The translations under genes and the position numbers were made by a program. Under the pieces are notes generated by a model. It worked only from the letters and a program-made list of their open reading frames with translations, had not been told where the DNA came from and did no database searches. From Bacteroidales bacterium (GTDB lineage: Bacteria; Bacteroidota; Bacteroidia; Bacteroidales; UBA932): DNA of 64,000 nucleotides. The stretch covers positions 1 to 64,000 of the forward strand of contig JAFRQH010000030.1 in the NCBI GenBank assembly GCA_017428725.1, in the 5' to 3' direction. Of this stretch, positions 1 to 64,000 are shown in pieces. Each line of letters begins with the position of its first letter. Position 1 is the stretch's first letter.

Positions 1-1501
1 CGCGGCGGCGGGAGAGGCGGCGCAGCCGCCGCGGCCCGCGCGCAGCCGCCCCCGCCGCCTGCACCGGGAAGTAGTCCAGCAGGGCGGGCACGAACAGGTA
101 GGCCACCAGCAACGACACGCAGAGGTTGATCACGATCACCCAGGTGAAGTCCGACAGGTTGGCCCGCTCCTGCTCGGGCATCAGCAGGATCACGAGCAGC
201 GCCGCGACCGTGGTCATCACGGCGCAGAGCAGCGACGGGAAGACCCGCCGGTCGCGGCAGCGGGTGTAGTGGTCGATCATCACGATGCTGTTGTCGATGA
301 TGATTCCCAGCGACACCGTCACGCCGGCGAGCGTGTAGATGTGGATCTGTAGCCCCAGGAAATAGTAGAGCGCGACCGAGATCAGCAGGTTGACCGCCAG
401 CGTGACGGCAATCACCAGCATATAGCGCCACGAGCGCGCCATCACGAACACGAACACCAGCAGGATCAGCAGGCAGAGCGCCGTGCGGAAATAGATCCGG
501 TCCAGCTCATCCGCGATATATTCCGAATAATCGTAGGTCACGGAGATGCCGATCTCCTCCGGGAACCCCTGCTGGAGCTCGGCCAGGCGGTCCTTGACCT
601 CCTGGACCACGCCCAGCAGGTTGGCGTCGGCGCTCACCTCCACCGACAGGGTCAGGACGTTGAGCCCGTTGACGCGGTAGTACGAGCCCGGCAGCGCCTC
701 CTGGTAGCGGAACGTGGCGAGGTCTCCCAAATGCACCACGCGCCCGTCCACCCGCGCCACGGGGATCTCCGCCATCCGGCGCTGCTCGGCCCCGGTGTCG
801 GCCCCGGCGCTGCGCAGGCGCACGCCGTAGGCCTGCCCGCCGCTCTGCGTCATCCCGACGATCTGCTCGGAGTAATAATTCGCGAACGCGCTGCGGATCT
901 GGTTCGCGGTAATCCCCGAGGCCGCCGCCTTGTCGGCGTCGAAGGTGATCACCCACTCGAAGGGGGTCTGGCCGTAGAAGCTCACGCTGCTCACCCCGTC
1001 CACGATGGACAGGGGGTAAAGCAGCTCCCGCTCCACGAAGTCCGCGATCTCCTGCGAGGGCAGGGCGCTGCGGATGCTGTAGGTGATGGCCGTCTGGGTC
1101 TTCTCGCCGCGCGAGTTCAGCGAGATGGTCGGATAGGAGCAGCCGTCCGGGAGCTTCGAATAGAGGTTGCGGATCTGCGAGGCCACCTCGAAGCGGACGG
1201 CCTCGATGTCGGAGCGGCGCGCGGCGCGGACGGTCACAGACCCGCTGCCGTCGCGCGAGACGCTGCTCGTGGCCTCCACGGCGCGGATCGTGGAGAGCAC
1301 GCCCTCCAGTTTGGAGGTCACCTCCGCCTCCACGATGCGCGCGGAGGCGCCGGGATAGCTGTAGCTGACCGTGATGTTGCTCGTGGCGGCCGAGGGGGTA
1401 TACTGCACCTTGAGCCGCGGGAAGCACGCGATGCCCACCACGGCCGCCACCGCCATCAGCAGCAGCACCGAGAAGGACGATATGCCCCGCCGCTCCGCCA
1501 T
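1..1501 (-). CDS. RND-family efflux permease, partial (C-terminal half outside window)
   Basis: This is the N-terminal 500 codons of a proton-driven inner-membrane RND transporter. The start ATG (1501-1499) shares one base with the TGA of the upstream permease, so the two are probably co-translated. The N-terminus has a typical first membrane segment (SVLLLMAVAAVVGIACFPRL) followed by porter-domain sequence such as YSYPGASARIVEAEVTSKLE. The fourth-helix proton-relay region reads LGIIIDNSIVMIDHY, with an Asp-Asn pair where AcrB has Asp-Asp; Asn here is common in distant RND families. The frame stays open to the left edge, so the stop and second half are missing. It is the last visible gene of a TolC-adaptor-permease-permease operon, an arrangement that suggests a heteromeric pump like MdtBC. 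The substrate is unknown. Confidence 0.9.
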   Translation of the reverse strand, partial: MAERRGISSFSVLLLMAVAAVVGIACFPRLKVQYTPSAATSNITVSYSYPGASARIVEAEVTSKLEGVLSTIRAVEATSSVSRDGSGSVTVRAARRSDIEAVRFEVASQIRNLYSKLPDGCSYPTISLNSRGEKTQTAITYSIRSALPSQEIADFVERELLYPLSIVDGVSSVSFYGQTPFEWVITFDADKAAASGITANQIRSAFANYYSEQIVGMTQSGGQAYGVRLRSAGADTGAEQRRMAEIPVARVDGRVVHLGDLATFRYQEALPGSYYRVNGLNVLTLSVEVSADANLLGVVQEVKDRLAELQQGFPEEIGISVTYDYSEYIADELDRIYFRTALCLLILLVFVFVMARSWRYMLVIAVTLAVNLLISVALYYFLGLQIHIYTLAGVTVSLGIIIDNSIVMIDHYTRCRDRRVFPSLLCAVMTTVAALLVILLMPEQERANLSDFTWVIVINLCVSLLVAYLFVPALLDYFPVQAAGAAARGPRRLRRLSRRR

Positions 1502-4500
1502 CAGCCGCGCCTGCGATAGATGGCGGCGTAGACCGTCGGCACGTAGAAGAGGCTCACGAGCGTACCGGCCGCCATGCCCACGATGACCACGAGGGCCATC
1601 GGGAACTGCAGGTCGGCGCCCATATTGCCGCGCGACAGGAAGGGCGCCACGGCCAGGATCGTGGTCAGCGAGGTCATCAGGATGGCCTTGAGGCGGCGGT
1701 GGCCGGCCTCATGGACGGCCGCCTCCACCTCCCAGCCGGCCCGCACGAGCCGGTTGATCGTGTCGATCTTGAGGATGGAGTCGTTGATCACGATACCCGT
1801 GATTACCACCAGGCCGATCAGCGACATCATGTTGATGCTCACGCCCACCAGCCACAGGAAGGCCAGCGACACGGCGATATCGATCACCACTTCAGACAGA
1901 ATGATGAACGGCTGCACGAGCGACTCGAACTGCGAGGCAAGGATCAGGAACAGCAGCGCCAGGGCCACCAGGAGCACCAGCAGCATCTGCCGGATCATCT
2001 CCCGGTTGGAGAACCATGCCCCGGAGAAGGCCACGTCGAAGCGGCCGTCCTCGCGGACGGCGCGGCGGATCGCGCCCATCGCGCCCGGGACGTCGCGGGC
2101 CGGCATGTCCAGCTCCACGGGGTAATAGTTGCCGTCTTCGCCCGACACGAGCGCCTTGAAGTCCTGCTCGAAGGTCTGCCTCATCAGCGCCGCCGCCGGT
2201 ATCTCGGTCCGGCCGCCCGGCACTTCGGCGTCCGAGACGGACACCGTGGCCCGGGCGAGGATCTGCGCGAGCTCCTCCGCGTCCGTGCCCAGCACGACGG
2301 GTACGGAGCGCGCGCCCTGCACGATCTCGAAGAGGCGGTTGCCGTTGAGCGCGTTGCGCAGCACATTGGTCAGGTCACTGAAACTGACCCCGTAGAGCGC
2401 CATCCGCTCGGGGTCGGAGACATAGAGGACATCCTGCTTGAGGGGGATCTCGTCGACCTGCACGCCGGGCAGGGCGGTCCGCACGGCGCCCAGCGCCTCG
2501 CGGACGCCCGCCACGGTCAGCCCCTCGTCGGTCGCGGGACGCAGGCGCGCGAGCAGCTGCGGCTCGCGCTCCGCGAATACCAGCTCGAAGATATTGCCCG
2601 AGGAGCCCCACGCGGAGATGGATTCCGGCCAGCGCTCGTGCACGAGCGCGGAGAGCCGCTCCTGCACGGCCACGAGCTCCCGCGCGCTGCCGCAGCTCAC
2701 ATAGAGCGAGGCTTCGCTCATCGACTGGTCACTGCTGTGGCCCAGCACGAACTGCTGCACGCCCACGAGGGCCGTGGTCTGCTGCGAAGCATCGGCCACG
2801 GCCTGCTCCAGCGCGATGATGCGCGCCCGGTTCTCATCCAGCGTAATATGTTCGTTCCAGTCAATCTGGAGAATGGCGTCGGTATACGTGATCGGAGGGA
2901 GCTTCTCCTTGCGTATCCCCCACACGCACACGGCCGTCAGGGCGGCGCAGCCGAGCGGCAGCGCCCAGGCGATCCACTTGTGCGAGAGGCACCAGGTGAC
3001 GGTGCGGTCGTAGAGGCGCATGGCCCCGTCGAAGCGGAACCGCTCCAGGAACGGGCTCGGCCGGAAGGCCGGAAGCTTCTTGTAGAGCGCCCAGTAGTAC
3101 ACAGGCAGCACGACCACCGTCACGGCATAGGAGACCAGCAGGACCGTAGTCACGGCGATGGCCTGGTCGTAGAACAACTGGCCCGCCAGGCCGTTGAGGA
3201 AGATCAGGGGGATGAACACCGCGCAGGTCGTGAGCACGGAACTGAGCATCGCCCCGCGCACCTCCTTCGTGCCCTCCACCACCGCCTCGCGCAGGGTCTC
3301 GCCCCGCTGCCAGCGCGCCGTGATGTTGTCGGTAAGCACGATGGTGTTGTCCACCATCATGCCAACGCCCAGCAGCAGTCCGGACAGGGAGATGATGTTG
3401 ATCGACAGGCCGATGGCATAGAAGACGAAGAAGGAGATCACCAGCGAGACCGGGATCGTGAGCGCCACCAGCAGCGGCGATCGGAAATCCTTCATGAAGA
3501 AGAAGATTACCACGATGTCCAGCAGGATGGCAATCAGGATGTTCAGGAGCAGGTTGCGGATGGAGTAGTCCAGCAGCTCGGTCTGGTCGCGGGACATCGA
3601 GAACACCATCTGCGGATAGTCCTTGCGGAAATGGTCCAGCTGCTCGGCGATGCCCTTCTTGAGGTCGGACATCCGGGCCTCGCTCTGCTTGATCACGGCC
3701 ATCACCACGGCGTCGCGCCCGTCGCTGCGCGCGAGGCCCGTCCGGGCCGCCTCGCGCTCCACCACGCTGGCGACGTCCTTCACCTGGAGGACGCGCTCCC
3801 CCACCTTGAAGTAGACATTGGCGATGTCTTCGCTGGAGGAGGCGAAAGAATGGAACTTGACATTGTAGTGATACTCCCCGTCGCGGATCGTGAGGTTGGA
3901 GAGGTTGACGTTGGCTGCGGAGATGCTCTGCTCGAACTGTCCCAGCGACACGCCCAGGCGCGTGAGCGCCTCGAGGTCCGGGATCACGAGGATCTCGCGG
4001 TCCACCCCGCCGCTCAGGTCCACCATCGCCACTTCCGGGAGCTGCTCGATGCGCTTCGCGATGACATCCTCGGCGAATTCGCTCATCCGCAGGAAGTTGC
4101 CTCCTTCGTCGCGGAGCGTCATGTTGATGTAGAAAGCAGGGATGTCCGTAGCGGCGGCCTTGAAGACCTTGGGGCGGTCGATGCGCGGCAGGGATCCCAT
4201 CGCGCGGTCGATCTGCTCGTTGACTTCGATGTAGAAGAGGTCCAGATCCTGCCCCTCCTCGAAGGAGAGGGTCATCGTGGCGCTGCCGTCCTTGGCTTCG
4301 GAGCGGATGTCCTTGAGGTGGGCGATCTGCACGAGCCGCTGGCGGAGCGGCCCCACCACGGCGTCGTTGAGCTCGCGCGCCGACAGGTCGGGCGCGGACG
4401 CCTGGACGGTCACGTAAGGGATGTCCACCTCCGGGATCAGCGACACCGGCAGGCGACCGATGCCGATGAGGCCCAGCACCACGAGGACCAGCAGGATCAT

Positions 4501-4539
4501 CGTGACGGAGACGGGACGGTCCAGCAACTTTTTCAGCAT
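1501..4539 (-). CDS. RND-family efflux permease
   Basis: A full-length RND transporter of 1012 residues. The first membrane helix follows MLKKLLDRPVSVTM. The periplasmic porter domain begins around residue 35 (IPYVTVQASAPDLSARELND). The TM4 motif GVGMMVDNTIVLTDN again carries Asp-Asn rather than the Asp-Asp of AcrB. The second half repeats the fold, ending with GLVVITGIVINDSILKID and a short basic tail. It is sandwiched between an adaptor gene (4 bases upstream) and a second permease gene (1-base overlap), so it is most likely one half of a two-permease tripartite pump. Drug, bile-acid or lipid export are all possible; nothing in the sequence fixes the substrate. Confidence 0.93.
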   Translation of the reverse strand: MLKKLLDRPVSVTMILLVLVVLGLIGIGRLPVSLIPEVDIPYVTVQASAPDLSARELNDAVVGPLRQRLVQIAHLKDIRSEAKDGSATMTLSFEEGQDLDLFYIEVNEQIDRAMGSLPRIDRPKVFKAAATDIPAFYINMTLRDEGGNFLRMSEFAEDVIAKRIEQLPEVAMVDLSGGVDREILVIPDLEALTRLGVSLGQFEQSISAANVNLSNLTIRDGEYHYNVKFHSFASSSEDIANVYFKVGERVLQVKDVASVVEREAARTGLARSDGRDAVVMAVIKQSEARMSDLKKGIAEQLDHFRKDYPQMVFSMSRDQTELLDYSIRNLLLNILIAILLDIVVIFFFMKDFRSPLLVALTIPVSLVISFFVFYAIGLSINIISLSGLLLGVGMMVDNTIVLTDNITARWQRGETLREAVVEGTKEVRGAMLSSVLTTCAVFIPLIFLNGLAGQLFYDQAIAVTTVLLVSYAVTVVVLPVYYWALYKKLPAFRPSPFLERFRFDGAMRLYDRTVTWCLSHKWIAWALPLGCAALTAVCVWGIRKEKLPPITYTDAILQIDWNEHITLDENRARIIALEQAVADASQQTTALVGVQQFVLGHSSDQSMSEASLYVSCGSARELVAVQERLSALVHERWPESISAWGSSGNIFELVFAEREPQLLARLRPATDEGLTVAGVREALGAVRTALPGVQVDEIPLKQDVLYVSDPERMALYGVSFSDLTNVLRNALNGNRLFEIVQGARSVPVVLGTDAEELAQILARATVSVSDAEVPGGRTEIPAAALMRQTFEQDFKALVSGEDGNYYPVELDMPARDVPGAMGAIRRAVREDGRFDVAFSGAWFSNREMIRQMLLVLLVALALLFLILASQFESLVQPFIILSEVVIDIAVSLAFLWLVGVSINMMSLIGLVVITGIVINDSILKIDTINRLVRAGWEVEAAVHEAGHRRLKAILMTSLTTILAVAPFLSRGNMGADLQFPMALVVIVGMAAGTLVSLFYVPTVYAAIYRRRG

Positions 4540-4543
4540 GGGA

Positions 4544-5626
4544 CTACTGTTTCAGGACCACCTTTGAGCCGTCTGCGAGGTTGAGGTTGCCCGACACGAT
4601 CACGCGGTCCCCCTCCTCGAGGGTGGCACCGCGGTCGGTGTTGGCCGTGACGGCGTAGCTCTCGCTGTTGGCCCGGACCGTGTGGACGTAGACCCACTCG
4701 GCTTTGCCGCCCTCACCGTAGCGGAAGAGGACCTCCAGGCCGTCGCGGATCACCACGGCGCTCTTCGGGACGACCAGCTGCGCGGGCATGTCCTTGTCGA
4801 CGGTCACCTTGACGTTCATCCCGTCCAGCAGTCCTGCCCCGCCGGGGATCGTGGCTGTGACGGCGATCTGGCCGTTCTTGTCAATGGTGGGGTTGATGCT
4901 CTTGATGCGGCCGGAGACCGTGCGCTCGGAGCCGAACGGGCTCACGCGCACGCTCTGGCCGCGCTCCAGGAAGCCGTATTCCGACTCCAGCGCGGAAAAG
5001 GTCACGTCGTATGTACCATCAGAAATCAGGGTGCAGAAGGGCTCGGACCCCGTGCGGTCCCAGCGTTTGAGCTGCAGGTCTGCGACCTTGCCGCCGAAGG
5101 GGGCGCGCAGCACCGTGCCCGCCAGGGCGCGCTGCGCCTTGGCGTAGCTGTTGCGGGAGGCCGTGTAGCCGGAACGGATGCCGGCGAGGTCCCGCACTTC
5201 GGCGGGGACCGACGCCGTGTCAGCCACGGCGTAGCCCAGGCCCGCCAGCACGTCGAGGTACTCCAGGCGCGTGCGCGCCAGGTCGATGCGCGCCGTCTCC
5301 AGGGCAGCCTGCTGCTCGGTATCGTCCAGGCGCGCAAGCACGGCGCCCCGCCCCACGGCGGTGCCGTTCTGCACCGGGATGTCCACGATCTGCCCGCTCT
5401 CGCGGAAATACAGCGCGCTGCGCTGCGCCGCCGCAAGCTTGCCGTTGGCGACGAGCTGCATCGGGAAGGTCTCCCGCTTCAGCGTGATGACCTCCACCTC
5501 GTTGACCTCGGGCGCGTAGGCCAGCTTGGATTCGTCTTCCGGGTCCGCAGCCGGCTTCTGCTTGCAGCCGGGCAGCAGGCACAGGACGGTGAGCAGGGCC
5601 GCCCATGCTATCTTCTTCAGTGTCAT
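4544..5626 (-). CDS. RND efflux periplasmic adaptor (membrane fusion) lipoprotein
   Basis: A 360-residue adaptor that would bridge the inner-membrane RND pump and the TolC channel. It starts with a lipoprotein signal whose lipobox ends in LLPGC at about residue 21, so it is probably lipid-anchored. The barrel-sandwich (lipoyl-like) half-motifs are visible as ESGQIVDIPVQNGTAVGRG and GTVLRAPFGGKVADLQ, flanking a rather short helical hairpin (about residues 95-165). Beta-barrel and membrane-proximal domains follow (VVPKSAVVIRDGLEVLF). It lies one base from the TolC-like gene upstream and 4 bases before the first permease, within the same operon. Confidence 0.92.
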   Translation of the reverse strand: MTLKKIAWAALLTVLCLLPGCKQKPAADPEDESKLAYAPEVNEVEVITLKRETFPMQLVANGKLAAAQRSALYFRESGQIVDIPVQNGTAVGRGAVLARLDDTEQQAALETARIDLARTRLEYLDVLAGLGYAVADTASVPAEVRDLAGIRSGYTASRNSYAKAQRALAGTVLRAPFGGKVADLQLKRWDRTGSEPFCTLISDGTYDVTFSALESEYGFLERGQSVRVSPFGSERTVSGRIKSINPTIDKNGQIAVTATIPGGAGLLDGMNVKVTVDKDMPAQLVVPKSAVVIRDGLEVLFRYGEGGKAEWVYVHTVRANSESYAVTANTDRGATLEEGDRVIVSGNLNLADGSKVVLKQ

Positions 5627-5627
5627 G

Positions 5628-7106
5628 TTACTGTGTCATTTCTTCGTAATCGACTTCCAGGTCATCTCCGGAGAGGAAATCATAGAGCGTGAGCTTGCGC
5701 AGCGTGTAGTAGTAGCTCCAGAAGCTGGCGATGTCCCGGACATACTTCTGGGTGGCGTTGTCGCTCTCGGTGCGGGCCGTGTTGAGGTCCGTCACGCTGG
5801 CGGAGCCGCTGCGGAACTTGTCCATCACCAGGTCGTAGCGCTCCAGGGCAATGGCGGCGGCGCGGCGCGACACGTCGCACAGTTGCCGCTGGTTGTTGAA
5901 CTGGCCCACGGCCGTGTAGAGGCTGATGCGCTTGTCATTCTCGGCTTGGGCCACCTGGGCTTTCACGACCTCTGCGGCCGCCTCGGCCTTCTTGACACGG
6001 CCCCGGCCCTCGCCCCAGTCCAGGATCGGGACGGTGAAGGTCAGGCCCACGACCTCCTGGTTGAGCAGGTCCCGGTAGACGCCCTGCAGCTCGGGGGCTG
6101 TCTTGGAGAGACCGAAACGGGCGTTGAGCTGCATAGTGATGCCGCGCTCGGCTTTCGCCTGAGCGATGGCGGCGTCGGCGTTCAGTAGGTTGATGTCGTT
6201 GGTGAGGTGGAAGGAGGAGTTCTCGGAGGCCTTGCGCAGCACCAGGTCGTAGTCCATCATCACGGGAGGGAGGTCCTCCTCCAGGACGGTCTGGACTTCG
6301 CGCGTCTCGTCCAGGCCCAGCAGGGAGTTGAGCTGCATCCGGGCTTCGCGCAGCTTGACGTAGTTCTCGTTGACGGCGATGCTGTCGGAGAGCATGCGCA
6401 GCTCCAGCTGGAGGAACTCGTCACGCTTGACCGAACCCAGCGAGAGGCGCTCGCGGGCGATGTCCAGCAGGCGGGAGGTGTTGTCGTAGTTGGTGCGGGA
6501 CACGTCATAAAGTTTCTGCGCCTCCATCACGCCGAAGAAGCGGTCCACGGCGCGCAGGGTCACATCCTCCATCGACTCCAGGTAGGTCCGCTTGGCCTTC
6601 TCGTACTGCTTCGGGGAGATGAGCTTGTCCCACTTGAAGCGGTTATAGGCGAAGAGGGGCTGGCTGTAGGAGAGCGTCACGGGCTGGGCGTACCAGGTCG
6701 TGCCGCCGGAGCGGAACTGGTCGATGCGGGTGAGGTCCGTATAAAGCTGGAGCGTGCCGCCCGTGAAGGTGATGTTCTGGCGGGCGCGCAGACCGATGCT
6801 GTTCTCCATGTTGTAGTTGGAGGTATAGAGCAACTCGCCGGACTGGGGGTCCTGCAACAGGCGCAGCGACCGGTCGAAGGAGCCGAGCGTGCCGTAGAGC
6901 GAGAGCGAGGGCAGCCGGCTGGCCTGATAGGAGCGCCAGGCCCAGTAGTCGGACACGAAGGCAGCGCGTGCCTGCAGCGCCTGCACGGACTGCGTCCGCG
7001 CCTCGCCGATGACCTCTTCGAGCGTCATCGGCTGCGCCCCCGCAGGCGCGCCCGCGAGCACACACGCAAGGGCGGCCACCTCTATGATAATCCGTCGTCT
7101 TTTCAT
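5628..7106 (-). CDS. TolC-family outer-membrane efflux protein
   Basis: The outer-membrane channel of the pump, 492 residues, with a Sec signal peptide that ends near AGAPAGAQP. Two long alpha-helical repeats are present, rich in Gln, Ala and Arg (for example LDIARERLSLGSVKRDEFLQ and the second-repeat counterpart ALERYDLVMDKFRSGSASVT), the diagnostic TolC pattern. It is the first gene of the operon: the next upstream feature is the small tRNA/HNH island, and no convincing TAnnTTTG box lies immediately before the start. The following adaptor starts within one base of its stop. Confidence 0.93.
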   Translation of the reverse strand: MKRRRIIIEVAALACVLAGAPAGAQPMTLEEVIGEARTQSVQALQARAAFVSDYWAWRSYQASRLPSLSLYGTLGSFDRSLRLLQDPQSGELLYTSNYNMENSIGLRARQNITFTGGTLQLYTDLTRIDQFRSGGTTWYAQPVTLSYSQPLFAYNRFKWDKLISPKQYEKAKRTYLESMEDVTLRAVDRFFGVMEAQKLYDVSRTNYDNTSRLLDIARERLSLGSVKRDEFLQLELRMLSDSIAVNENYVKLREARMQLNSLLGLDETREVQTVLEEDLPPVMMDYDLVLRKASENSSFHLTNDINLLNADAAIAQAKAERGITMQLNARFGLSKTAPELQGVYRDLLNQEVVGLTFTVPILDWGEGRGRVKKAEAAAEVVKAQVAQAENDKRISLYTAVGQFNNQRQLCDVSRRAAAIALERYDLVMDKFRSGSASVTDLNTARTESDNATQKYVRDIASFWSYYYTLRKLTLYDFLSGDDLEVDYEEMTQ

Positions 7107-7210
7107 CTCTAATAATTGACGGATTCCCCGGCGGAATGTTACATCCGAAAAACAAATAGAATCAATAATTCACACAAAACGCCCTGCTTCCCTTACGCAA
7201 CCCTGGTGTC

Positions 7211-7239
7211 GCCAACGTCCCGAAGAATGGGACATTGGC
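7211..7239. repeat. Inverted repeat (hairpin) beside tRNA remnant
   Basis: GCCAAcGTCCC and GGGACaTTGGC flank a 7-base loop, giving an 11-bp stem with a single mismatch. Short GTG/CAC arms can extend it outward. It lies between the TolC gene and the tRNA remnant and has no T-tract on either side, so it is not a standard terminator. It could be the end of a small mobile element or a transcript-processing hairpin. Confidence 0.6.
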
Positions 7240-7254
7240 AGCACTCGTCTCCTG

Positions 7255-7297
7255 TGATTCCGCCGAGACTCGAACTCGGGACCCACAGCTTAAAAAG
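7255..7297 (-). pseudogene. 3' half of a tRNA-Lys(TTT)-like gene (attachment-site-like remnant)
   Basis: On the minus strand the sequence reads from an anticodon loop TTTTTAA (anticodon TTT) through the 3' anticodon stem GCTGT, variable loop GGGTC, T-arm CCGAG-TTCGAGT-CTCGG, acceptor strand CGGAATC and discriminator A. All distances are canonical for tRNA positions 31-73. The bases before the anticodon loop do not form the 5' half: no D-arm, no pairing anticodon stem and no GATTCCG acceptor strand. It is therefore a truncated copy broken at the anticodon loop. Integrases of genomic islands often recombine exactly there and leave such 3' fragments, which would fit the AT-rich HNH gene beside it. 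The amino-acid identity rests on the loop alone. Confidence 0.6.
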
Positions 7298-7333
7298 TTT
7301 TGGATGGAAACGCACCTTTTGTTTAGCTGTAGA

Positions 7334-7699
7334 ATGGAAACAAAACAATGTTCATCCTGCCAGCAGGAAAAACCGATTTCCGAGTATTATGCACAACCCG
7401 GACACAAGCTCGGAGTCATGAGCCTGTGTAAAGATTGTTTTAATCAATTCTGCAAGGACAGGTGGAAACAGAGAAAAATCAAGTATATCAAACAATTGGG
7501 AGGGAAGTGTCAATCCTGCGGTCTAGAATTGACAGCAGACAATGATTGCGTGTTCGACTTCCACCACACAGACCCCCAGGAGAAGGAGTATATGTGGACA
7601 AAACTCAGACTATTCTCTGATTCACGGATTCAGGAAGAGCTGTCCAAGTGCAAATTGCTCTGTGCAAACTGCCATAGGTTAGCCCATTATGAGAAGTAG
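7334..7699 (+). CDS. HNH nuclease-like zinc-finger protein
   Basis: A 121-residue protein with two metal-binding parts. The N-terminal part has a CxxC (KQCSSCQQEK) and a second pair (LCKDCFNQFC), forming a zinc ribbon. The C-terminal part has CQSCGLEL, then the HNH core DFHHTDP and CKLLCANCHRLAHY, the pattern of small HNH endonucleases. The ATG at 7334 is preferred over an upstream alternative start because the longer version would translate through the tRNA remnant. The gene is clearly more AT-rich than its neighbours and has different codon use, a sign of recent transfer. Its stop codon lies inside the 3' end of the oppositely oriented tRNA-Arg. It may be a homing-type or phage-derived nuclease; the target is unknown. 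Confidence 0.75.
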   Translation: METKQCSSCQQEKPISEYYAQPGHKLGVMSLCKDCFNQFCKDRWKQRKIKYIKQLGGKCQSCGLELTADNDCVFDFHHTDPQEKEYMWTKLRLFSDSRIQEELSKCKLLCANCHRLAHYEK

Positions 7700-7770
7700 T
7701 CCCTGAGAGACTCGAACTCTCGACTTACGGTTTAGAAGACCGTTACTCTATCCAACTGAGTTAAGGGACC
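7697..7770 (-). tRNA. tRNA-Arg(TCT)
   Basis: A 74-base cloverleaf on the minus strand. The acceptor strands GGTCCCT and AGGGACT pair (first pair G-T), the D-arm contains CTCAGTTGGATAGAG, and the anticodon stem ACGGT/ACCGT encloses loop CTTCTAA with anticodon TCT. The T-arm is GAGAG-TTCGAGT-CTCTC, the discriminator is A, and CCA is not encoded. A promoter with TATATTTG lies upstream at 7815-7822. The last three bases overlap the stop codon of the convergent HNH-like gene. Confidence 0.93.
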
Positions 7771-7780
7771 AGTACAAACC

Positions 7781-7816
7781 TGCACGCCGTCTCGCTATCG
7801 GGCGGAACGGCGTGCA
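7781..7816 (-). other. Hairpin in the tRNA-Arg 5' leader
   Basis: TGCACGCCGT and ACGGCGTGCA form a perfect 10-bp stem around a 16-base loop. It begins at the last base of the presumed -7 box and ends 10 bases before the mature tRNA 5' end, so the primary transcript would carry this hairpin ahead of the RNase P cleavage site. It could also end transcription from the TonB receptor gene, although no T-tract follows. Confidence 0.55.
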
Positions 7817-7844
7817 AATATACGGATTATTGACGGAAATCCAA
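7815..7844 (-). promoter_or_regulatory. Promoter for tRNA-Arg
   Basis: On the minus strand TATATTTG (7822-7815) matches the Bacteroidetes -7 consensus TAnnTTTG, and a TTG (7844-7842) sits 19 bases upstream at the -33 position. The -33 element abuts the stop codon of the TonB-dependent receptor gene. Confidence 0.6.
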
Positions 7845-9707
7845 TCAGAAGTTGAGGGAGATGCCGCCCAGGACGGTGATGCCGGGCTCCGGGAAGCCGA
7901 GCATCGTCTCATACTTGCGGTTCAGCAGGTTCTCACCGCGCACGAAGACCGTGATCCAATCGGCGATCCGGTAGGCCAGACGGGCCTTGAGGTCGGCGTA
8001 GCTGCTCTTGACGGCATTGTCACCCGTGGACAGATACAGGTCCTTGATCCCCATCAGACCGAGGTTGGCGCTGAAACGGCCCGGGGTCCAGGTCGCGGAC
8101 ACATAGGCCTTGTGGACCGGCGCACCGGTGTAGACGGTGCCCATATGGAGGTAGCTGTAGTTGGCGTTGAACTTGAGCTGGTCCGTGGCCAGGAAGTCGG
8201 CACTGAACTCCACGCCCTTGTTCTGGAAAGCACCCACGTTGCGGTTGGCGCGCTTGCCGTCCACGATGTTGACCTCGATGATGTTGGAGCCCTTGGTGTA
8301 GAACAGGCTCAGCTCGGTGTTGATGCGCCCGTCCAGCAGGTGCTGTGTCCAGGTGAAGTCATAGCTCCAGGAACGCTCGGGCTTGAGGTCCTCGTTGGCC
8401 ACGGCATACATATAGAGTTCGCGCAGGTTGGGGGTGCGGAAGCCCTTGGAGGCGGAGAGCTTGAGGCTCGCGCCCGGCCAGGCCAGCACGCTCACGCCGG
8501 CCTGCGGGACCCATTCCATCCCGTAGAGGCTGTGGTGCTCCGCACGGATGCCGGCCTCGAAGGTGACGGGGCCCAGCAGCTGCTGTGCGAGCAGGTAGCC
8601 GGCCTCCTCGTGGAGTTTCTTGTGGTCGGCATAGATCTCCGTGGTGGGGTTGCGGTAGGCATTGCCGCCATAGAGCTTGAGGTCGATTCCGGCGGTCAGG
8701 GTGCCGCCCTCCCAGGGCCGGACGGCCTGGAAGAGGTTGAAGCCGCCCTGGTAGTCCGTACTGTTGAAGAGATAGGGCTGCGGCGTGCCTCCGGCGGCAT
8801 AGCCGTCGTTGATGACGTGCTTGCCGGCATTGTAGTAGAAATTGATGCCGCCGTCGGTGCGCTCGTAGTGGTTCTCCAGCGAGAGCCAGGACATCATGCG
8901 GGTGATGTCGGCCGTGCCTTCGAACATCGGACGGTCCACGGTCCCGGGATTCTCCGAGTAGGCCCGGACCACGTTGAAGTCGCCCGACAGGCGCCACTCG
9001 GCGGAGAGGTCGTACGCGGCCTTGACCATCCCGCTCGTGGAGCGGAAAGCGGAGTTCGCGCGGTGGCCGGCGGTGCGGTCGTGGCCGAAGTTCGCGACCA
9101 GCGAGAAGCGGCCGTTGGAGTACTGCTCGGTCACGTTGCCGCGGAAGGTCCCGTAGGAGCCGCCCATCAGCTTGACATTGATGCGGTTGCCCAGGAAGTC
9201 GGGGCGCCGGGTGATGATGTTGATGGCGCCGCCCATCGCATTGGAGCCGTAGAGGACGGAGGCAGCGCCGCGCGTGACTTCCACGCGCTCGGCCAGGTCG
9301 GCGAGGTATTCATCGGCCACGGCGTGGCCGTAGATGGACATATATTGCGGGTGTCCGTCGATCAGGACCAGGGTCCGGCCGCTGCCGGCGCCGAAGCCGC
9401 GCAGCGAGATGCCGCCGGCTGCACCGGCGGACACGCCATAGCCGGTCACCCCGCGGGAAGTCACGAACAGGCCCGGGACCTCCTCCATCAGGGAGGGCAT
9501 CAGGGAACTCTCGTCGCTGGTGGCAATCCGTGCGCGCCGGACCACGGAGACGGGAGCGGGCATACGGTCGCGCTCCATCGCCACGCGGGTGCCGGTCACG
9601 ACGGCGCCGCGCAGGGTATCGACAAGTTCTTTTTCGGGTTGTGCAGGAGCCGCCTGCAGGAGGGTTGCAGCCAAAAGCGCTGCGAGAAGGGAAAGGATAC
9701 TTTTCAT
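7845..9707 (-). CDS. TonB-dependent outer-membrane receptor
   Basis: A 620-residue ligand-gated outer-membrane transporter. A Sec signal peptide (ending near TLLQAAPAQP) is followed by a plug domain with TLVLIDGHPQYMS and RVEVTRGAASVLYGSNAMGG, and then a 22-strand-type barrel ending in a terminal aromatic (GGISLNF). It lacks the carboxypeptidase-like N-terminal extension of SusC proteins, so it is closer to BtuB- or siderophore-type receptors. The start is ATG 9707; longer starts would run into the divergent regulator gene. Divergence from an AraC-family gene with direct repeats between them suggests regulated uptake of a metal chelate or cofactor. The ligand is not determinable here. Confidence 0.92.
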   Translation of the reverse strand: MKSILSLLAALLAATLLQAAPAQPEKELVDTLRGAVVTGTRVAMERDRMPAPVSVVRRARIATSDESSLMPSLMEEVPGLFVTSRGVTGYGVSAGAAGGISLRGFGAGSGRTLVLIDGHPQYMSIYGHAVADEYLADLAERVEVTRGAASVLYGSNAMGGAINIITRRPDFLGNRINVKLMGGSYGTFRGNVTEQYSNGRFSLVANFGHDRTAGHRANSAFRSTSGMVKAAYDLSAEWRLSGDFNVVRAYSENPGTVDRPMFEGTADITRMMSWLSLENHYERTDGGINFYYNAGKHVINDGYAAGGTPQPYLFNSTDYQGGFNLFQAVRPWEGGTLTAGIDLKLYGGNAYRNPTTEIYADHKKLHEEAGYLLAQQLLGPVTFEAGIRAEHHSLYGMEWVPQAGVSVLAWPGASLKLSASKGFRTPNLRELYMYAVANEDLKPERSWSYDFTWTQHLLDGRINTELSLFYTKGSNIIEVNIVDGKRANRNVGAFQNKGVEFSADFLATDQLKFNANYSYLHMGTVYTGAPVHKAYVSATWTPGRFSANLGLMGIKDLYLSTGDNAVKSSYADLKARLAYRIADWITVFVRGENLLNRKYETMLGFPEPGITVLGGISLNF

Positions 9708-9755
9708 CGGATGGTTTTTGACGGGTGCAAAGTAACTACATCCCGGGCAGAATCT

Positions 9756-9794
9756 TTTGACTGAAAAGTCCAGTTTATTTGACTGAAAAGTCCA
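9756..9794. promoter_or_regulatory. Paired 17-bp direct repeats, probable AraC-family operator
   Basis: TTTGACTGAAAAGTCCA occurs perfectly twice, at 9756-9772 and 9778-9794, with a 22-bp period (about two helical turns). Each copy also holds a short inverted repeat, GACTgaaAAGTC. The pair lies between the divergent TonB receptor and AraC-type genes and overlaps the -33 region of the regulator's promoter. Tandem half-sites at this spacing are typical for AraC/XylS dimers, so autoregulation and control of the receptor are likely. Confidence 0.75.
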
Positions 9795-9803
9795 AAATTG
9801 GCT

Positions 9804-9811
9804 TATCTTTG
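9804..9811 (+). promoter_or_regulatory. -7 element (TATCTTTG) for the AraC-family gene
   Basis: TATCTTTG matches TAnnTTTG and ends only 4 bases before the ATG at 9816, so transcription would begin at or very near the start codon. Confidence 0.6.
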
Positions 9812-9815
9812 CATC

Positions 9816-10640
9816 ATGGAAGGATTCAGCCGCATCAACTATTCCGGCGTGGTCTTCTCCCGGGTGGACCGGGAGGATGTCCGCGGTCCCCAGCAACTCA
9901 AGGAGCATACCCTGCTCTACATCCGCTCCGGGCGGGCCGAAGTCGTCTGCGACGGCCGCCGGATCCCGCTCGCCGCAGGCGACTGCGTGTTCCTGCGCAA
10001 GGACCACCGCCTCGTCCTGGACGCCTGGGCGCCCGAAGGCGACGAGCCCTTCCAGTCGGTCGCCCTGTTCTTCTGCCGGAAGTTCCTGCACTCCTACTAC
10101 CGCACCCTGCGGCCGGAAGAGCTGCCCCGCGACGCGCAGCGCGGCCGCGAGCCCGTCCTGAAGATTCCGGCCGGCCCGGAGCTCGAGAGCCTCTTCCTCT
10201 CACTTACCCCCTACCTCGATTCGTCCGACACCCTGCCGGAGGAGGTCGCATGGCTCAAGCGCCTGGAGGGCGCACGCCTCGTGCTTGCGGCCGACCGCAA
10301 TGTCTATGCCTCGCTGTTCGACTTCGCCCAGCCCTGGAAGGTGGACCTGTTGGGGTTCATGGAGGAGAACTATCTCTACGACCTGTCCGTGCCGGAACTG
10401 GCACGCTACACCGGCCGCAGCCTGTCCGCTTTCAAGCGGGATTTCAAGAAGGTCAGTACGCTGACGCCCGAGAAATGGGTGCTGCGCCGCCGCCTGCAGG
10501 AGGCGCACCGGCTGCTGTCCGCCGGCGGCTGCCGCGTCGCCGACGCAATGACGGAGGCGGGGTTCAAAGACCCCGCCTCCTTCTCGCGCGCCTATAAGCG
10601 ACAGTATGGCTACTCCCCGCGGGAGACGCCCTGTCTGTGA
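9816..10640 (+). CDS. AraC-family transcriptional regulator
   Basis: A 274-residue regulator. The N-terminal part (about residues 1-160) looks like a cupin sensor (ELV-type strand EHTLLYIRSGRAEVVCDGRR, then GDCVFLRKDHR). The C-terminal part (about 180-270) holds the double helix-turn-helix: VPELARYTGRSLSAFKRDFK and VADAMTEAGFKDPASFSRAY, followed by the typical GYSP. The ATG at 9816 is chosen; an in-frame TTG 18 bases upstream would precede the -7 box. It diverges from the TonB receptor, with tandem direct repeats between them that are its probable binding site. The last 31 bases overlap the convergent YitT gene. Confidence 0.9.
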   Translation: MEGFSRINYSGVVFSRVDREDVRGPQQLKEHTLLYIRSGRAEVVCDGRRIPLAAGDCVFLRKDHRLVLDAWAPEGDEPFQSVALFFCRKFLHSYYRTLRPEELPRDAQRGREPVLKIPAGPELESLFLSLTPYLDSSDTLPEEVAWLKRLEGARLVLAADRNVYASLFDFAQPWKVDLLGFMEENYLYDLSVPELARYTGRSLSAFKRDFKKVSTLTPEKWVLRRRLQEAHRLLSAGGCRVADAMTEAGFKDPASFSRAYKRQYGYSPRETPCL

Positions 10641-11554
10641 TGCCGCTTATGCTGCGACCACAGGCCGTAGACTTCGCTGACGTTGCCGGCGGTGGTGAAG
10701 GCCTGGATCTTGTTGTCGCGGATGAAACTCATCAGGTCGGCGAACTCGTCCTTGGTCAGCAGGGTCTGGATCTCCATCCGTTTCTCACCGTGGTAGCCGC
10801 CCGTGACTTCGTACAGGCTGCAGCCGCGTGAGATCTGGTTGACGATGTAGTCGCGGATGCGTTCGTGCTCATCGGAGATGATGCAGACGCGCTTGCGCCG
10901 GCTCAGGCTCGCCATGAAGTAGTCCACGATGAGACCGTTCATCCACGTGCCGATCAGGCCGATGATCACCAGACGGAAGGGGTTGACCGTGAAGGCCGTG
11001 CAGCAGATGATCACCCCGGCGATCGTCACCGACAGGCCGATGTCGAAGTGCAGGTACTTGTTGACGATCTTCGCGAGGATGTCCAGTCCGCCCGTCGAGG
11101 CGTTGATGCGGAACATCAGGGCCTGGGACATGCTCAGGATGAGCACGAAGCAGATCAAGTCGAACCACAGGTCCCCCATCACGGAGGTGGCGCCGGGCTC
11201 GAGGAGCCGCTCGTAAGGGCAGATTTTCTCCCAGAGGTCCATCATCGGGCCCAGGATCAGGGCGGTGTAGCAGGTCTTGGCGCCGAACTCCTTGCCGATC
11301 AGGAAATACGCCAGGACCAGCAGGATGGCATTGATGATGAGCACGACCGTGGACACCTTGATGGCGATGCCGGCCTTCTCGAACAGGGCGCTGATAACGA
11401 TGGACAGACCGGATATGCTGCCCACGACGATCTTGCTCGGTACGAGGAAATAGTAGACGGCCGCGGCGGCGATGAACATACCGACGGTCATATACAACAG
11501 CTCCTTCCAGAACTTCCAAGTTTTGAGCAGAGCCGTGATGTCTTGGAGTTTCAT
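10610..11554 (-). CDS. YitT family membrane protein (DUF161/DUF2179)
   Basis: A 314-residue integral membrane protein with about five hydrophobic helices in residues 20-205 (for example IVVGSISGLSIVISALFEKA) and a soluble C-terminal DUF2179-type domain (RKRVCIISDEHERIRDYIVN). Such proteins are widespread and of unclear transport or regulatory function. It begins 18 bases after the glutamate-synthase-like gene and is probably the last gene of that operon. Its 3' end overlaps the convergent AraC gene by 31 bases. Confidence 0.85.
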   Translation of the reverse strand: MKLQDITALLKTWKFWKELLYMTVGMFIAAAAVYYFLVPSKIVVGSISGLSIVISALFEKAGIAIKVSTVVLIINAILLVLAYFLIGKEFGAKTCYTALILGPMMDLWEKICPYERLLEPGATSVMGDLWFDLICFVLILSMSQALMFRINASTGGLDILAKIVNKYLHFDIGLSVTIAGVIICCTAFTVNPFRLVIIGLIGTWMNGLIVDYFMASLSRRKRVCIISDEHERIRDYIVNQISRGCSLYEVTGGYHGEKRMEIQTLLTKDEFADLMSFIRDNKIQAFTTAGNVSEVYGLWSQHKRHHRQGVSRGE

Positions 11555-11572
11555 AGCAGATGGTACGCTCGC

Positions 11573-13048
11573 TTATTTCGCTTTCAGGTACTCGTCGATG
11601 GCCTTGGCGGCCGTGCGGCCGGCGCCCATCGCGAGGATCACCGTGGCGGCGCCCGTGACGGCGTCGCCGCCGGCGAACACGCCCGGGCGCGTCGTGGCGC
11701 CGGCCTCGTCGGCCACCAGGCAGCCCCAGCGGTTGGTATCCAGACCCTTGGTGGTCTTGGAGATCAGCGGGTTGGGCGAGGTGCCGAGGGCCATGATCAC
11801 CGTCTCCGTGGGGATCTCGAACTCGGAGCCGGGGATGGGCACGGGGCGGCGGCGGCCGCTGGCATCGGGCTCGCCGAGCTCCATCCGGATGCACCGGAGG
11901 GCCTTGACCCAGCCCTTCTCGTCGCCGAACACCTCCACCGGGTTGGTCAGCATATCGAAGATGATGCCCTCCTCGATGGCGTGGTGGACCTCCTCGCGGC
12001 GGGCGGGGAGCTCGGCCTCGGTGCGGCGGTAGACGATGTGGACGTCCGCACCCAGGCGCAGGGCCGTACGCGCGGCGTCCATCGCCACGTTGCCTCCACC
12101 CACGACACAGACCTTCTTGCCGGGATGGATCGGGGTCAGGTAATCCTCGCGCCAGGCCTTCATCAGGTTGTTGCGCGTGAGGAACTCATTGGCGGAGAAC
12201 ACGCCGCAGAGATTCTCTCCGGGGATGTTCATGAACTTGGGCAGGCCGGCGCCCGTGCCGATGAAGACGGCCTCGAAGCCTTCCTGGTCCATCAGCGCGT
12301 CGATCGTGATCGTGCGGCCGATGATGACGTTGGTCTCAATCTTGACGCCGAGCGCACGTACGGCGTCCACCTCGTGGCGCAGGACCTTCTCCTTGGGCAG
12401 ACGGAACTCGGGAATGCCGTACTCCAGCACGCCGCCCGCCTTGTGGAGGGCCTCGAAGATCGTCACGTCATAGCCCCACTTCGCCAGGTCACTGGCACAA
12501 GCCAAACCGGCAGGACCGGAACCTATCACCGCTACCTTCTTTCGCGAAGCCTGGCTGGCAGTCCCCTCAGGAAACCGTGCCACCCTCGGCATCGTAAGAG
12601 GGAGGGACCCATCGTCAGATGGGAGGGGTCCGGCGCAGCCGGACGTTTCCAGAGGGGAGCTGCCAGCAGGCTCGCGACTATAGTCGGCGACGAAGCGCTC
12701 GAGCTTGCCGATGGCGACGGGCTCGCCCTTGACGCCGAGCACGCAACTGCCCTCGCACTGCGTCTCCTGCGGACATACGCGCCCGCAGACGGCGGGCAGC
12801 GAGGAGTCCTCCGCGATCACGGCGGCGGCTCCGGCGATGTTGCCGGCGGCGACCTCCGCGATGAAACGCGGGATCTGCAGGCCGACCGGACAGGCCGTCA
12901 CGCAGCGGGGATTGCGACAGTTCAGGCAGCGGGACGCCTCCAGCATCGCCTCTTCCTTGTTGTAGCCATAGCACACTTCTTCGAAATTGGTCGCGCGGAC
13001 CTTGGGATCCTGCTCGCGGACCGGCACACGGGGAATTCGGTTTGCCAT
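11573..13048 (-). CDS. gltA: NADPH-dependent glutamate synthase-like / NfnB-like flavoprotein
   Basis: A 491-residue iron-sulfur flavoprotein. The N-terminal domain has cysteine clusters CLNCRNPRCVTACPV and CGRVCPQETQCEGSC for [4Fe-4S]. The FAD-binding Rossmann motif is VAVIGSGPAGLACASDLAKW, and the NADPH site is VCVVGGGNVAMDAARTALRL. It is directly preceded by an FNR-like partner (1 base apart), the arrangement of NfnAB/SudAB electron-bifurcating transhydrogenases, so ferredoxin:NADP(H) exchange is as likely as glutamate synthesis. The oddity is a linker of about 46 residues (around 124-169) of Ser/Pro/Gly-rich sequence encoded by a long DNA palindrome (12542-12677), where related proteins usually have a short linker before the FAD motif. 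Confidence 0.88.
   Translation of the reverse strand: MANRIPRVPVREQDPKVRATNFEEVCYGYNKEEAMLEASRCLNCRNPRCVTACPVGLQIPRFIAEVAAGNIAGAAAVIAEDSSLPAVCGRVCPQETQCEGSCVLGVKGEPVAIGKLERFVADYSREPAGSSPLETSGCAGPLPSDDGSLPLTMPRVARFPEGTASQASRKKVAVIGSGPAGLACASDLAKWGYDVTIFEALHKAGGVLEYGIPEFRLPKEKVLRHEVDAVRALGVKIETNVIIGRTITIDALMDQEGFEAVFIGTGAGLPKFMNIPGENLCGVFSANEFLTRNNLMKAWREDYLTPIHPGKKVCVVGGGNVAMDAARTALRLGADVHIVYRRTEAELPARREEVHHAIEEGIIFDMLTNPVEVFGDEKGWVKALRCIRMELGEPDASGRRRPVPIPGSEFEIPTETVIMALGTSPNPLISKTTKGLDTNRWGCLVADEAGATTRPGVFAGGDAVTGAATVILAMGAGRTAAKAIDEYLKAK
12542..12677. mobile_element. Palindromic element inserted in frame within the gltA-like gene
   Basis: The ends form an inverted repeat of about 33 bases. 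The left arm at 12542-12575 begins TCGCGAAGCCTGGCTGGCAG. The reverse complement of the right arm (12645-12677) begins TCGCGAGCCTGCTGGCAG. The arms continue through TCCCCTC and GGAAAC and differ only by three 1-base indels and one mismatch. Inside are further stems, including the perfect GTCCGGC-GCA-GCCGGAC and a GGACCC/GGGTCC pair around ATC-GTCA-GAT. The whole element stays open in the host gene's frame, adding a linker between the iron-sulfur and FAD domains. It resembles in architecture the protein-coding palindromic elements known from Rickettsia, but no sequence relationship is claimed. Confidence 0.72.
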
Positions 13049-13049
13049 A

Positions 13050-13913
13050 TTACTTGCCCCTCCCTATTTTGCATTTATGTTTCTCATTCGCTTCGGCCTC
13101 CTCGGCCTTGTACTGCCCCTGGCGGCGCATCGCTTCGTCGAAGTCGACCTGGTAGCCGTCGAACTCGGGCCCCTCGACGCACGCGAAGCGCGTCTTGCCA
13201 CCCACGCTCACGCGGCAGGCTCCGCACATCCCGGTCCCGTCCACCATCAGGGTATTGAGACTCACCGTGATGGGAAGACCGAGCTTCTTGGCGGTCAGGG
13301 TGGTGAACTTCATCATGATCATCGGACCGATCGCGACGGCCTGCGTGTACTGGCGGCCATCCGTGGCGACGAGCTTCTCCAGCAGGGCCGTCACCATCCC
13401 GTGGAAGCCCTCGGAGCCATCGTCCGTGCAGAGGAAGAGATTGTCGCAGACGGCGGCCATCTCCTCCTTGTAGATGAGCAGGTCCTTGGTCTTGGCGCCG
13501 ATGATTACGTCCACGGGGATGCCGTGCGCGTGCAGCCACTTGGCCTGCGGATACACGGGGGCCGTGCCCACGCCGCCGGCGATGAAGATATAGCGCATCG
13601 ACGAGAGCTGCTCCGGGCCCATCTCCATGAACTCGGAGGGCAGGCCGAGCGGGCCGACCACGTCGCTGAAGCCCTCGCCGGGCTCGAGCGCGATGATGTC
13701 GGCACTGGATGCGCCGACCTCCTGCGTGACGATGGTCACCGTGCCGGCCTCGGCATCGAAATCACTGATGGTCAACGGGATCCGCTCCCCCTGCTCGTCC
13801 GCACGGACGATTAGGAACTGGCCCGGCTGCGCCGCTGCGGCGAGCCGCGGGGCCTTCACTTCCATCCGACAGATCGTCGGAGTCAGCATCTCTTTTTTCA
13901 GTATCTGATACAT
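13050..13913 (-). CDS. Sulfide dehydrogenase/DHODH electron-transfer-like FAD/NAD-binding subunit (NfnA-like)
   Basis: A 287-residue FNR-superfamily protein. It has an FAD-binding half (IPLTISDFDAEAGTVTIVTQ), an NAD-binding half (YIFIAGGVGTAPVYPQAK) and a C-terminal [2Fe-2S] motif, DGTGMCGACRVSVGGKTRFA. It would form a heterodimer with the following flavoprotein and pass electrons between NAD(H), NADP(H) and ferredoxin. The ATG at 13913 is chosen because a TATCTTTG -7 box (13919-13926) lies just upstream; the in-frame start 18 bases earlier would be ahead of the promoter. It is first in the operon with the gltA-like and YitT genes. Confidence 0.88.
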   Translation of the reverse strand: MYQILKKEMLTPTICRMEVKAPRLAAAAQPGQFLIVRADEQGERIPLTISDFDAEAGTVTIVTQEVGASSADIIALEPGEGFSDVVGPLGLPSEFMEMGPEQLSSMRYIFIAGGVGTAPVYPQAKWLHAHGIPVDVIIGAKTKDLLIYKEEMAAVCDNLFLCTDDGSEGFHGMVTALLEKLVATDGRQYTQAVAIGPMIMMKFTTLTAKKLGLPITVSLNTLMVDGTGMCGACRVSVGGKTRFACVEGPEFDGYQVDFDEAMRRQGQYKAEEAEANEKHKCKIGRGK

Positions 13914-13918
13914 ATCTT

Positions 13919-13926
13919 CAAAGATA
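13919..13926 (-). promoter_or_regulatory. -7 element (TATCTTTG) for the NfnA-like operon
   Basis: On the minus strand TATCTTTG ends 5 bases before the ATG at 13913. This spacing predicts an almost leaderless mRNA and excludes the longer start. Confidence 0.6.
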
Positions 13927-13929
13927 CGC

Positions 13930-13967
13930 AAAAAATCCCGACCTGCGGATACAGGCCGGGATTTTTT
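13930..13967 (-). terminator. Rho-independent terminator after susCD
   Basis: AAAAAATCCCG and CGGGATTTTTT, with an inner CCTG/CAGG, form a 15-bp stem with one mismatch and a 6-base loop. The flanking A/T runs make it usable in both directions. It sits 36 bases beyond the SusD stop codon. Confidence 0.85.
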
Positions 13968-14002
13968 AAATCAGGTTCCGGTTCACAACCGGGCATTGAA
14001 TC

Positions 14003-15616
14003 CTAATAGCCGGGATTCTGGTCCCAGCTGGTCAGCTGGATCTGATCGTAAGGGATCGGGAAGAGCACGTCATCGCCGAAACGCCACACGGAAGCCGTGC
14101 CGGTGGTGGCCTTCTCGTCCGTCACGACCATACCGTTGTCGCTGCCCTGATGCAACGGGGACAGACCCGGGGTGCGGTGGTTGAAGTGTGCCGTCATCAC
14201 GGCCTTCAGCCGCTTGTTGCGGAGCAGGTCGAACCAGCGGTGACCCTCGAAGCACAGCTCGCGGAGGCTCTCGTCCTCCAGTGCCTGCTTTACGGCGTCC
14301 TTGCCGGACACCTCGATCGGGTCGATGCCCGCACGCTCACGGATCATGTTGATGTACTTCACGGCGTCGCCGCCCGTCTCGTTGAGGCACTCGGCATACA
14401 TCAGGAGCACACCGCCGTAGCGGTAGATGATGTTGTCGCAGCTCGACCGGCAGGTCGTCAGGCCCATGTTCTCGAAGTCGAAGTACTTCAGCGTGTTGGG
14501 GATGTTGGCGTGGTGGCCGCCCGTGTCCGGATCGGTATACACCGTCACCTCGTCCGTGGCCATATCGACCGCCTGCGTATCATAAGTGCCGGAATAGACC
14601 AGCGCGCTCAGGCGCTCGTCCCCCTGGTTCTCGCGCAGCTTGTTCCACAGTTCCCAGGTCATCAGCAAGCCGCCGCCGCCACCACCGATCGTGATCGTGA
14701 ACTTCGTCCCGTCCGGGTAGATGTAGATCGGCTGGGTGCCCGGCATGCCGCCGTTGATGTAGCAGGAACTCATAAAGCCGTTGGCCACCACCGTCGCACC
14801 GTTGTTGAACTGCGCGGCGAAGATGATTTCCTTGCCGTTGGGGTTGGTGGACCTGTAGATGTCCGCCACGTGCTCCTCCAGACCCAGTTTGGAAGGATTG
14901 GCGTTGGCGTAATTGATCACGTTGTCCAGCGTGGACTTCGCGGCGCTGTAGTTGCCGCGGGTCATCTGCACTTCGGCCTGCAGCGTCCAGGCCGCAATCT
15001 TGGTCGCGCGGCCGGCCTCCGCGCCGCTGCGGCTCTCCGGCAAGCCGGAGATGGCGGCGGTGAGGTCGCTCTCGATCTGGGTGTAGATGGACTCGACCGG
15101 CTCGCGGTCATAGTTGTAGAGGTCCTTGTAGTTGGCGATCACGCTCGTGGTCAGCGGGCAGGCACCGAACAGACGCACCAGGTTGAAGTAGGCATAGGCG
15201 CGAAGGAACTTCGCCTCAGCCACCAGACCGCCGTTCTTGAGGTCCGCCTCGTGGTCCGTCACGATGTTGCAGCGGTTGATCATATAATAGCTGTTGGACC
15301 ACACGCCGCTCGAGATGCCGAACGTCGCGTCCCAGGTGCACTCGTTGAGCGCAATCGCATCGATGCCGTTGTTGCGCTTGCCGTTGTACGCCTCGTCCGT
15401 GCCCACCCCGTTGATCGTGATGATGCTCGAGGAGATCGTCCGGAGATAGTAGTAGGCGTCGTACAGGATCGTGAGGGCTTCGGCGTCGTTCTTGACGTAC
15501 GTCTCCATCTGCATCGAGTCCGTCGGATACTTGTCGAATGCCTTGTCGCTGCAGGATGTGGCGGTCAGCGCCGCCAGGCCCAGTACAATAATCGTTATTT
15601 TGTTGATGGTCTTCAT
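14003..15616 (-). CDS. SusD/RagB-family nutrient-binding outer-membrane lipoprotein
   Basis: A 537-residue surface lipoprotein that captures a ligand for the SusC-type porin. The start is MKTINKITII at 15616, followed by a hydrophobic segment and lipobox LTATSC. The mature N-terminus CSDKAFDKYPTD is typical. TPR-like helices include RAYAYFNLVRLFGACPL, and the conserved C-terminal region includes LCFEGHRWFDLLRNKRL and DDVLFPIPYDQIQLTSW. It lies 18 bases after the susC-like gene. No glycoside hydrolase, sulfatase or hybrid regulator flanks the pair in this window, so the substrate (glycan, peptide or other) cannot be inferred. Confidence 0.95.
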   Translation of the reverse strand: MKTINKITIIVLGLAALTATSCSDKAFDKYPTDSMQMETYVKNDAEALTILYDAYYYLRTISSSIITINGVGTDEAYNGKRNNGIDAIALNECTWDATFGISSGVWSNSYYMINRCNIVTDHEADLKNGGLVAEAKFLRAYAYFNLVRLFGACPLTTSVIANYKDLYNYDREPVESIYTQIESDLTAAISGLPESRSGAEAGRATKIAAWTLQAEVQMTRGNYSAAKSTLDNVINYANANPSKLGLEEHVADIYRSTNPNGKEIIFAAQFNNGATVVANGFMSSCYINGGMPGTQPIYIYPDGTKFTITIGGGGGGLLMTWELWNKLRENQGDERLSALVYSGTYDTQAVDMATDEVTVYTDPDTGGHHANIPNTLKYFDFENMGLTTCRSSCDNIIYRYGGVLLMYAECLNETGGDAVKYINMIRERAGIDPIEVSGKDAVKQALEDESLRELCFEGHRWFDLLRNKRLKAVMTAHFNHRTPGLSPLHQGSDNGMVVTDEKATTGTASVWRFGDDVLFPIPYDQIQLTSWDQNPGY

Positions 15617-15634
15617 AACTTGTCCTCCCATAGC

Positions 15635-18600
15635 TTAGAAGTTGATGTTGACACCGAAGGTCATCGTACGGTTCAGCGGGTAGCCGCCGAAGTCCACGCC
15701 GTTGTTGGTCGCGGAGTTGCCCGAGTAGTTGGCCTCGACCGTGTAGCCGGGATACTTGTCGAAGGTCCAGAGGTTCTGGAAGTTCGCGCTGAAGCGGACG
15801 CCCTCCATGCCGATCCTCTGGCAGATGCGCTTCGGGAGCGTGTAGCCGACCGCCAGGTTGCGGATGCGGAGGTAGCTCGCATCGTAGAGGTAGCGGGTGC
15901 TCGCGTCGATGTTGGAGCCCAGGTTGTTGGTACCCGCCTTGTGGGACTTGCCGTTGCCGGGGTCCGAAGCGGATTTCCAGCGTCCGAGGCCGGACTCGGC
16001 GAGCACGTTGTCGTCGTAACGGTTCAGCGTGAAGGCGCGGGCCGCAGCGTAGATGACATTGCCGCCGTACTGGCCGTCGATCGTCACCGCCAGGTCAAAG
16101 TTCTTGTAGGCGAACACATTGTTCCAGCCGTAGGTGAACTTCGGCTGATAGTTGCCCACCAGCTGCATATCATAGGTGTTGATTACGCCGTCAGGGACGC
16201 CCTGAGGACCGCTGTAGTCGTCGAACATCAGGTCACCGATGGCCTGCGTGCCCTTGCGGGCCTTCTGCAGGTCAGCCTCTGTGTTGAACGTGCCGATCAC
16301 CTTGTACATATACATATCGCCCATCGGACGGCCCACATAGTTGCGGATCACGTTGCTCCACTTCGTACCGGCCCGCTGGTTGCTCAGTTGATCCTGGCCA
16401 TCCGCCAGCGAGAGGATCTTGTTGCGGTTCAGCGACCAGTTGAGGGTGGTCTCCCACTGGAAGTCGCCCTTGAACGGACGACCCGTCAGCTGGACCTCGA
16501 TACCCTTGTTCTCGATCTGGCCCGAGTTCATGCTGATGCTGCCCGCGATACCGTTGAAGTTCGGGATGTTCGCCGGCATCACGATGTCGCTCACGCGACG
16601 GTACAGGTCCACCGTCAGGTTGATGCGGTCGAACGCGCCGAGATCGAAGCCCAGATCCACCTGGTTGTTCTTCTCCCAGCCCAGGTTGCGGTTGGAATAG
16701 GCGCTCGGATAATAGGCCTTGACGGCCGTGGTGCCGAAGATGACGTCGTGGTTCTTGCTCAGCGAAGACAGCCAGGAATAGTTGCCGCTGCCGATCTGGT
16801 CGTTACCGGTCACACCGTAGCTGGCGCGGATCTTGGCGATGTTCAGCCAGCTCACGTCCTTCAGGAACGCCTCCTCGGAGAGGTTCCACGCGCCCGACAC
16901 GGACCAGAAGATACCGGCCCGGTTGTCGGGACCGAACTTCGAGGAACGGTCACGGCGCACGGAGGCGGAGAGGATGTACTTGTTGTTATAGTCGTAGATC
17001 AGACGGGCGAACATCGCGTCGAACAGGTACTCGCTGAAGGAGGAGGAACCCGTCCAGAGGTTGGCGCCACTGACGTTCGTGATGGCCGTATTGTTGTAAG
17101 CCACCGGGTTGTCCGCGTCGGTGCGGTCGTCCTGCTTGACGGAGAATCCACTGTTGTATTCATAGTCGTAGCCGGCCACGAAGTTGAAATGGTGCATGTC
17201 TTCGATGTCCCACTTGTAGGTCGCCGTCGTGGACCAGTACAGGTTGTAGCCGAAACCGGAGGACCGGTTCGCGTCAATGGAGTTGAGGTACGGGGTCGAC
17301 TTGTTGCCGGTGTACGCACCGCCGAGCATATAAGCGCTTTGGTAGAATTCGCCACGTGAGGAATTGGTCGAGAAATTGAGCGTGGAACGCAGGGTCAGGC
17401 CCTTGAGAGGCGTCGCCTCGATGAAGGCACTGTTGACCGTGCGGATGCTGTGGGTGTCATCGTTGTTCTCCAGCAGGTTCGCCACCGGGTTGCGCCACTG
17501 GTTGTTCAGGCCGTAGGCCTTGTAGTGCTGCTGGGTCTGGGTGTAGTCACCGTTGGGCTGGTACACCGGCAGGATCGGGGCGCCCGTGAGCACCTCGGCG
17601 ATGATACCCGTGCGGTCCTCGGTGTTGCCGCCCGAAGGGGACTGGCTGCGGCGGTAGCTGTAGGTCGGGGAGAAACTCACACCGAATTTCATCCAGTCCG
17701 TCAGTTTCGCTTCGAAGCCGCCCTTAACCGTAATCTTCTTGAAGAAGGAGTTCAGCAGGATACCGTCTTCATTCTGGTAACCCACGGAGAAGTTATAACG
17801 GACCTGGTCACTGCCGCCCGTCACGCTCAGGTTTGCACGCGCGTTCAGCGCATTGCGGAACACCTCGCGCTGCCAGTCGGTATCGGGATAGTTGCCGCTC
17901 TTGCGCAAGTCGACAAGGTTCTGGAACTGACCGACCGTGCCGCTGTTTGTACGGGCCTCGATGATCATATCCAGGAAGTCATCCGCGTGCAGCACGTCCA
18001 CGAAGTTCTGCGCCTGGCTGATACCCACCTGCGTGGAGAAATTCACTTTCGGCTTACCAGCCTTGCCCTGCTTGGTCGTGATGATGATCACGCCGTTACC
18101 CGCCTTGGATCCATAAATCGCGGACGAAGCGGCATCCTTCATGATCTGGATGTCCTCAATGTCGATCGGGTTGAGGTTGTTGAACAGCTGCGCGTCCGTG
18201 GTCGGGTAGCCGTCGATCACGTACAGCGGGTCGTTGCCGCTGTTGACCGAGCCGTTACCGCGGATGCGGATCGCAGGGGCGGCGCCCGGAGCACCGTTCA
18301 CCTGCTGCAGCGTGATACCCGAGGACATACCTGCGAGGGACTGCGCCATCGTGGAGTTCGGCATATCCGCGATCTTGTTGCCCTTGACCGTAGAAATGGC
18401 CGTCGAGACGGAGCGCTTGGTGATGGAGCCGTAGCCCACGGCCACCGCCTCCTCCAGCAGCAGGCTGTCGTCCTGCAGCACGATGTCGAGGTTGGAAGCC
18501 GCAGCCACCCGCTGGGTGACATAACCGATGCAGGAGACTTCGAGGGCCGTGCCAGGAGTGACCCGGATCGAGAACCGGCCGTTGATGTCGGTGACGACAC

Positions 18601-18757
18601 CGTTGGTGGTGCCGGGCACGACGACGGAGGCGCCGATGATCGGCTCTCCGGCCTGGTCCTTGACAGTACCTGAAATCTGCTGCTGGGCAAACGCGGACAC
18701 CGTCCCCAACAGGAGGACCAGGGCCGCGAGAGCCATACGAAGATGAGTTTTCATCAT
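15635..18757 (-). CDS. SusC/RagA-family TonB-linked outer-membrane transporter
   Basis: A 1040-residue TonB-dependent transporter. After the signal peptide (ending AFAQQ) comes a carboxypeptidase-regulatory-like domain (ISGTVKDQAGEPIIGASVVV), then the plug with IRIRGNGSVNSGNDPLYVID and MKDAASSAIYGSKAGNGVII, and the barrel ending GGYPLNRTMTFGVNINF. Two consecutive ATGs start the frame (18757 and 18754). The gene is followed 18 bases later by its SusD partner and then a strong terminator, so this is a two-gene transport unit. Confidence 0.96.
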   Translation of the reverse strand: MMKTHLRMALAALVLLLGTVSAFAQQQISGTVKDQAGEPIIGASVVVPGTTNGVVTDINGRFSIRVTPGTALEVSCIGYVTQRVAAASNLDIVLQDDSLLLEEAVAVGYGSITKRSVSTAISTVKGNKIADMPNSTMAQSLAGMSSGITLQQVNGAPGAAPAIRIRGNGSVNSGNDPLYVIDGYPTTDAQLFNNLNPIDIEDIQIMKDAASSAIYGSKAGNGVIIITTKQGKAGKPKVNFSTQVGISQAQNFVDVLHADDFLDMIIEARTNSGTVGQFQNLVDLRKSGNYPDTDWQREVFRNALNARANLSVTGGSDQVRYNFSVGYQNEDGILLNSFFKKITVKGGFEAKLTDWMKFGVSFSPTYSYRRSQSPSGGNTEDRTGIIAEVLTGAPILPVYQPNGDYTQTQQHYKAYGLNNQWRNPVANLLENNDDTHSIRTVNSAFIEATPLKGLTLRSTLNFSTNSSRGEFYQSAYMLGGAYTGNKSTPYLNSIDANRSSGFGYNLYWSTTATYKWDIEDMHHFNFVAGYDYEYNSGFSVKQDDRTDADNPVAYNNTAITNVSGANLWTGSSSFSEYLFDAMFARLIYDYNNKYILSASVRRDRSSKFGPDNRAGIFWSVSGAWNLSEEAFLKDVSWLNIAKIRASYGVTGNDQIGSGNYSWLSSLSKNHDVIFGTTAVKAYYPSAYSNRNLGWEKNNQVDLGFDLGAFDRINLTVDLYRRVSDIVMPANIPNFNGIAGSISMNSGQIENKGIEVQLTGRPFKGDFQWETTLNWSLNRNKILSLADGQDQLSNQRAGTKWSNVIRNYVGRPMGDMYMYKVIGTFNTEADLQKARKGTQAIGDLMFDDYSGPQGVPDGVINTYDMQLVGNYQPKFTYGWNNVFAYKNFDLAVTIDGQYGGNVIYAAARAFTLNRYDDNVLAESGLGRWKSASDPGNGKSHKAGTNNLGSNIDASTRYLYDASYLRIRNLAVGYTLPKRICQRIGMEGVRFSANFQNLWTFDKYPGYTVEANYSGNSATNNGVDFGGYPLNRTMTFGVNINF

Positions 18758-18802
18758 AAATAGATTTTTGGTTAAACTGTGGTGTTAAAAACAATGGGTC
18801 CA

Positions 18803-18810
18803 CAAAAATA
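18803..18810 (-). promoter_or_regulatory. Probable -7 element (TATTTTTG) for susCD
   Basis: On the minus strand TATTTTTG fits TAnnTTTG, 45 bases before the first ATG of susC. No TTG sits at the ideal -33 spacing, so the call is moderate. Confidence 0.5.
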
Positions 18811-18865
18811 GCAATTATGTCAATAAAATGTCTCATATAATCAGTTCTGCACACAAAAATGGCGC

Positions 18866-18897
18866 AAAAAAAACTTCCCGGCGGTTGGCCGGGAAGT
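18866..18897 (-). terminator. Rho-independent terminator ending the rnf operon
   Basis: ACTTCCCGGC-GGTTG-GCCGGGAAGT forms a perfect 10-bp stem followed, in minus-strand direction, by a T-run of seven or more. It lies 23 bases after the stop of the small outer-membrane protein gene. Confidence 0.92.
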
Positions 18898-18919
18898 CTC
18901 TTTCGGAAGTGACTGCCTG

Positions 18920-19354
18920 CTAGAAGCGGTAGCGGATGCCGAGGGCGATGCCCTGCCAGCCGAAGCCGCCGTAGTTGAAGTAGTAGACAGGACGCCAGTC
19001 AAGGGAAATGTTGACGGGCGCCGACGGGATTTCGAACTCCATGCCGAGCTGGCCGGCGAGACCGGCGTTGAAGCCGCTCGCGTCAGCGTGGTTGTAGAAA
19101 CCGAGCTGCACACCAGGGCCGACATAGAAGTTGACGATGCCGGCGTTGGCGAAGATGAAGTCATACACACCGGTCACATAGAAGCCGTTGTTGGCCCAGA
19201 AACCGAGGTCGGCCTCGAGGAAGCCGGCGCTGCCACCGTGCTGGTAGGAGATTTCTCCGCCGTAACCGGCACGGATACCGAGGGCGCGGGGCTGGGCGGA
19301 TGCCACAGCCGCGAACGCGAGTACGGAAAGTACTAAAACAAGCAATTTTTTCAT
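18920..19354 (-). CDS. Small outer-membrane beta-barrel protein
   Basis: A 144-residue protein with a clear signal peptide (MKKLLVLVLSVLAFAAVASA) and a mature part made of alternating aromatic and polar strands (GFYVTGVYDFIFANAGIVNF). It ends in a C-terminal Phe (IALGIRYRF), the signature of an outer-membrane barrel insertion signal. Size suggests an eight-stranded OmpX/OmpA-like barrel. It starts 20 bases after the rnfA stop with no recognisable promoter between, and a strong terminator follows, so it appears to be the final gene of the rnf operon. Function unknown. Confidence 0.82.
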   Translation of the reverse strand: MKKLLVLVLSVLAFAAVASAQPRALGIRAGYGGEISYQHGGSAGFLEADLGFWANNGFYVTGVYDFIFANAGIVNFYVGPGVQLGFYNHADASGFNAGLAGQLGMEFEIPSAPVNISLDWRPVYYFNYGGFGWQGIALGIRYRF

Positions 19355-19374
19355 AATGAAAAGAATTAAAAAGG

Positions 19375-19974
19375 TTAAACGATTCCGGAGAAACCGAGGA
19401 ACGCCATCGCCATGATACCCACGGTGATGAGCGCGATCGGAAGGCCCCTGAAGGCCTTGGGGACGTCGTTGCCGGCCAACTGCTCACGCAGGCCTGCAAA
19501 CAGGCACATCGCCAGGCCGTAGCCAAGCGAGGTGGCGACGGCGTAGACCACCGCCTGGCCAAGGTTGAGCATATGGGGGGCGCCGCCCAGTGCGAACTCC
19601 TTGGTCACCACCGTGATGGCCACGCCGAGCACGGCGCAGTTGGTGGTGATCAGGGGCAGGAAGATGCCCAGCGCCTGGTAGAGCGAGGGGCTGATCTTCT
19701 TCAGGACGATCTCCACCATCTGCACGAGGGCGGCGATCACCAGGATGAAGGAGATGGTCTGCAGGAACTCCAAGCCAAGGGGTACCAAAAGATACTGGTT
19801 CAACAGGTAGGTCACCACGGTGGCGAGCGTGATCACGAAGCAGACCGCACCGGACATGCCCGTGGCCGTGGACAGCTTGTTCGACACGCCCAGGAAGGGG
19901 CAGATGCCGAGGAACTGCGCCAACAGGATGTTGTTGACGAAAATCGCCGAGACAAAGATGAGGAAGTATTCCAT
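19375..19974 (-). CDS. rnfA: Ion-translocating oxidoreductase complex subunit A
   Basis: A 199-residue, six-helix membrane subunit of the Rnf complex, homologous to RnfE and NqrE. Diagnostic sequence includes NNILLAQFLGICPFLGVSNK near the N-terminus and LPLITTNCAVLGVAI in the fourth helix, whose cysteines bind the intramembrane [2Fe-2S] cluster shared with RnfE. It lies 6 bases after rnfE and is the last rnf gene. Confidence 0.96.
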   Translation of the reverse strand: MEYFLIFVSAIFVNNILLAQFLGICPFLGVSNKLSTATGMSGAVCFVITLATVVTYLLNQYLLVPLGLEFLQTISFILVIAALVQMVEIVLKKISPSLYQALGIFLPLITTNCAVLGVAITVVTKEFALGGAPHMLNLGQAVVYAVATSLGYGLAMCLFAGLREQLAGNDVPKAFRGLPIALITVGIMAMAFLGFSGIV

Positions 19975-19980
19975 AACGAC

Positions 19981-20565
19981 CTACTTTTTAGCGAGATACT
20001 TGTTGAACAGGACCATCAGGTAGCCCAGGACCAGGAAGGCGCCCGGGGCCATCACGAAAGCGAGGATGCCGTCGCCGGCGATGAACTTCCAGCCGAAGAG
20101 CGAGCCGCTGCCCAGGATCTCGCGCACGATGCCGATGACCGTCAGGGACACGGTGAAGCCCAGGCCGACGCCGATGCCGTCGAGGGCGGACTCGCCCACG
20201 CCGTGCTTGTTGGCGAAGCCTTCGGCACGGCCGAGGACGATGCAGTTGACGACGATCAGCGGGATGAACAGGCCGAGCGTCTCATAGGCGGCGGGCGTGA
20301 AGGCCTGCATCAGCAGCTGGAGCACGGTCACGAAGGTGGCGATTACGGTGATATACACCGGAATGCGCACCTTGTCCGGGACCATGGGGGCGATCAGCGA
20401 GATCACGATGTTGCTGAGGATCAGCACAAACATCGTCGCCAGACCCATCTCCAGGCCGTTCAGCGCGGAAGTCGTGGTGGCGAGTGTCGGACACATACCG
20501 AGCACCAGCACGAAAGTCGGGTTGTTCTTGACGAACCCGTCAGTGACGAAATGCCATTTACTCAT
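19981..20565 (-). CDS. rnfE: Ion-translocating oxidoreductase complex subunit E
   Basis: A 194-residue membrane subunit, paralogous to RnfA and inverted in topology. Signature sequences are NNPTFVLVLGMCPTLATTTS and FIPLIVVNCIVLGRAEGFAN; their cysteines would coordinate the cluster at the RnfA/RnfE interface. The start overlaps the rnfG stop by 8 bases, indicating coupled translation. Confidence 0.96.
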   Translation of the reverse strand: MSKWHFVTDGFVKNNPTFVLVLGMCPTLATTTSALNGLEMGLATMFVLILSNIVISLIAPMVPDKVRIPVYITVIATFVTVLQLLMQAFTPAAYETLGLFIPLIVVNCIVLGRAEGFANKHGVGESALDGIGVGLGFTVSLTVIGIVREILGSGSLFGWKFIAGDGILAFVMAPGAFLVLGYLMVLFNKYLAKK

Positions 20566-21118
20566 TGCCCTGTCCTCCTGTCAGTTGGTTGTAGACTTTC
20601 ACGGCGTTGGCCACCGCCAGCGCATAGGCGCGGGAGGTGATCGTGGAGGCCGTGATGGCATCCAGGTCACCGCCGTCCTTCTTGACGGAGAGCGTCTTCG
20701 CCGCGGGGTTGAAGCCGCGGAACTGCTCCATGAAGTGCTCGTCGGTCGTGCACTTGGCACCCAGACCCGGCGTCTCGCTGTGTGCAAGGACCGTGGTGTT
20801 GTGGACGGTGCCGTCGCCGGCGATGCCGACCATCAGCCGGAGCACGCCGCCGAAGCCGGAAGTGGCAGAAATGATGGCGTAGCCGGTATCGGTCTTATAA
20901 TAAGGATATTCCACGCCGTCCACGGTCACGCTCCCCTGCTCCGGCTCACCGGTGAACTCCGGCAGCACGGCGGCGATGGAAGCGGTGGTCTTGGCGCGGG
21001 CGGCAGCGGCGATGGGATCCTTCGTCACGACGTAGGCTCCGCCGACCACTGCCGAGCAGATCAGACACACTGCCGTCAGGCAGAGTGCCATGTTCTTGAG
21101 TGTAGATGCAGCTGCCAT
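20558..21118 (-). CDS. rnfG: Ion-translocating oxidoreductase complex subunit G (FMN-binding)
   Basis: A 186-residue protein with one N-terminal membrane helix (ALCLTAVCLICSAVVGGAYV) and a periplasmic FMN-binding domain. The flavinylation region reads DAITASTITSRAYALAV, a variant of the usual SGATxTS motif; a threonine is present to carry covalent FMN. It sits between rnfD (3-base gap) and rnfE (8-base overlap). Confidence 0.95.
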   Translation of the reverse strand: MAAASTLKNMALCLTAVCLICSAVVGGAYVVTKDPIAAAARAKTTASIAAVLPEFTGEPEQGSVTVDGVEYPYYKTDTGYAIISATSGFGGVLRLMVGIAGDGTVHNTTVLAHSETPGLGAKCTTDEHFMEQFRGFNPAAKTLSVKKDGGDLDAITASTITSRAYALAVANAVKVYNQLTGGQGNE

Positions 21119-21121
21119 AAC

Positions 21122-22108
21122 CTATGCCCTCCCGTATTTTTTCTGGTGGAACCAAATGTTGAGGAGCGGCACCGTACAGTTCATCAGCAGGATGGCGAAC
21201 GACATGCCCTCCGGGTAGGAGCCGAAGTAGCGGATCATCATTGCGATAAGGCCGATGCCGATACCGTAGATGACGCCGCCGAGGGTGCTCATCGGCGAGG
21301 TGACGTAGTCCGTGGCCATGAACAGGGCGCCGAGCATCGCACCGCCGGTCATCAGGTTGAACGGCACGCCGGTGTAGAGGTCGGGGTTGACCCCGTGGAA
21401 GATGGCGGAGATCAGGGCCATCGTGCCCAGCACCGCGATCGGGATCCACGGCTTGACGACACGCCGGATCAGCAGGTAGATGAATCCGAGCAGGAGTGCA
21501 CCGGCAGAGAGCTCTCCGGCCGAGGCGCCGGCATCCCACAGGAACGAAGCCAGGTCATAGCTGTGCGCGTCCATGAACTGCGGGATGGTCGATCCGGACT
21601 TCAAGGCCTCCTTGAGCGCACTGAGCGGCGTGGCGCCGGACACGGCGTCCGGGATGGCTACGAAGCCGGGCGTAGGCGTCCAGTCGGTCATCTGGGCCGG
21701 GAAGGACACCAGCAGGAACACGCGGCCGGTGATGGCCGGGTTGAAAACGTTCTGGCCGATGCCGCCGAAGGACAGCTTGGCCACGCAGATGGAGACGAAG
21801 GCGCCGATGAACACGATCCAGAGGGGAATCGCGGACGGCAGGTTCATCGCCAGCAGCAGTCCGGTGACGACGGCGGAGAGGTCTCCGATGGTGGAAGGCT
21901 TTTTCAGCATCCACTTGGTGACCGCCCACTCCAGCAGCACGCAGGAGGCCACGCTCACGGCGAGGACCAGCAGTTCGGCCCAGCCGTAGGCGAGGACGGA
22001 GACCAGGATCGCAGGGCACAGCGCGATGATGACATCCCGCATGATCGAGGTCGTGGAGATGTTCGCGTGGATGTGCGGAGAAGGAGATACGATATACTTC
22101 TTGTCCAT
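21122..22108 (-). CDS. rnfD: Ion-translocating oxidoreductase complex subunit D
   Basis: A 328-residue integral membrane subunit related to NqrB. It starts SPSPHIHANISTTSIMRDV, a characteristic RnfD opening. The covalent-FMN motif is AVSGATPLSALKEA around residue 155, followed by several helices. It lies 6 bases after rnfC. The subunit carries flavin and is thought to take part in ion translocation. Confidence 0.96.
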   Translation of the reverse strand: MDKKYIVSPSPHIHANISTTSIMRDVIIALCPAILVSVLAYGWAELLVLAVSVASCVLLEWAVTKWMLKKPSTIGDLSAVVTGLLLAMNLPSAIPLWIVFIGAFVSICVAKLSFGGIGQNVFNPAITGRVFLLVSFPAQMTDWTPTPGFVAIPDAVSGATPLSALKEALKSGSTIPQFMDAHSYDLASFLWDAGASAGELSAGALLLGFIYLLIRRVVKPWIPIAVLGTMALISAIFHGVNPDLYTGVPFNLMTGGAMLGALFMATDYVTSPMSTLGGVIYGIGIGLIAMMIRYFGSYPEGMSFAILLMNCTVPLLNIWFHQKKYGRA

Positions 22109-22114
22109 AGTCGG

Positions 22115-23494
22115 TTACTTTTTGGCTGCTTCCGCGGCGGCCTTGGCGGCCGCGGCGCGGGCACGGATGACACCCATCACCTGGCCCTTGGCCTGGCGGA
22201 TGTGGTCCAGCAGGGGGATGTGGGCCGGGCAGCTGTAGAGGCAGCAGCCGCATTCGATACAATCCTGGGCTGCCTGTTTCTCGAGCGCGTCGAGATCCGC
22301 AGCCTTGTACAGACGGTAGAGCAGGAACGGCTCCAGACCCATCGGGCAGGCATCCGCGCACTTGCCGCAACGGATGCAGCTGGTCGTGGCCTGGCGCCGG
22401 GTGGAGGCCTCGCTGAGGTAGAGGATGGCCGAGGAGCCCTTGACCGTGGTGGCGTCGGGGTTGCTGATGGCCTTGCCCATCATCGGACCGCCGCTGACGA
22501 GCTTGTCGGCCGTCTGGGGGATACCGCCCGCCTGCTCCATGATGAAGGACAGGGGGGCGCCGATCCGGAAGAGGTAGTTGTGCTGGAGGTTGCCAGGGAT
22601 ATGGTCTCCGGTGACGGTCAGCACATTGGTGATGAGCGGCTTGTTCTTCTGCACGGCCTCGTAGACGGCCAGCGCCGTGCCGGCGTTCTGCACCACGGCG
22701 CCGACGTCGATCGGCAGGCCGCCGGAGCGCACCTGGCGCTTCATCACGGCGTCGATGAGCTGCTTTTCGCCGCCCTGCGGGTAGCGCTTCTTGAGCACTT
22801 TCACCTCGATGCCGGGATAGCCGAGCTCCGCGATGGCGGCGCCCATCGTGCGGATGGCCTCGGGTTTGTTCTCCTCGATGCCGATCACGCACGGACAGCC
22901 GCCCAGGACCTTCTGCATGATGGCGGCGCCGACGACGATCTCCTTCGGACGCTCGAGCATGATGCGGTAGTCGCTGGTCAGGTACGGCTCGCACTCGGTG
23001 CCGTTGATGATCAGGCACTCGGCCACCTTGCCGGGAGGCGGGCTGAGCTTGACGTGGGTCGGGAAGGTCGCACCGCCCAGACCCACGACGCCGCCGGCCT
23101 TGATCCTGTCGAGGATCACGGCCTTGTCCTCTGGGATGGCGGTCACGAGGGTCTTGGTCCGGTCGATCGCGGGATCCCACTCGTCACCCTCGACGGCGAT
23201 CTCCACGTGCATCACGGGATTGCCTGCGAGGTCCTTGCGGGGGGCGATGGACTTGACCGTGCCGGAAGCCGGCGAATGGACGAAGGCGGAGATGAATCCG
23301 CCCGGCTCGGCGATCACCTGGCCCACCTTGACGGTGTCGCCCACGGCCACCACCGGCTTGGCCGGGGCGCCGAGGTGCTGGGCCATCGACACGTAGACGG
23401 TCGGCGGGAGCGGGAGCTCCTCGATGGCGCATTCGCGTGCGAATTTGCTGTCGTGGGGGTGTACACCACCCATCGAGAAAGTCAGTTTACCCAT
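22115..23494 (-). CDS. rnfC: Ion-translocating oxidoreductase complex subunit C
   Basis: A 459-residue soluble subunit related to NuoF/NqrA that binds FMN and NADH. It begins with the RnfC hallmark GGVHPHDSKFA and contains GLGGATFPTHVKL for nucleotide/flavin binding. Two [4Fe-4S] motifs follow, CIRCGKCADACPMGLEPF and CIECGCCLYSCPAHIPL, and the tail is short and Ala/Lys-rich. The start overlaps rnfB by 8 bases. It is the NAD+-reducing module of the complex. Confidence 0.96.
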   Translation of the reverse strand: MGKLTFSMGGVHPHDSKFARECAIEELPLPPTVYVSMAQHLGAPAKPVVAVGDTVKVGQVIAEPGGFISAFVHSPASGTVKSIAPRKDLAGNPVMHVEIAVEGDEWDPAIDRTKTLVTAIPEDKAVILDRIKAGGVVGLGGATFPTHVKLSPPPGKVAECLIINGTECEPYLTSDYRIMLERPKEIVVGAAIMQKVLGGCPCVIGIEENKPEAIRTMGAAIAELGYPGIEVKVLKKRYPQGGEKQLIDAVMKRQVRSGGLPIDVGAVVQNAGTALAVYEAVQKNKPLITNVLTVTGDHIPGNLQHNYLFRIGAPLSFIMEQAGGIPQTADKLVSGGPMMGKAISNPDATTVKGSSAILYLSEASTRRQATTSCIRCGKCADACPMGLEPFLLYRLYKAADLDALEKQAAQDCIECGCCLYSCPAHIPLLDHIRQAKGQVMGVIRARAAAAKAAAEAAKK

Positions 23495-24419
23495 TTGCTA
23501 CCTCCTTTTTTTCAACGGGTTGCGCTGCGGCTGCGGCTGCAGCGGCGGCCTTGGCCTTGCGGTCGGCGATGCGCTTCTTGACGGCGTCCTTGTCGAGCTC
23601 CTTCGGGAAGTTCACGCCGTGGATGGCGCCGGTCGGGCAGACCGCCTCGCACTCGCGGCAGAGCTTGCACTTGGTGAAATCGATGTAGGCCACGTTGTCC
23701 GTGACCGTGATGGCGTCGTGCGTGCAGGTCTTGGCGCACAGGCCGCAGCCGATGCAGGCGGCGGCGCAGGCCTTGCGGGCGGCCGGCCCCTTGTCCTTAT
23801 TGACGCAGGACACGAATTCACGCATCCCGCGCGGACCCTGGTTACGCAGTTCGATGATGTGCTTGGGACAGGCCTTGACGCAGGCGCCGCAGGCGGTGCA
23901 CTTCGACGCATCCACGACGGGAAGTCCGGTCGCGGGGTCCATCGAGAGGGCGCCGAACTGGCAGGCGGCCACGCAGTCGCCGCATCCCAGACAGCCGTAG
24001 GAGCAGCCGGTGTCGCCGCTGTAGAGAGCGGCCTTGACGCGGCAGGACTGTGCACCGTCATAATCGTTGGTCCGGGGGCGGTTGGCACACGTCCCGTTGC
24101 AACGGACCACGGCCACCTGCGGGGCTTTCGCCGCCACGGTGAAGCCCAGGATGGCTGCCACTTTCTGCATCACCTCATCTCCTCCCACGGGACAATACTG
24201 GTTGTCAAGGTTGGGGGCCTTGACCGCTGCGTCGGCGAAGGCGCGGCATCCGGCGAAGCCGCAGCCGCCGCAGTTGGCGCCCGGCATCACCTTCTCCACT
24301 TCGTCGATCCGGGGGTCCTCCTCAACCCGGAACTTGCGCGCCACCCAAAAGAGGATGAGCGCAAGCAGCAGGCCCAGGACGGACAGGATCGCGACGGTCC
24401 AGATTATCGTTTGAGTCAT
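23487..24419 (-). CDS. rnfB: Ion-translocating oxidoreductase complex subunit B (polyferredoxin)
   Basis: A 310-residue subunit with one N-terminal membrane helix and an Fe-S domain (MPGANCGGCGFAGCRAFADA). Several ferredoxin motifs follow, including CLGCGDCVAACQFGAL, CTACGACVKACPKHII, CIGCGLCAKTCTHDAI and CKLCRECEAVCPTGAI. It receives electrons from ferredoxin and passes them into the membrane. The C-terminus is a low-complexity Ala/Lys tail. It overlaps the rseC-like gene by one base. Confidence 0.96.
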   Translation of the reverse strand: MTQTIIWTVAILSVLGLLLALILFWVARKFRVEEDPRIDEVEKVMPGANCGGCGFAGCRAFADAAVKAPNLDNQYCPVGGDEVMQKVAAILGFTVAAKAPQVAVVRCNGTCANRPRTNDYDGAQSCRVKAALYSGDTGCSYGCLGCGDCVAACQFGALSMDPATGLPVVDASKCTACGACVKACPKHIIELRNQGPRGMREFVSCVNKDKGPAARKACAAACIGCGLCAKTCTHDAITVTDNVAYIDFTKCKLCRECEAVCPTGAIHGVNFPKELDKDAVKKRIADRKAKAAAAAAAAAQPVEKKEVANG

Positions 24420-24838
24420 TATGCTTTAATGTTAAAAATGTATTCGTTACGTAAACGGTCGCGCAGCAGCCACACCACGCCGAACCACAGGGCTACGGCG
24501 CCGATGGCCAGTCCGCCCGCCAGCAGTTCGGATCCGCCGGCGGCGAGCGTGCCGAGCAGGGCGGCGACCATCACCACGAGCGGGATCACGTAGGCCAGCC
24601 AGACGGCCTTGTGGCCCATCGAGGCCCGCAGGACCACGGACACCTCGTCCCCCACCTGGTAATTGTCCCACCCGCGGGTCGGGAGCTCGATTTCCTTGAG
24701 CGAGGCATCCCCGAGGCTGCACATCCCCTTGGCGTGGCACGCGGCGCAGGCCGACTCGGACACGATCTGCACGGTCGTGACCTCGGGCGTGACGGAGATG
24801 ATCCGTCCGCGGTGGCTGATCTCGCTAACGGAACTCAT
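24419..24838 (-). CDS. RseC/SoxR-reducer family membrane protein
   Basis: A 139-residue protein with an N-terminal cysteine motif (CAACHAKGMCSLGD) and two membrane helices (VWLAYVIPLVVMVAALLGTL and a second after residue 100), the RseC plan. RseC-type genes commonly open rnf operons, and in gamma-proteobacteria the Rnf (Rsx) proteins with RseC keep SoxR reduced. It overlaps dnaB by 14 bases upstream and rnfB by 1 base downstream. Confidence 0.9.
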   Translation of the reverse strand: MSSVSEISHRGRIISVTPEVTTVQIVSESACAACHAKGMCSLGDASLKEIELPTRGWDNYQVGDEVSVVLRASMGHKAVWLAYVIPLVVMVAALLGTLAAGGSELLAGGLAIGAVALWFGVVWLLRDRLRNEYIFNIKA

Positions 24839-26297
24839 CGCCGACCATATTGTTCATCGCAGAGTCGATCTCCATCGAGCCTGCCCGGATGTCGAGGGCA
24901 TCGTCGAGTTCGACGAATCGGATCTGCTCGCTCTTGAAGAGCATCTCTATCTCGCAGGTCTCGCCGTTGCGGTGCTTGGCGATAATGATCTGCGTCTTCT
25001 CCCGGTCCTCGGGATTCTCGCTGAGGCCCACGAAATCGGGACGGTGGATGAAAAGGACCATGTCGGCGTCCTGCTCGATGGAGCCGGACTCGCGCAGGTC
25101 GGACAGCTGCGGCTTGCCGCCGCCGCCCTGGCGCTGCACGGCCTGGCGGGAGAGCTGGGAGAGCGCGATGATCGGCACGTCCAGCTCCTTGGCCGTGGCC
25201 TTGAGGGTCCGGGAGATCGCCGCCACTTCCTGCTCGCGCATCCCCTTGAGTTCGGCGGGGCCCTGCATCAGCTGGAGGTAGTCCACGACGATCAGGCGCA
25301 CGCCCTTGTTTTTGACCAGGTTCTTGGCCTTGGTGCGGAACTCCATCAGGGGCAGGCCCGGGGTGTCGTCGATGTAGAGCGGGGCCCTGGAGAGGGCCTT
25401 GAGCTTGTACTCCAGCTGCTCCCACTCGTAATCCTCGAGCCGGGTGCCGCCCTTGATCTTGTCGGCGGACAGACCCGATTCGGAGGTGATCAGGCGCTTG
25501 ACGAGCTGGATGGCGGACATCTCCAGCGAGAAGAAGGCGACGGCCATGTGGTGGTCCACCGCGGCGTTGCGGGCGAGGTTGAGCGAGAAGGCCGTCTTGC
25601 CCACGGACGGACGCGCCGCCAGGATGATCAGGTCGGACTTCTGCCAGCCCATCGTGATGCGGTCGATGGCCGGGAAACCGGACGGCACGCCGTTGAGGCC
25701 GGTGCTGCCCTGCATATCCTGGATGTCGGTCATCGCCATGTTGATCAGGCTGCCGATGTCCTGGACCTCGCGGCGGACGTTGCTCTGGATGGCATCGTAG
25801 ACCTTGCTCTGCGCCTTGTCGATCAGGTCGTCCACCTTGATCGAGTCGTCGAACGAATCCCGCAGGATGTCGTACGACGCGGAGATCAGGTCACGCTGGA
25901 TCGTCTTCTGCTTGAGGATCTTGATATAATACTCGATGTGCGCGGCGGACCCCACCTTTTCGGAGAGGTTCGCCAGCACGACCGTGCCGCCCACGGCCTC
26001 CAGGTTGCCCTGGGCCTTGAGCTCACTGCTGACCGTGATGATGTCGACCGAGGTGTGGTCCGTCACCAGGCGGGACATCGCCTCGAAGATCATCCGGTGC
26101 CGGGGATCGTAGAAGCAGGAGGGCGTCAGCTCCTCCATCGCCAAGTCCACGCAGGAGGCCTCCAGCAACATCGCCCCCAGGACAGCCTCCTCGACGTCCG
26201 GGGCCTGGGGCGGCTTGTTGCCGATCTCCAGTCCCAGGCTCTCGAGACTGACCGCCTGGTCCTTCTTGCGAGTGTTGCCGGTCCGCTGCGCAGGCAT
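24825..26297 (-). CDS. dnaB: Replicative DNA helicase
   Basis: A 490-residue hexameric helicase that unwinds DNA at the replication fork. The N-terminal primase-interacting domain begins PPQAPDVEEAVLGAMLLE. The RecA-like C-terminal domain has Walker A ARPSVGKTAFSLNLA and Walker B LIVVDYLQLM, then REQEVAAISRTLKATAKELD. It is preceded by the zinc-ribbon gene (6 bases) and overlaps the rseC-like gene by 14 bases, so it sits inside the rnf transcription unit. No other dnaB-like gene is in the window. Confidence 0.96.
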   Translation of the reverse strand: MPAQRTGNTRKKDQAVSLESLGLEIGNKPPQAPDVEEAVLGAMLLEASCVDLAMEELTPSCFYDPRHRMIFEAMSRLVTDHTSVDIITVSSELKAQGNLEAVGGTVVLANLSEKVGSAAHIEYYIKILKQKTIQRDLISASYDILRDSFDDSIKVDDLIDKAQSKVYDAIQSNVRREVQDIGSLINMAMTDIQDMQGSTGLNGVPSGFPAIDRITMGWQKSDLIILAARPSVGKTAFSLNLARNAAVDHHMAVAFFSLEMSAIQLVKRLITSESGLSADKIKGGTRLEDYEWEQLEYKLKALSRAPLYIDDTPGLPLMEFRTKAKNLVKNKGVRLIVVDYLQLMQGPAELKGMREQEVAAISRTLKATAKELDVPIIALSQLSRQAVQRQGGGGKPQLSDLRESGSIEQDADMVLFIHRPDFVGLSENPEDREKTQIIIAKHRNGETCEIEMLFKSEQIRFVELDDALDIRAGSMEIDSAMNNMVGDEFR

Positions 26298-26303
26298 CGC
26301 CGG

Positions 26304-27137
26304 TTAGATGTCAGGGTTTACGATGATGCGGCCGCAGTGCTCGCAGATGACAAGCTTCTTGCCGGAAGCGATGTCGATGATGCGCTGCGGGGTGATGGTG
26401 TGGAAGCAGCCGCCGCAGGCGTCGCCATAGGTCCCGTCTTCGTTCTTCGGGAAGAGGGTCACCACGGCGAGATGGTTGTGCGCGTTGCCGCGGATGCGCT
26501 CGTAGGCGCTCAGGGTACGCTCGTCGATCTTGGCGGCGCAGGCCTCGCGCTTGGCGGTCAGGGCGGCTTCCTCGGTGGCCGTGGACTCGACGATGGTGGC
26601 GAGTTCCTCTTTCTTGGCCTTGAGGTCCTCCTCGCGGATCAGGATGCGGTCGGCCAGACGCTCACGGTCGGCCTTGCGGTCCTCGATCGCCTCGCGGGCC
26701 TCGCGGATGTTCTTCTCGGCGATGGCGCGCAGCAGGCCCTGGTTCTCGAGCTCCTTGTTGATGGAGTCGAACTCGCGGCTGTTGGAGATGTTCTCCAGCT
26801 GGGCGCGGTATTTCTCGATCTCGGCGTCCAGCTCGACGATCTGCTTATTGTTGGCATCGATGCTCTGGTTGTAGCCGTCGATCAGCTGGCCGATCCGCTC
26901 GGACTTGGCGTGGAGGCCGGCGAGTTCCTCTTCGAGGATGGCGACTTCGGCCGGGAGTTCGCCGCGCTGGTGCACCAGCTCGTCGATGGCGATGTCCGCT
27001 TCCTGGAGTTCGTAGAGGGTCTTGAGTTTCTCCTGGGTGCTCTGCTCGGACTCAGCGAAGGTCTTGCGCAGGGAGACGAAGGTTTCGCGCTCGTCGACGG
27101 GCGTCTGCACTTTCGTAGGTTTCTTGGTGGTAGCCAT
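26304..27137 (-). CDS. Coiled-coil protein with C4-type zinc ribbon (DUF164-like)
   Basis: A 277-residue protein. Residues about 30-195 are a long, charged coiled coil (AEVAILEEELAGLHAKSERI, EKNIREAREAIEDRKADRER). The C-terminus carries two CxxC knuckles, CGGCFHTITP and ICEHCGRIIV, forming a C4 zinc ribbon. The family is widespread in Bacteroidota and other phyla, and an RNA- or DNA-binding role is suspected but unproven. It is the first gene of the dnaB-rnf operon, behind a TAACTTTG box 42 bases upstream. Confidence 0.88.
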   Translation of the reverse strand: MATTKKPTKVQTPVDERETFVSLRKTFAESEQSTQEKLKTLYELQEADIAIDELVHQRGELPAEVAILEEELAGLHAKSERIGQLIDGYNQSIDANNKQIVELDAEIEKYRAQLENISNSREFDSINKELENQGLLRAIAEKNIREAREAIEDRKADRERLADRILIREEDLKAKKEELATIVESTATEEAALTAKREACAAKIDERTLSAYERIRGNAHNHLAVVTLFPKNEDGTYGDACGGCFHTITPQRIIDIASGKKLVICEHCGRIIVNPDI

Positions 27138-27179
27138 ATATGATATCTAGATATTATTATTCAAGTAAGATATGAACTG

Positions 27180-27187
27180 CAAAGTTA
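27180..27187 (-). promoter_or_regulatory. -7 element (TAACTTTG) for the zinc-ribbon/dnaB/rnf operon
   Basis: On the minus strand TAACTTTG fits TAnnTTTG, and its first three bases are the stop codon of the MerR gene. It predicts a leader of about 40 bases before the start at 27137. Confidence 0.55.
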
Positions 27188-27505
27188 GGAAATATTTTTC
27201 TTAATCTCCATAAGTTGGGCGCGGATTTGCTTCAGCGAATCGAGCGCCTTGACGCTGCGGTCCACGGGCCTGCGGTCGGCGGCGAGCTGCTGGGCCGCCC
27301 CTTCCAGGGTCATCCCGCGGTCCTTGACCAGGTGGTGGATCTGCTTGAAGGTCGTCACGTCCGCCGCCGAGAACTGGCGGTTGCCCTTCGCGTTGCGCTG
27401 GGGCTTGATGAGTTTGGGGAAGGAATTGGACCAGAAACGAACCAGAGACACTGACTCGCCCAGGATTCCGGCCACTTCGCCGATCGAGTAATAGAGCTTT
27501 TCCAT
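27185..27505 (-). CDS. MerR-family transcriptional regulator
   Basis: A 106-residue protein with the MerR winged helix at the N-terminus (YYSIGEVAGILGESVSLVRF, then the wing RNAKGNRQFSAADV) and a short C-terminal helix for dimerisation. There is no effector-binding domain and no cysteine pair, so it resembles the small MerR-like proteins of Bacteroidota rather than metal sensors. It follows the M23 peptidase genes by 7 bases and probably shares their transcript. Confidence 0.9.
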   Translation of the reverse strand: MEKLYYSIGEVAGILGESVSLVRFWSNSFPKLIKPQRNAKGNRQFSAADVTTFKQIHHLVKDRGMTLEGAAQQLAADRRPVDRSVKALDSLKQIRAQLMEIKKNIS

Positions 27506-27512
27506 ATAACAG

Positions 27513-28469
27513 TTAATCCATTGATTGCATTGTATTTACGGACATGTACAGCATATTCGCGAACTCCGAGGGACTCACGGAGGCGAAGAAGCATCCGACA
27601 GGATTCACGGCGACGCCATCCTTGCGCACCCCATAGTGGAGGTGCGGGGCCACGGCCTGGCCGGACATCCCCACCGCGCCCACTTTCTGGCCCGTGCGCA
27701 CCCGCTGCCCGGCCCGTACGGACATGCTCTCCAGGTGGGCGTAGACCGTCTCGTAGCCGCCGTCGTGGCGGATCCGGACGGTATTGCCCGTGGTCCGCGA
27801 GGAGGCGGCGGTCACCACCGTCCCGTCCGCCGTGGCCAGCACGGGCGTGCCGCGCGTGACGATCAGGTCCAGGCCCTCGTGGTAGACATAAGCTTTGTAG
27901 AAGGGGTTGATCTTGCGGCCCGTGGAGGCGCCGACCTGCGGGTATGTAATGTCGTTGATGGGCAGGATCATCGGCGGGAGGGACGTCTGCGGATCCGAGA
28001 GGATCCCGAAGATCTGCTTGAAAGCTGCCTCCACGTCGGCGCTGTGCGCCAGCAGGCTGTCCGCCTTATGCGCCGTATAGCCGACCAGCTCCCCGGCGGG
28101 GATGGAATCCGCGACGGCGAAGGACTCCTCCATCGCCTCCATCGGGTCCAGGCCCGGCGCACTGGCGTGGAAGACCTGGTCGTAGATCCGGTCGTCCTTG
28201 TGCTGCAGGTCCGCGATGGCGTCCTCGAGCAGGCCGCTGCGCGCCTCCAACTCGGGATAGAGCCGTTCGTACAGACGGATTTCGCGCCGGAGCCGGCGCT
28301 CGGTGTCCGTCCGGAAGAACAGGGCGAAAACCCCGTAGGTCAACACGGCCAGCGTGAGGGTCATCAGCATGTACAGCACGAGCCGGAGCACCGCCCGCCA
28401 GATCTTGCGGGGGGCTTCGCCGAAATGGAAGTTTTCGGCATCGAAGACGAAACGCCTGTGCTTAGCCAT
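27513..28469 (-). CDS. M23-family metallopeptidase (murein endopeptidase-like)
   Basis: A 318-residue protein with one N-terminal membrane anchor (LYMLMTLTLAVLTYGVFALF), a coiled-coil stretch (about 58-95) and a C-terminal LytM/M23 domain. The zinc-site sequence is HEGLDLIVTRGTPVLATADG, where the usual HxxxD (H-G-G-x-D type) appears as H-E-G-L-D. The HxH motif is VAPHLHYGVRKDGVAVNP. It overlaps the preceding M23 gene by 8 bases. The pair likely trims or regulates peptidoglycan during growth or division. Confidence 0.92.
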   Translation of the reverse strand: MAKHRRFVFDAENFHFGEAPRKIWRAVLRLVLYMLMTLTLAVLTYGVFALFFRTDTERRLRREIRLYERLYPELEARSGLLEDAIADLQHKDDRIYDQVFHASAPGLDPMEAMEESFAVADSIPAGELVGYTAHKADSLLAHSADVEAAFKQIFGILSDPQTSLPPMILPINDITYPQVGASTGRKINPFYKAYVYHEGLDLIVTRGTPVLATADGTVVTAASSRTTGNTVRIRHDGGYETVYAHLESMSVRAGQRVRTGQKVGAVGMSGQAVAPHLHYGVRKDGVAVNPVGCFFASVSPSEFANMLYMSVNTMQSMD

Positions 28470-29484
28470 CGCCGTTCCTCCTGCGGCGGAGCAGCTCCGT
28501 CGTGCTGGACCGCTTGCCGACGGGAGAGTCCTCCTTGCGCTTGTCGATCATCGCGCGGTATTCGTCGAGCGGCATGTTGAAATCCATGAAATTCATCGGG
28601 TTGACGCGGTTGCCCTGGTAGACGACCTCGTAGTGCAGGTGGGAGCCCGTGACCTTGCCGGTGGCGCCCACGGTGCCGATCTGCTCGCCGCGCCGGACCT
28701 TCATCCCCTCCGCGATGATGATCGTGTGGAGGTGCGCATAGCGCGTCTGGTAGCCGAAACCGTGGTCGATGACCACTTCGTTGCCGTAGCCGGTGAACTG
28801 GAAGCGGGCCGAGACCACCACGCCGTCACCGGTACAGTAGACCGGCGTGCCCGTGGCCGTGGCGAAATCCTGCCCACCGTGGCTCTCGCTGCCGCCGTAG
28901 ACCGGATCCTCGCGCCAGCCGAAACCGCTGGACAGGTGGACCCGGGAGGCGTCCGGCAGCAGCGGCGGCACGCTCGGCACGCAGGAGATCATGTCCCCCG
29001 CCTCGCGGGACAGCTGGGCGACCTCGTCCAGGGCCTTGCTCTGGATGTAGGCGCGCTTGGTGAGGTTGTCCAGCCGGCGCACGGACCAGCCCAGGGTGGA
29101 ATGGCCCCCCAGCAGGTCGAACTCGGCATAGCGGTTCACGCCGCCCAGGCCGGCGTTCTTGACTTCGTCCGGGATCGCCCCCAGGCCATAGATCGAGCGG
29201 TACACTTCGTCGTCCCGCTGCTCGATGCCGGTGAGCGTGCGGTCGTAGAGGTCAAGCCGGCTGTCGAGCACCGCCATCCGGGCCTCCCATTCCGCGGCCC
29301 GGCGCTTGAGATACGCCGTCCGGGGGAGGTCCCAGTGGAGCACGGAGGTGTAGAGCCAGAAGTACAGCATCACGAAACCGGCGGCCAGCACAATGGCCGC
29401 CACGATGCGGAGCGTCTTGACGTACCGCGGTTCGTCCCTTGCCTCGTAAAGCAGCGTCTCAGGATTGAGGATATACTTCGGCAT
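28462..29484 (-). CDS. M23-family metallopeptidase (murein endopeptidase-like)
   Basis: A 340-residue paralogue of its neighbour with the same plan: a membrane helix at about residues 25-50 (IVAAIVLAAGFVMLYFWLYT), a helical segment, and an M23 domain from about residue 195. The zinc ligands are clear in SHGGQDFATATGTPVYCTGD and GSHLHYEVVYQGNRVNPMNF. It is the first gene of the M23-M23-MerR unit, diverging from alaS. A TATCTTTG box ends 7 bases before the ATG. Confidence 0.93.
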   Translation of the reverse strand: MPKYILNPETLLYEARDEPRYVKTLRIVAAIVLAAGFVMLYFWLYTSVLHWDLPRTAYLKRRAAEWEARMAVLDSRLDLYDRTLTGIEQRDDEVYRSIYGLGAIPDEVKNAGLGGVNRYAEFDLLGGHSTLGWSVRRLDNLTKRAYIQSKALDEVAQLSREAGDMISCVPSVPPLLPDASRVHLSSGFGWREDPVYGGSESHGGQDFATATGTPVYCTGDGVVVSARFQFTGYGNEVVIDHGFGYQTRYAHLHTIIIAEGMKVRRGEQIGTVGATGKVTGSHLHYEVVYQGNRVNPMNFMDFNMPLDEYRAMIDKRKEDSPVGKRSSTTELLRRRRNGDG

Positions 29485-29491
29485 AACTGCG

Positions 29492-29499
29492 CAAAGATA
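29492..29499 (-). promoter_or_regulatory. -7 element (TATCTTTG) for the M23/MerR unit
   Basis: On the minus strand TATCTTTG ends 7 bases before the ATG at 29484, predicting a very short or absent leader. Confidence 0.6.
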
Positions 29500-29608
29500 G
29501 CGTTTCCGGCTTTAAATAACAAATTCTATTCCGTTCAACGACACCTCATTAGCACGCATCACCGAAAGTCCTCGCGCCCGCGCGTTTCATTATTTCCGGG
29601 AAAATTGC

Positions 29609-29616
29609 TACTTTTG
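29609..29616 (+). promoter_or_regulatory. -7 element (TACTTTTG) for alaS
   Basis: TACTTTTG fits TAnnTTTG and ends 26 bases before the alaS ATG. The rest of the 158-base divergent region shows no further clear signal. Confidence 0.55.
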
Positions 29617-29642
29617 TGGTTCGTTTATAACTTTTGCAATTT

Positions 29643-32276
29643 ATGACCTCAAAGGAAATCAGACAGAAATTCCTCGATTTCTTCGCATCCAAGGGCCACA
29701 CCGTGGTGCCTTCGGCACCGATGGTCGTCAAGAACGACCCGACCCTGATGTTCACCAATGCCGGAATGAACCAGTTCAAGGACATCTTCCTGGGCAACGC
29801 CAAGGCCCCCTACCGCCGGGCGGCCGACTCCCAGAAGTGCCTGCGCGTGAGCGGCAAACACAACGACCTGGAGGAGGTCGGCCACGACACCTACCACCAT
29901 ACGATGTTCGAGATGCTCGGCAACTGGAGCTTCGGAGACTACTTCAAGTCCGAAGCGATCGACTGGGCCTGGGAGCTGCTGACCGACGTCTACAAGATCG
30001 ACAAGAACCTCCTCTACGCCACCGTGTTCGAAGGCTCCACCGAGGACGGCACCACGCTCGACACCGAGGCGCAGCAGGCCTGGCGCAAATACCTCCCCGA
30101 GGACCACATCCTGCTGGGCAACAAGCACGACAACTTCTGGGAGATGGGCGAGACCGGCCCCTGCGGTCCCTGCTCCGAAATCCACATCGACATCCGCACC
30201 GCGGAGGAGAAGGCCGCTTCCGGCATCCCCGGCCGCGAGCTCGTCAACCAATCCGACCCGCACGTCATCGAGATCTGGAACCTCGTCTTCATGCAGTACC
30301 AGCGGATGGCCGACGGACACCTGGTGCCGCTGCCCGCCCGCAACATCGACACCGGGATGGGCTTCGAGCGTCTCTGCGCCGTGCTCCAGGGCAAGAACAG
30401 CAACTACGACTCCGACGTCTTCACCGGGATGCTCGCCCGCATCGGCGCGCTCTCCGGCCACAAGTACGGCGAGTCCGACAAGACCGACGTGGCGATGCGC
30501 GTGATCGCAGACCACATCCGCGCCATCAGCTTCAGCATCGCCGACGGCCAGCTCCCCTCCAACGTCAAGGCCGGCTACGTCATCCGCCGCATCCTGCGCC
30601 GCTCCGTGCGCTACGGCTACACCTTCCTCGGCCTGTCCGAGCCCTTCCTCTGCCAGCTCGTGCAGCAGCTCGTGGACGACATGGGCGAGGCCTATCCTGA
30701 GATCGCGAAGCAGCAGAAGTTCATCGAGAACGTCATCCGCGAGGAGGAGATGGCCTTCCTGCGCACCCTCGACCGCGGCATCCGCCTGATGGACGACTGC
30801 ATGGAGCGCAGCCGGGACACCAAGGTCATCTCCGGGGCCGACGCCTTCAAGCTCTACGACACCTACGGCTTCCCGTTCGACCTGACGGAACTGATCGCCG
30901 CCGAGAACGGCTTCACCGTGGACCAGGAAGGGTTCCTCTCCGAGCTCAAGCAGCAGAAGGACCGCGCCCGCAACGCCACGGCCAACACGTTCGGCGACTG
31001 GACCGTCTACCACGACGGCGAGGACGTGGCATTCGTCGGTTTCGACACCACGGAGGTCGGGGACGCCCTGCTGCTCAAGAGCCGCACCGTCGTCCAGAAG
31101 AACAAGGAGATGCTCCAGCTCGTCTTTGACCGCACGCCGTTCTACGGCGAGATGGGCGGCGAGGTCGGTGACACCGGCATCCTCACCGCCGCCGACGGCG
31201 AGCAGGTCCGGATCCTCAACACCGTCAAGGAGAACAACCTCACCATCCACATCGCCGAGCGCCTGCCGCAGGACTGCACCGGCGCCTTCCGCCTGAGCGT
31301 CGACGCCGCGCGCCGCCAGCGCATCGCCAACAACCACAGCTGCACGCACCTGATGCACCGGGCCCTGCGCGAGATCCTCGGCACCCACGTGGAGCAGAAG
31401 GGCTCCTTCGTGAACGACAAGGGTTTCCGCTTCGACTTCTCCCACTTCGAGAAGCTCTCCGACGAGCAGCTCGCGGCCGTGGAGAAGCGCGTCAACGAGC
31501 TGATCCGCAGCAATTTCCCGCTCGCCGAGAAGCGTGACGCCACGATGGACGAAGCCAAGGAGATGGGGGCGATGGCCCTGTTCGGGGAGAAGTACGGCGA
31601 CCGCGTGCGCGTAGTCCGCTTCGGCCCCAGCGTGGAGCTCTGCGGCGGCTGCCACACCTCCGCCACCGGCAACATCGGCTTCTTCAAGATCACCGGTGAG
31701 TCCGCCATCGCAGCCGGCATCCGCCGCATCGAGGCGGTGACCGGCGAGCAGGCCGAGGAGCTCGTGTTCGCAATGCAGGGTCTGATCAAGACAGCCCGCT
31801 CCTTCTTCAACAACGTGCCCGACCTCGCCGGCGCGATCCAGCGGATGATCGAGGACAACGCCACCTTCAAGAAGCAGGCGGAGGAGTTCTCCCGCCAGAA
31901 GGCGGCCGACTTCGCCCGGATGATCAGCGAGAAGGCCGAGGAGGTGAACGGCATCAAGCTCATCGTCGCCGCCCGCGCCGGACAGGACCTCGATCCCGCG
32001 ATGGTCCGCACGGCCGCCCTGGCCCTCCAGAAAGAGATGCAGGGCGCGGCCCTCGTGGGCGCCTACGTCCACGACGGCAAGCCGCAGCTCGTCCTGATGT
32101 ACTCCGACGACCTCGTGGCCGCGGGCCGCAACGCCGGCAAGGACATCCGCGACGTCGCCAAGTTCATCCAGGGCGGCGGAGGCGGACAGAGCGGCCTCGC
32201 CACCGCCGGCGGCAAGAACGCCGCCGGGCTGGACCAGGCGCTCAGCGCCCTGATCGACACCGCCACGCGCAAATAA
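29643..32276 (+). CDS. alaS: Alanine--tRNA ligase
   Basis: An 877-residue class II synthetase that charges tRNA-Ala. The ATG at 29643 is preferred to an in-frame TTG 9 bases upstream. The catalytic domain opens TSKEIRQKFLDFFASKGHT, with motif TNAGMNQFKDIFLG and motif 2-type RVSGKHNDLEEVG. The editing domain zinc ligands are NNHSCTHLMHRAL and CGGCHTSATGNIGFF. The C-terminal C-Ala domain ends with GGGGGQSGLATAGGKNAAGL. It is followed 14 bases later by the permease-Fmt fusion gene. Confidence 0.97.
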   Translation: MTSKEIRQKFLDFFASKGHTVVPSAPMVVKNDPTLMFTNAGMNQFKDIFLGNAKAPYRRAADSQKCLRVSGKHNDLEEVGHDTYHHTMFEMLGNWSFGDYFKSEAIDWAWELLTDVYKIDKNLLYATVFEGSTEDGTTLDTEAQQAWRKYLPEDHILLGNKHDNFWEMGETGPCGPCSEIHIDIRTAEEKAASGIPGRELVNQSDPHVIEIWNLVFMQYQRMADGHLVPLPARNIDTGMGFERLCAVLQGKNSNYDSDVFTGMLARIGALSGHKYGESDKTDVAMRVIADHIRAISFSIADGQLPSNVKAGYVIRRILRRSVRYGYTFLGLSEPFLCQLVQQLVDDMGEAYPEIAKQQKFIENVIREEEMAFLRTLDRGIRLMDDCMERSRDTKVISGADAFKLYDTYGFPFDLTELIAAENGFTVDQEGFLSELKQQKDRARNATANTFGDWTVYHDGEDVAFVGFDTTEVGDALLLKSRTVVQKNKEMLQLVFDRTPFYGEMGGEVGDTGILTAADGEQVRILNTVKENNLTIHIAERLPQDCTGAFRLSVDAARRQRIANNHSCTHLMHRALREILGTHVEQKGSFVNDKGFRFDFSHFEKLSDEQLAAVEKRVNELIRSNFPLAEKRDATMDEAKEMGAMALFGEKYGDRVRVVRFGPSVELCGGCHTSATGNIGFFKITGESAIAAGIRRIEAVTGEQAEELVFAMQGLIKTARSFFNNVPDLAGAIQRMIEDNATFKKQAEEFSRQKAADFARMISEKAEEVNGIKLIVAARAGQDLDPAMVRTAALALQKEMQGAALVGAYVHDGKPQLVLMYSDDLVAAGRNAGKDIRDVAKFIQGGGGGQSGLATAGGKNAAGLDQALSALIDTATRK

Positions 32277-32290
32277 AGCCACCCGCCGGG

Positions 32291-34690
32291 ATGAAGAGAC
32301 TCGACCGCTATACGCTGAAGGCATTCATCGGACCTTTCGTCGCGATCCTCTTCGTCGTGATCTTCATCCTGATGATGCAGACCCTCTGGCTCTACATCGA
32401 CGAGTTGGTGGGCAAGGGGCTCGGGCTGCGTACCATCCTGGAATTCCTGTTCTGGGGCGTATGCAGCCTGGCGCTGCCCCTCGCCCTGCCCCTCGCCACC
32501 CTGCTGGCGTCCACGATGACCGTCGGACAGCTCGCCGAGAAGGGCGAACTGATGGCGATGAAGTCCGCCGGCATCTCCTTCGGGCGCATCATCGCCCCGC
32601 TTGCGGTCGCCGCCGCGCTCATCGCCTGCGGCACCTATGTCATCTGCTCGCGCCTGGTCCCCTACTCCTTCAACCAGATCTACACCCTGCGCGACGACAT
32701 CGCCCGCACCAAGGACGAGATCAAGATCCCGCCGGGGACCTTCTACGACGGCATCGACGGATACATCCTGCGCGTGGGTGCCCAGAACAAGGAGACCAAG
32801 ATGCTCTATGACGTGCAGGTCTACGACCACACGGCCCGCAAGGGCAACATCTCCGTGACCCTGGCCGACTCCGCCGTGATCAAGATGGCCAAGAGCAAGG
32901 AGTACCTGACCTTCTCCCTGTACAACGGCTCCACCTACGTGGAGGACAACACGATGCGCTACAACGACACCTCCCTGGTCCTCCGGCACATCAACTTCGT
33001 CCGCCAGGAGCTGCTGATCCCGCTCAAGAACTACAGCTTCGAGAAGTCCGACTCCGCCCGCTTCGACGACCAGATCAAGACCAAGCAGATGGCCGAGCTG
33101 CGGCATCTGAGCGACTCGCTGGACCACTATCTGGACTCCCTGCACGACCTGCATTACAACATGCTCCGCAGGACGCCCACGCTGATTATGGCCAAGCAGC
33201 TGGACACCGCCACCCGCAACCCGGGCCGGCAGCTGTACACCCATCCCGACTATCTCCGCTGGGGCAACCTCGACGAGGAAGCGAAGGCTTATTCCGCGGC
33301 GGCCGAGAACGTGATGAAGCTCTCCGGCGACATCAGCAACTTCAAGTTCGAGACCTACGAGCAGAGCTACAACGTACGGCAGTCCGACCTCTCCCTGCTC
33401 GAGAAGACCGCCCAGGCCCTCGCCTGCCTGCTCCTCTTCTTCATCGGCGCGCCGGTGGGCTCGCTCGTGAAGAGCAAGCGCGGCGGGCTCGGCGTGGGAC
33501 TGATCATCTCGGTGCTGTTCTTCGTGATCTACTACGTAGTCAACATCTCCGGCAACAAACTGGCGCGGGACGGCGCGGTCGAGACCCCCGTCGGGGTGTT
33601 CATATCGTCCGTGGTCATCGCGCCGATCGGCGCTTTCCTGACCTGGAAGGCCCTCAAGGACGCAGAACTCTTCAATATGGACCAATTCCAGATCTGGCGA
33701 CGCAAGATCGCCAGCAAGATCCGGCGCATCTTCCGGCCCACGCGCATCGTCTATATGGGCACGCCCGAATTCGCGGTCGCGCCCCTGGACGCCCTCATCC
33801 GGAGCGGCTACAAGGTCGTGGGCGTGGTCACGGTGGCCGACAAGCCCAGCGGGCGCGGGCTCAAGGTGAACGAAAGCGCCGTCAAGCAGTATGCCGTGGC
33901 CCACGGCATCCCCGTGCTGCAGCCTGTCAAGCTCAAGGATCCGGAGTTCCTCCAGGCGCTGGCCGCCTGGAAGGCCGACCTGTTCGTGGTCGTGGCCTTC
34001 CGGATGCTCCCCGAGCAGGTCTGGTCGATGCCCAGGCTCGGCACCTTCAACCTCCACGCGGCGCTGCTGCCGCAGTACCGCGGCGCCGCCCCGATCAACT
34101 GGGCCGTCATCAACGGAGAGAAGATGACGGGCGTGACCACCTTCATGATCGACAAGGACATCGACACCGGCGGGATCATCCTGCGCCAGGAGTGCCGCAT
34201 CCGGCCGGACGAGACGGCCGGCGAACTGCACGACGAACTGATGGCGATCGGCTCCGACCTCGTCTTGCAGACGGTCGAGGGCCTGATCCAGCACAACGTG
34301 GAGCTGCGTGTCCAGCGTTCCTTCATCCAGGGTTCGGAAGAGCTCAAGCCCGCCCCGAAGCTCACCAAGGAGCTCTGCCACATCGACTGGGCCCGCCCCA
34401 CGGACGAGGTCTACAACCTCATCCGCGGCCTCTCGCCGTACCCGGCCGCTTTCGCTACGCTCCAGCGGCTTGAAGAAACGACAACCCTGAAGGTTTTCCG
34501 CACGGAAAAGCGCCCGGACCTGCACGCAGCGCCGGGCACCGTCCTCTCCGACGGCAAGTCGTACTTCGCCGTAGCCACGGCCGACGGCGCCCTGGAGATC
34601 ACCGACCTGCAGCTTTCCGGCAAGAAACGCATGGCCGCCGCCGACTTCCTCAAGGGCTTCCGGGATCCGGAGTCCTGGCGCGCCGCATAG
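32291..34690 (+). CDS. fmt: Fusion: LptF/LptG-family permease + methionyl-tRNA formyltransferase
   Basis: One uninterrupted 799-codon frame. Residues about 1-445 are a YjgP/YjgQ (LptF/LptG) permease of the lipopolysaccharide transport machine: N-terminal helices (KAFIGPFVAILFVVIFILMM), the conserved ELMAMKSAGISFGRI, a periplasmic jellyroll, and C-terminal helices (LACLLLFFIGAPVGSLV). A basic linker (IWRRKIASKIRRIFRPTR) leads to a full methionyl-tRNA formyltransferase from about residue 485: RIVYMGTPEFAVAPLDAL, the catalytic FNLHAALLPQYRGAAPINWA with Asn and His, IDKDIDTGGII with the third catalytic Asp, and a C-terminal OB-like domain. Both halves are normal length and keep key residues. The cytosolic Fmt would be tethered to the inner membrane. 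Separate translation from an internal start cannot be excluded. Confidence 0.9.
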   Translation: MKRLDRYTLKAFIGPFVAILFVVIFILMMQTLWLYIDELVGKGLGLRTILEFLFWGVCSLALPLALPLATLLASTMTVGQLAEKGELMAMKSAGISFGRIIAPLAVAAALIACGTYVICSRLVPYSFNQIYTLRDDIARTKDEIKIPPGTFYDGIDGYILRVGAQNKETKMLYDVQVYDHTARKGNISVTLADSAVIKMAKSKEYLTFSLYNGSTYVEDNTMRYNDTSLVLRHINFVRQELLIPLKNYSFEKSDSARFDDQIKTKQMAELRHLSDSLDHYLDSLHDLHYNMLRRTPTLIMAKQLDTATRNPGRQLYTHPDYLRWGNLDEEAKAYSAAAENVMKLSGDISNFKFETYEQSYNVRQSDLSLLEKTAQALACLLLFFIGAPVGSLVKSKRGGLGVGLIISVLFFVIYYVVNISGNKLARDGAVETPVGVFISSVVIAPIGAFLTWKALKDAELFNMDQFQIWRRKIASKIRRIFRPTRIVYMGTPEFAVAPLDALIRSGYKVVGVVTVADKPSGRGLKVNESAVKQYAVAHGIPVLQPVKLKDPEFLQALAAWKADLFVVVAFRMLPEQVWSMPRLGTFNLHAALLPQYRGAAPINWAVINGEKMTGVTTFMIDKDIDTGGIILRQECRIRPDETAGELHDELMAIGSDLVLQTVEGLIQHNVELRVQRSFIQGSEELKPAPKLTKELCHIDWARPTDEVYNLIRGLSPYPAAFATLQRLEETTTLKVFRTEKRPDLHAAPGTVLSDGKSYFAVATADGALEITDLQLSGKKRMAAADFLKGFRDPESWRAA

Positions 34691-34757
34691 CCCGGAAAAC
34701 AGTAAAATTGGTAAAAGAATCCGGAGAATCTGCAAAGTATTTTTCGAAGAATAGCTT

Positions 34758-34765
34758 TATATTTG
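34758..34765 (+). promoter_or_regulatory. -7 element (TATATTTG) for the polyferredoxin/AKR operon
   Basis: TATATTTG fits TAnnTTTG, 29 bases before the ATG at 34795. It sits inside a longer in-frame reading from 34708, which supports the shorter start. Confidence 0.6.
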
Positions 34766-34794
34766 TGACCGTTACACACCGTTTTATCCACTAT

Positions 34795-36294
34795 ATGCTA
34801 CGTAAAATCCGAATCGCCCTGGCAGCGGTCTTCTTCGTGGGGATCACGCTGCTCTTCGTGGGCATCGGCCACGACTGGTGGGGTTGGATGGCCAAGCTCC
34901 AGTTCCTCCCCTCGGCCCTGACCCTGAATTTCGCCGTGATCGCAGGCATCCTGCTGCTCACGTTCGTCTTCGGCCGCATCTATTGTTCCGTCATCTGTCC
35001 GATGGGCGTCTTCCAGGACGTGGTCCTGTGGATTCGCCGCGCCGGTGGCAAGTGGATGCAGAATGCCCAGACCCGCCGCCTCAAGAAACTCAAGGAGAGC
35101 GGCGCCACCGGGAAGCCCAAGGTGAAGCAGTATCTCAAGCGCTTCGACTATGTCAAGGAGCACAAGTGGGTACGCTACCCGGTCCTGGTCCTCTCCATCG
35201 TCTCGATCTTCGTCAGCGGCCAGATGCTGATTGCGCTGATCGCGCCGTACAGCGCCTACGGGCGCATCGTCCGCAGCATCGCGGGCGCCGCTTCCGGTTC
35301 CATCGTCCCTGCGCTCCTGGTCACGGGCCTGGTGACGCTCGTCGTGATCTTCTGCTGCGCCTGGCTGTGGGGACGCGAGTACTGCAACACCATCTGCCCC
35401 GTGGGTACGACCCTCAGCCTGGTGAGCCGATTCTCGCTGTTCCGTCCCACCATCGAGCTGGACAAGTGCATCAACTGCGGCCGCTGCGGCAAGGGCTGCA
35501 AGGCCTCCTGCATCGACACCAAGAACCACAAGATCGACTACTCCCGCTGCGTGGTCTGCTTCGACTGCCTGGACAACTGTACGGAGAACGCCCTCAAGTA
35601 CCGCTTCGTGGGGCTTAAATCGGCTAAAATCGAAGCCGCGCCTGCGGCTCCTGCATCATCCGGACAGAAGGGCGACGGCGGTCGCCGCGCCTTCCTTGCC
35701 ACGACCGTGCTCGCCGGGACGGCCCTCGCCGCCAAGGCGCAGGACCATATGCAGGGCGGGCTGGCCGAGGTCATCGACAAGCAGAACCCCGAGCGCGGCG
35801 AGCGCCTGGTGCCGTTCGGCGCCGGGAGCGTGAAGTCGTTCTACGACCACTGCACCGCCTGCCAGCTCTGCGTGAGCGCCTGCCCCAACGGCGTGCTGCG
35901 CCCCTCCACCGACTTCGCCCACTTCATGCAGCCGCAGATGGGCTACGACAAAGGCTACTGCCGCCCGGAGTGCAACGCCTGCAGCCAGGTCTGCCCGGCG
36001 GGCGCCATCCGCCCCGTCGCCCCCGGCGAGAAGCAGACGATCCAGATCGGCATTGCGCACGTCAACCTCGAGCACTGCATCGCCGCCAAGGGACAGGACA
36101 GCTGCGGCAACTGCTCGTACCACTGTCCGTCCGGTGCCATCCGGATGGTCAAGAGCGAGGTCTCCCAGTTCCAGATCCCGACCGTCACCGAGAACCAGTG
36201 CATCGGCTGCGGCGCCTGCGAGAACCTCTGCCCGTCCCGTCCGGTCAGCGCCATCACCGTGCGCGGCATCCCCGTTCACCACACCAACGCATAG
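34795..36294 (+). CDS. Membrane polyferredoxin: NapH-like and NapG-like halves fused
   Basis: A 499-residue iron-sulfur protein. The first half has about four membrane helices and the two C-x3-CP motifs typical of NapH/CcoG membrane ferredoxins (GRIYCSVICPMGVF and GREYCNTICPVGTT), then ferredoxin motifs CINCGRCGKGC and CVVCFDCLDNC. At about residue 297 a twin-arginine sequence (GGRRAFLATTVLAGTALAAK) resembles a Tat signal lying mid-protein. After it come more clusters (CTACQLCVSACPNGVL, CNACSQVCPAGAI, CGNCSYHCPSGAI, CIGCGACENLCPSRP), matching a NapG-like periplasmic ferredoxin. It likely moves electrons from the quinol pool to an envelope reductase. The aldo/keto reductase gene begins 4 bases later. 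Confidence 0.85.
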   Translation: MLRKIRIALAAVFFVGITLLFVGIGHDWWGWMAKLQFLPSALTLNFAVIAGILLLTFVFGRIYCSVICPMGVFQDVVLWIRRAGGKWMQNAQTRRLKKLKESGATGKPKVKQYLKRFDYVKEHKWVRYPVLVLSIVSIFVSGQMLIALIAPYSAYGRIVRSIAGAASGSIVPALLVTGLVTLVVIFCCAWLWGREYCNTICPVGTTLSLVSRFSLFRPTIELDKCINCGRCGKGCKASCIDTKNHKIDYSRCVVCFDCLDNCTENALKYRFVGLKSAKIEAAPAAPASSGQKGDGGRRAFLATTVLAGTALAAKAQDHMQGGLAEVIDKQNPERGERLVPFGAGSVKSFYDHCTACQLCVSACPNGVLRPSTDFAHFMQPQMGYDKGYCRPECNACSQVCPAGAIRPVAPGEKQTIQIGIAHVNLEHCIAAKGQDSCGNCSYHCPSGAIRMVKSEVSQFQIPTVTENQCIGCGACENLCPSRPVSAITVRGIPVHHTNA

Positions 36295-36298
36295 CCCT

Positions 36299-37639
36299 AT
36301 GGACAGAAGAAAATTTTTGAAATCTGCAGGTGTGGGCGCCGCTGCGCTCGGTGTTGCCGCCTGCGCCCCCGGAGCGGCCGAAAAAGTGGCTGCCTCCACC
36401 TTCGAAGGCAACAAGGAGCTCGAAGGTTCGATGCTCCAGAACTATCCCGGCATCGGCACGCTCGGCTACGGCTGCATGCGCTGGCCGCAGAAGCGCGGCG
36501 AGGACGGCCGCAACCACATCGACCAGGACGAGGTCAACCGCATGGTGGACTTCGCGCTGGCCCACGGCGTCAACTATTTCGACACCTCCCCCGTGTATCT
36601 GGGGGGCGACAGCGAGCGCGCCACCGCGGAGGCGCTCAACCGCCATCCGCGCGAGAGCTGGAAGATTGCGACCAAGCTGTCCATCTTCAACCCCACCCCC
36701 TTCGAGAAATGCCTGGAGATGTACAAGCGTTCGTTCGAGATCTTCAAGACGGACTACATCGACTATTACCTGCTGCACTCCATCAGCAGCGGGGACGACT
36801 TCAAGTCCCGCTTCGAGGACAGCGGCATCGTGGACTATCTCGTCAAGGAGCGTGAAGCCGGCCATATCAAGCATTTCGGCTTCTCCTTCCACGGACACCA
36901 GGAGGGTTTCGACCAGATGATGGCCCTGCACGACAAGTACCACTGGGACTTCGTGCAGATCCAGATGAACTATGTCGACTGGGAGCACCCGTCAGGACGC
37001 AACACCCGCGCCGATTATCTCTATCAGGAGCTCGACAAGCGCGAGATTCCCATCGTGATCATGGAGCCGCTGCGCGGCGGCGCCCTCGCCAACATCCCCG
37101 CCGACCTCGTGGACCGGCTCAAGGAACGGGAGCCCCAGCGCTCCGTGGCCTCCTGGGCTTTCCGCTATGTGGGCAGCTTCCCGCGCGTGATGTGCGCCCT
37201 GAGCGGCATGACCTATATGGAGCACCTGCAGGACAACCTGGAGAGTTTCCTGGACTTCCAGCCGCTCAACGACGATGAGAAGCAGTTCCTCTGGGACATC
37301 GCCGACCGGATGACGGACTATCCGCTGGTGCCCTGCACGGCCTGCCAGTACTGTATGCCCTGCCCCTACGGCATCAACATCCCGGGCATCTTCAAGTTCT
37401 ACAACGACAACGTCACCGCAGGCACCTACGTGCAGAGCAAGGAGCAGAAGGACTATGCCCGGGCGCGCCGCCGCTACCTGCTGGCCTACGACAAGGCCAT
37501 CCCGACGGTCCGCCAGGCCGACCACTGCATCGCCTGCCGCAAGTGTGAGAAGGAGTGTCCGCAGAACATCCGGATCCCGAACCAGCTGCGCCGCATCGAC
37601 GCTTACATCGAGAGCCTCAAGCGCGAGACGATCGAATAA
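36299..37639 (+). CDS. Exported aldo/keto reductase with C-terminal [4Fe-4S] ferredoxin domain
   Basis: A 446-residue protein beginning MDRRKFLKSAGVGAAALGVA, a Tat-type signal that runs into a lipobox-like AAC, so export and possible lipidation are predicted. The aldo/keto reductase TIM barrel keeps the Asp-Tyr-Lys-His tetrad: FDTSPVYLGG (D about 95, Y about 100), IATKLS (K about 126) and LLHSI (H about 159). Two ferredoxin motifs follow near residues 345 and 410 (CTACQYCMPCPYGINIP and CIACRKCEKECPQNIRIP). With no NADPH in the periplasm, electrons probably come through these clusters from the polyferredoxin encoded 4 bases upstream. The substrate is unknown. Confidence 0.87.
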   Translation: MDRRKFLKSAGVGAAALGVAACAPGAAEKVAASTFEGNKELEGSMLQNYPGIGTLGYGCMRWPQKRGEDGRNHIDQDEVNRMVDFALAHGVNYFDTSPVYLGGDSERATAEALNRHPRESWKIATKLSIFNPTPFEKCLEMYKRSFEIFKTDYIDYYLLHSISSGDDFKSRFEDSGIVDYLVKEREAGHIKHFGFSFHGHQEGFDQMMALHDKYHWDFVQIQMNYVDWEHPSGRNTRADYLYQELDKREIPIVIMEPLRGGALANIPADLVDRLKEREPQRSVASWAFRYVGSFPRVMCALSGMTYMEHLQDNLESFLDFQPLNDDEKQFLWDIADRMTDYPLVPCTACQYCMPCPYGINIPGIFKFYNDNVTAGTYVQSKEQKDYARARRRYLLAYDKAIPTVRQADHCIACRKCEKECPQNIRIPNQLRRIDAYIESLKRETIE

Positions 37640-37653
37640 GTATCGGATAAGCG

Positions 37654-37688
37654 GAAGAAAGCGTGACCCCGGCGGTCACGCTTTCTTC
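37654..37688. terminator. Bidirectional hairpin terminator between AKR and trmB
   Basis: GAAGAAAGCGTGACC-CCGGC-GGTCACGCTTTCTTC forms a perfect 15-bp stem. It lies just past the aldo/keto reductase stop and overlaps the last codons of the convergent trmB gene, so it probably ends transcription from both sides. Confidence 0.8.
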
Positions 37689-38491
37689 ATTTTCTGGCGG
37701 CGGGTCTCGGCGGAGTCGTGGCCGAAGAGCAGGCGCGGCCCCTCGACGGAGCGCCAGTAGTCCGTGTCGAAGGCTCCGGCCCCGACCGGACTCGCGTACG
37801 GCCCGTCGTGGTCGATCACGAACGAGAGGTACGTGATCGGATAGCCCTGCTCCAGGAACAGACGCTCATAGAAGGTCTGCACCTCCCGCACCACCGGCTG
37901 CACTTCCGCGGAGGTGCCGTAGAGGTCCGTGGTGCAGGCGAGGATGCGCAGGCCGTTGACCTCGCAGAGGGCGCGTGTGTACTCGTGCAGGAAGCGGGAG
38001 TCGGTCTTGAGGTGGACGATGCCGCCGGGCTTCATGAAGCTGCGGTAGCGCTCCAGGAAGAGCGGCGAAGACAGGCGGGAGTTCTCGCTGCGGAACTGCG
38101 GGTCGGAGAAGGTCAGCCAGATCTCGGAGACCTCGCCGGGGGCGAAGAATGCCGTGATGAACTCCACGCGCGTCCGCAGGAAGGCGACGTTGGGCAGCGC
38201 GTGCTCCGTGGCGTACTTCGCGCCCTTCCACAGGCGCGCCCCCTTGATGTCAACCCCGATGTAGTTCCGCTCCGGATCCCGCTCCGCCAGTGCAATGGTA
38301 TACTCGCCCTTCCCGCATCCCAGCTCCAGCACGATATCCCTGGAGGCGGAAAAGAAGTCCGACCAGTGGCCTTTGACGGCGTGGTCGCGGAGGTGGAAGT
38401 AGCCGTCGGCGAGGAGCTCCTGCGCAGAAGGCTGGAGCAGGCAGGAGAACGTCTCGTTCTCCGCGAATTTCCGGAGTTTATCGTGTCCCAT
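37676..38491 (-). CDS. trmB: tRNA (guanine-N7-)-methyltransferase
   Basis: A 271-residue SAM-dependent enzyme that makes m7G46 in tRNA variable loops. The start MGHDKLRKFAENETF at 38491 is chosen because the family begins this way. The SAM-binding motif is VLELGCGKGEYTIALAE, followed by NYIGVDIKGARLWKGAKY, the catalytic-region WLTFSDPQFRSENSRLSS, and a C-terminal STSAEV-like segment (YGTSAEVQPVVREVQTFYE). The start lies 14 bases inside the gldH-like gene. The final codons form one arm of a terminator hairpin. Confidence 0.94.
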   Translation of the reverse strand: MGHDKLRKFAENETFSCLLQPSAQELLADGYFHLRDHAVKGHWSDFFSASRDIVLELGCGKGEYTIALAERDPERNYIGVDIKGARLWKGAKYATEHALPNVAFLRTRVEFITAFFAPGEVSEIWLTFSDPQFRSENSRLSSPLFLERYRSFMKPGGIVHLKTDSRFLHEYTRALCEVNGLRILACTTDLYGTSAEVQPVVREVQTFYERLFLEQGYPITYLSFVIDHDGPYASPVGAGAFDTDYWRSVEGPRLLFGHDSAETRRQKMKKA

Positions 38492-38912
38492 CGTGTCTCT
38501 TGCAAACAACCCCGAGCCCGGGGAAATCCTCATCCACCCCCACCGGACGCACGCTCAGCTGCCACTCCCCCGCCTCGGCCGGGACCATCCCGCTGCGGTA
38601 CAGCTCCCGGGTGCCGCCGGTCTCCACGCGACGCATGTAGACCGTCTCCGAGAAGCCGTTGCCCGAAGGGGCCAGCCACTGCACGTTGAGCTGGAGGTTC
38701 TCCAACGGATGTTTGGACGCCCGGCTGTAGAACCAGAAATCATAGGCCGCCGTCGTGTCCGTGAGCGGGAGCGGGTAGACATATACACCGTCGCGGGCGG
38801 CATCCCGACGGACGAAAAGTTCGAAGCCGTCCGGCTCCGAACACCCCGCCAGCGCCCACCCGCAGGAGAGCGCCACCAGCAAGGCCAGCACACGGAAAGC
38901 CCGGCGCGCCAT
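38478..38912 (-). CDS. gldH: GldH-family lipoprotein
   Basis: A 144-residue lipoprotein: signal FRVLALLVALSCGWALAGC with the lipobox Cys at about residue 26, then a beta-rich body (YDFWFYSRASKHPLENLQLN, VYMRRVETGGTREL) as in GldH. GldH is part of gliding motility in flavobacteria but also occurs in non-gliding Bacteroidales, where its role is unclear. Its position next to a PSP1-domain gene and holB is the conserved Bacteroidetes arrangement and supports the call. It overlaps trmB by 14 bases and lies 2 bases after the PSP1 gene. Confidence 0.75.
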   Translation of the reverse strand: MARRAFRVLALLVALSCGWALAGCSEPDGFELFVRRDAARDGVYVYPLPLTDTTAAYDFWFYSRASKHPLENLQLNVQWLAPSGNGFSETVYMRRVETGGTRELYRSGMVPAEAGEWQLSVRPVGVDEDFPGLGVVCKRHDGTR

Positions 38913-38914
38913 CG

Positions 38915-40207
38915 TTATTCGGAAGAAGGTTTCTGCGGCTTGGGCGGCCGCGGAGCGCCCTGGGCGCCACCCTGGCGGCCACGGCCCCGGCCGCGCCCCT
39001 GGCCCTGGCCACGCTGCTGCGCCGCCTGGGCAGGCTGGCCGCCCTGCGCGGGCGCGCCTTCCTTGGCGCCGCGGCCCTTGCCACTGCGGCCCTTGCCGCG
39101 CGAGCGCTTGCGCTTGGGCGCATCGAAACGGCTGATGCTGTCGTCGCCCACCGCCGTCACGAATTCCGGCATGTACGGCTCGGGCTCCGTGCGCAGCGAC
39201 TCCGGCTTCTCGCCGGCGCGGTTCATCTCGATGATGTCCCACACCTCGGCGGCGTCCAGTGGATAGAGGTCCGCGTCGGAGGTCTTGTCATACGAGAAAT
39301 ACATCACCTCGCGCAGGATGTCCGTCTTGCGCAGGTAGGCCGGACCGTCCTCGAATTCGAGCGGCTCCGTGACCTTGGGGATGCGGGACTGCGCGTCGAG
39401 GTAGTTGGCCACCTCATAGTTGAGGCAGCACTTGAGCTTGCCGCACTGCCCGGCAAGCTTCTGGGGATTGAGCGAAAGGTCCTGGCAGCGCGCGGCGGCC
39501 GTGGAGATACTCTGGAACGAGGAGATGTAGTTGGCACAGCACAGCTCGCGGCCGCAGATGCCCAATCCGCCGATCAGGCCGGCCTCCTGCCGGGCGCCGA
39601 TCTGCTTCATCTCGATGCGGATGCGGAACTCCTCGGCGAAGACCTTGATCAGCTGGCGAAAGTCCACGCGCCCGTCGGCGATGTAGTAGAAGATGGCCTT
39701 GGAGCCGTCTCCCTGGAACTCCACGTCCCCGATTTTCATCTCCAGGCCCATCTCCGCCGCAATCCGGCGGGCCTTGATCATCGTGTCCTGCTCGCGGGCG
39801 ATGGCCTCCTGCCACTTCTCGATGTCGCTCTGGCGGGCCTTGCGGTAAATCTTGCGGAACTGCGCCGTCTCGGGGTCGATCCCGCGGCTGCGCATCTGGC
39901 GCCCGACGATCGGACCCTCCAGGGTCACGATCCCGAGGTCCTGGCCGGTCACGGCCTCCACCACCACCAGGTCTCCCAGGCGGACATTCTGCGGGGAATC
40001 GTTGATATAGAATCCCTTGCGGGTATTCTTGAAGCGCACCTCGAACAGGTTGCGGTAGGTACCGTCAGCGGCATCCTTGAGCCAGTTGTAATCCCCGAGC
40101 TTGCAGCAGCCGGCCCGGTAGGTGCAGCGGGTCTCGCCCGTCTGCTCCTCGTGCGTGACCACGCAGCCGCGGGAACAATCGTATTGGATGGTTTCGTTCG
40201 TCGTCAT
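38915..40207 (-). CDS. PSP1 C-terminal domain protein (RicT/YaaT-like) with Arg/Gly-rich tail
   Basis: A 430-residue protein. The start at 40207 (MTTNETIQYDCSRGCVV) makes an ATGA overlap with holB. The PSP1/RicT core includes GDLVVVEAVTGQDLGIVTLE, the cysteine-rich GLGICGRELCCANYISSF, and LAGQCGKLKCCLNYEVANY, the ligands of RicT-type iron-sulfur binding. Residues about 365-430 are a low-complexity basic tail of RGKGRSGKGRG and QGRGRGRGR repeats, likely to bind RNA. In Bacillus, RicT joins the Y-complex that helps RNase Y; a similar role here is inference. Confidence 0.85.
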   Translation of the reverse strand: MTTNETIQYDCSRGCVVTHEEQTGETRCTYRAGCCKLGDYNWLKDAADGTYRNLFEVRFKNTRKGFYINDSPQNVRLGDLVVVEAVTGQDLGIVTLEGPIVGRQMRSRGIDPETAQFRKIYRKARQSDIEKWQEAIAREQDTMIKARRIAAEMGLEMKIGDVEFQGDGSKAIFYYIADGRVDFRQLIKVFAEEFRIRIEMKQIGARQEAGLIGGLGICGRELCCANYISSFQSISTAAARCQDLSLNPQKLAGQCGKLKCCLNYEVANYLDAQSRIPKVTEPLEFEDGPAYLRKTDILREVMYFSYDKTSDADLYPLDAAEVWDIIEMNRAGEKPESLRTEPEPYMPEFVTAVGDDSISRFDAPKRKRSRGKGRSGKGRGAKEGAPAQGGQPAQAAQQRGQGQGRGRGRGRQGGAQGAPRPPKPQKPSSE

Positions 40208-41187
40208 ATCAATAAAAACAAGCGGTCGGCCATATCGGCGAAGAGGATCTTCAGGTTGACATTGCGGCCGATCAGGGTCTGTGTCCGATCCAGCACCCCG
40301 AGGGCCTGGCGCGGGAAGGTCTTGCGGCAGCCGGCGGCCCAGCGGCGGGCCTGGGGGCTGATCTGCCCGGCGCCCTCGATCCCCTGCTGGCAGAGGAACA
40401 TCTGGCGGAACCGGTCTGCGGCAAAGATACAAAAAGCTTTGGCATTTTCGCGCGACGGCAGGGCGGCAATCTGCTCAGAGACTTCCAGCGCCCGCAGCAG
40501 GTCCTTGTCCAGCAGGGCGCTCATCAGGTCGTCGAGCAGGCCGGAGTCAGCGAACTCCGCTTCGGCCGCCGCGCCGGCGGGACGGATGCGGATGCGCTGG
40601 CAGCGGGAGGAGATGGTCGGAAGCACCTTGTCGGGCTGGTGCGTGATCAGCACGAACTGCGTCTGGGGCGGCGGTTCCTCGATCATCTTGAGCAGGCGGT
40701 TCGCCGCCTCGGCGTTCAGCCGTTCCGGCAGGTAGATCACCACGGCCCGGTATCCGCCCTCCAGGGCGCTCAGGGAAAGCTTCTCCAGGAGCCGGCGGGA
40801 CTCCGCCACGGCGATCAGGGAATTCTTGCCCTCGATGCCCAACGCATCGGCCAGTTCGGCCTCGCGGAACGACGGGTTCGCGGCCACCAGGCGCCGCAGG
40901 GGCTCCATATACTGCTCGGACAAGGCGTTCGCCGCCGTGGGGAAGACGAAATGGACGTCCGGGTGGATGAGCTTGGAAATCTTGCCGCAGGAAGGGCAGC
41001 GCCCGCAGGAGTCCCCGCCGCTGCGCTCCCGGCAGAAGAGATACTGCAGGAAGGCCAGGGTCAGCGGGAAGGCTCCGCCGCCGTCGTCTTCGTGGAAGAG
41101 GAGGGCGTGCGGCACCCGGGCGGCGTCCACCATCCCGGCGAGCGCGCGCTTGACCTCGGTATTGCCCTGCACCTGCGCGAACGTCAT
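40204..41187 (-). CDS. holB: DNA polymerase III subunit delta'
   Basis: A 327-residue clamp-loader subunit. The N-terminus FAQVQGNTEVKRALAGMVDA matches delta'. The P-loop position reads HEDDGGGAFPLTLA without a Gly-Lys-Thr, consistent with the ATPase-inactive delta'. The zinc module is CGRCPSCGKISKLIHPDVHF. Sensor-type sequence VLITHQPDKVLPTISSRCQR follows. It overlaps its neighbours on both sides by 4 bases (PSP1 gene and polyprenyl synthase gene). Confidence 0.92.
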   Translation of the reverse strand: MTFAQVQGNTEVKRALAGMVDAARVPHALLFHEDDGGGAFPLTLAFLQYLFCRERSGGDSCGRCPSCGKISKLIHPDVHFVFPTAANALSEQYMEPLRRLVAANPSFREAELADALGIEGKNSLIAVAESRRLLEKLSLSALEGGYRAVVIYLPERLNAEAANRLLKMIEEPPPQTQFVLITHQPDKVLPTISSRCQRIRIRPAGAAAEAEFADSGLLDDLMSALLDKDLLRALEVSEQIAALPSRENAKAFCIFAADRFRQMFLCQQGIEGAGQISPQARRWAAGCRKTFPRQALGVLDRTQTLIGRNVNLKILFADMADRLFLLI

Positions 41188-42155
41188 ACCTGCCTCCAGA
41201 TCGTGTAATCCGCGATATCCCGCAAGGCATCCCGGGCGGGAGAATCCCCGAAGGCTTCAAGGGCCTGCCTGGCCCGGGCGACCCACTGCTCCAGGCGGCT
41301 GGCAGCATAGGCGATGCCGTCACGCTCCTCCACGAAGCGGCGGATCTGCCCGCAATAGTCCGGATGTGCCGGGATCTCCCGCACCATCCGGCGGATCTCC
41401 GCCTCCTGCGGGCTGCCCTGCAGCGCACCCAGCAGCGGGAGGGTTATCTTCCGCTCCCGCAGGTCGGTCCCGACGGGCTTGCCCAACTCGGGCGTGCCCG
41501 TATAGTCCAGGATGTCGTCCTTGATCTGGAAGGCCGTGCCGAAGGCGCACGCGAAATCGCGGGCGGCCTGCCGCAGGGGCTCCGGCGCGTCCACGGACAG
41601 GGCCGCCGTCTGCGCCGCGGCGCAGAACAGCGAGGCCGTCTTGCAGTGGATGATGCGCAGGTAGTCCTCCTCCGTGGTGTCGGCACTCGAGGCTTTCTCG
41701 AGCTGGAGCATCTCGCCCTCGGCCAGGTCGGTCAGCGTCCGGGAGAACACTGGGATGGCCTCCCGGCAGTGCGCCGCGTCCACCACGAGCTCCACGGCCC
41801 GCGCCAGCCAGTAATCCCCCACCAGCACGGCGGCCGAGGGGCCCATCAGCGCCGCCACGGTGGGCCGGCCGCGGCGCTCGGCGCTCCCGTCGGCCACGTC
41901 GTCGTGCAGGAGCGTGGCATTGTGGAGCAGCTCCGTGGCGGCGGCGAAGCGGATGCTGTCGTCACTGGCGGCCCCGGCGACGGCCCGGGCGAGGAGCAGG
42001 GCCATCATCGGCCGGAGCAGCTTGCCGGAATTCGCCAGGATACGGCCGTTCGTCTCCTCCAGCAGGCCCACGTCGGAGTGCAGGCTGGCGCGGATCAGGG
42101 CCAGCGTACGGTCCCAATCCGTCCCGAGGAGCGCCAATATGTCCTGTCTGCTCAC
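41184..42155 (-). CDS. Polyprenyl diphosphate synthase family protein
   Basis: A 323-residue all-helical prenyltransferase that elongates isoprenoid diphosphates. The first aspartate-rich motif is LLHDDVADGSAERRGRPTVA (DDxxD followed by RRG). The second is FQIKDDILDYTG, with the conserved GKPVGTDLRERKITLPLL after it. Chain length cannot be read reliably; octaprenyl or similar for menaquinone is plausible in this lineage. It overlaps holB and the LOG gene by 4 bases each. Confidence 0.93.
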   Translation of the reverse strand: MSRQDILALLGTDWDRTLALIRASLHSDVGLLEETNGRILANSGKLLRPMMALLLARAVAGAASDDSIRFAAATELLHNATLLHDDVADGSAERRGRPTVAALMGPSAAVLVGDYWLARAVELVVDAAHCREAIPVFSRTLTDLAEGEMLQLEKASSADTTEEDYLRIIHCKTASLFCAAAQTAALSVDAPEPLRQAARDFACAFGTAFQIKDDILDYTGTPELGKPVGTDLRERKITLPLLGALQGSPQEAEIRRMVREIPAHPDYCGQIRRFVEERDGIAYAASRLEQWVARARQALEAFGDSPARDALRDIADYTIWRQV

Positions 42156-42682
42156 AGAAGTTCCTTCAATTCATCCACGGACTCCGGGAAGTGGATCAGG
42201 GCACGGGACGGCGCGTCCAGCATTCCCCGCTCCACATAGAGGTCCAGTTGTCGTTTGAGCGGCTCGTAGAAGCCGTCAATGTTGAAAGCGACTACCCGGC
42301 CGGGGTAGCGGCCGAGTCTCGCCAGGCAATACGTCTCGGCGATCTCGTCGAGGGTGCCGATCCCGCCCGGCAGGGCGATGGCCAGCGTGGTCCCCTCACG
42401 CATCGCGTCCTTGCGCTCGGACATCCGGTCCGTCCAGACCATCTCCTTCAGTTCCGGATGCTCGAAACCCTTCATGAACCGGGGCATCACCCCGATCACG
42501 CGGGCCCCGCACCGGAAGGCTTCGTCGCAGACGTGGCCCATCGTGCCACGCCACGACCCGCCCGAGACGATATCATATCCGGCTAAACAAACTGCGCGGA
42601 CAATCTGCCGCGCAGCTTCGTTGTAGGCCGGGTCGATGTCGTGACTGGAGGAGCAATAGATGACTGCCCTTTTGTCCGGCAT
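42152..42682 (-). CDS. LOG-family protein (TIGR00730-type Rossmann fold)
   Basis: A 176-residue protein starting MPDKRAVIYCSSSHDIDP at 42682; an upstream in-frame start would overlap the beta-barrel gene. The family signature is present: SGGSWRGTMGHV and LPGGIGTLDEIAETYCLARL (PGGxGTxxE). Members hydrolyse nucleoside 5'-monophosphates to base and ribose phosphate, as in cytokinin activation or AMP/purine salvage. It overlaps the polyprenyl synthase gene by 4 bases. Confidence 0.9.
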   Translation of the reverse strand: MPDKRAVIYCSSSHDIDPAYNEAARQIVRAVCLAGYDIVSGGSWRGTMGHVCDEAFRCGARVIGVMPRFMKGFEHPELKEMVWTDRMSERKDAMREGTTLAIALPGGIGTLDEIAETYCLARLGRYPGRVVAFNIDGFYEPLKRQLDLYVERGMLDAPSRALIHFPESVDELKELL

Positions 42683-42686
42683 AACG

Positions 42687-43292
42687 CTAGAAGAGGATGG
42701 CGACGGAAGCGGCGATGCCGTTGGCATTGCCTTCGGCTTTCTTCTGGGCACCCGCCAGATCGGCATTGTAGACCGTACCGAGGTTCCAGAAGTATTTGAC
42801 GGACAGCTGCACGTGCTTGATCAACTCCACGCCGGCGCCCAGGCTGAAACCGTATTCGGCCTTGTTCTTGACGTTCTCCCAGGTCTGCTGGGCCGTGGCT
42901 TTCTCTCCGACGGTGACCGAGTTCGAGATCGCGTAGCCCACGAACGGTTCGGCCAGTCCGTAGATCCGGAGGACGTCACCGAAGCCGAAGCCTGCCTGGA
43001 ACTGAAGCGGCAGCTCGAGATAGCCGGTCTTGTAGTCCAACTCGCCGGCACCGGCCATGTCGGCAAGCTTGGCTCCCTTCATGTTGTAGATCAGGGACGG
43101 CTGCACGGCGAAGAAGTTGCCGAAACCGAACTTATAGGTGATACCTGCGTGATACTGGGTGATATTCTGGATCTCACCGATCGCCGTCTTCATATCCGAG
43201 GAGGAGGAAGTGATGCCGGCGATGACGCCGAACTGGGCGTGCGCATTCACTGCCAGGAGCAGGGAAGCCACGATGACTAAGAGTTTCTTCAT
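42687..43292 (-). CDS. Outer-membrane beta-barrel protein (PorT-like)
   Basis: A 201-residue protein with a signal peptide (MKKLLVIVASLLLAVNAHA) and amphipathic strands (FGVIAGITSSSSDMKTAIGE, YLELPLQFQAGFGFGDVLRI) ending in a terminal Phe (GIAASVAILF). This is the small DUF-type barrel common in Bacteroidota. It begins 17 bases after trxA and 4 bases before the LOG gene. The ligand or role is unknown. Confidence 0.82.
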   Translation of the reverse strand: MKKLLVIVASLLLAVNAHAQFGVIAGITSSSSDMKTAIGEIQNITQYHAGITYKFGFGNFFAVQPSLIYNMKGAKLADMAGAGELDYKTGYLELPLQFQAGFGFGDVLRIYGLAEPFVGYAISNSVTVGEKATAQQTWENVKNKAEYGFSLGAGVELIKHVQLSVKYFWNLGTVYNADLAGAQKKAEGNANGIAASVAILF

Positions 43293-43309
43293 AATATGCT
43301 ATGGGTTGG

Positions 43310-43624
<315 letters not shown>

Positions 43625-43646
43625 AAGATTGTCTTTTAATTATGCG

Positions 43647-43668
43647 TGCTGCAAAACGGTTTGCAGCA
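43647..43668 (-). promoter_or_regulatory. Stem-loop in the trxA leader
   Basis: TGCTGCAAA-ACGG-TTTGCAGCA is a perfect 9-bp stem with a 4-base loop. It starts 4 bases after the trxA -7 box and ends 22 bases before the start codon, so it would form at the 5' end of the mRNA. It could protect the transcript or regulate translation. It also follows the upstream efflux operon, but no T-tract is present. Confidence 0.65.
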
Positions 43669-43672
43669 ACTA

Positions 43673-43680
43673 CAAAGATA
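43673..43680 (-). promoter_or_regulatory. -7 element (TATCTTTG) for trxA
   Basis: On the minus strand TATCTTTG matches TAnnTTTG. It lies 5 bases beyond the stop codon of the PG0541-like gene and 48 bases before the trxA start. Confidence 0.6.
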
Positions 43681-43685
43681 ATAAA

Positions 43686-43979
43686 TTAATAGAAAGTTTC
43701 AATACTCCAGACAAAGGCCCGGAGCCCCAGGTCCGGAGCTTCCTCGTCCTTGGACTTGAGCGCGGCGAGCAGCGGCTCCACCTTCTCGTCCTTCATCATC
43801 ACGAGCAGGGCGTGGTTCATCTCGGGCCACGCGTGGTTGCCGAAACGCGGGTAGCCGTTGAAGCCGCCCTTGCCCTCGACGTCCTCCCAGCGGGTGAAGC
43901 CCCGCTGGCCGTGGGCGGCGAGCAGGTCCACGATCTCTTCATTGTATGCCTGGTTGTAGGCGATGAACATGGCTTTCAT
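43686..43979 (-). CDS. PG0541-family transporter-associated protein (PII-like)
   Basis: A 97-residue protein (KAMFIAYNQAYNEEIVDLL, GFTRWEDVEGKGGFNGYPRF, HAWPEMNHALLVMM) whose size and pattern fit the PII-like, RND-associated family. It starts within an ATGA overlap with the RND permease stop. Such proteins sit at the end of RND operons in Bacteroidales and may sense a ligand that tunes the pump. No nucleotide-binding motif can be asserted by eye. Confidence 0.8.
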   Translation of the reverse strand: MKAMFIAYNQAYNEEIVDLLAAHGQRGFTRWEDVEGKGGFNGYPRFGNHAWPEMNHALLVMMKDEKVEPLLAALKSKDEEAPDLGLRAFVWSIETFY

Positions 43980-46900
43980 TTCTTGTTCCTCCTTTTTTCC
44001 ATCCGGGTGGTGAACGAGCAGTAGACCGTCGGGATCAGCACGAGGGTGATGAGCGTGGAGATGGTCAGGCCCCAGCACACCGTGACACCCAGCGAGCGCC
44101 ACAGCTCCGAGCCCTCGCCCGTGCCGACGGCCATCGGAAGCATACCCAGGACCGTGGTGAGCGTGGTCATCAGGATCGGGCGCAGACGGCTCTTGGCGGC
44201 CGTCGTGGAAGCGTCGCGGATGTTCATCCCGCGCTCGCGGCACAGGATCGTGTAGTCGATCAGCACGATGCCGTTCTTCACCACGATACCGATCAGGATG
44301 ATGATGCCGATGATGGACATCACCCCGAGCGCCAGGCCGTTGATGCGCAAGCCGAGCAGCACGCCCACCAGGGCGAACGGCACGGAGAACATGATCACGA
44401 ACGGGGCCATCAGCGACTCGAACTGCGAGGCCATCACCATATAGACGAGCAGGATCATCAGCACGATTAGCAGCAGCATCTGGCCGAACATCTCCTGCTG
44501 GTCCTCATAGTCGCCGGCGATCACCGTGGAGAGCGTGGAGGGGATCTCCGTGTTGTCGATCACGCGCTGCGCCGCCGCCACGGCGTCGCTCAGCGCGGCG
44601 CCCTTGGCCACGATGCCCGTGACCGTGATCAGGCGGGAGCGGTCCTTGCGCTCGATGGTCGGCGGCACCAGGCCCTCGACCACCGTGCCGAGCTCCTTCA
44701 TCCGCACGGTCGCACCGGCGGGCGTGGTCACGGTGATGTTCTCCATATCTTCCACGCTGGTGCGGAACTGCGGCGCATAGCGGACGCGGATGTTGTACTC
44801 CTCGCCGTCCTCGCGGTAGAGCGAAGCCACGGTGCCGCTCATCGCGGCGCTGAAGGCCGAAGCGGCGGTCGTGGAATTCAGGCCGTTGAGCGCCAGCTTG
44901 GTGCGGTCGAAATCCATCTGCAGCTCCGGGGTGTACTCCTCGCGGCTGATGGTCACCTGCGTATAGGACGGATCCTGCATCATCTTCTGCTGCAGCTCCT
45001 GGGCCACGCGGTCCGTCTCGGCGAAGTCGTAGCCATAGACCTCGACGTCCACCGTGGAGGCACCGCCCATACCCATCCCCTCCGAGACCAGAGCCTGGCG
45101 GATTTCGGGATATCGGGCACAGATGCCGCGCAGCACGTCCGCGATCTCTGCGGCGGAGCGCTTGCGCGTACTGGAAGTGCCGATGTTGATGTTCATCGAG
45201 AGGATGTGCGTGCCGTTGCTCTGCATGCTCGCGAAGGTGTTGTCCGTATCGGCCTGGCCGAAGGTGGCGTTGAGCACCTGGATCTCCGGGACGGCCTCGC
45301 GGATGTCGGCGTAGATGCGCTCGTAGAAGTCACGCGTGACATCTTGGGCCGTACCCATCGGAAGGTTGATCGTGACCGTGAGGCGCTCGGAGTCGCCGCG
45401 CGGGAAGTATTCGGTCTTGAGCCCCGGGGCCAGCAGGGCCATCGCCAGCACGAACATCGCCGCGAAGCCCAGGATCACGACCTTGCGGCGCTTGGTGGCC
45501 CAGTGGATCACGTGCGCATAACCGCGGGATATCTTGTCGATGAACTTGTTGATCGGGATGAAGACGGCGTTGTAGAGCTTGCCGTGACTGACATCCCGCT
45601 TGAGCAGGCGCGAGCACAGCATCGGCACGAAGGTCAGGGCGGCCGTCGTGGACACGATCATGATGATCGAGACGATCCAGCCCAGCTGCTTGAACATGAT
45701 GCCGGCCATCCCGCGGATCATCGTCAGCGGGAGGAACACGCAGAGCATCGTGAGCGTGGAGGCGATGACGGAGATGCCCACCTCGCCCGTGCCGTGGACG
45801 GCGGCCTCCTTGGGCTTCTCCCCGCGTGCTATGTGCGTGGATATGTTCTCCAGGACCACGATGGCGTCGTCCACGACCATGCCGATGGCGATGGCCAGGG
45901 CCGACATCGAGATGATGTTGAGCGTGTTGCCCGTGGCATAGAGGTACATCAGCGAGGCCAGCAGGGCCAGCGGGATGGACAGGACGATGATAATGGTGGA
46001 CTTCCAGTTCCCCAGGAACAGGAAGACCACGAGCATCACCACCAGGAAGGTGATGATGATGGTCTCAATCAGGGTGTTGATCGTATTGATGATCTCCCGG
46101 GAGCCATCCACGATGGTCGTGATCTTGACGTCCGACGGGAGGGTCTTCTCGATCTGGGCCATCTGCTTCTTGATGCCGCGGATGACGTTGACGATGTTGG
46201 CGCCGCTCTGGCGCTGGATGATGATGCGGGCGGCGCGGACGCCGTTGGTGTAGGACTCCTGCTCACGCTCCTGCTGGCCGTCCGTCACCGTGGCGACGTC
46301 GCGCAGGTAGACGGCCCGGCCGTTCGCTGCGCCGACCACCACGTCCAGCAGTTCGGACGGGTCGCCGAACTCCTTCTGCACACGCAGGGTGTAGGTGTCG
46401 GAGCCGATGTCGATGTTGCCCGAAGGGAGGTTGCGGTTCTCGGCCGAAATCACGGCGGCGATGGTACTGATACTCAGCCCGTAAGCCTGCAGCTTGGTGG
46501 GGTCGCAGTAGACCTGGATCTCGCGGCTGGGGGCGCCGCTGACCGACACCGTGCCCACGCCGGGCACGCGCGCCAGGGGCGTGGCCACCTTGTCGTCCAG
46601 GATCTTGTCCAGCCCGGACAGGCTCTCGTCCGCCGTGGCGGAGAGCATCATGATCGGCATGTCCGCCGCACTGAACTTGAAGATGACCGGCATCGACACG
46701 CCGTCGGGCAGCATGGAGTTGACCATGTCCAGCTTGTCGCGGACGCTGTTGGTCGCCGCCTCGATGTCCACGCCATAGTTGAAGGTCAGGGTCAGCAGGG
46801 AGATGTTCTCCTTGGACTGGGAGTTCAGCTCCTTGAGGTCCTCGACGCCGTTTAGGGCGTTCTCGAGGACCTTGGTGAGGTTGGTCTCGATATCCTGCGC

Positions 46901-47065
46901 GTTGGCTCCCTGGTAGGAGGACATCACCATGATCGTGTTGGAGTCGAACTCCGGGAACTGCGCGATCGAGGTCTGGGACAGCGAGTACAGACCCAGGATC
47001 GCCAGGGCGACGAACAACAGGGAGGTCGTGACGGGATGCTCGACCGCCGAACGGTAGATACTCAT
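43976..47065 (-). CDS. RND-family efflux permease (HAE1-like)
   Basis: A 1029-residue hydrophobe/amphiphile exporter. It begins MSIYRSAVEHPVTTSLLF with the first helix, then porter sequence IMVMSSYQGANAQDIETNLT. The TM4 proton-relay motif is GMVVDDAIVVLENISTH, with the classical Asp-Asp pair and unlike the Asp-Asn of the permeases at 1-4539. The C-terminal repeat contains GIIILIGIVVKNGIVLIDYT. It is the third gene of a TolC-adaptor-permease operon with 4-base overlaps on both sides. Multidrug export is likely. Confidence 0.95.
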   Translation of the reverse strand: MSIYRSAVEHPVTTSLLFVALAILGLYSLSQTSIAQFPEFDSNTIMVMSSYQGANAQDIETNLTKVLENALNGVEDLKELNSQSKENISLLTLTFNYGVDIEAATNSVRDKLDMVNSMLPDGVSMPVIFKFSAADMPIMMLSATADESLSGLDKILDDKVATPLARVPGVGTVSVSGAPSREIQVYCDPTKLQAYGLSISTIAAVISAENRNLPSGNIDIGSDTYTLRVQKEFGDPSELLDVVVGAANGRAVYLRDVATVTDGQQEREQESYTNGVRAARIIIQRQSGANIVNVIRGIKKQMAQIEKTLPSDVKITTIVDGSREIINTINTLIETIIITFLVVMLVVFLFLGNWKSTIIIVLSIPLALLASLMYLYATGNTLNIISMSALAIAIGMVVDDAIVVLENISTHIARGEKPKEAAVHGTGEVGISVIASTLTMLCVFLPLTMIRGMAGIMFKQLGWIVSIIMIVSTTAALTFVPMLCSRLLKRDVSHGKLYNAVFIPINKFIDKISRGYAHVIHWATKRRKVVILGFAAMFVLAMALLAPGLKTEYFPRGDSERLTVTINLPMGTAQDVTRDFYERIYADIREAVPEIQVLNATFGQADTDNTFASMQSNGTHILSMNINIGTSSTRKRSAAEIADVLRGICARYPEIRQALVSEGMGMGGASTVDVEVYGYDFAETDRVAQELQQKMMQDPSYTQVTISREEYTPELQMDFDRTKLALNGLNSTTAASAFSAAMSGTVASLYREDGEEYNIRVRYAPQFRTSVEDMENITVTTPAGATVRMKELGTVVEGLVPPTIERKDRSRLITVTGIVAKGAALSDAVAAAQRVIDNTEIPSTLSTVIAGDYEDQQEMFGQMLLLIVLMILLVYMVMASQFESLMAPFVIMFSVPFALVGVLLGLRINGLALGVMSIIGIIILIGIVVKNGIVLIDYTILCRERGMNIRDASTTAAKSRLRPILMTTLTTVLGMLPMAVGTGEGSELWRSLGVTVCWGLTISTLITLVLIPTVYCSFTTRMEKRRNKK

Positions 47066-48096
47066 CGCCGGACCTCCACTTTATCGCCGGACTTGAGGTT
47101 GGTGTGGCCGCCGGTGAGCACCTGCTCGCCCTCCTCCAGGCCGGAAAGGATCTCGTAGTTCGTGCCGAAGTGACGGCCCGGGGTCACCATCCGGATGGAC
47201 ACCGTGTCGTCGGCGCCCAGCACATAGACGATGCGCTGGCCGGAGCCCTGCTGCTTGAGGACGGCGGCGTCCGGGACGACGATGCTGTCGTTGGCGCCGA
47301 AGTTCACGGTCACGCGGGCGTACATCCCGGGACGGAGCTCACGGTTGGTATTGGGGACGCGCACCTCCGCATTGAAGGTGTGCGTGACGGCGTCCATCGT
47401 CGGATAGAGCCGCACGATGGAGCCGGTATACACTTTGCCGGGGATGGCGTCCACCGTCAGGGAGACCTTGTCGCCGCGCTTGACGCGGGTGTAATCCATC
47501 TCGGAGATGGGCACCAGGAGCTTGACCGGGGTGATCTGCTGGACCGTGTAGATGGGCTGGGCCATCGCGTACATGTCGCCGCGGTCGTAGTTGCGGGCGG
47601 ACACCACGCCGCCCACGGGGGCGCGCAGGATGGTGTTCTCCAGCAGGTTGGCATAGCTGCTCTTGGACACGTTGAAGGCCAGTTCGAGCGCCTCGTAGTC
47701 CGACTGCGAGACACCGCCCTCGTCGAGGAGCTGCTTCACGCGCGCCAGCTCGGTCTCGTCGTTCTTGAGTTTGAGGCCGGCCTGGTCGAGCTGGACGCGG
47801 TCCATCTCGGCGAGGACCTGGCCGGCGGACACGAAGTCGCCGACCTCGACGTTGAGCTTCTGGATGCGCCCGCCGCTCTGCGGGGCGATGTTGTTGACCA
47901 CGTTGGCCTGGACGCTGGAAGTATACACGGCGTCCTGGGGGACCTGCTGGCGGACGGCGGCGGCCACGGACACGACCGGAGTCACCGGACCCGTCATCCC
48001 CGGCATCCCGGGGGCCGGCTCGGAGGTCTTGTTCCGGCCGCAGCCTGCGCAGACCAGCGCGCAGAGGGCCACTCCCATCAAAACTTGCTTATTCAT
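47062..48096 (-). CDS. RND efflux periplasmic adaptor lipoprotein
   Basis: A 344-residue membrane fusion protein with a lipoprotein signal (MGVALCALVCAGC, lipobox Cys at about 19). The lipoyl half-motifs are GGRIQKLNVEVGDFVSAGQV and TILRAPVGGVVSARNYDRGD around a helical hairpin. The barrel domain includes KLLVPISEMDYTRVKRGDKV, and the C-terminus is VLTGGHTNLKSGDKVEV. It overlaps both the TolC and the permease genes by 4 bases. Confidence 0.93.
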   Translation of the reverse strand: MNKQVLMGVALCALVCAGCGRNKTSEPAPGMPGMTGPVTPVVSVAAAVRQQVPQDAVYTSSVQANVVNNIAPQSGGRIQKLNVEVGDFVSAGQVLAEMDRVQLDQAGLKLKNDETELARVKQLLDEGGVSQSDYEALELAFNVSKSSYANLLENTILRAPVGGVVSARNYDRGDMYAMAQPIYTVQQITPVKLLVPISEMDYTRVKRGDKVSLTVDAIPGKVYTGSIVRLYPTMDAVTHTFNAEVRVPNTNRELRPGMYARVTVNFGANDSIVVPDAAVLKQQGSGQRIVYVLGADDTVSIRMVTPGRHFGTNYEILSGLEEGEQVLTGGHTNLKSGDKVEVRR

Positions 48097-49589
48097 TTGC
48101 TGTATGTTTTATTCAGTTGGACGTTGCCGTCGGCATCGATGAAATCCGCGCCGAGGGTGTTCTCGAGATTGGCCTTGGCCACCACGAAGTTGTAGACGGC
48201 CTGCGAGACGCCGAGCCGGGCCTGGGTCAGGGCCAGCTGCGCGTCGTTGAGGTCGGTCAGGGTACTGCGGCCGACATCGTACGACTTGGAAGCGATGTCG
48301 TAGGCCTTCTGCGCCGTCCCGGCGGCACTCTCCGCCGAGCCGTAGCTGCGCATCGCCGTCTCCATCTGGTTGAGGTACTGGCGGATGGCGATCTTGAGCT
48401 GGCGCTCGGTGTTGGTCCGCTGGATCTCCAGCTCGTCGGCCTGCACCCGGGCCTGGCGCACGGCGTTGAGCCGCTGGCCGCCCGAGAAGATCGGGATGGA
48501 GAGGCTCACCCCCACAAAAGAGTACGGTGACCACTTGAACTCACTGAACTTGAAGTCGTTGGTCATCGCGTTGATGCTGTAGTTGAAATTCAGCGAGAGC
48601 GACGGCAGGTAAGCGTACTGCTGGGCCCTGATGGTAGCGGCGAGCTGCTCCGCCTGGATGGCGAGCTGGCGCATCGTGCTGTTGCCGTCCAGCGACAGCT
48701 CCCCGGATTCGTGCAGGTCATAGAGCATGTGCCCAGCATAGTCTCCCAACGCACCGGCCACGTCGATGTTCTCGTCCAGGTCCACGCCCATCACGGCCTT
48801 GAGCTGCCACAGCGACAGGACCACGGAGCTCTCGGCGTCGTAGACGTTCGGGATGGCGGCGGCGAGCGTGGTCTTGGCGCGGGTCAGGTCCAGTTCGGAC
48901 GCCTTCTGGGCGTTGTAGCGGCGCTGGATGTGCTCGAGGTTCGCCAGCGCATTCTCATAGGCGGATTTGTAGACCTCGAATGCCTCGCGCGCCAGCAGGC
49001 AGGCGAAGAAGGCCTGCTTGACCTGACCCACCGTCTCCAGGCGCGAGCTGCGCGCCTTCTCGACAGCGAGCTCCACACCCTGCGCAGAGATGCGGATGTT
49101 CTCCCAGAGCTGCGCGTTGACCAGCGGCATCGAGGCCGACAGGCCGGCGGACCACGTGTTCCAGCGGCCTACGGAGAATCCCTCGTTCGACGAAGAGGAC
49201 TCGCTCTCGTCGGGCTTGGCCGGGGTCGGGAACGGCACGTCCGGATGCTGGGCGTACAACGGCAGCAGGTAGGTTGCCATCGTCTCGGCCAGCATGCTGG
49301 ACATATCGAATCCGCCGCCGTCCATGTACATCACCTGTTTCTTGATGGTGCGCTGGTACGAGGCGGAGCCGTTGATCTGCGGGAAGAGGGACGCGTACGT
49401 GCCTTTGCGGGCATAGCCGGTCCGCTCGACTTCCTTGTCTGCCACTTTGACAGACGCATTCTCGCTCAGGGCGATCCGGATGGCATCCTCCAGGGTGAGG
49501 AGCGTCGGCGCGGAGGTGGTGTCGGCCACCTGGGCGAGGGCGAGCACGGGAAGGAAGAAAGAAACTACTAACGATATTGTTTTTCTCAT
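48093..49589 (-). CDS. TolC-family outer-membrane efflux protein
   Basis: A 498-residue channel protein. The signal peptide ends near LPVLALAQ, followed by TLLTLEDAIRIALSENASVK, the usual TolC opening. The two helical repeats contain AYENALANLEHIQRRYNAQK and KAYDIASKSYDVGRSTLTDL. It is first in the second efflux operon; a TATCTTTG box lies 17 bases before the ATG. Confidence 0.94.
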   Translation of the reverse strand: MRKTISLVVSFFLPVLALAQVADTTSAPTLLTLEDAIRIALSENASVKVADKEVERTGYARKGTYASLFPQINGSASYQRTIKKQVMYMDGGGFDMSSMLAETMATYLLPLYAQHPDVPFPTPAKPDESESSSSNEGFSVGRWNTWSAGLSASMPLVNAQLWENIRISAQGVELAVEKARSSRLETVGQVKQAFFACLLAREAFEVYKSAYENALANLEHIQRRYNAQKASELDLTRAKTTLAAAIPNVYDAESSVVLSLWQLKAVMGVDLDENIDVAGALGDYAGHMLYDLHESGELSLDGNSTMRQLAIQAEQLAATIRAQQYAYLPSLSLNFNYSINAMTNDFKFSEFKWSPYSFVGVSLSIPIFSGGQRLNAVRQARVQADELEIQRTNTERQLKIAIRQYLNQMETAMRSYGSAESAAGTAQKAYDIASKSYDVGRSTLTDLNDAQLALTQARLGVSQAVYNFVVAKANLENTLGADFIDADGNVQLNKTYSK

Positions 49590-49606
49590 ATAAATCTAAA
49601 CGCGCG

Positions 49607-49614
49607 CAAAGATA
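49607..49614 (-). promoter_or_regulatory. -7 element (TATCTTTG) for the second efflux operon
   Basis: On the minus strand TATCTTTG lies 17 bases upstream of the TolC-family start at 49589, diverging from the lgt promoter. Confidence 0.6.
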
Positions 49615-49657
49615 TGCAAAATTTACACCATACGGACGGTCTGTACGCATTAATTCG

Positions 49658-49665
49658 TATATTTG
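49658..49665 (+). promoter_or_regulatory. -7 element (TATATTTG) for lgt
   Basis: TATATTTG lies 20 bases before ATG 49686. It is inside a longer in-frame reading that starts at 49614, which supports the shorter lgt start. Confidence 0.6.
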
Positions 49666-49685
49666 CCCGGATAAACCATTGCTCT

Positions 49686-50564
49686 ATGCTGAACCTTCTC
49701 TACGTGCACTGGCACGTCAATCCCATACTCTTCCACATCGGGTCGCTGGAGATCCGCTGGTACGGCCTGCTGTTCGTCTCCGGCTTCGTGATCGGCTGGT
49801 ACCTCTTCAAGTGGTTCTTCACCCGCGAGAAGGTGGACACCAAACTGATGGACCCGCTGCTCTACACCCTGCTGATCGCCACGATCGTGGGCGCCCGGCT
49901 CGGTCACTGCATCTTCTACCAGCCCGATTACTACTTCGGCTCCTGGGCCGGATTCTGGGAAATCTTCATGCCCTGGAAGGGTGGGCTCGCCAGCCACGGC
50001 GGCGCCATCGCCCTGCTCCTTGCAATGTGGTGGTTCGCCGTGCATTACGGCCGCAAGAACGACTTTGATTTCCTCTGGATCATGGACCGGCTGTGCATCA
50101 CCGTCGCCTTCGCCGGCTGCATGATCCGCCTGGGCAACCTCTTCAACTCCGAGATCTACGGCGACGTGACCACGCTCCCCTGGGGATTCATCTTCGACCT
50201 GCGCGGCGAGACCGAGCCCAAGCACCCGACCCAGTTATACGAAGCCCTTTCCTACCTACTGCTCGGTTTGGCTCTGGTCTGGGTCTACAAATACAAATTG
50301 GACAAGGTCCACCGCGGCTTCTTCTTCGGCCTCTTCCTGCTGGGCTGCTTCGGCAGCCGCTTCCTGATCGAGTTCATCAAGGAGCCGCAGGTGGAGTTCG
50401 AACAGACGATGGCCCTGGACATGGGCCAGATCCTCTCCATCCCCTTCATCCTCGCCGGCATCGGCCTGCTGGTCTACGCCGCAAAAGCCAAAAAACCGGC
50501 CGCGGTGGTGCACCCGCAGCCGGTCAGGAAGGAGCCGACGCACTTCGCGCGTCCGCTCAATTAA
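49686..50564 (+). CDS. lgt: Prolipoprotein diacylglyceryl transferase
   Basis: A 292-residue integral membrane enzyme that transfers diacylglycerol to the lipobox cysteine. It starts MLNLLYVHWHVNPILFHIGS. Diagnostic sequences are LEIRWYGLLFVSGF, GARLGHCIFYQPDYYF, the glycine-rich GGLASHGGAI and MIRLGNLFNSEIYG, and the catalytic-face HPTQLYEALSY. Its many likely clients in this window are the adaptor, SusD, GldH and AKR lipoproteins. The last 4 bases overlap the convergent lipoprotein gene. Confidence 0.95.
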   Translation: MLNLLYVHWHVNPILFHIGSLEIRWYGLLFVSGFVIGWYLFKWFFTREKVDTKLMDPLLYTLLIATIVGARLGHCIFYQPDYYFGSWAGFWEIFMPWKGGLASHGGAIALLLAMWWFAVHYGRKNDFDFLWIMDRLCITVAFAGCMIRLGNLFNSEIYGDVTTLPWGFIFDLRGETEPKHPTQLYEALSYLLLGLALVWVYKYKLDKVHRGFFFGLFLLGCFGSRFLIEFIKEPQVEFEQTMALDMGQILSIPFILAGIGLLVYAAKAKKPAAVVHPQPVRKEPTHFARPLN

Positions 50565-51907
50565 TCGTATTCGATATCCTCGTCCGCGTCCAGCAAGCTG
50601 ATGTCGCGGAACTCCGTCCCCGAAGGGAAGAGGTCCGCGCCGGACAGCGTAATCTCATAGGAGAGACCGACTTCGCGGGCGCTGAAGCGCCCTTTGCGCT
50701 CCCGCTCATCCACCTTGAAGTCCGCTCCGTCCTGGCGGGCGAGGCGGCTGAGTACGAAGCGGAAACGGTCCAGCCCGTCAGTGCGTTCGAGCTCGTAGAA
50801 CGAGCCGCTGCCGAACTCCTCCAGCGAGCTGTCGGCGCCGTAGCGGTTGAGGTAGAACTGCCAGTCCGGCGTGAGGTCCACCTCGATCGTGGCATCGCCG
50901 TCCTGGGCGACATATAAGCCGTAGTCCAGGAACTGGGGCAGTTCCGTGCGCTCGCCGCGGGCGTCCAGCGCGTAGATGGTCTGGTACTCATAGTAAGTCT
51001 CGCCGTCCACCTCGTACGGACCGCCGCCTCCCTGCTCGAATCCCACCACGTCCTTGAAGGACGGCAGCGGAGCGCTGAGCACCGGCTCGCCGTGCTGCAT
51101 CGCGTAGAAGACCGAGCATTTCTTGACCTCGCCGTTCTCCATCACCACGCAGGCAACCGGATTGTAATCCTGGCCGATCGTGCCGAGGAAGACCCCTTTG
51201 CACAGGCCGTTGATGCCGGAGAATTCGTTGTCGCCGTCGTTGATCCGGAAGCTGTCCCCGTCGTACCCGAGGGCGGCCAGCGGTCCCTGGCTGAGGGTCA
51301 GCACCGGGCGGCCCGCCTCCAGGCGGAGCCGGATTCCGAGGTCGCGGTCCTCGAAGTCCGTACCGTAATCGAAGTAGGTATAGCCCTCCATCGGGGCCGG
51401 AATGGGCAGCGAGATGTCGCGCACGCCCCCACCGACCGTCACCTGCAGGGCGCCGCTCTTCTTGTCGGTCTGCGGGACGTAGGTCAGCGTGCGGCCCGAT
51501 GCATCCGTACAGATGATCCGGGTGTTGGGATCATAGAAATTGTTGTGGACCAGCACCGGCTTGCCCGCCCCGCTGTAGAAGACGCGGCGGCTCTCATCCG
51601 AGACGAAGGAGCCGTCCTCCTCGACCGTCAGGACCGTCTGCGCGTCCCGCGGGACGACCAGATAGATCTCGCGGCCCATCGCGGCGTCCACCTGCACCGC
51701 CTCCACGATCTCGGGGAAGTTGCGGGTGAGCCGGACATAAGACGGGGCCGCCTTGAACGTGGAGAACGAATCATAGTAGCCCAGGAAGGCAACGGCCATC
51801 CGCTCGCCTTCCTGCCACTCGATCCGATCTGCGGCTTTGCGTCCGGTACAGGCAAAAAGGGCCGGCAGCAGCAATGCCGCCAGCCCGATTCGGAGGATTC
51901 TTTCCAC
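50561..51907 (-). CDS. Uncharacterised lipoprotein
   Basis: A 448-residue protein that I do not recognise. It has a lipoprotein signal (ILRIGLAALLLPALFAC, lipobox Cys at about residue 20) and a long acidic, beta-rich body with few cysteines and no membrane segments. It has no catalytic motif that I can name; a Gly-rich loop (VGFEQGGGGPYEVDG) and a C-terminal run of acidic residues (LDADEDIEYD) stand out. It is preceded by pgk (11 bases from the pgk stop) and is convergent with lgt (4-base overlap). It is probably surface or periplasmic, of unknown function. Confidence 0.75.
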   Translation of the reverse strand: MERILRIGLAALLLPALFACTGRKAADRIEWQEGERMAVAFLGYYDSFSTFKAAPSYVRLTRNFPEIVEAVQVDAAMGREIYLVVPRDAQTVLTVEEDGSFVSDESRRVFYSGAGKPVLVHNNFYDPNTRIICTDASGRTLTYVPQTDKKSGALQVTVGGGVRDISLPIPAPMEGYTYFDYGTDFEDRDLGIRLRLEAGRPVLTLSQGPLAALGYDGDSFRINDGDNEFSGINGLCKGVFLGTIGQDYNPVACVVMENGEVKKCSVFYAMQHGEPVLSAPLPSFKDVVGFEQGGGGPYEVDGETYYEYQTIYALDARGERTELPQFLDYGLYVAQDGDATIEVDLTPDWQFYLNRYGADSSLEEFGSGSFYELERTDGLDRFRFVLSRLARQDGADFKVDERERKGRFSAREVGLSYEITLSGADLFPSGTEFRDISLLDADEDIEYD

Positions 51908-51918
51908 GGTCGGGAGGT

Positions 51919-53172
51919 TTAGCCGCGGATCGCGGCGATACCCGGGAGATCTTTGCCCTCGAGGGCCTCAAGCATGGCGCCGCCGCCGGTGGACACGTAG
52001 CTCACCTTGTCGGCGTAGCCCATCTGGGTCACGGCTGCGACGGAGTCGCCGCCGCCCACGAGCGTGTAGGCACCCTTGGCCGTGGCCTCGGCGAGGTCCT
52101 CGGCGATCTGGAGCGTACCCTTGGCGAAGGTCGGCATCTCGAAGACACCCACGGGGCCGTTCCAGAGGATGGTCTTGGAGCCCAGGATGACTTCCTTCCA
52201 GGTCGCAAGCGACTCGGCGCCGGCATCCATGCCCTCCCAGCCGTCGGGAATGGCGTTGGACGGGACGACCTGCGTGTTGGCCTCGTTGCTGAAGTCGTCA
52301 GCCACGACGGTCTGGGTGGAGAGATAGATCTTGACGCCCTTCTCCTTGGCCTTGGCGAGGATCTCGAGCGCCTGCGGCATGAGGTCGTCCTCGTGCAGGG
52401 AGTTGCCGATCTGTCCGCCCTTGGCCTTGATGAAGGTATAGCCCATACCGCCGCCGATGATGAGGTTGTCCACCTTCTCGAGCATATTCTCGAGCACGGC
52501 GAGCTTCGAGGAGACCTTGGATCCGCCGATGATGGCGGTGAAGGGACGCTGGGCGTTCTTGAGGACGTTGTCGATAGCCTTGATCTCACCCTCCATCAGA
52601 TAGCCGAACATCTTGTCGTTGGGGAAGTAGTCGGCGATGAGGGCGGTGGAGCCGTGGGCGCGGTGGGCCGTGCCGAAGGCGTCGTTGATGTAGCAGTCGG
52701 CATAGGAGGCGAGGGTCTTGACGAAGCCCTTCTGGCTCTCCTTGACGGCCTTCTTGGCGGCCTTCTTCTCCTCGTCGGTGGCATCCTCGGCGAGCCCACG
52801 GGGCTTGCCTTCCTCCTCGGCGTAGAAGCGGAGGTTCTCGAGCAGCAGGGCCTCGCCCGGCTTCAGGGCTGCGACCTCGGCCTGGGCCTTCTGGCAGTCC
52901 GGAGCAAACTTCACCGGGGCACCGAGGCACTCGGCCACGTGATCCACGATGTGACGCAGGGAGAACTTGTCCGTCACTCCCTTCGGGCGCCCAAGGTGGG
53001 ACATGATGATGAGGGAACCGCCCTTCTCAAGGACTTTCTTGAGGGTGGGCATCGCCCGGCGGATACGGGTGTCGTCCGTGATCTCGAACTTCTCGTTGAG
53101 GGGGACGTTGAAGTCTACGCGCACGATCGCCTTCTTGCCGGCGAAATCGTAGGTGTCAATGTGTTGCTGCAT
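51919..53172 (-). CDS. pgk: Phosphoglycerate kinase
   Basis: A 417-residue glycolytic enzyme that makes ATP from 1,3-bisphosphoglycerate. The N-terminal substrate domain has [14 protein letters not shown] and [12 protein letters not shown]. The nucleotide domain contains [20 protein letters not shown] and the C-terminal [14 protein letters not shown] followed by [25 protein letters not shown] box lies 34 bases upstream. Confidence 0.97.
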
Positions 53173-53206
53173 AAGATATTAGTAAGTTAAAACGATTTCC
53201 GAACCA

Positions 53207-53214
53207 CAAATTTA
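53207..53214 (-). promoter_or_regulatory. Probable -7 element (TAAATTTG) for pgk
   Basis: On the minus strand TAAATTTG fits TAnnTTTG, 34 bases upstream of the pgk start. No clear -33 element is visible. Confidence 0.5.
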
Positions 53215-53251
53215 GCAATAATTTCCATAACTTCCACCCCTGCGGGCCGCA

Positions 53252-54154
53252 CTAGCGCGTCATCCGCACCACGATGGAAAGCGGAAGGGCCTTGCCGAAG
53301 CGGTCGCCCAGGGCCAGCTCGCCACTCTCAAGGGTACCGACGCGCATCGCCTGGCGCACCACAGTCTCACCCAGCAGCGCGGAAAAGCCGTTGGAGTAGA
53401 GGTTCAGGACCATAAACGCATCCTGCGGGGAAAGGATCTGCCCCACCGTGCGGAGCATCTCGAAGAGGCACTCGTCGAGCTTCCACTTCTCGCCGTCCGG
53501 ACCGTGGCCGTAGGCGGGCGGATCGAGGATGATGCCGTCGTAGCGGTTGCCGCGCTTCGCCTCGCGCCGGGCGAACTTCATCGCGTCCTCCACCACCCAG
53601 CGGATGCCCTCCAGGCCGCTGTGCTCCATATTGCCGCGGGCCCAGGTGACCACCTGCCGGACGGAGTCCAGGTGTGTCACATCGGCCCCGGCGACCTTGG
53701 CGGCGAGCGACGCCCCGCCCGTGTATGCGAAGAGGTTGAGCACGCGCGGAGCGCGGCCGAGCCGCTCCTTGAGGGCTCCGGTCTGCCGGTAGATATAATC
53801 CCAGTTAGGAGCCTGCTCCGGGAACACGCCCACGTGCTTGAAAGACGTGAGCCCCAGGCGCAATTCCATCCTCAACCCGACAGTATTTCCATAACCGATC
53901 CACCACTGGTCGTCCATCTTGCGGAGGCGGTTCCACGTGCCGCTGTCCTCCTTGCCGGCCTTGCCGAATCCAGCGCCAGGCGTAAAACTCGTGTGCGCCA
54001 TCCGGCGCCACTCGGCATCGGACAAAGACTTGTCCCAGAGCGCCTTGGGCTCGGGCCTGGAGAGCACGTAGGAGCCGAAGCGCTCGAGCTTCGCGCCCGC
54101 GCCGCTGTCGATCAGCTCGTAGTCTTTCCAGCTGGATGAGGGGAACTCTGCCAT
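53252..54154 (-). CDS. Class I SAM-dependent methyltransferase (RlmI/RlmK-like)
   Basis: A 300-residue methyltransferase. The SAM-binding region is VLNLFAYTGGASLAAKVAGA followed by the acidic-loop VTHLDSVRQVVTWAR. The catalytic motif is DGIILDPPAYGHGPDGEKW (DPPAYG type), as in 23S rRNA methyltransferases of the RlmI/RlmK group. It lacks the N-terminal PUA domain of RlmI, so the exact target (rRNA base) is uncertain. It lies 11 bases after the DUF2723 gene, so it is probably co-transcribed. Confidence 0.83.
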   Translation of the reverse strand: MAEFPSSSWKDYELIDSGAGAKLERFGSYVLSRPEPKALWDKSLSDAEWRRMAHTSFTPGAGFGKAGKEDSGTWNRLRKMDDQWWIGYGNTVGLRMELRLGLTSFKHVGVFPEQAPNWDYIYRQTGALKERLGRAPRVLNLFAYTGGASLAAKVAGADVTHLDSVRQVVTWARGNMEHSGLEGIRWVVEDAMKFARREAKRGNRYDGIILDPPAYGHGPDGEKWKLDECLFEMLRTVGQILSPQDAFMVLNLYSNGFSALLGETVVRQAMRVGTLESGELALGDRFGKALPLSIVVRMTR

Positions 54155-54165
54155 CGCGGAACGGT

Positions 54166-57100
54166 TTAGGAAGCTTCGGCGGTTTCGCCGGCCAGGTCGA
54201 CCAGGGCCGACAGGCCGTCGGTGAGTTTCTTGCCGAGTTCGCCGTCGCCGTTCTCCTTCATCACGTCGGCGAGGAAGTAGATGTACTGGCCCACGAGCTC
54301 GAACTCATCTTTGGCCCAGTCGTAGAACTCGATGTAGAACTTGGCGCTGGACAGCAGCTCCAGGCCCATCTGCGTCCCCAGCTGGCGGGCCTTTTCGGGC
54401 TGGCCGAGCTTGTAGTAGTCCTCGATGAGCGAAACGACCATATAGTCGTTGCCGGAGAAGCCCACGGGGACCGTCTCCAGCGGATAGTGCTGCATCACCT
54501 CGCAGCATTTGTCCACCATCGCCAGGGCGCGGTCTTTCTCGCCGGCTTTCATGAAGGCGTCCGCGCAAGTGACGAACAGGCTGCGGATGGACATCACGCC
54601 CAGGTGGGTGTACATATTCTGGTAATCAATGAAATAGTCGTCACGCGCCAGCTCGTCCCACGAGTAGACCTGCGTCATCCGGTGGTATAGTTCGTCCGTG
54701 TCCACGAACCCGGCCTGGGTGGTGGTGGTCTTGTTCTTGACCGGGACGAACTTGAAGGAATAGCCGCAGAACTCAAGGTACTCCTTGACGCCGACGTTGA
54801 GGTCGCCGGCCATGTTGAGGAAATGCAGCGGGCGGTCCCACTGGTAGCCTGCCAGCAGGTCGAGCAGGAACAGCTCCGGCTTGCTGATGTAGTCCTTGTC
54901 CTTGGAGATGGTCAGCACGATGGAGTCGGGGATCTGCGCCTCGTACTTGGCATCCATGATGCCGTACTTGATGACGTTCTCCTTGTTGACCGGCATCACG
55001 ATCTTGCGCGAGGGGATGTAGTCCACCTTGCGGCCGCTGGTCATCGGGGCCTTGATCTGAGGATGCTTGAAGACGGCCATCACGTCCTGGATGGACATCT
55101 CGCGCTCCTGCGTGTCGTAGATCGGGATCCACTCGTTGGTCCCGTAGAGGTACTGCTCCTGGCCGACCGTGATCGGGAGCGGGGCGGACTTGTTGGAGGC
55201 CCACTTCATCTGGTCGATGTACCAGTCGGTGCCGAGCAGCGAGGTGTTGCAGATGCGCACGTCCGTGCGGACGTCCTCCACCTCCTGGGCATACCAGAGC
55301 GGGAAGGTATCGTTGTCGCCGTGGGTGACGAGGATGCCGTCGGGGCCCACGGATTCGAGGTAGTTGCGCGCCATCTCCACGGCCGTGCGGCGGTTGGAGC
55401 GGTCGTGGTCGTCCCAGTTCTGGGCGGCCATCTGCACGGGCACGGCCAGGCACACGGCCGTAAGCGCACCGGCGGTCAGCAGGCTGCCACGGCCCTTGCG
55501 GGCGCCGTCGATCCAGCTGAACAGCGCCGCCACGGCCAGGCCCGCCCAGGCACTGAAGAAATAGAAGGATCCCGCGTACGCATAGTCGCGCTCACGCACC
55601 TGGAAGGGCGGTTGGTTGAGGTAGAGCACGATGGCGATGCCCGTCATGAAGAACATCAGGAAGGTCAGCCAGCAGCCGCGCTTGTCGCGGTCGAACTGGA
55701 AGAACAGGCCCAGCAGGCCCAGCAGCAGCGGCAGGAAGAAATAGTGGTTCTTGCCTTTGTCGTCCGCCAGGATGCCGGGGGCGTCGCTCTGGTCCCCCAG
55801 GCGGATGTCGTCGATGAACTTCACGCCGCTCTCCCAGTTGCCGTGGAAGATATTGCCGGGGCTGGGGGCGTGGATCTGGTTCTGGCGCCCGGCGAAGTTC
55901 CACATGAAGTAGCGCCAGTACATCCAGTTGAGCTGGTAGTCGAAGAAGTAGGTCAGGTTGGCGCCGAACATGGGCTTGCGGACGGAACTGCCCGCCACGC
56001 GGTGGCCCTTGCCGTCGGTGTAGGTCTCGTAGAACTGCTCGTAGCTGCCGTCGGGGCTGGTACTCCACATCCGCGGGAAGAGCATCTTGCCGGCAGCGGT
56101 GTAGCGGGCGTCGATCGGGCCGTCCACTTTCTTGTATTTCCCGTCCAGGGGCGCCCAGTAGGTCGAAGTCTTGAGATCATAGGGGGCCCCGTAGTACTGT
56201 CCGTAGACAAGCGGCGTGGAGCCGTACTGCTCACGGGAGAGGTAGCGCACGAGGGTGAAGGCGTTGTCGGGCTGGTACTCGTTGGTCGGGGTCTTGGCGC
56301 AGGAGCGGATGATGTCGATGCTGAACACCGAGAAGCCGATCACGATCGTGGTGACGCACAGCAGGGCCGTGTTCAGGAAGACCTTCTGCTGCTTGAGGGT
56401 GCGGAAGAGCCCCCAGAAGCAGAGCGCCAGCAGGGCGGCCAGGAAGAAGGCGGCACCGCTGTTGTACGGCAGGCCGAGCACATTGACGAAGAAGAGGTCG
56501 AAGTAGGCTGCCAGCTTGGGCAGGTAGGGCACGACGATGAATACCAGCAGCGCCAGGATCAGCACGCCGATGAGCAGGATCTTGACCAGCTCCCAGAAGG
56601 TGAAGGGACGGTCCTCCCGGCGGCGGTAGTAATACATGAAGACGAGCGCCGGGATGGCGAGCAGGTTGAGCAGGTGCACACCGATGCTCAGGCCCATCAG
56701 GAAAGCGATCAGCACGACCCAGCGCAGGGCGTGGGGCTCATCCGCCCGGTCGTACCAGCGGGTCATCACCCAGAAAACGGAGGCGGTGAACAGCGAGGAC
56801 ATCGCGTAGACCTCCCCCTCGACGGCGGAGAACCAGAAGGTGTCGGAGAAGGTATATACCAGCGCCCCCACCAGGCCGGAGCCGAAGATGGCGAGGGCCT
56901 GTGCCGTGCTGTATGTGCCGTCCGCGGCAGGCTTCACCAGCCGCTTCGCCAGCCAGACGATGGTCAGGTACAGGAAGAAAATCGTGAGCCCGGAACACAG
57001 GGCGCTCATCGCATTGACCAGGATGGCGGCGTGCATGTTGTCGCCGAACAGGGTGAAGATGCGGGCGAAGAGCTGGAACACCGGGTTTCCCGGCGGATGC

Positions 57101-57252
57101 CCCACCTCGAGTTTGTAGGAAGATGCGATGAACTCGCCGCAGTCCCAGAAGGAGGCGGAGGGCTCGATGGTCAGCAGATAGGTGACGGTCGAGACCACGA
57201 AGGCGAGCGCCGCACAAATCCGGTTCCACAGGGTGAATTTCTTCTCGTTCAT
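54166..57252 (-). CDS. DUF2723 multi-pass membrane protein
   Basis: A 1028-residue protein with about a dozen helices in the first 600 residues and a soluble C-terminal region. The family hallmark is SFWDCGEFIASSYKLEVGHP near residue 35, with a conserved Asp-Cys-Gly-Glu and a later HPPGNP. This resembles the acidic loop of protein O-mannosyltransferase-type GT-C enzymes, so a lipid-linked glycosyltransferase role is plausible. The start MNEKKFTLWNRI (57252) is chosen because the upstream in-frame TTG lies within the promoter. Large DUF2723 proteins are typical of Bacteroidota and still poorly characterised. Confidence 0.88.
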   Translation of the reverse strand: MNEKKFTLWNRICAALAFVVSTVTYLLTIEPSASFWDCGEFIASSYKLEVGHPPGNPVFQLFARIFTLFGDNMHAAILVNAMSALCSGLTIFFLYLTIVWLAKRLVKPAADGTYSTAQALAIFGSGLVGALVYTFSDTFWFSAVEGEVYAMSSLFTASVFWVMTRWYDRADEPHALRWVVLIAFLMGLSIGVHLLNLLAIPALVFMYYYRRREDRPFTFWELVKILLIGVLILALLVFIVVPYLPKLAAYFDLFFVNVLGLPYNSGAAFFLAALLALCFWGLFRTLKQQKVFLNTALLCVTTIVIGFSVFSIDIIRSCAKTPTNEYQPDNAFTLVRYLSREQYGSTPLVYGQYYGAPYDLKTSTYWAPLDGKYKKVDGPIDARYTAAGKMLFPRMWSTSPDGSYEQFYETYTDGKGHRVAGSSVRKPMFGANLTYFFDYQLNWMYWRYFMWNFAGRQNQIHAPSPGNIFHGNWESGVKFIDDIRLGDQSDAPGILADDKGKNHYFFLPLLLGLLGLFFQFDRDKRGCWLTFLMFFMTGIAIVLYLNQPPFQVRERDYAYAGSFYFFSAWAGLAVAALFSWIDGARKGRGSLLTAGALTAVCLAVPVQMAAQNWDDHDRSNRRTAVEMARNYLESVGPDGILVTHGDNDTFPLWYAQEVEDVRTDVRICNTSLLGTDWYIDQMKWASNKSAPLPITVGQEQYLYGTNEWIPIYDTQEREMSIQDVMAVFKHPQIKAPMTSGRKVDYIPSRKIVMPVNKENVIKYGIMDAKYEAQIPDSIVLTISKDKDYISKPELFLLDLLAGYQWDRPLHFLNMAGDLNVGVKEYLEFCGYSFKFVPVKNKTTTTQAGFVDTDELYHRMTQVYSWDELARDDYFIDYQNMYTHLGVMSIRSLFVTCADAFMKAGEKDRALAMVDKCCEVMQHYPLETVPVGFSGNDYMVVSLIEDYYKLGQPEKARQLGTQMGLELLSSAKFYIEFYDWAKDEFELVGQYIYFLADVMKENGDGELGKKLTDGLSALVDLAGETAEAS

Positions 57253-57258
57253 AACCTG

Positions 57259-57266
57259 CAAAGGTA
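57259..57266 (-). promoter_or_regulatory. -7 element (TACCTTTG) for the DUF2723 gene
   Basis: On the minus strand TACCTTTG ends 6 bases before the ATG at 57252, predicting a near-leaderless message. Confidence 0.6.
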
Positions 57267-57280
57267 CAATTAAAAATCCT

Positions 57281-57288
57281 TATCTTTG
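57281..57288 (+). promoter_or_regulatory. -7 element (TATCTTTG) for the SUI1-like gene
   Basis: TATCTTTG lies 17 bases before the ATG at 57306 and only 14 bases from the opposing -7 box of the DUF2723 gene. The two promoters must overlap. Confidence 0.6.
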
Positions 57289-57305
57289 CAAAAATTATCC
57301 CAGCG

Positions 57306-57653
57306 ATGGCACAACAGGATTGGAAAAGCCGCCTGGGGGTCGTCTACTCCACGAACCCCGACTTCCAGTATGAGACGGTGCAGGACGCGCCGCAGGCCGA
57401 GACCCTGCCGCCCGGACGGCAGCGCCTGGTCGTGCGCATCGACCGGCGCCAGCGCGCCGGCAAGCAGGTCACGCTGGTCGAGGGCTTCGTCGGCAGCCAG
57501 GCCGACCTCGCCGCCCTCGCCAAGACCCTCAAGACCAAGTGCGGGGTGGGCGGCACGGCCAAGGACGGAGAGATCACCATCCAGGGCGACCTGCGCGACA
57601 AGGTGGTCTCGCTGCTGACCGGGATGGGCTACAATGCCAAACGGGGCAACTAG
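57306..57653 (+). CDS. SUI1/eIF1-like translation factor (YciH family)
   Basis: A 115-residue protein. The SUI1 fold spans about residues 40-112 (RLVVRIDRRQRAGKQVTLVE, LKTKCGVGGTAKDGEITIQG, QGDLRDKVVSLLTGMGYNAK), with the KCGVGGT loop diagnostic. Bacterial YciH-type factors act in start-codon selection under some conditions. It lies 3 bases before the DUF4271 gene and leads the operon on the plus strand. Confidence 0.9.
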   Translation: MAQQDWKSRLGVVYSTNPDFQYETVQDAPQAETLPPGRQRLVVRIDRRQRAGKQVTLVEGFVGSQADLAALAKTLKTKCGVGGTAKDGEITIQGDLRDKVVSLLTGMGYNAKRGN

Positions 57654-57656
57654 GCG

Positions 57657-58364
57657 ATGGAGGAGGTCTTCAAAAGCGGCTCGCTGGTGATGTCCTCCAG
57701 CCCGGTGACGGACCTCGCGCAGGCCGTCCGCTGGGGCGAGCTTCCCACCAACCGGACCCTCGCCGTCGCCGCCGTCCTCCTGCTGGTCCTCGCCCTGCCG
57801 GACCTGCTGCGGCTCGCCCCGGGCCTGCTCTACAGCTTCGACCGCACCCGCGGATCCGCCGAACTGGAGCACAGCCTCGGAGCTGCCCGGACGCGCAACC
57901 TCGTCGCCCTGACCTTCATCCTCCCCTTCTGCCTGATGCTGGACCGATACGCCCTGCTCCGGCCCCGGTTCTGGTCCCTGATCCCCCCGCAGTGGAGCGC
58001 TCCCGCCGCCCTCGGCCTGATGGTCGCCTTCCTGCTGGTCCGCGCCCTGTGCTACGCCCTGTTCCGGCCCCGGCGGCTCGGCTCCGAGGAATCCGCCACG
58101 CTCCGGCACCTGCCCTACAACTACTTCATCCTGACCGCCGTGCTGACCCTGCTCACCGCCGGCGTCTGCGCCGTCGCGCACGTCCCGGACGACGTTGTCC
58201 GGACGATCCTCTACTGGGAAACCGGGCTCCTTTGGGGCTTCACCCTGGTCCGTTCCGCGCAATTTTTGGACGGTAAAGGTTTCGGATTCACAACATTTTT
58301 GTATCTTTGCGGGCTCGAAATTGTACCAGCTGCCCTGTTGGTAGCAGTTGTTTTGTTATTTTGA
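57657..58364 (+). CDS. DUF4271 membrane protein
   Basis: A 235-residue membrane protein with about six helices (LAVAAVLLLVLALPDLLRLA, AALGLMVAFLLVRALCYALF, IVPAALLVAVVLLF at the end). Its size, helix pattern and position before hemD fit the DUF4271 family of Bacteroidota; function is unknown. A second promoter for the following genes lies inside its 3' end. Confidence 0.8.
   Translation: MEEVFKSGSLVMSSSPVTDLAQAVRWGELPTNRTLAVAAVLLLVLALPDLLRLAPGLLYSFDRTRGSAELEHSLGAARTRNLVALTFILPFCLMLDRYALLRPRFWSLIPPQWSAPAALGLMVAFLLVRALCYALFRPRRLGSEESATLRHLPYNYFILTAVLTLLTAGVCAVAHVPDDVVRTILYWETGLLWGFTLVRSAQFLDGKGFGFTTFLYLCGLEIVPAALLVAVVLLF
58302..58309 (+). promoter_or_regulatory. Internal -7 element (TATCTTTG) for hemD-rnpA-yidD
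   Basis: TATCTTTG lies within the last 63 bases of the DUF4271 gene, in a locally AT-rich stretch, 70 bases before the hemD start. It would allow expression of the three downstream genes independently. Confidence 0.5.
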
Positions 58365-58379
58365 ACGTTTTGCCGCAAG

Positions 58380-59114
58380 ATGAAGATCCTGATATCCCAG
58401 CACGTCCCTTCCAATCTCGCACCTTACGAGGTTCTGCAGAAGCATTTCGGCGCCGAGCTCGATTTCCATCCCTTTTTCCTCATCGAGCCCCTCTCCTCCA
58501 AGGAATTCCGCGCCGAGCACATCAACCTCCCCGACTATACCGCCATCGTCTTCTCCTCCCGCCACGCCATCGACGCGTATTTCAAGCTCTGCGAGGAGAT
58601 GCGTTTCAAGGTCCCCGAGACGATGAAATATTTCTGCTCCACGGAAGCCGTGGCGATGTACCTGCAGAAACACATCGTCTACCGCAAGCGCAAGATCTTC
58701 TTCGGGACCGGCACGCCGGCCTCCATCGTTGCGCTCGTCACCGCCAAGCACAAGGGCGAGAAATTCCTCATCACGACCACCGAAGGGTCCGACACCACCC
58801 AGATCACCTCGCTGTTCTCCGCCGCCAAGCTGGACTACACCGTGGGCGTCCTGGTCAAGCCCGTGCCGCAGGACCTCCACACGCTGGACATGGCCTCCTA
58901 TGACCTGGCGGTGCTGTGCAACTCCGCCGACGTGATGTCCCTGAAGGAGAACTTCCCCGGTTTCCGGCAGGGAGACCTCAAGTTCATCTCCTTCGGCAAG
59001 GCCGTGGTGCGCTCCCTGGAGGACGCCGGCTATGAGATTTCCCTCAAGGCTCCGACCCCGGAGGCCACTTCCATCAGCAAGGCTGTCGAACTCTATCTCA
59101 AATCCCTGCAGTAG
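58380..59114 (+). CDS. hemD: Uroporphyrinogen-III synthase family protein
   Basis: A 244-residue protein with a two-lobed HemD-like plan. The motif [15 protein letters not shown] lies in the first lobe (S/T-S-x-x-A/G region), and the second lobe ends with [20 protein letters not shown] (KAPTPEATS). HemD makes the tetrapyrrole ring of heme and related cofactors. No other heme-synthesis gene is in the window, and in many Bacteroidales the pathway is incomplete. The rnpA start codon directly follows its stop. Confidence 0.87.
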
Positions 59115-59489
59115 ATGACTTCTCCGCAAGGCCATACCCTCCCCAAGGAGGAGCGGCTGTGCGGGAAGACAACCGTCTCCGCACTCATTTCCGACGGGAA
59201 GTGGGGCGCGACGGCGCATCTCAAATACTGCTGGGCCGCCGGGCGCGGCACGGGCTGCAACCGCCTGCTGGTGTCCGTGCCCAAGAAGTTCTTCAAGCGC
59301 GCCGTCCGGCGCAATCTCCTGAAGCGCCGCCTGCGCGAGGCCTACCGTCTCCGGAAGGAGCGGCTCGCCGCCACGGGCGTGGACCTGATGCTCGCCTACT
59401 CCCACGCGGAAATCGCTGGATTCCAGACTCTTTACGAAGAGGTCGGGGACATCCTGGACCGGATCAACGCCAAGGTGCAGACGCTATGA
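59115..59489 (+). CDS. rnpA: Ribonuclease P protein component
   Basis: A 124-residue basic protein that helps the RNase P RNA mature tRNA 5' ends. The family signature is [17 protein letters not shown] (RNxxKRxxRE). The ATG follows the hemD stop with no gap, and the end overlaps yidD by 4 bases. The rnpA-yidD order is conserved across many phyla. Confidence 0.94.
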
Positions 59490-59725
59490 CCTTCGGACAA
59501 GCCTGCAAGCGGGTGCTTTCCGCGCCCTTCATCCTGCTGATCAAGTTCTACCAGCTCTGCATATCGCCCCTCAAGCCGCCGAGCTGCCGCTTCACGCCCA
59601 CCTGTTCGCAGTACGCCCTCGAGGCGTTCCGCAAATACGGTCCCTTCAAAGGATTCTGGCTGAGTCTCAAGCGGATACTCCGCTGCCATCCCTGGGGCGG
59701 CAGCGGTTACGACCCGGTGCCATAG
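59486..59725 (+). CDS. yidD: Membrane protein insertion efficiency factor YidD
   Basis: A 79-residue membrane-proximal protein. The family signature is clear: [40 protein letters not shown] and [18 protein letters not shown]. It begins with an ATGA overlap with rnpA. YidD aids YidC-dependent membrane insertion. Confidence 0.95.
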
Positions 59726-59744
59726 GGATTGCCAAAATATTTGC

Positions 59745-59752
59745 TATCTTTG
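59745..59752 (+). promoter_or_regulatory. -7 element (TATCTTTG) for tkt
   Basis: TATCTTTG lies 36 bases before the tkt ATG at 59789. Confidence 0.6.
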
Positions 59753-59788
59753 TACGTTTTAGAAACAATCAACTAAACCTATACAGAA

Positions 59789-61813
59789 ATGGCAAATCCT
59801 ATCAGCGTCCTCAATCGCGCAGCGGACAACATCCGCATCCTGGCGGCAGCATCTGTCGAGAAAGCCAAGTCCGGACACCCGGGCGGAGCAATGGGTGGAG
59901 CAGACTTCATCAACGTGCTCTATTCCGAATACCTCAAGTACGACCCCAAGGACCCTTCCTGGGCCGGCCGTGACCGTTTCTTCCTCGATCCGGGCCATAT
60001 GGCCCCGATGCTCTACAGCCAGCTGTGCCTGGCCGGCAAGTTCACCCTCGACGAGCTCGCCAACCTCCGCCAGTGGGACGCCCCCACGACCGGACATCCC
60101 GAGCTCAACGTAGCGCGCGGGATCGAGAACACTTCCGGTCCCCTCGGCCAGGGCCACGTGCTCGCCATCGGCGCCGCCATCGCCGCCAAGTTCCTGGCCG
60201 CCCGCACCGGCAACCCGACCTTCTCCCGCGAGACCATCTACGCCTACATCTCCGACGGCGGCATCGAGGAGGAGATCAGCCAGGGCGGCGCCCGCATCGC
60301 CTCCGTCCTCGGGCTGGACAACCTGATCGTCTTCTACGACTCCAACGACATCCAGCTCTCCACCAAGACGGACGTCGTGATGAACGAAGACACGGCCGCC
60401 AAGTACCGCGCCTTCGGCTGGGAGGTCATCGAGATCGACGGCAACGACGTCGCGCAGATCCGCTGCGCGCTGGACGCCGCCAAGAAGGTCCAGGGCAAGC
60501 CCACGATGATCATCGGCAAGTGCATCATGGGCAAGGGCGCCCTCAAGGCCGACGGCAGCTCCTTCGAGCGCGACTGCAAGACCCACGGCGCGCCGCTGGG
60601 CGGCGACGCCTTCGTCAACACGGTCAAGAACCTCGGCGGAGACCCCGAGCACCCGTTCGCCATCTTCGACGATGTCAAGGAACTCTACGCCAAGCGCGCT
60701 GAGGAGCTCGCCTCCATCGTGGCGGAGCGCAAGGCCGAGGAGAAGGCCTGGGCCGCCGCCAATCCCGAGAAGGCTGCCCAGCTGGCCGACTGGCTGAGCG
60801 GCAAGGCCCCGAAGATCGACTGGAGCAAGGTCGTCCAGAAGGACAACGACTCCACCCGTTCCGCCTCCGCGGCCTGCCTGTCCGCCCTCGCCGAGCAGGT
60901 GCCCAACATGGTCTGCGCCTCCGCCGACCTGTCCAACTCCGACAAGACCGACGGCTTCCTCAAGAAGACCACCGCCTTCAAGGCTGGCGACTTCTCCGGC
61001 GCCTTCTTCCAGGCCGGCGTGGCCGAGCTCACGATGGCCTGCTGCTGCATGGGCATGGCCCTGCACGGCGGCGTCATCCCCGCCTGCGGCACCTTCTTCG
61101 TCTTCTCCGACTACATGAAGCCGGCCGTGCGCATGGCCGCGCTGATGGAGATCCCCGTCAAGTTCATCTGGACCCACGACGCCTTCCGCGTCGGCGAGGA
61201 CGGTCCGACCCACGAGCCCGTGGAGCAGGAAGCCCAGATCCGCCTGATGGAGAAGCTCAAGAACCACCACGGCCGGAATTCCGTCCTGGTGCTCCGCCCG
61301 GCCGACGCCAAGGAGACCACCGAGGCCTGGAAGATCGCGATGGAGAACACCGCCACCCCGACGGCCCTGCTGTTCTCCCGCCAGAACATCGCCAACCTCC
61401 CCGAGGGCAACGACTACAGCCAGGTGGCCAAGGGCGGCTACATCGTGGCCGGCTCCGACGCGGATCCCGACGTCATCCTCGTGGCCTCCGGCTCCGAAGT
61501 CTCCACCCTGGAGGCTGGTGCCAAGCTGCTCCGCGCCGACGGCAAGAAAGTGCGCGTGGTCAGCGTCCCCTCCGAGGGTCTCTTCCGCCAGCAGAGCAAG
61601 GAGTACCAGCAGAGCGTCCTGCCCGCCGGCGTCAAGAAGTTCGGCATGACCGCCGGCCTGCCTGTCACGCTCCAGGGCCTCGTTCCCGAGTCCGAGGGCA
61701 CCATCTGGGGCCTCGAGTCCTTCGGGTTCTCCGCTCCCTACAAGGTGCTGGACGAGAAGCTCGGCTACACCGCGGAGAACGTGTACAAACAGGTCAACAA
61801 GCTCTTCGAATAA
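59789..61813 (+). CDS. tkt: Transketolase
   Basis: A 674-residue thiamine-diphosphate enzyme of the pentose phosphate pathway. The N-terminal domain has KAKSGHPGGAMGGADFIN and GPLGQGHVLAIGAAIAAKF. The ThDP/Mg site lies in YAYISDGGIEEEISQGGARI (GDG-like SDG) with DLIVFYDSN-type sequence after it. The middle domain includes MACCCMGMALHGGVIPACGT and FRVGEDGPTHEPVEQE. It is followed 3 bases later by lepA. Confidence 0.96.
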   Translation: MANPISVLNRAADNIRILAAASVEKAKSGHPGGAMGGADFINVLYSEYLKYDPKDPSWAGRDRFFLDPGHMAPMLYSQLCLAGKFTLDELANLRQWDAPTTGHPELNVARGIENTSGPLGQGHVLAIGAAIAAKFLAARTGNPTFSRETIYAYISDGGIEEEISQGGARIASVLGLDNLIVFYDSNDIQLSTKTDVVMNEDTAAKYRAFGWEVIEIDGNDVAQIRCALDAAKKVQGKPTMIIGKCIMGKGALKADGSSFERDCKTHGAPLGGDAFVNTVKNLGGDPEHPFAIFDDVKELYAKRAEELASIVAERKAEEKAWAAANPEKAAQLADWLSGKAPKIDWSKVVQKDNDSTRSASAACLSALAEQVPNMVCASADLSNSDKTDGFLKKTTAFKAGDFSGAFFQAGVAELTMACCCMGMALHGGVIPACGTFFVFSDYMKPAVRMAALMEIPVKFIWTHDAFRVGEDGPTHEPVEQEAQIRLMEKLKNHHGRNSVLVLRPADAKETTEAWKIAMENTATPTALLFSRQNIANLPEGNDYSQVAKGGYIVAGSDADPDVILVASGSEVSTLEAGAKLLRADGKKVRVVSVPSEGLFRQQSKEYQQSVLPAGVKKFGMTAGLPVTLQGLVPESEGTIWGLESFGFSAPYKVLDEKLGYTAENVYKQVNKLFE

Positions 61814-61816
61814 GGG

Positions 61817-63607
61817 ATGAAGCACATTCGGAACTTCTGCATCATCGCCCACATCGACCACGGCAAGAGCACGCTGGCGGACCGCCTGCTGGAGCTCACG
61901 CAGACCCTGGGGGCGCGTGATATGGAGAACCAGGTCCTGGACGACATGGACCTGGAGAAGGAGAAGGGCATCACGATCAAGAGCCACGCCATCCAGATGG
62001 TCTACAACTACCACGGAGAGGCCTACAAGCTCAACCTGATCGACACGCCGGGGCACGTGGATTTCTCCTATGAAGTTTCGAGAAGCATCGCCTCCTGCGA
62101 GGGCGCCCTCCTGGTCGTGGACGCCTCGCAGGGGATCCAGGCACAGACGATCTCCAACCTGTACATGGCCATCGACCACGGGTTGGAGATCATCCCCGTG
62201 CTGAACAAGATCGACATGGATTCCGCCCAGGTGGACGTGGTCACCGACGAGGTCTGCGACCTGCTGGGCTGCGATCCGGAGGACGTCTTCAAGGTCTCCG
62301 CCCGCACGGGCGAGGGCGTGCCGCCCATCCTGGACGCCATCGTGGAGAAGATCCCGGCCCCGCAGGGAGACCCCGAAGCGCCGCTCCAGGCCCTCATCTT
62401 CGACTCCGTGTTCAACTCCTTCCGCGGCGTGATCGCCTACTTCAAGATCAAGAACGGGTCCATCCGCAAGGGGGACAAGGTCAAGTTCTTCGCCACCGGG
62501 ATGGACTACGAGGTCGAGGAGGTCGGTATCCTGAAGATGAAGCTCGTCCCCACGGGCAGCATCGGCTGCGGGGACGTGGGCTACGTGATCACGGGCATCA
62601 AGAGCGCCACCGAAGTCAAGGTGGGCGACACGATCACGCACGTGGCCAGGCCCTGCGCCGAGGCCATCGCCGGCTTCGAAGAGGTCAAGCCGATGGTCTT
62701 CGCGGGCATGTATCCCGTCCAGGCCGACAAGTTCGATGAACTGCGCGCCGTGCTGGAGAAGTTCCAGCTCAACGACGCCTCCTTCGTCTACGAGCCGGAG
62801 AGCTCGCTGGCGCTGGGCTCGGGCTTCCGCTGCGGATTCCTCGGTCTGCTGCACCTCGAGATCGTGCAGGAGCGCCTCTTCCGCGAATTCGACATGGACG
62901 TGATCACCACGGTCCCCAACGTCTCGTACAAGGTCTACACGACCCAGGGCGAGGTGGTGGACGTCCACAACCCGTCCGGGCTGCCGCCCCAGACGCTCAT
63001 CGACCACATCGAGGAGCCGTACATCCGGGCGCAGATCATCTCCAAGTCCGAATTCTTCGGGCCCATCATGAAGCTCTGCCTGGACCGCCGCGGCACGCTC
63101 GCCGGCCAGCACTACATCACCGCCGACCGGGTCGAGCTTAACTACGACATGCCCCTGTCCGAGATCGTCTTCGACTTCTACGACAAGCTCAAGACCATCT
63201 CCAAGGGCTACGCCTCCTTCGACTACCACGTGACGGAGTTCCGGCCTGCGCGGCTGGTCCGCCTGGACATCCTGCTCAACGGCGAGCCCGCCGACGCGCT
63301 GTCCACGCTCATCCACGAAGACAACGCCTACGACTTCGGCCGCCGGATGTGCGTCAAACTCAAGGACCTGATCCCGCGCCAGCAGTTTGACATCCCCATC
63401 CAGGCCGCCATCGGCGCCAAGATCATCGCCCGCGAGACCGTCAAGCAGGTGCGCAAGGACGTCACCGCCAAGTGCTACGGCGGCGACGTGACGCGCAAGC
63501 GCAAACTGCTCGAGAAGCAGAAGGAAGGCAAGAAGCGGATGCGCCAGATCGGCACCGTGCAGGTGCCGCAAAGCGCCTTCATGGCCGTGCTCAAACTCGA
63601 TTCTTAA
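61817..63607 (+). CDS. lepA: Elongation factor 4 (LepA)
   Basis: A 596-residue ribosome-bound GTPase. The G1 loop is [20 protein letters not shown], with G3 [13 protein letters not shown] and G4 [11 protein letters not shown]. The C-terminal LepA-specific domain contains [20 protein letters not shown] and [20 protein letters not shown]. It begins 3 bases after tkt. LepA is thought to help during initiation or back-translocation. Confidence 0.97.
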
Positions 63608-63610
63608 CTT

Positions 63611-64000
63611 ATGGTACGCTATTTCCAAGTTGCAGGTCTCACCTTTTCGGTGGCTTTCCCGGAGGATTTCCCGGCGTACAGGATACACAATTATGATCCG
63701 TTCGAGATCCATCCGGCCGGACCCGGTCCAGAATGCATCTTTTCGCTGACCGTCGATCCGGAGCGTCCGCCCGTGCGGGGCGAGGTCATCTACCATGCGC
63801 CGGAGGAGTCCGGAGAACCGGTGGTCAGCCTGCTGCGCACCGACGACAGCTGGCAGGCCGAATTCGCCTCCTCCCCGGGGGCTCCGCTCAGCGGCATCCT
63901 CACTTTCAGCGGCGACTTCCGCAGCGGCAGCCTCTATGCGAACGGAGCGCCCGGCTCGAAAGCCTTTGCGCTCAACAATGCCCTGATGCTGCTCTATGCC
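63611..64000 (+). CDS. HprK-like kinase family protein, partial (N-terminus only)
   Basis: The first 130 codons of a gene cut by the window edge. It starts MVRYFQVAGLTFSVAFPEDF 3 bases after the lepA stop. The visible part is a beta-rich N-terminal region ending in ALNNALMLLYA. That segment resembles the sequence just before the Walker A loop of Bacteroidota proteins related to HPr kinase/PEP carboxykinase, but the kinase motif itself is not in the window. The call is therefore tentative. Confidence 0.5.
   Translation, partial: MVRYFQVAGLTFSVAFPEDFPAYRIHNYDPFEIHPAGPGPECIFSLTVDPERPPVRGEVIYHAPEESGEPVVSLLRTDDSWQAEFASSPGAPLSGILTFSGDFRSGSLYANGAPGSKAFALNNALMLLYA

Follow-up and report, generated by a model that had tools for sequence, protein, structure and literature searches.

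An LptF-type permease and methionyl-tRNA formyltransferase encoded as a single open frame in a Bacteroidales lineage

A 64,000-nucleotide stretch of DNA from a Bacteroidales bacterium (contig JAFRQH010000030.1, positions 1 to 64,000; hereafter the window) carries a gene, lptF::fmt, that is probably the product of a fixed gene fusion. The encoded polypeptide would be one bifunctional inner-membrane protein, in which an LptF exporter subunit carries the sole methionyl-tRNA formyltransferase (Fmt) at the cytoplasmic face of the membrane. On the basis of the sequence analyses described below, a probability of roughly 0.8 is assigned to this reading.

In the window DNA, lptF::fmt is one open frame of 799 codons with zero internal stops. 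The Pfam family LptF_LptG (PF03739) spans residues 6-453 of the product (E = 3e-66, 224 bits; profile positions 1-353 of 353), Formyl_trans_N (PF00551) spans residues 485-659 (E = 2e-34) and Formyl_trans_C (PF02911) spans residues 690-791 (E = 3e-24), with the last profile covered end to end. Frame and Pfam assignments together bear out the initial annotation, which described a single 799-codon frame uniting a complete LptF/LptG-type permease with a complete Fmt; the two occupy residues 1-455 and 485-791. The features of the locus are as follows.

29634..32276, plus strand: alaS, alanyl-tRNA synthetase, 14 nt upstream of the fusion on the same strand
32291..34690, plus strand: lptF::fmt fused gene, ATG at 32291, stop TAG at 34688-34690
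32291..33655, plus strand: LptF permease part, residues 1-455 (Pfam PF03739, AF2 model)
32531..32572, plus strand: coupling helix motif LAEKGELMAMKSAG, residues 81-94 (LptF/G consensus match, aligned to solved LptF/LptG)
33656..33742, plus strand: joint, residues 456-484, native basic LptF tail running into Fmt strand 1 (tail comparison, codon analysis, AF2)
33677..33679, plus strand: ATG of Met463; no further ATG occurs in the stretch from TM6 to the core motif of Fmt
33743..34285, plus strand: Fmt catalytic (N-terminal) domain, residues 485-665 (PF00551, Foldseek)
34049..34057, plus strand: catalytic Asn587 and His589 (FNLHAALLP), unvarying, aligned to solved Fmt
34163..34165, plus strand: catalytic Asp625 (IDTGG), unvarying, aligned to solved Fmt
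34358..34663, plus strand: Fmt C-terminal tRNA-binding domain, residues 690-791 (PF02911, full profile)

Spread of the fused frame

The fused frame was observed at 72 loci in eight genera of the window's family. A check for a stop or frameshift at the joint had been proposed at the outset, and relatives were examined for it. Of 36 genomes sampled from the window's genus, 33 cover the joint, and it is open in 33/33 (G004, G010 and G014 lack coverage of the joint, and G025 is broken in the LptF part only). All 17 further sampled relatives from this genus had an open joint, and no loss of the fusion was seen in ∼50 genomes of the genus. The fused gene was also present in 80/80 named MAG contigs from independent studies, a set ordered by how closely its members resembled the fused protein and therefore evidence of persistence, not frequency. 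The hosts of these contigs include cattle, goat, yak, deer, horse, chicken and others, and the organisms include Candidatus Cryptobacteroides fimicaballi, intestinipullorum, faecigallinarum and excrementipullorum. Identity at the named MAG loci was 55-81%, the same range as for genomes of the window's own genus, and across independent assemblies overall the same frame was retained at 55-84% protein identity. Judged by the shared 55-81% range, the window most likely belongs to Cryptobacteroides or a close neighbour of it. Given that the joint is open across relatives from the same genus and in every one of the MAG contigs, the fusion is neither a chance event nor a sequencing error.

A query spanning the joint was run against partly overlapping samples from the order (393 genomes), the class (395) and the phylum (395), and every fused gene retrieved belonged to the window's family. 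Apparent long frames of 821-875 aa in G050 (another family; 821 aa) and in G545, G563 and G569 (genus g210) proved not to be fused; TAG and TAA codons lie in frame between the two genes in the DNA of G050, and in-frame stops separate the genes in the g210 genomes. No paper describing an LptF-Fmt fusion was found in the literature (open-licence full texts searched), and the domain fusion is apparently unreported, each half coming from a known family.

The permease and formyltransferase parts

In the AF2 model, the LptF part comprises six TM helices (residues 2-34, 46-83, 97-138, 327-392, 400-427 and 432-456), a periplasmic beta domain (strands within residues 151-244) and a helical insert of the Bacteroidales type. 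Residues E86 and G94 of the coupling helix, between TM2 and TM3, were unvarying in 25 aligned fused proteins. The E86/G94 motif fits the LptF/G consensus given in PMC5082905, where the coupling-helix Glu and Gly are reported to be absolutely conserved among LptFG homologues. The TM regions gave a dN/dS of 0.07 (42 disjoint close pairs). The NCBIfam LptF model TIGR04407 scored this part at 150.5 bits, under the cut-off of 230, and the corresponding LptG score was lower still at 103 bits (cut-off 240). Because the LptF score lies under the cut-off, the N-terminal part is named "LptF-type" and not a TIGR04407 equivalog; the score may reflect distance from the seed sequences of the model. One MAG contig, JAGCWB010000053.1 (L193), carries a fused gene with an in-frame stop early in its LptF part, probably a sequencing error or an indication of a later start.

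LptF, LptG and LptB constitute an ABC transporter that draws LPS out of the inner membrane, and an N-in topology is established for LptF. Only one further LptF/LptG gene was found in the genome, an LptG-type gene on contig C6 adjoining tgt, and the LptF part should join LptG and LptB in the predicted LPS exporter. Given the six modelled TM helices and the N-in orientation of LptF, the Fmt part should be cytoplasmic.

The Asn/His/Asp set of the Fmt part (N587, H589 and D625) was unvarying both in 25 aligned fused proteins from several genera and in an alignment of 80, with an SLLP or ALLP loop present, confirming that the catalytic residues are intact as had been annotated. The fusion passed the equivalog cut-off of the TIGR00460 "fmt" model (235.5 versus 201.5 bits; profile positions 2-306 of 315), and this model matched 25/25 fused proteins. 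The top Foldseek matches were solved Fmt structures, among them 2fmt_A (TM 0.87) and 5uai (TM 0.90), with TM values by target length. For the catalytic domain, dN/dS was 0.06 in the 42 disjoint close pairs. The fused Fmt is predicted to formylate the initiator Met-tRNA.

Fmt is viewed as an enzyme that is free in the cytosol. The genome considered here is a 40-contig draft of 2.63 Mb that is 98% complete; it contains three Formyl_trans_N genes, which are the fusion, PurN adjoining purM, and a PurU-like gene. A PF00551 search for a second Fmt across this 98%-complete genome found none. Since there is no other, Fmt is encoded solely as part of a membrane protein. Tethering at the inner membrane, as proposed in the initial annotation, thus gains ground, but the suggested benefit of tethering for nascent membrane proteins or for envelope assembly does not, as no finding points to it. 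The genome also carries two deformylase genes and, on contig C37 (593-666, minus strand; L257), an initiator tRNA-Met, the only place in the genome that matched the initiator anticodon stem GGGCTCATAACCC exactly. Read from the sequence, its first pair appears to be C1/U72, and CCA is not encoded. A C1/U72 combination leaves the end unpaired, as expected of an initiator tRNA; the E. coli initiator has C1/A72. Given that a sole Fmt, two deformylases and the initiator tRNA have been kept, the formylation cycle appears to be intact and dependent on the fusion.

The joint and the route to fusion

The basic segment at residues ∼465-484 had been taken for a linker at the joint. Comparison with unfused LptF proteins of the family revealed an ordinary C-terminal tail, comparable to the fused one in both length and charge (median 36 aa and +4 in unfused genes; 28 aa and +5 in fused genes), and the pattern DSxLFNxDxYxxFFKK is common to both. 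Because unfused LptF of the family has this tail and no new motif was detected, the basic segment predates the fusion, and the idea of a specially evolved linker was dropped. In the AF2 model (80-sequence alignment), the tail forms a helix at residues 463-481 and confidence is lowest at residues 460-463. Both domains are folded (mean pLDDT 83.5), and the pTM of 0.49 means that their relative placement is not fixed by the model. Within the 42 disjoint close pairs, the joint showed a dN/dS of 0.18 with zero indels, and synonymous divergence there was ordinary, as elsewhere in the gene. By this codon analysis the joint is under purifying selection and looks both translated and length-constrained, and nothing in it points to a concealed start codon or an RNA signal.

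Gene order in relatives suggests how the fusion may have arisen. Four further families of the order have 3.6-3.7 kb between lptF and fmt, a space occupied by two glycosyltransferase genes and ribBA. In genus g213, which belongs to the window's family, ribBA alone intervenes. The two genes touch or overlap at 47 loci and form a single gene at the 72 already mentioned. In unfused relatives fmt has its own start, often with an overlap of ∼10-40 nt with lptF. Genera g216 and g222 (L119-L121, L124 and L126) exhibit overlaps of ∼25-40 nt in which the two genes are read in different frames and fmt starts at an ATG within lptF; this is likely to be a translationally coupled sister state of the fusion. 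Programmed frameshifting was considered for these genera and is not needed, as each fmt has an in-frame upstream ATG. With the fmt ATG lying within the final part of lptF but out of frame with it, a small indel would fuse the overlapping genes. The series from lptF-GT-GT-ribBA-fmt (where GT is glycosyltransferase) through lptF-ribBA-fmt and adjacent or overlapping genes to the fusion is read, from these arrangements, as the probable route. Relatives with two clearly separate genes, which the initial annotation would have counted against a fusion, were indeed found in other genera of the family, yet they mark the probable ancestral state, and the fusion is universal among the examined genomes of the window's genus.

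A gene tree of both proteins, built with a "quick" search and not equivalent to a species tree, requires two or three changes to account for the fused state. A single fused clade was rejected (AU test, p = 3e-7), with the fusions of g26/g208 grouping with unfused g216/g222. The tree would therefore imply that fusion happened two or more times, or that a single fusion was followed by fission. Conservation across the window's genus is compatible with usefulness and equally with irreversibility after fmt had lost its own start.

The upstream neighbour is also retained. The alaS gene is directly upstream of the fused gene in 76/77 named MAG loci, and directly upstream of lptF in most genera with adjacent genes and in all fused genera with sufficient flank. 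A separate arrangement occurs in genus g224 (L149-L153), in which an unfused LptF adjoining fmt ends in an extension of 145-170 aa instead of a short tail.

Explanations considered and comparison with known systems

In the preferred reading, the genes between lptF and fmt would have been lost, the two neighbours would have come to overlap, and the lptF stop would then have been lost in frame. Residues 1-455 would act as LptF, with the tail (residues 456-484) leading into Fmt (residues 485-799), and Met-tRNA would be formylated by an Fmt hanging from the cytoplasmic face of the membrane. Two features may explain why the fusion is tolerated: the cytoplasmic end of LptF is a flexible basic helix, and the substrate of Fmt is a diffusible tRNA. 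We infer that the topology in the cell is as modelled and that the chain remains uncut with both activities running; no new coupling would be needed.

An assembly or sequencing artefact masking a stop and a new start could be entertained in a 40-contig draft. It is scarcely credible and was rejected, since independent assemblies from many hosts and studies conserve the same frame at the identities given above and the joint has a dN/dS of 0.18. It is very improbable, too, that the formyltransferase part is a sugar N-formyltransferase acting on LPS, which would supply a pathway link to LptF. ArnA and WbkC-type enzymes do have the same fold; against this, the equivalog cut-off of TIGR00460 is passed in the window and the model matches 25/25 fused proteins, the top structural and sequence matches are to Fmt, a complete tRNA-binding C domain is retained, and the genome, which still encodes deformylases and initiator tRNA, offers no further candidate for Fmt. 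On the Pfam, TIGR00460 and solved-Fmt alignment evidence, a sugar formyltransferase was rejected as the likeliest function.

Production of two proteins from the joined frame, whether through a second start within it or through proteolysis of the basic tail, would be in keeping with the ATG at codon 463 in the window, with an ATG 11 codons ahead of the Fmt motif in 56/145 fused genes and with the low AF2 confidence at residues 460-463. In this species, a free Fmt could start at Met463 or be released by proteolysis. However, the Met463 position is ATG in only 33/145 fused genes, no start position is common to most of the 145, and ATG is lacking in 32/145, and all of ATG, GTG and TTG in 8/145, over the last 30 codons. 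Start positions thus vary, and synonymous sites at the joint show no added constraint, so that a concealed internal start shared by the fused genes is not supported. Furthermore, the family's examined separate fmt genes start near the core, so loss of the start would not be expected if one were needed. Two products are thus judged quite improbable. Selection for the tethering itself has been weighed as well, such that the state of LptF, LPS flux or membrane position governs formylation and initiation, or formylation near the membrane aids the synthesis of membrane proteins. The two or more changes on the tree, with a single clade rejected, the universality of the fusion in the window's genus with no loss in ∼50 genomes, and the joint length kept within close pairs would all agree with such coupling. 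Yet the joint is an ordinary LptF tail without a new motif, and sister genera manage unfused. Overlapping neighbours are, moreover, one small indel from fusing, so that repeated fusion is expected without any benefit, and no paper linking the two functions was found among open-licence full texts. Functional coupling is therefore unlikely. The particular form in which the amount, position or working cycle of LptB2FG sets Fmt output, with construction of the outer membrane thereby directly influencing the rate of formylated initiation, is similarly unlikely.

The fixed bifunctional fusion, which we prefer, can be compared with several known systems. It resembles LptF (YjgP) of the LptB2FGC exporter in its six TM helices, periplasmic beta domain, coupling-helix Glu and Gly, presumed cytoplasmic C terminus and single LptG gene as partner. 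It differs in having a C-terminal enzyme of ∼315 residues and, as in unfused relatives, a longer Bacteroidales periplasmic helical insert. Both domains, the Asn/His/Asp set, the GRG loop region and full length are shared with Fmt (TIGR00460; E. coli 1fmt/2fmt). Known Fmt is free and soluble with its own start, whereas the fused Fmt lacks its own start and is attached to a membrane subunit. In ArnA, a formyltransferase of this superfamily is likewise part of a fusion, with a decarboxylase, and the product is tied to envelope lipid chemistry; unlike the pairing of Fmt and a permease in lptF::fmt, however, ArnA is a soluble protein whose substrate is UDP-Ara4N. As in other fusions of operon neighbours by stop loss, unfused sister genes are adjacent or overlapping and the tail at the joint is unchanged, although the partners in lptF::fmt come from unrelated processes.

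In this gut and rumen lineage, with its sole Fmt on a subunit of an inner-membrane exporter, formylation may run from the membrane at the copy number of LptF, and the lineage would allow the importance of where Fmt sits, or of how much there is, to be tested in nature. Because folate-dependent formylation and LPS export share one gene, a mutation, drug or regulatory change would affect both. The graded gene orders within one family also provide an unusually clear record of two unrelated genes becoming one protein.

Two further observations concern the surrounding DNA. Long antisense open frames lie opposite lptF::fmt (32063-34735, minus strand, 890 aa) and opposite alaS (29649-32324, minus strand, 891 aa); these are probably by-products of GC-rich codon use and not genes. 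Upstream of alaS, two tandem genes for M23-type peptidase-like proteins of 318 and 340 aa occupy positions 27513-29484 on the minus strand.
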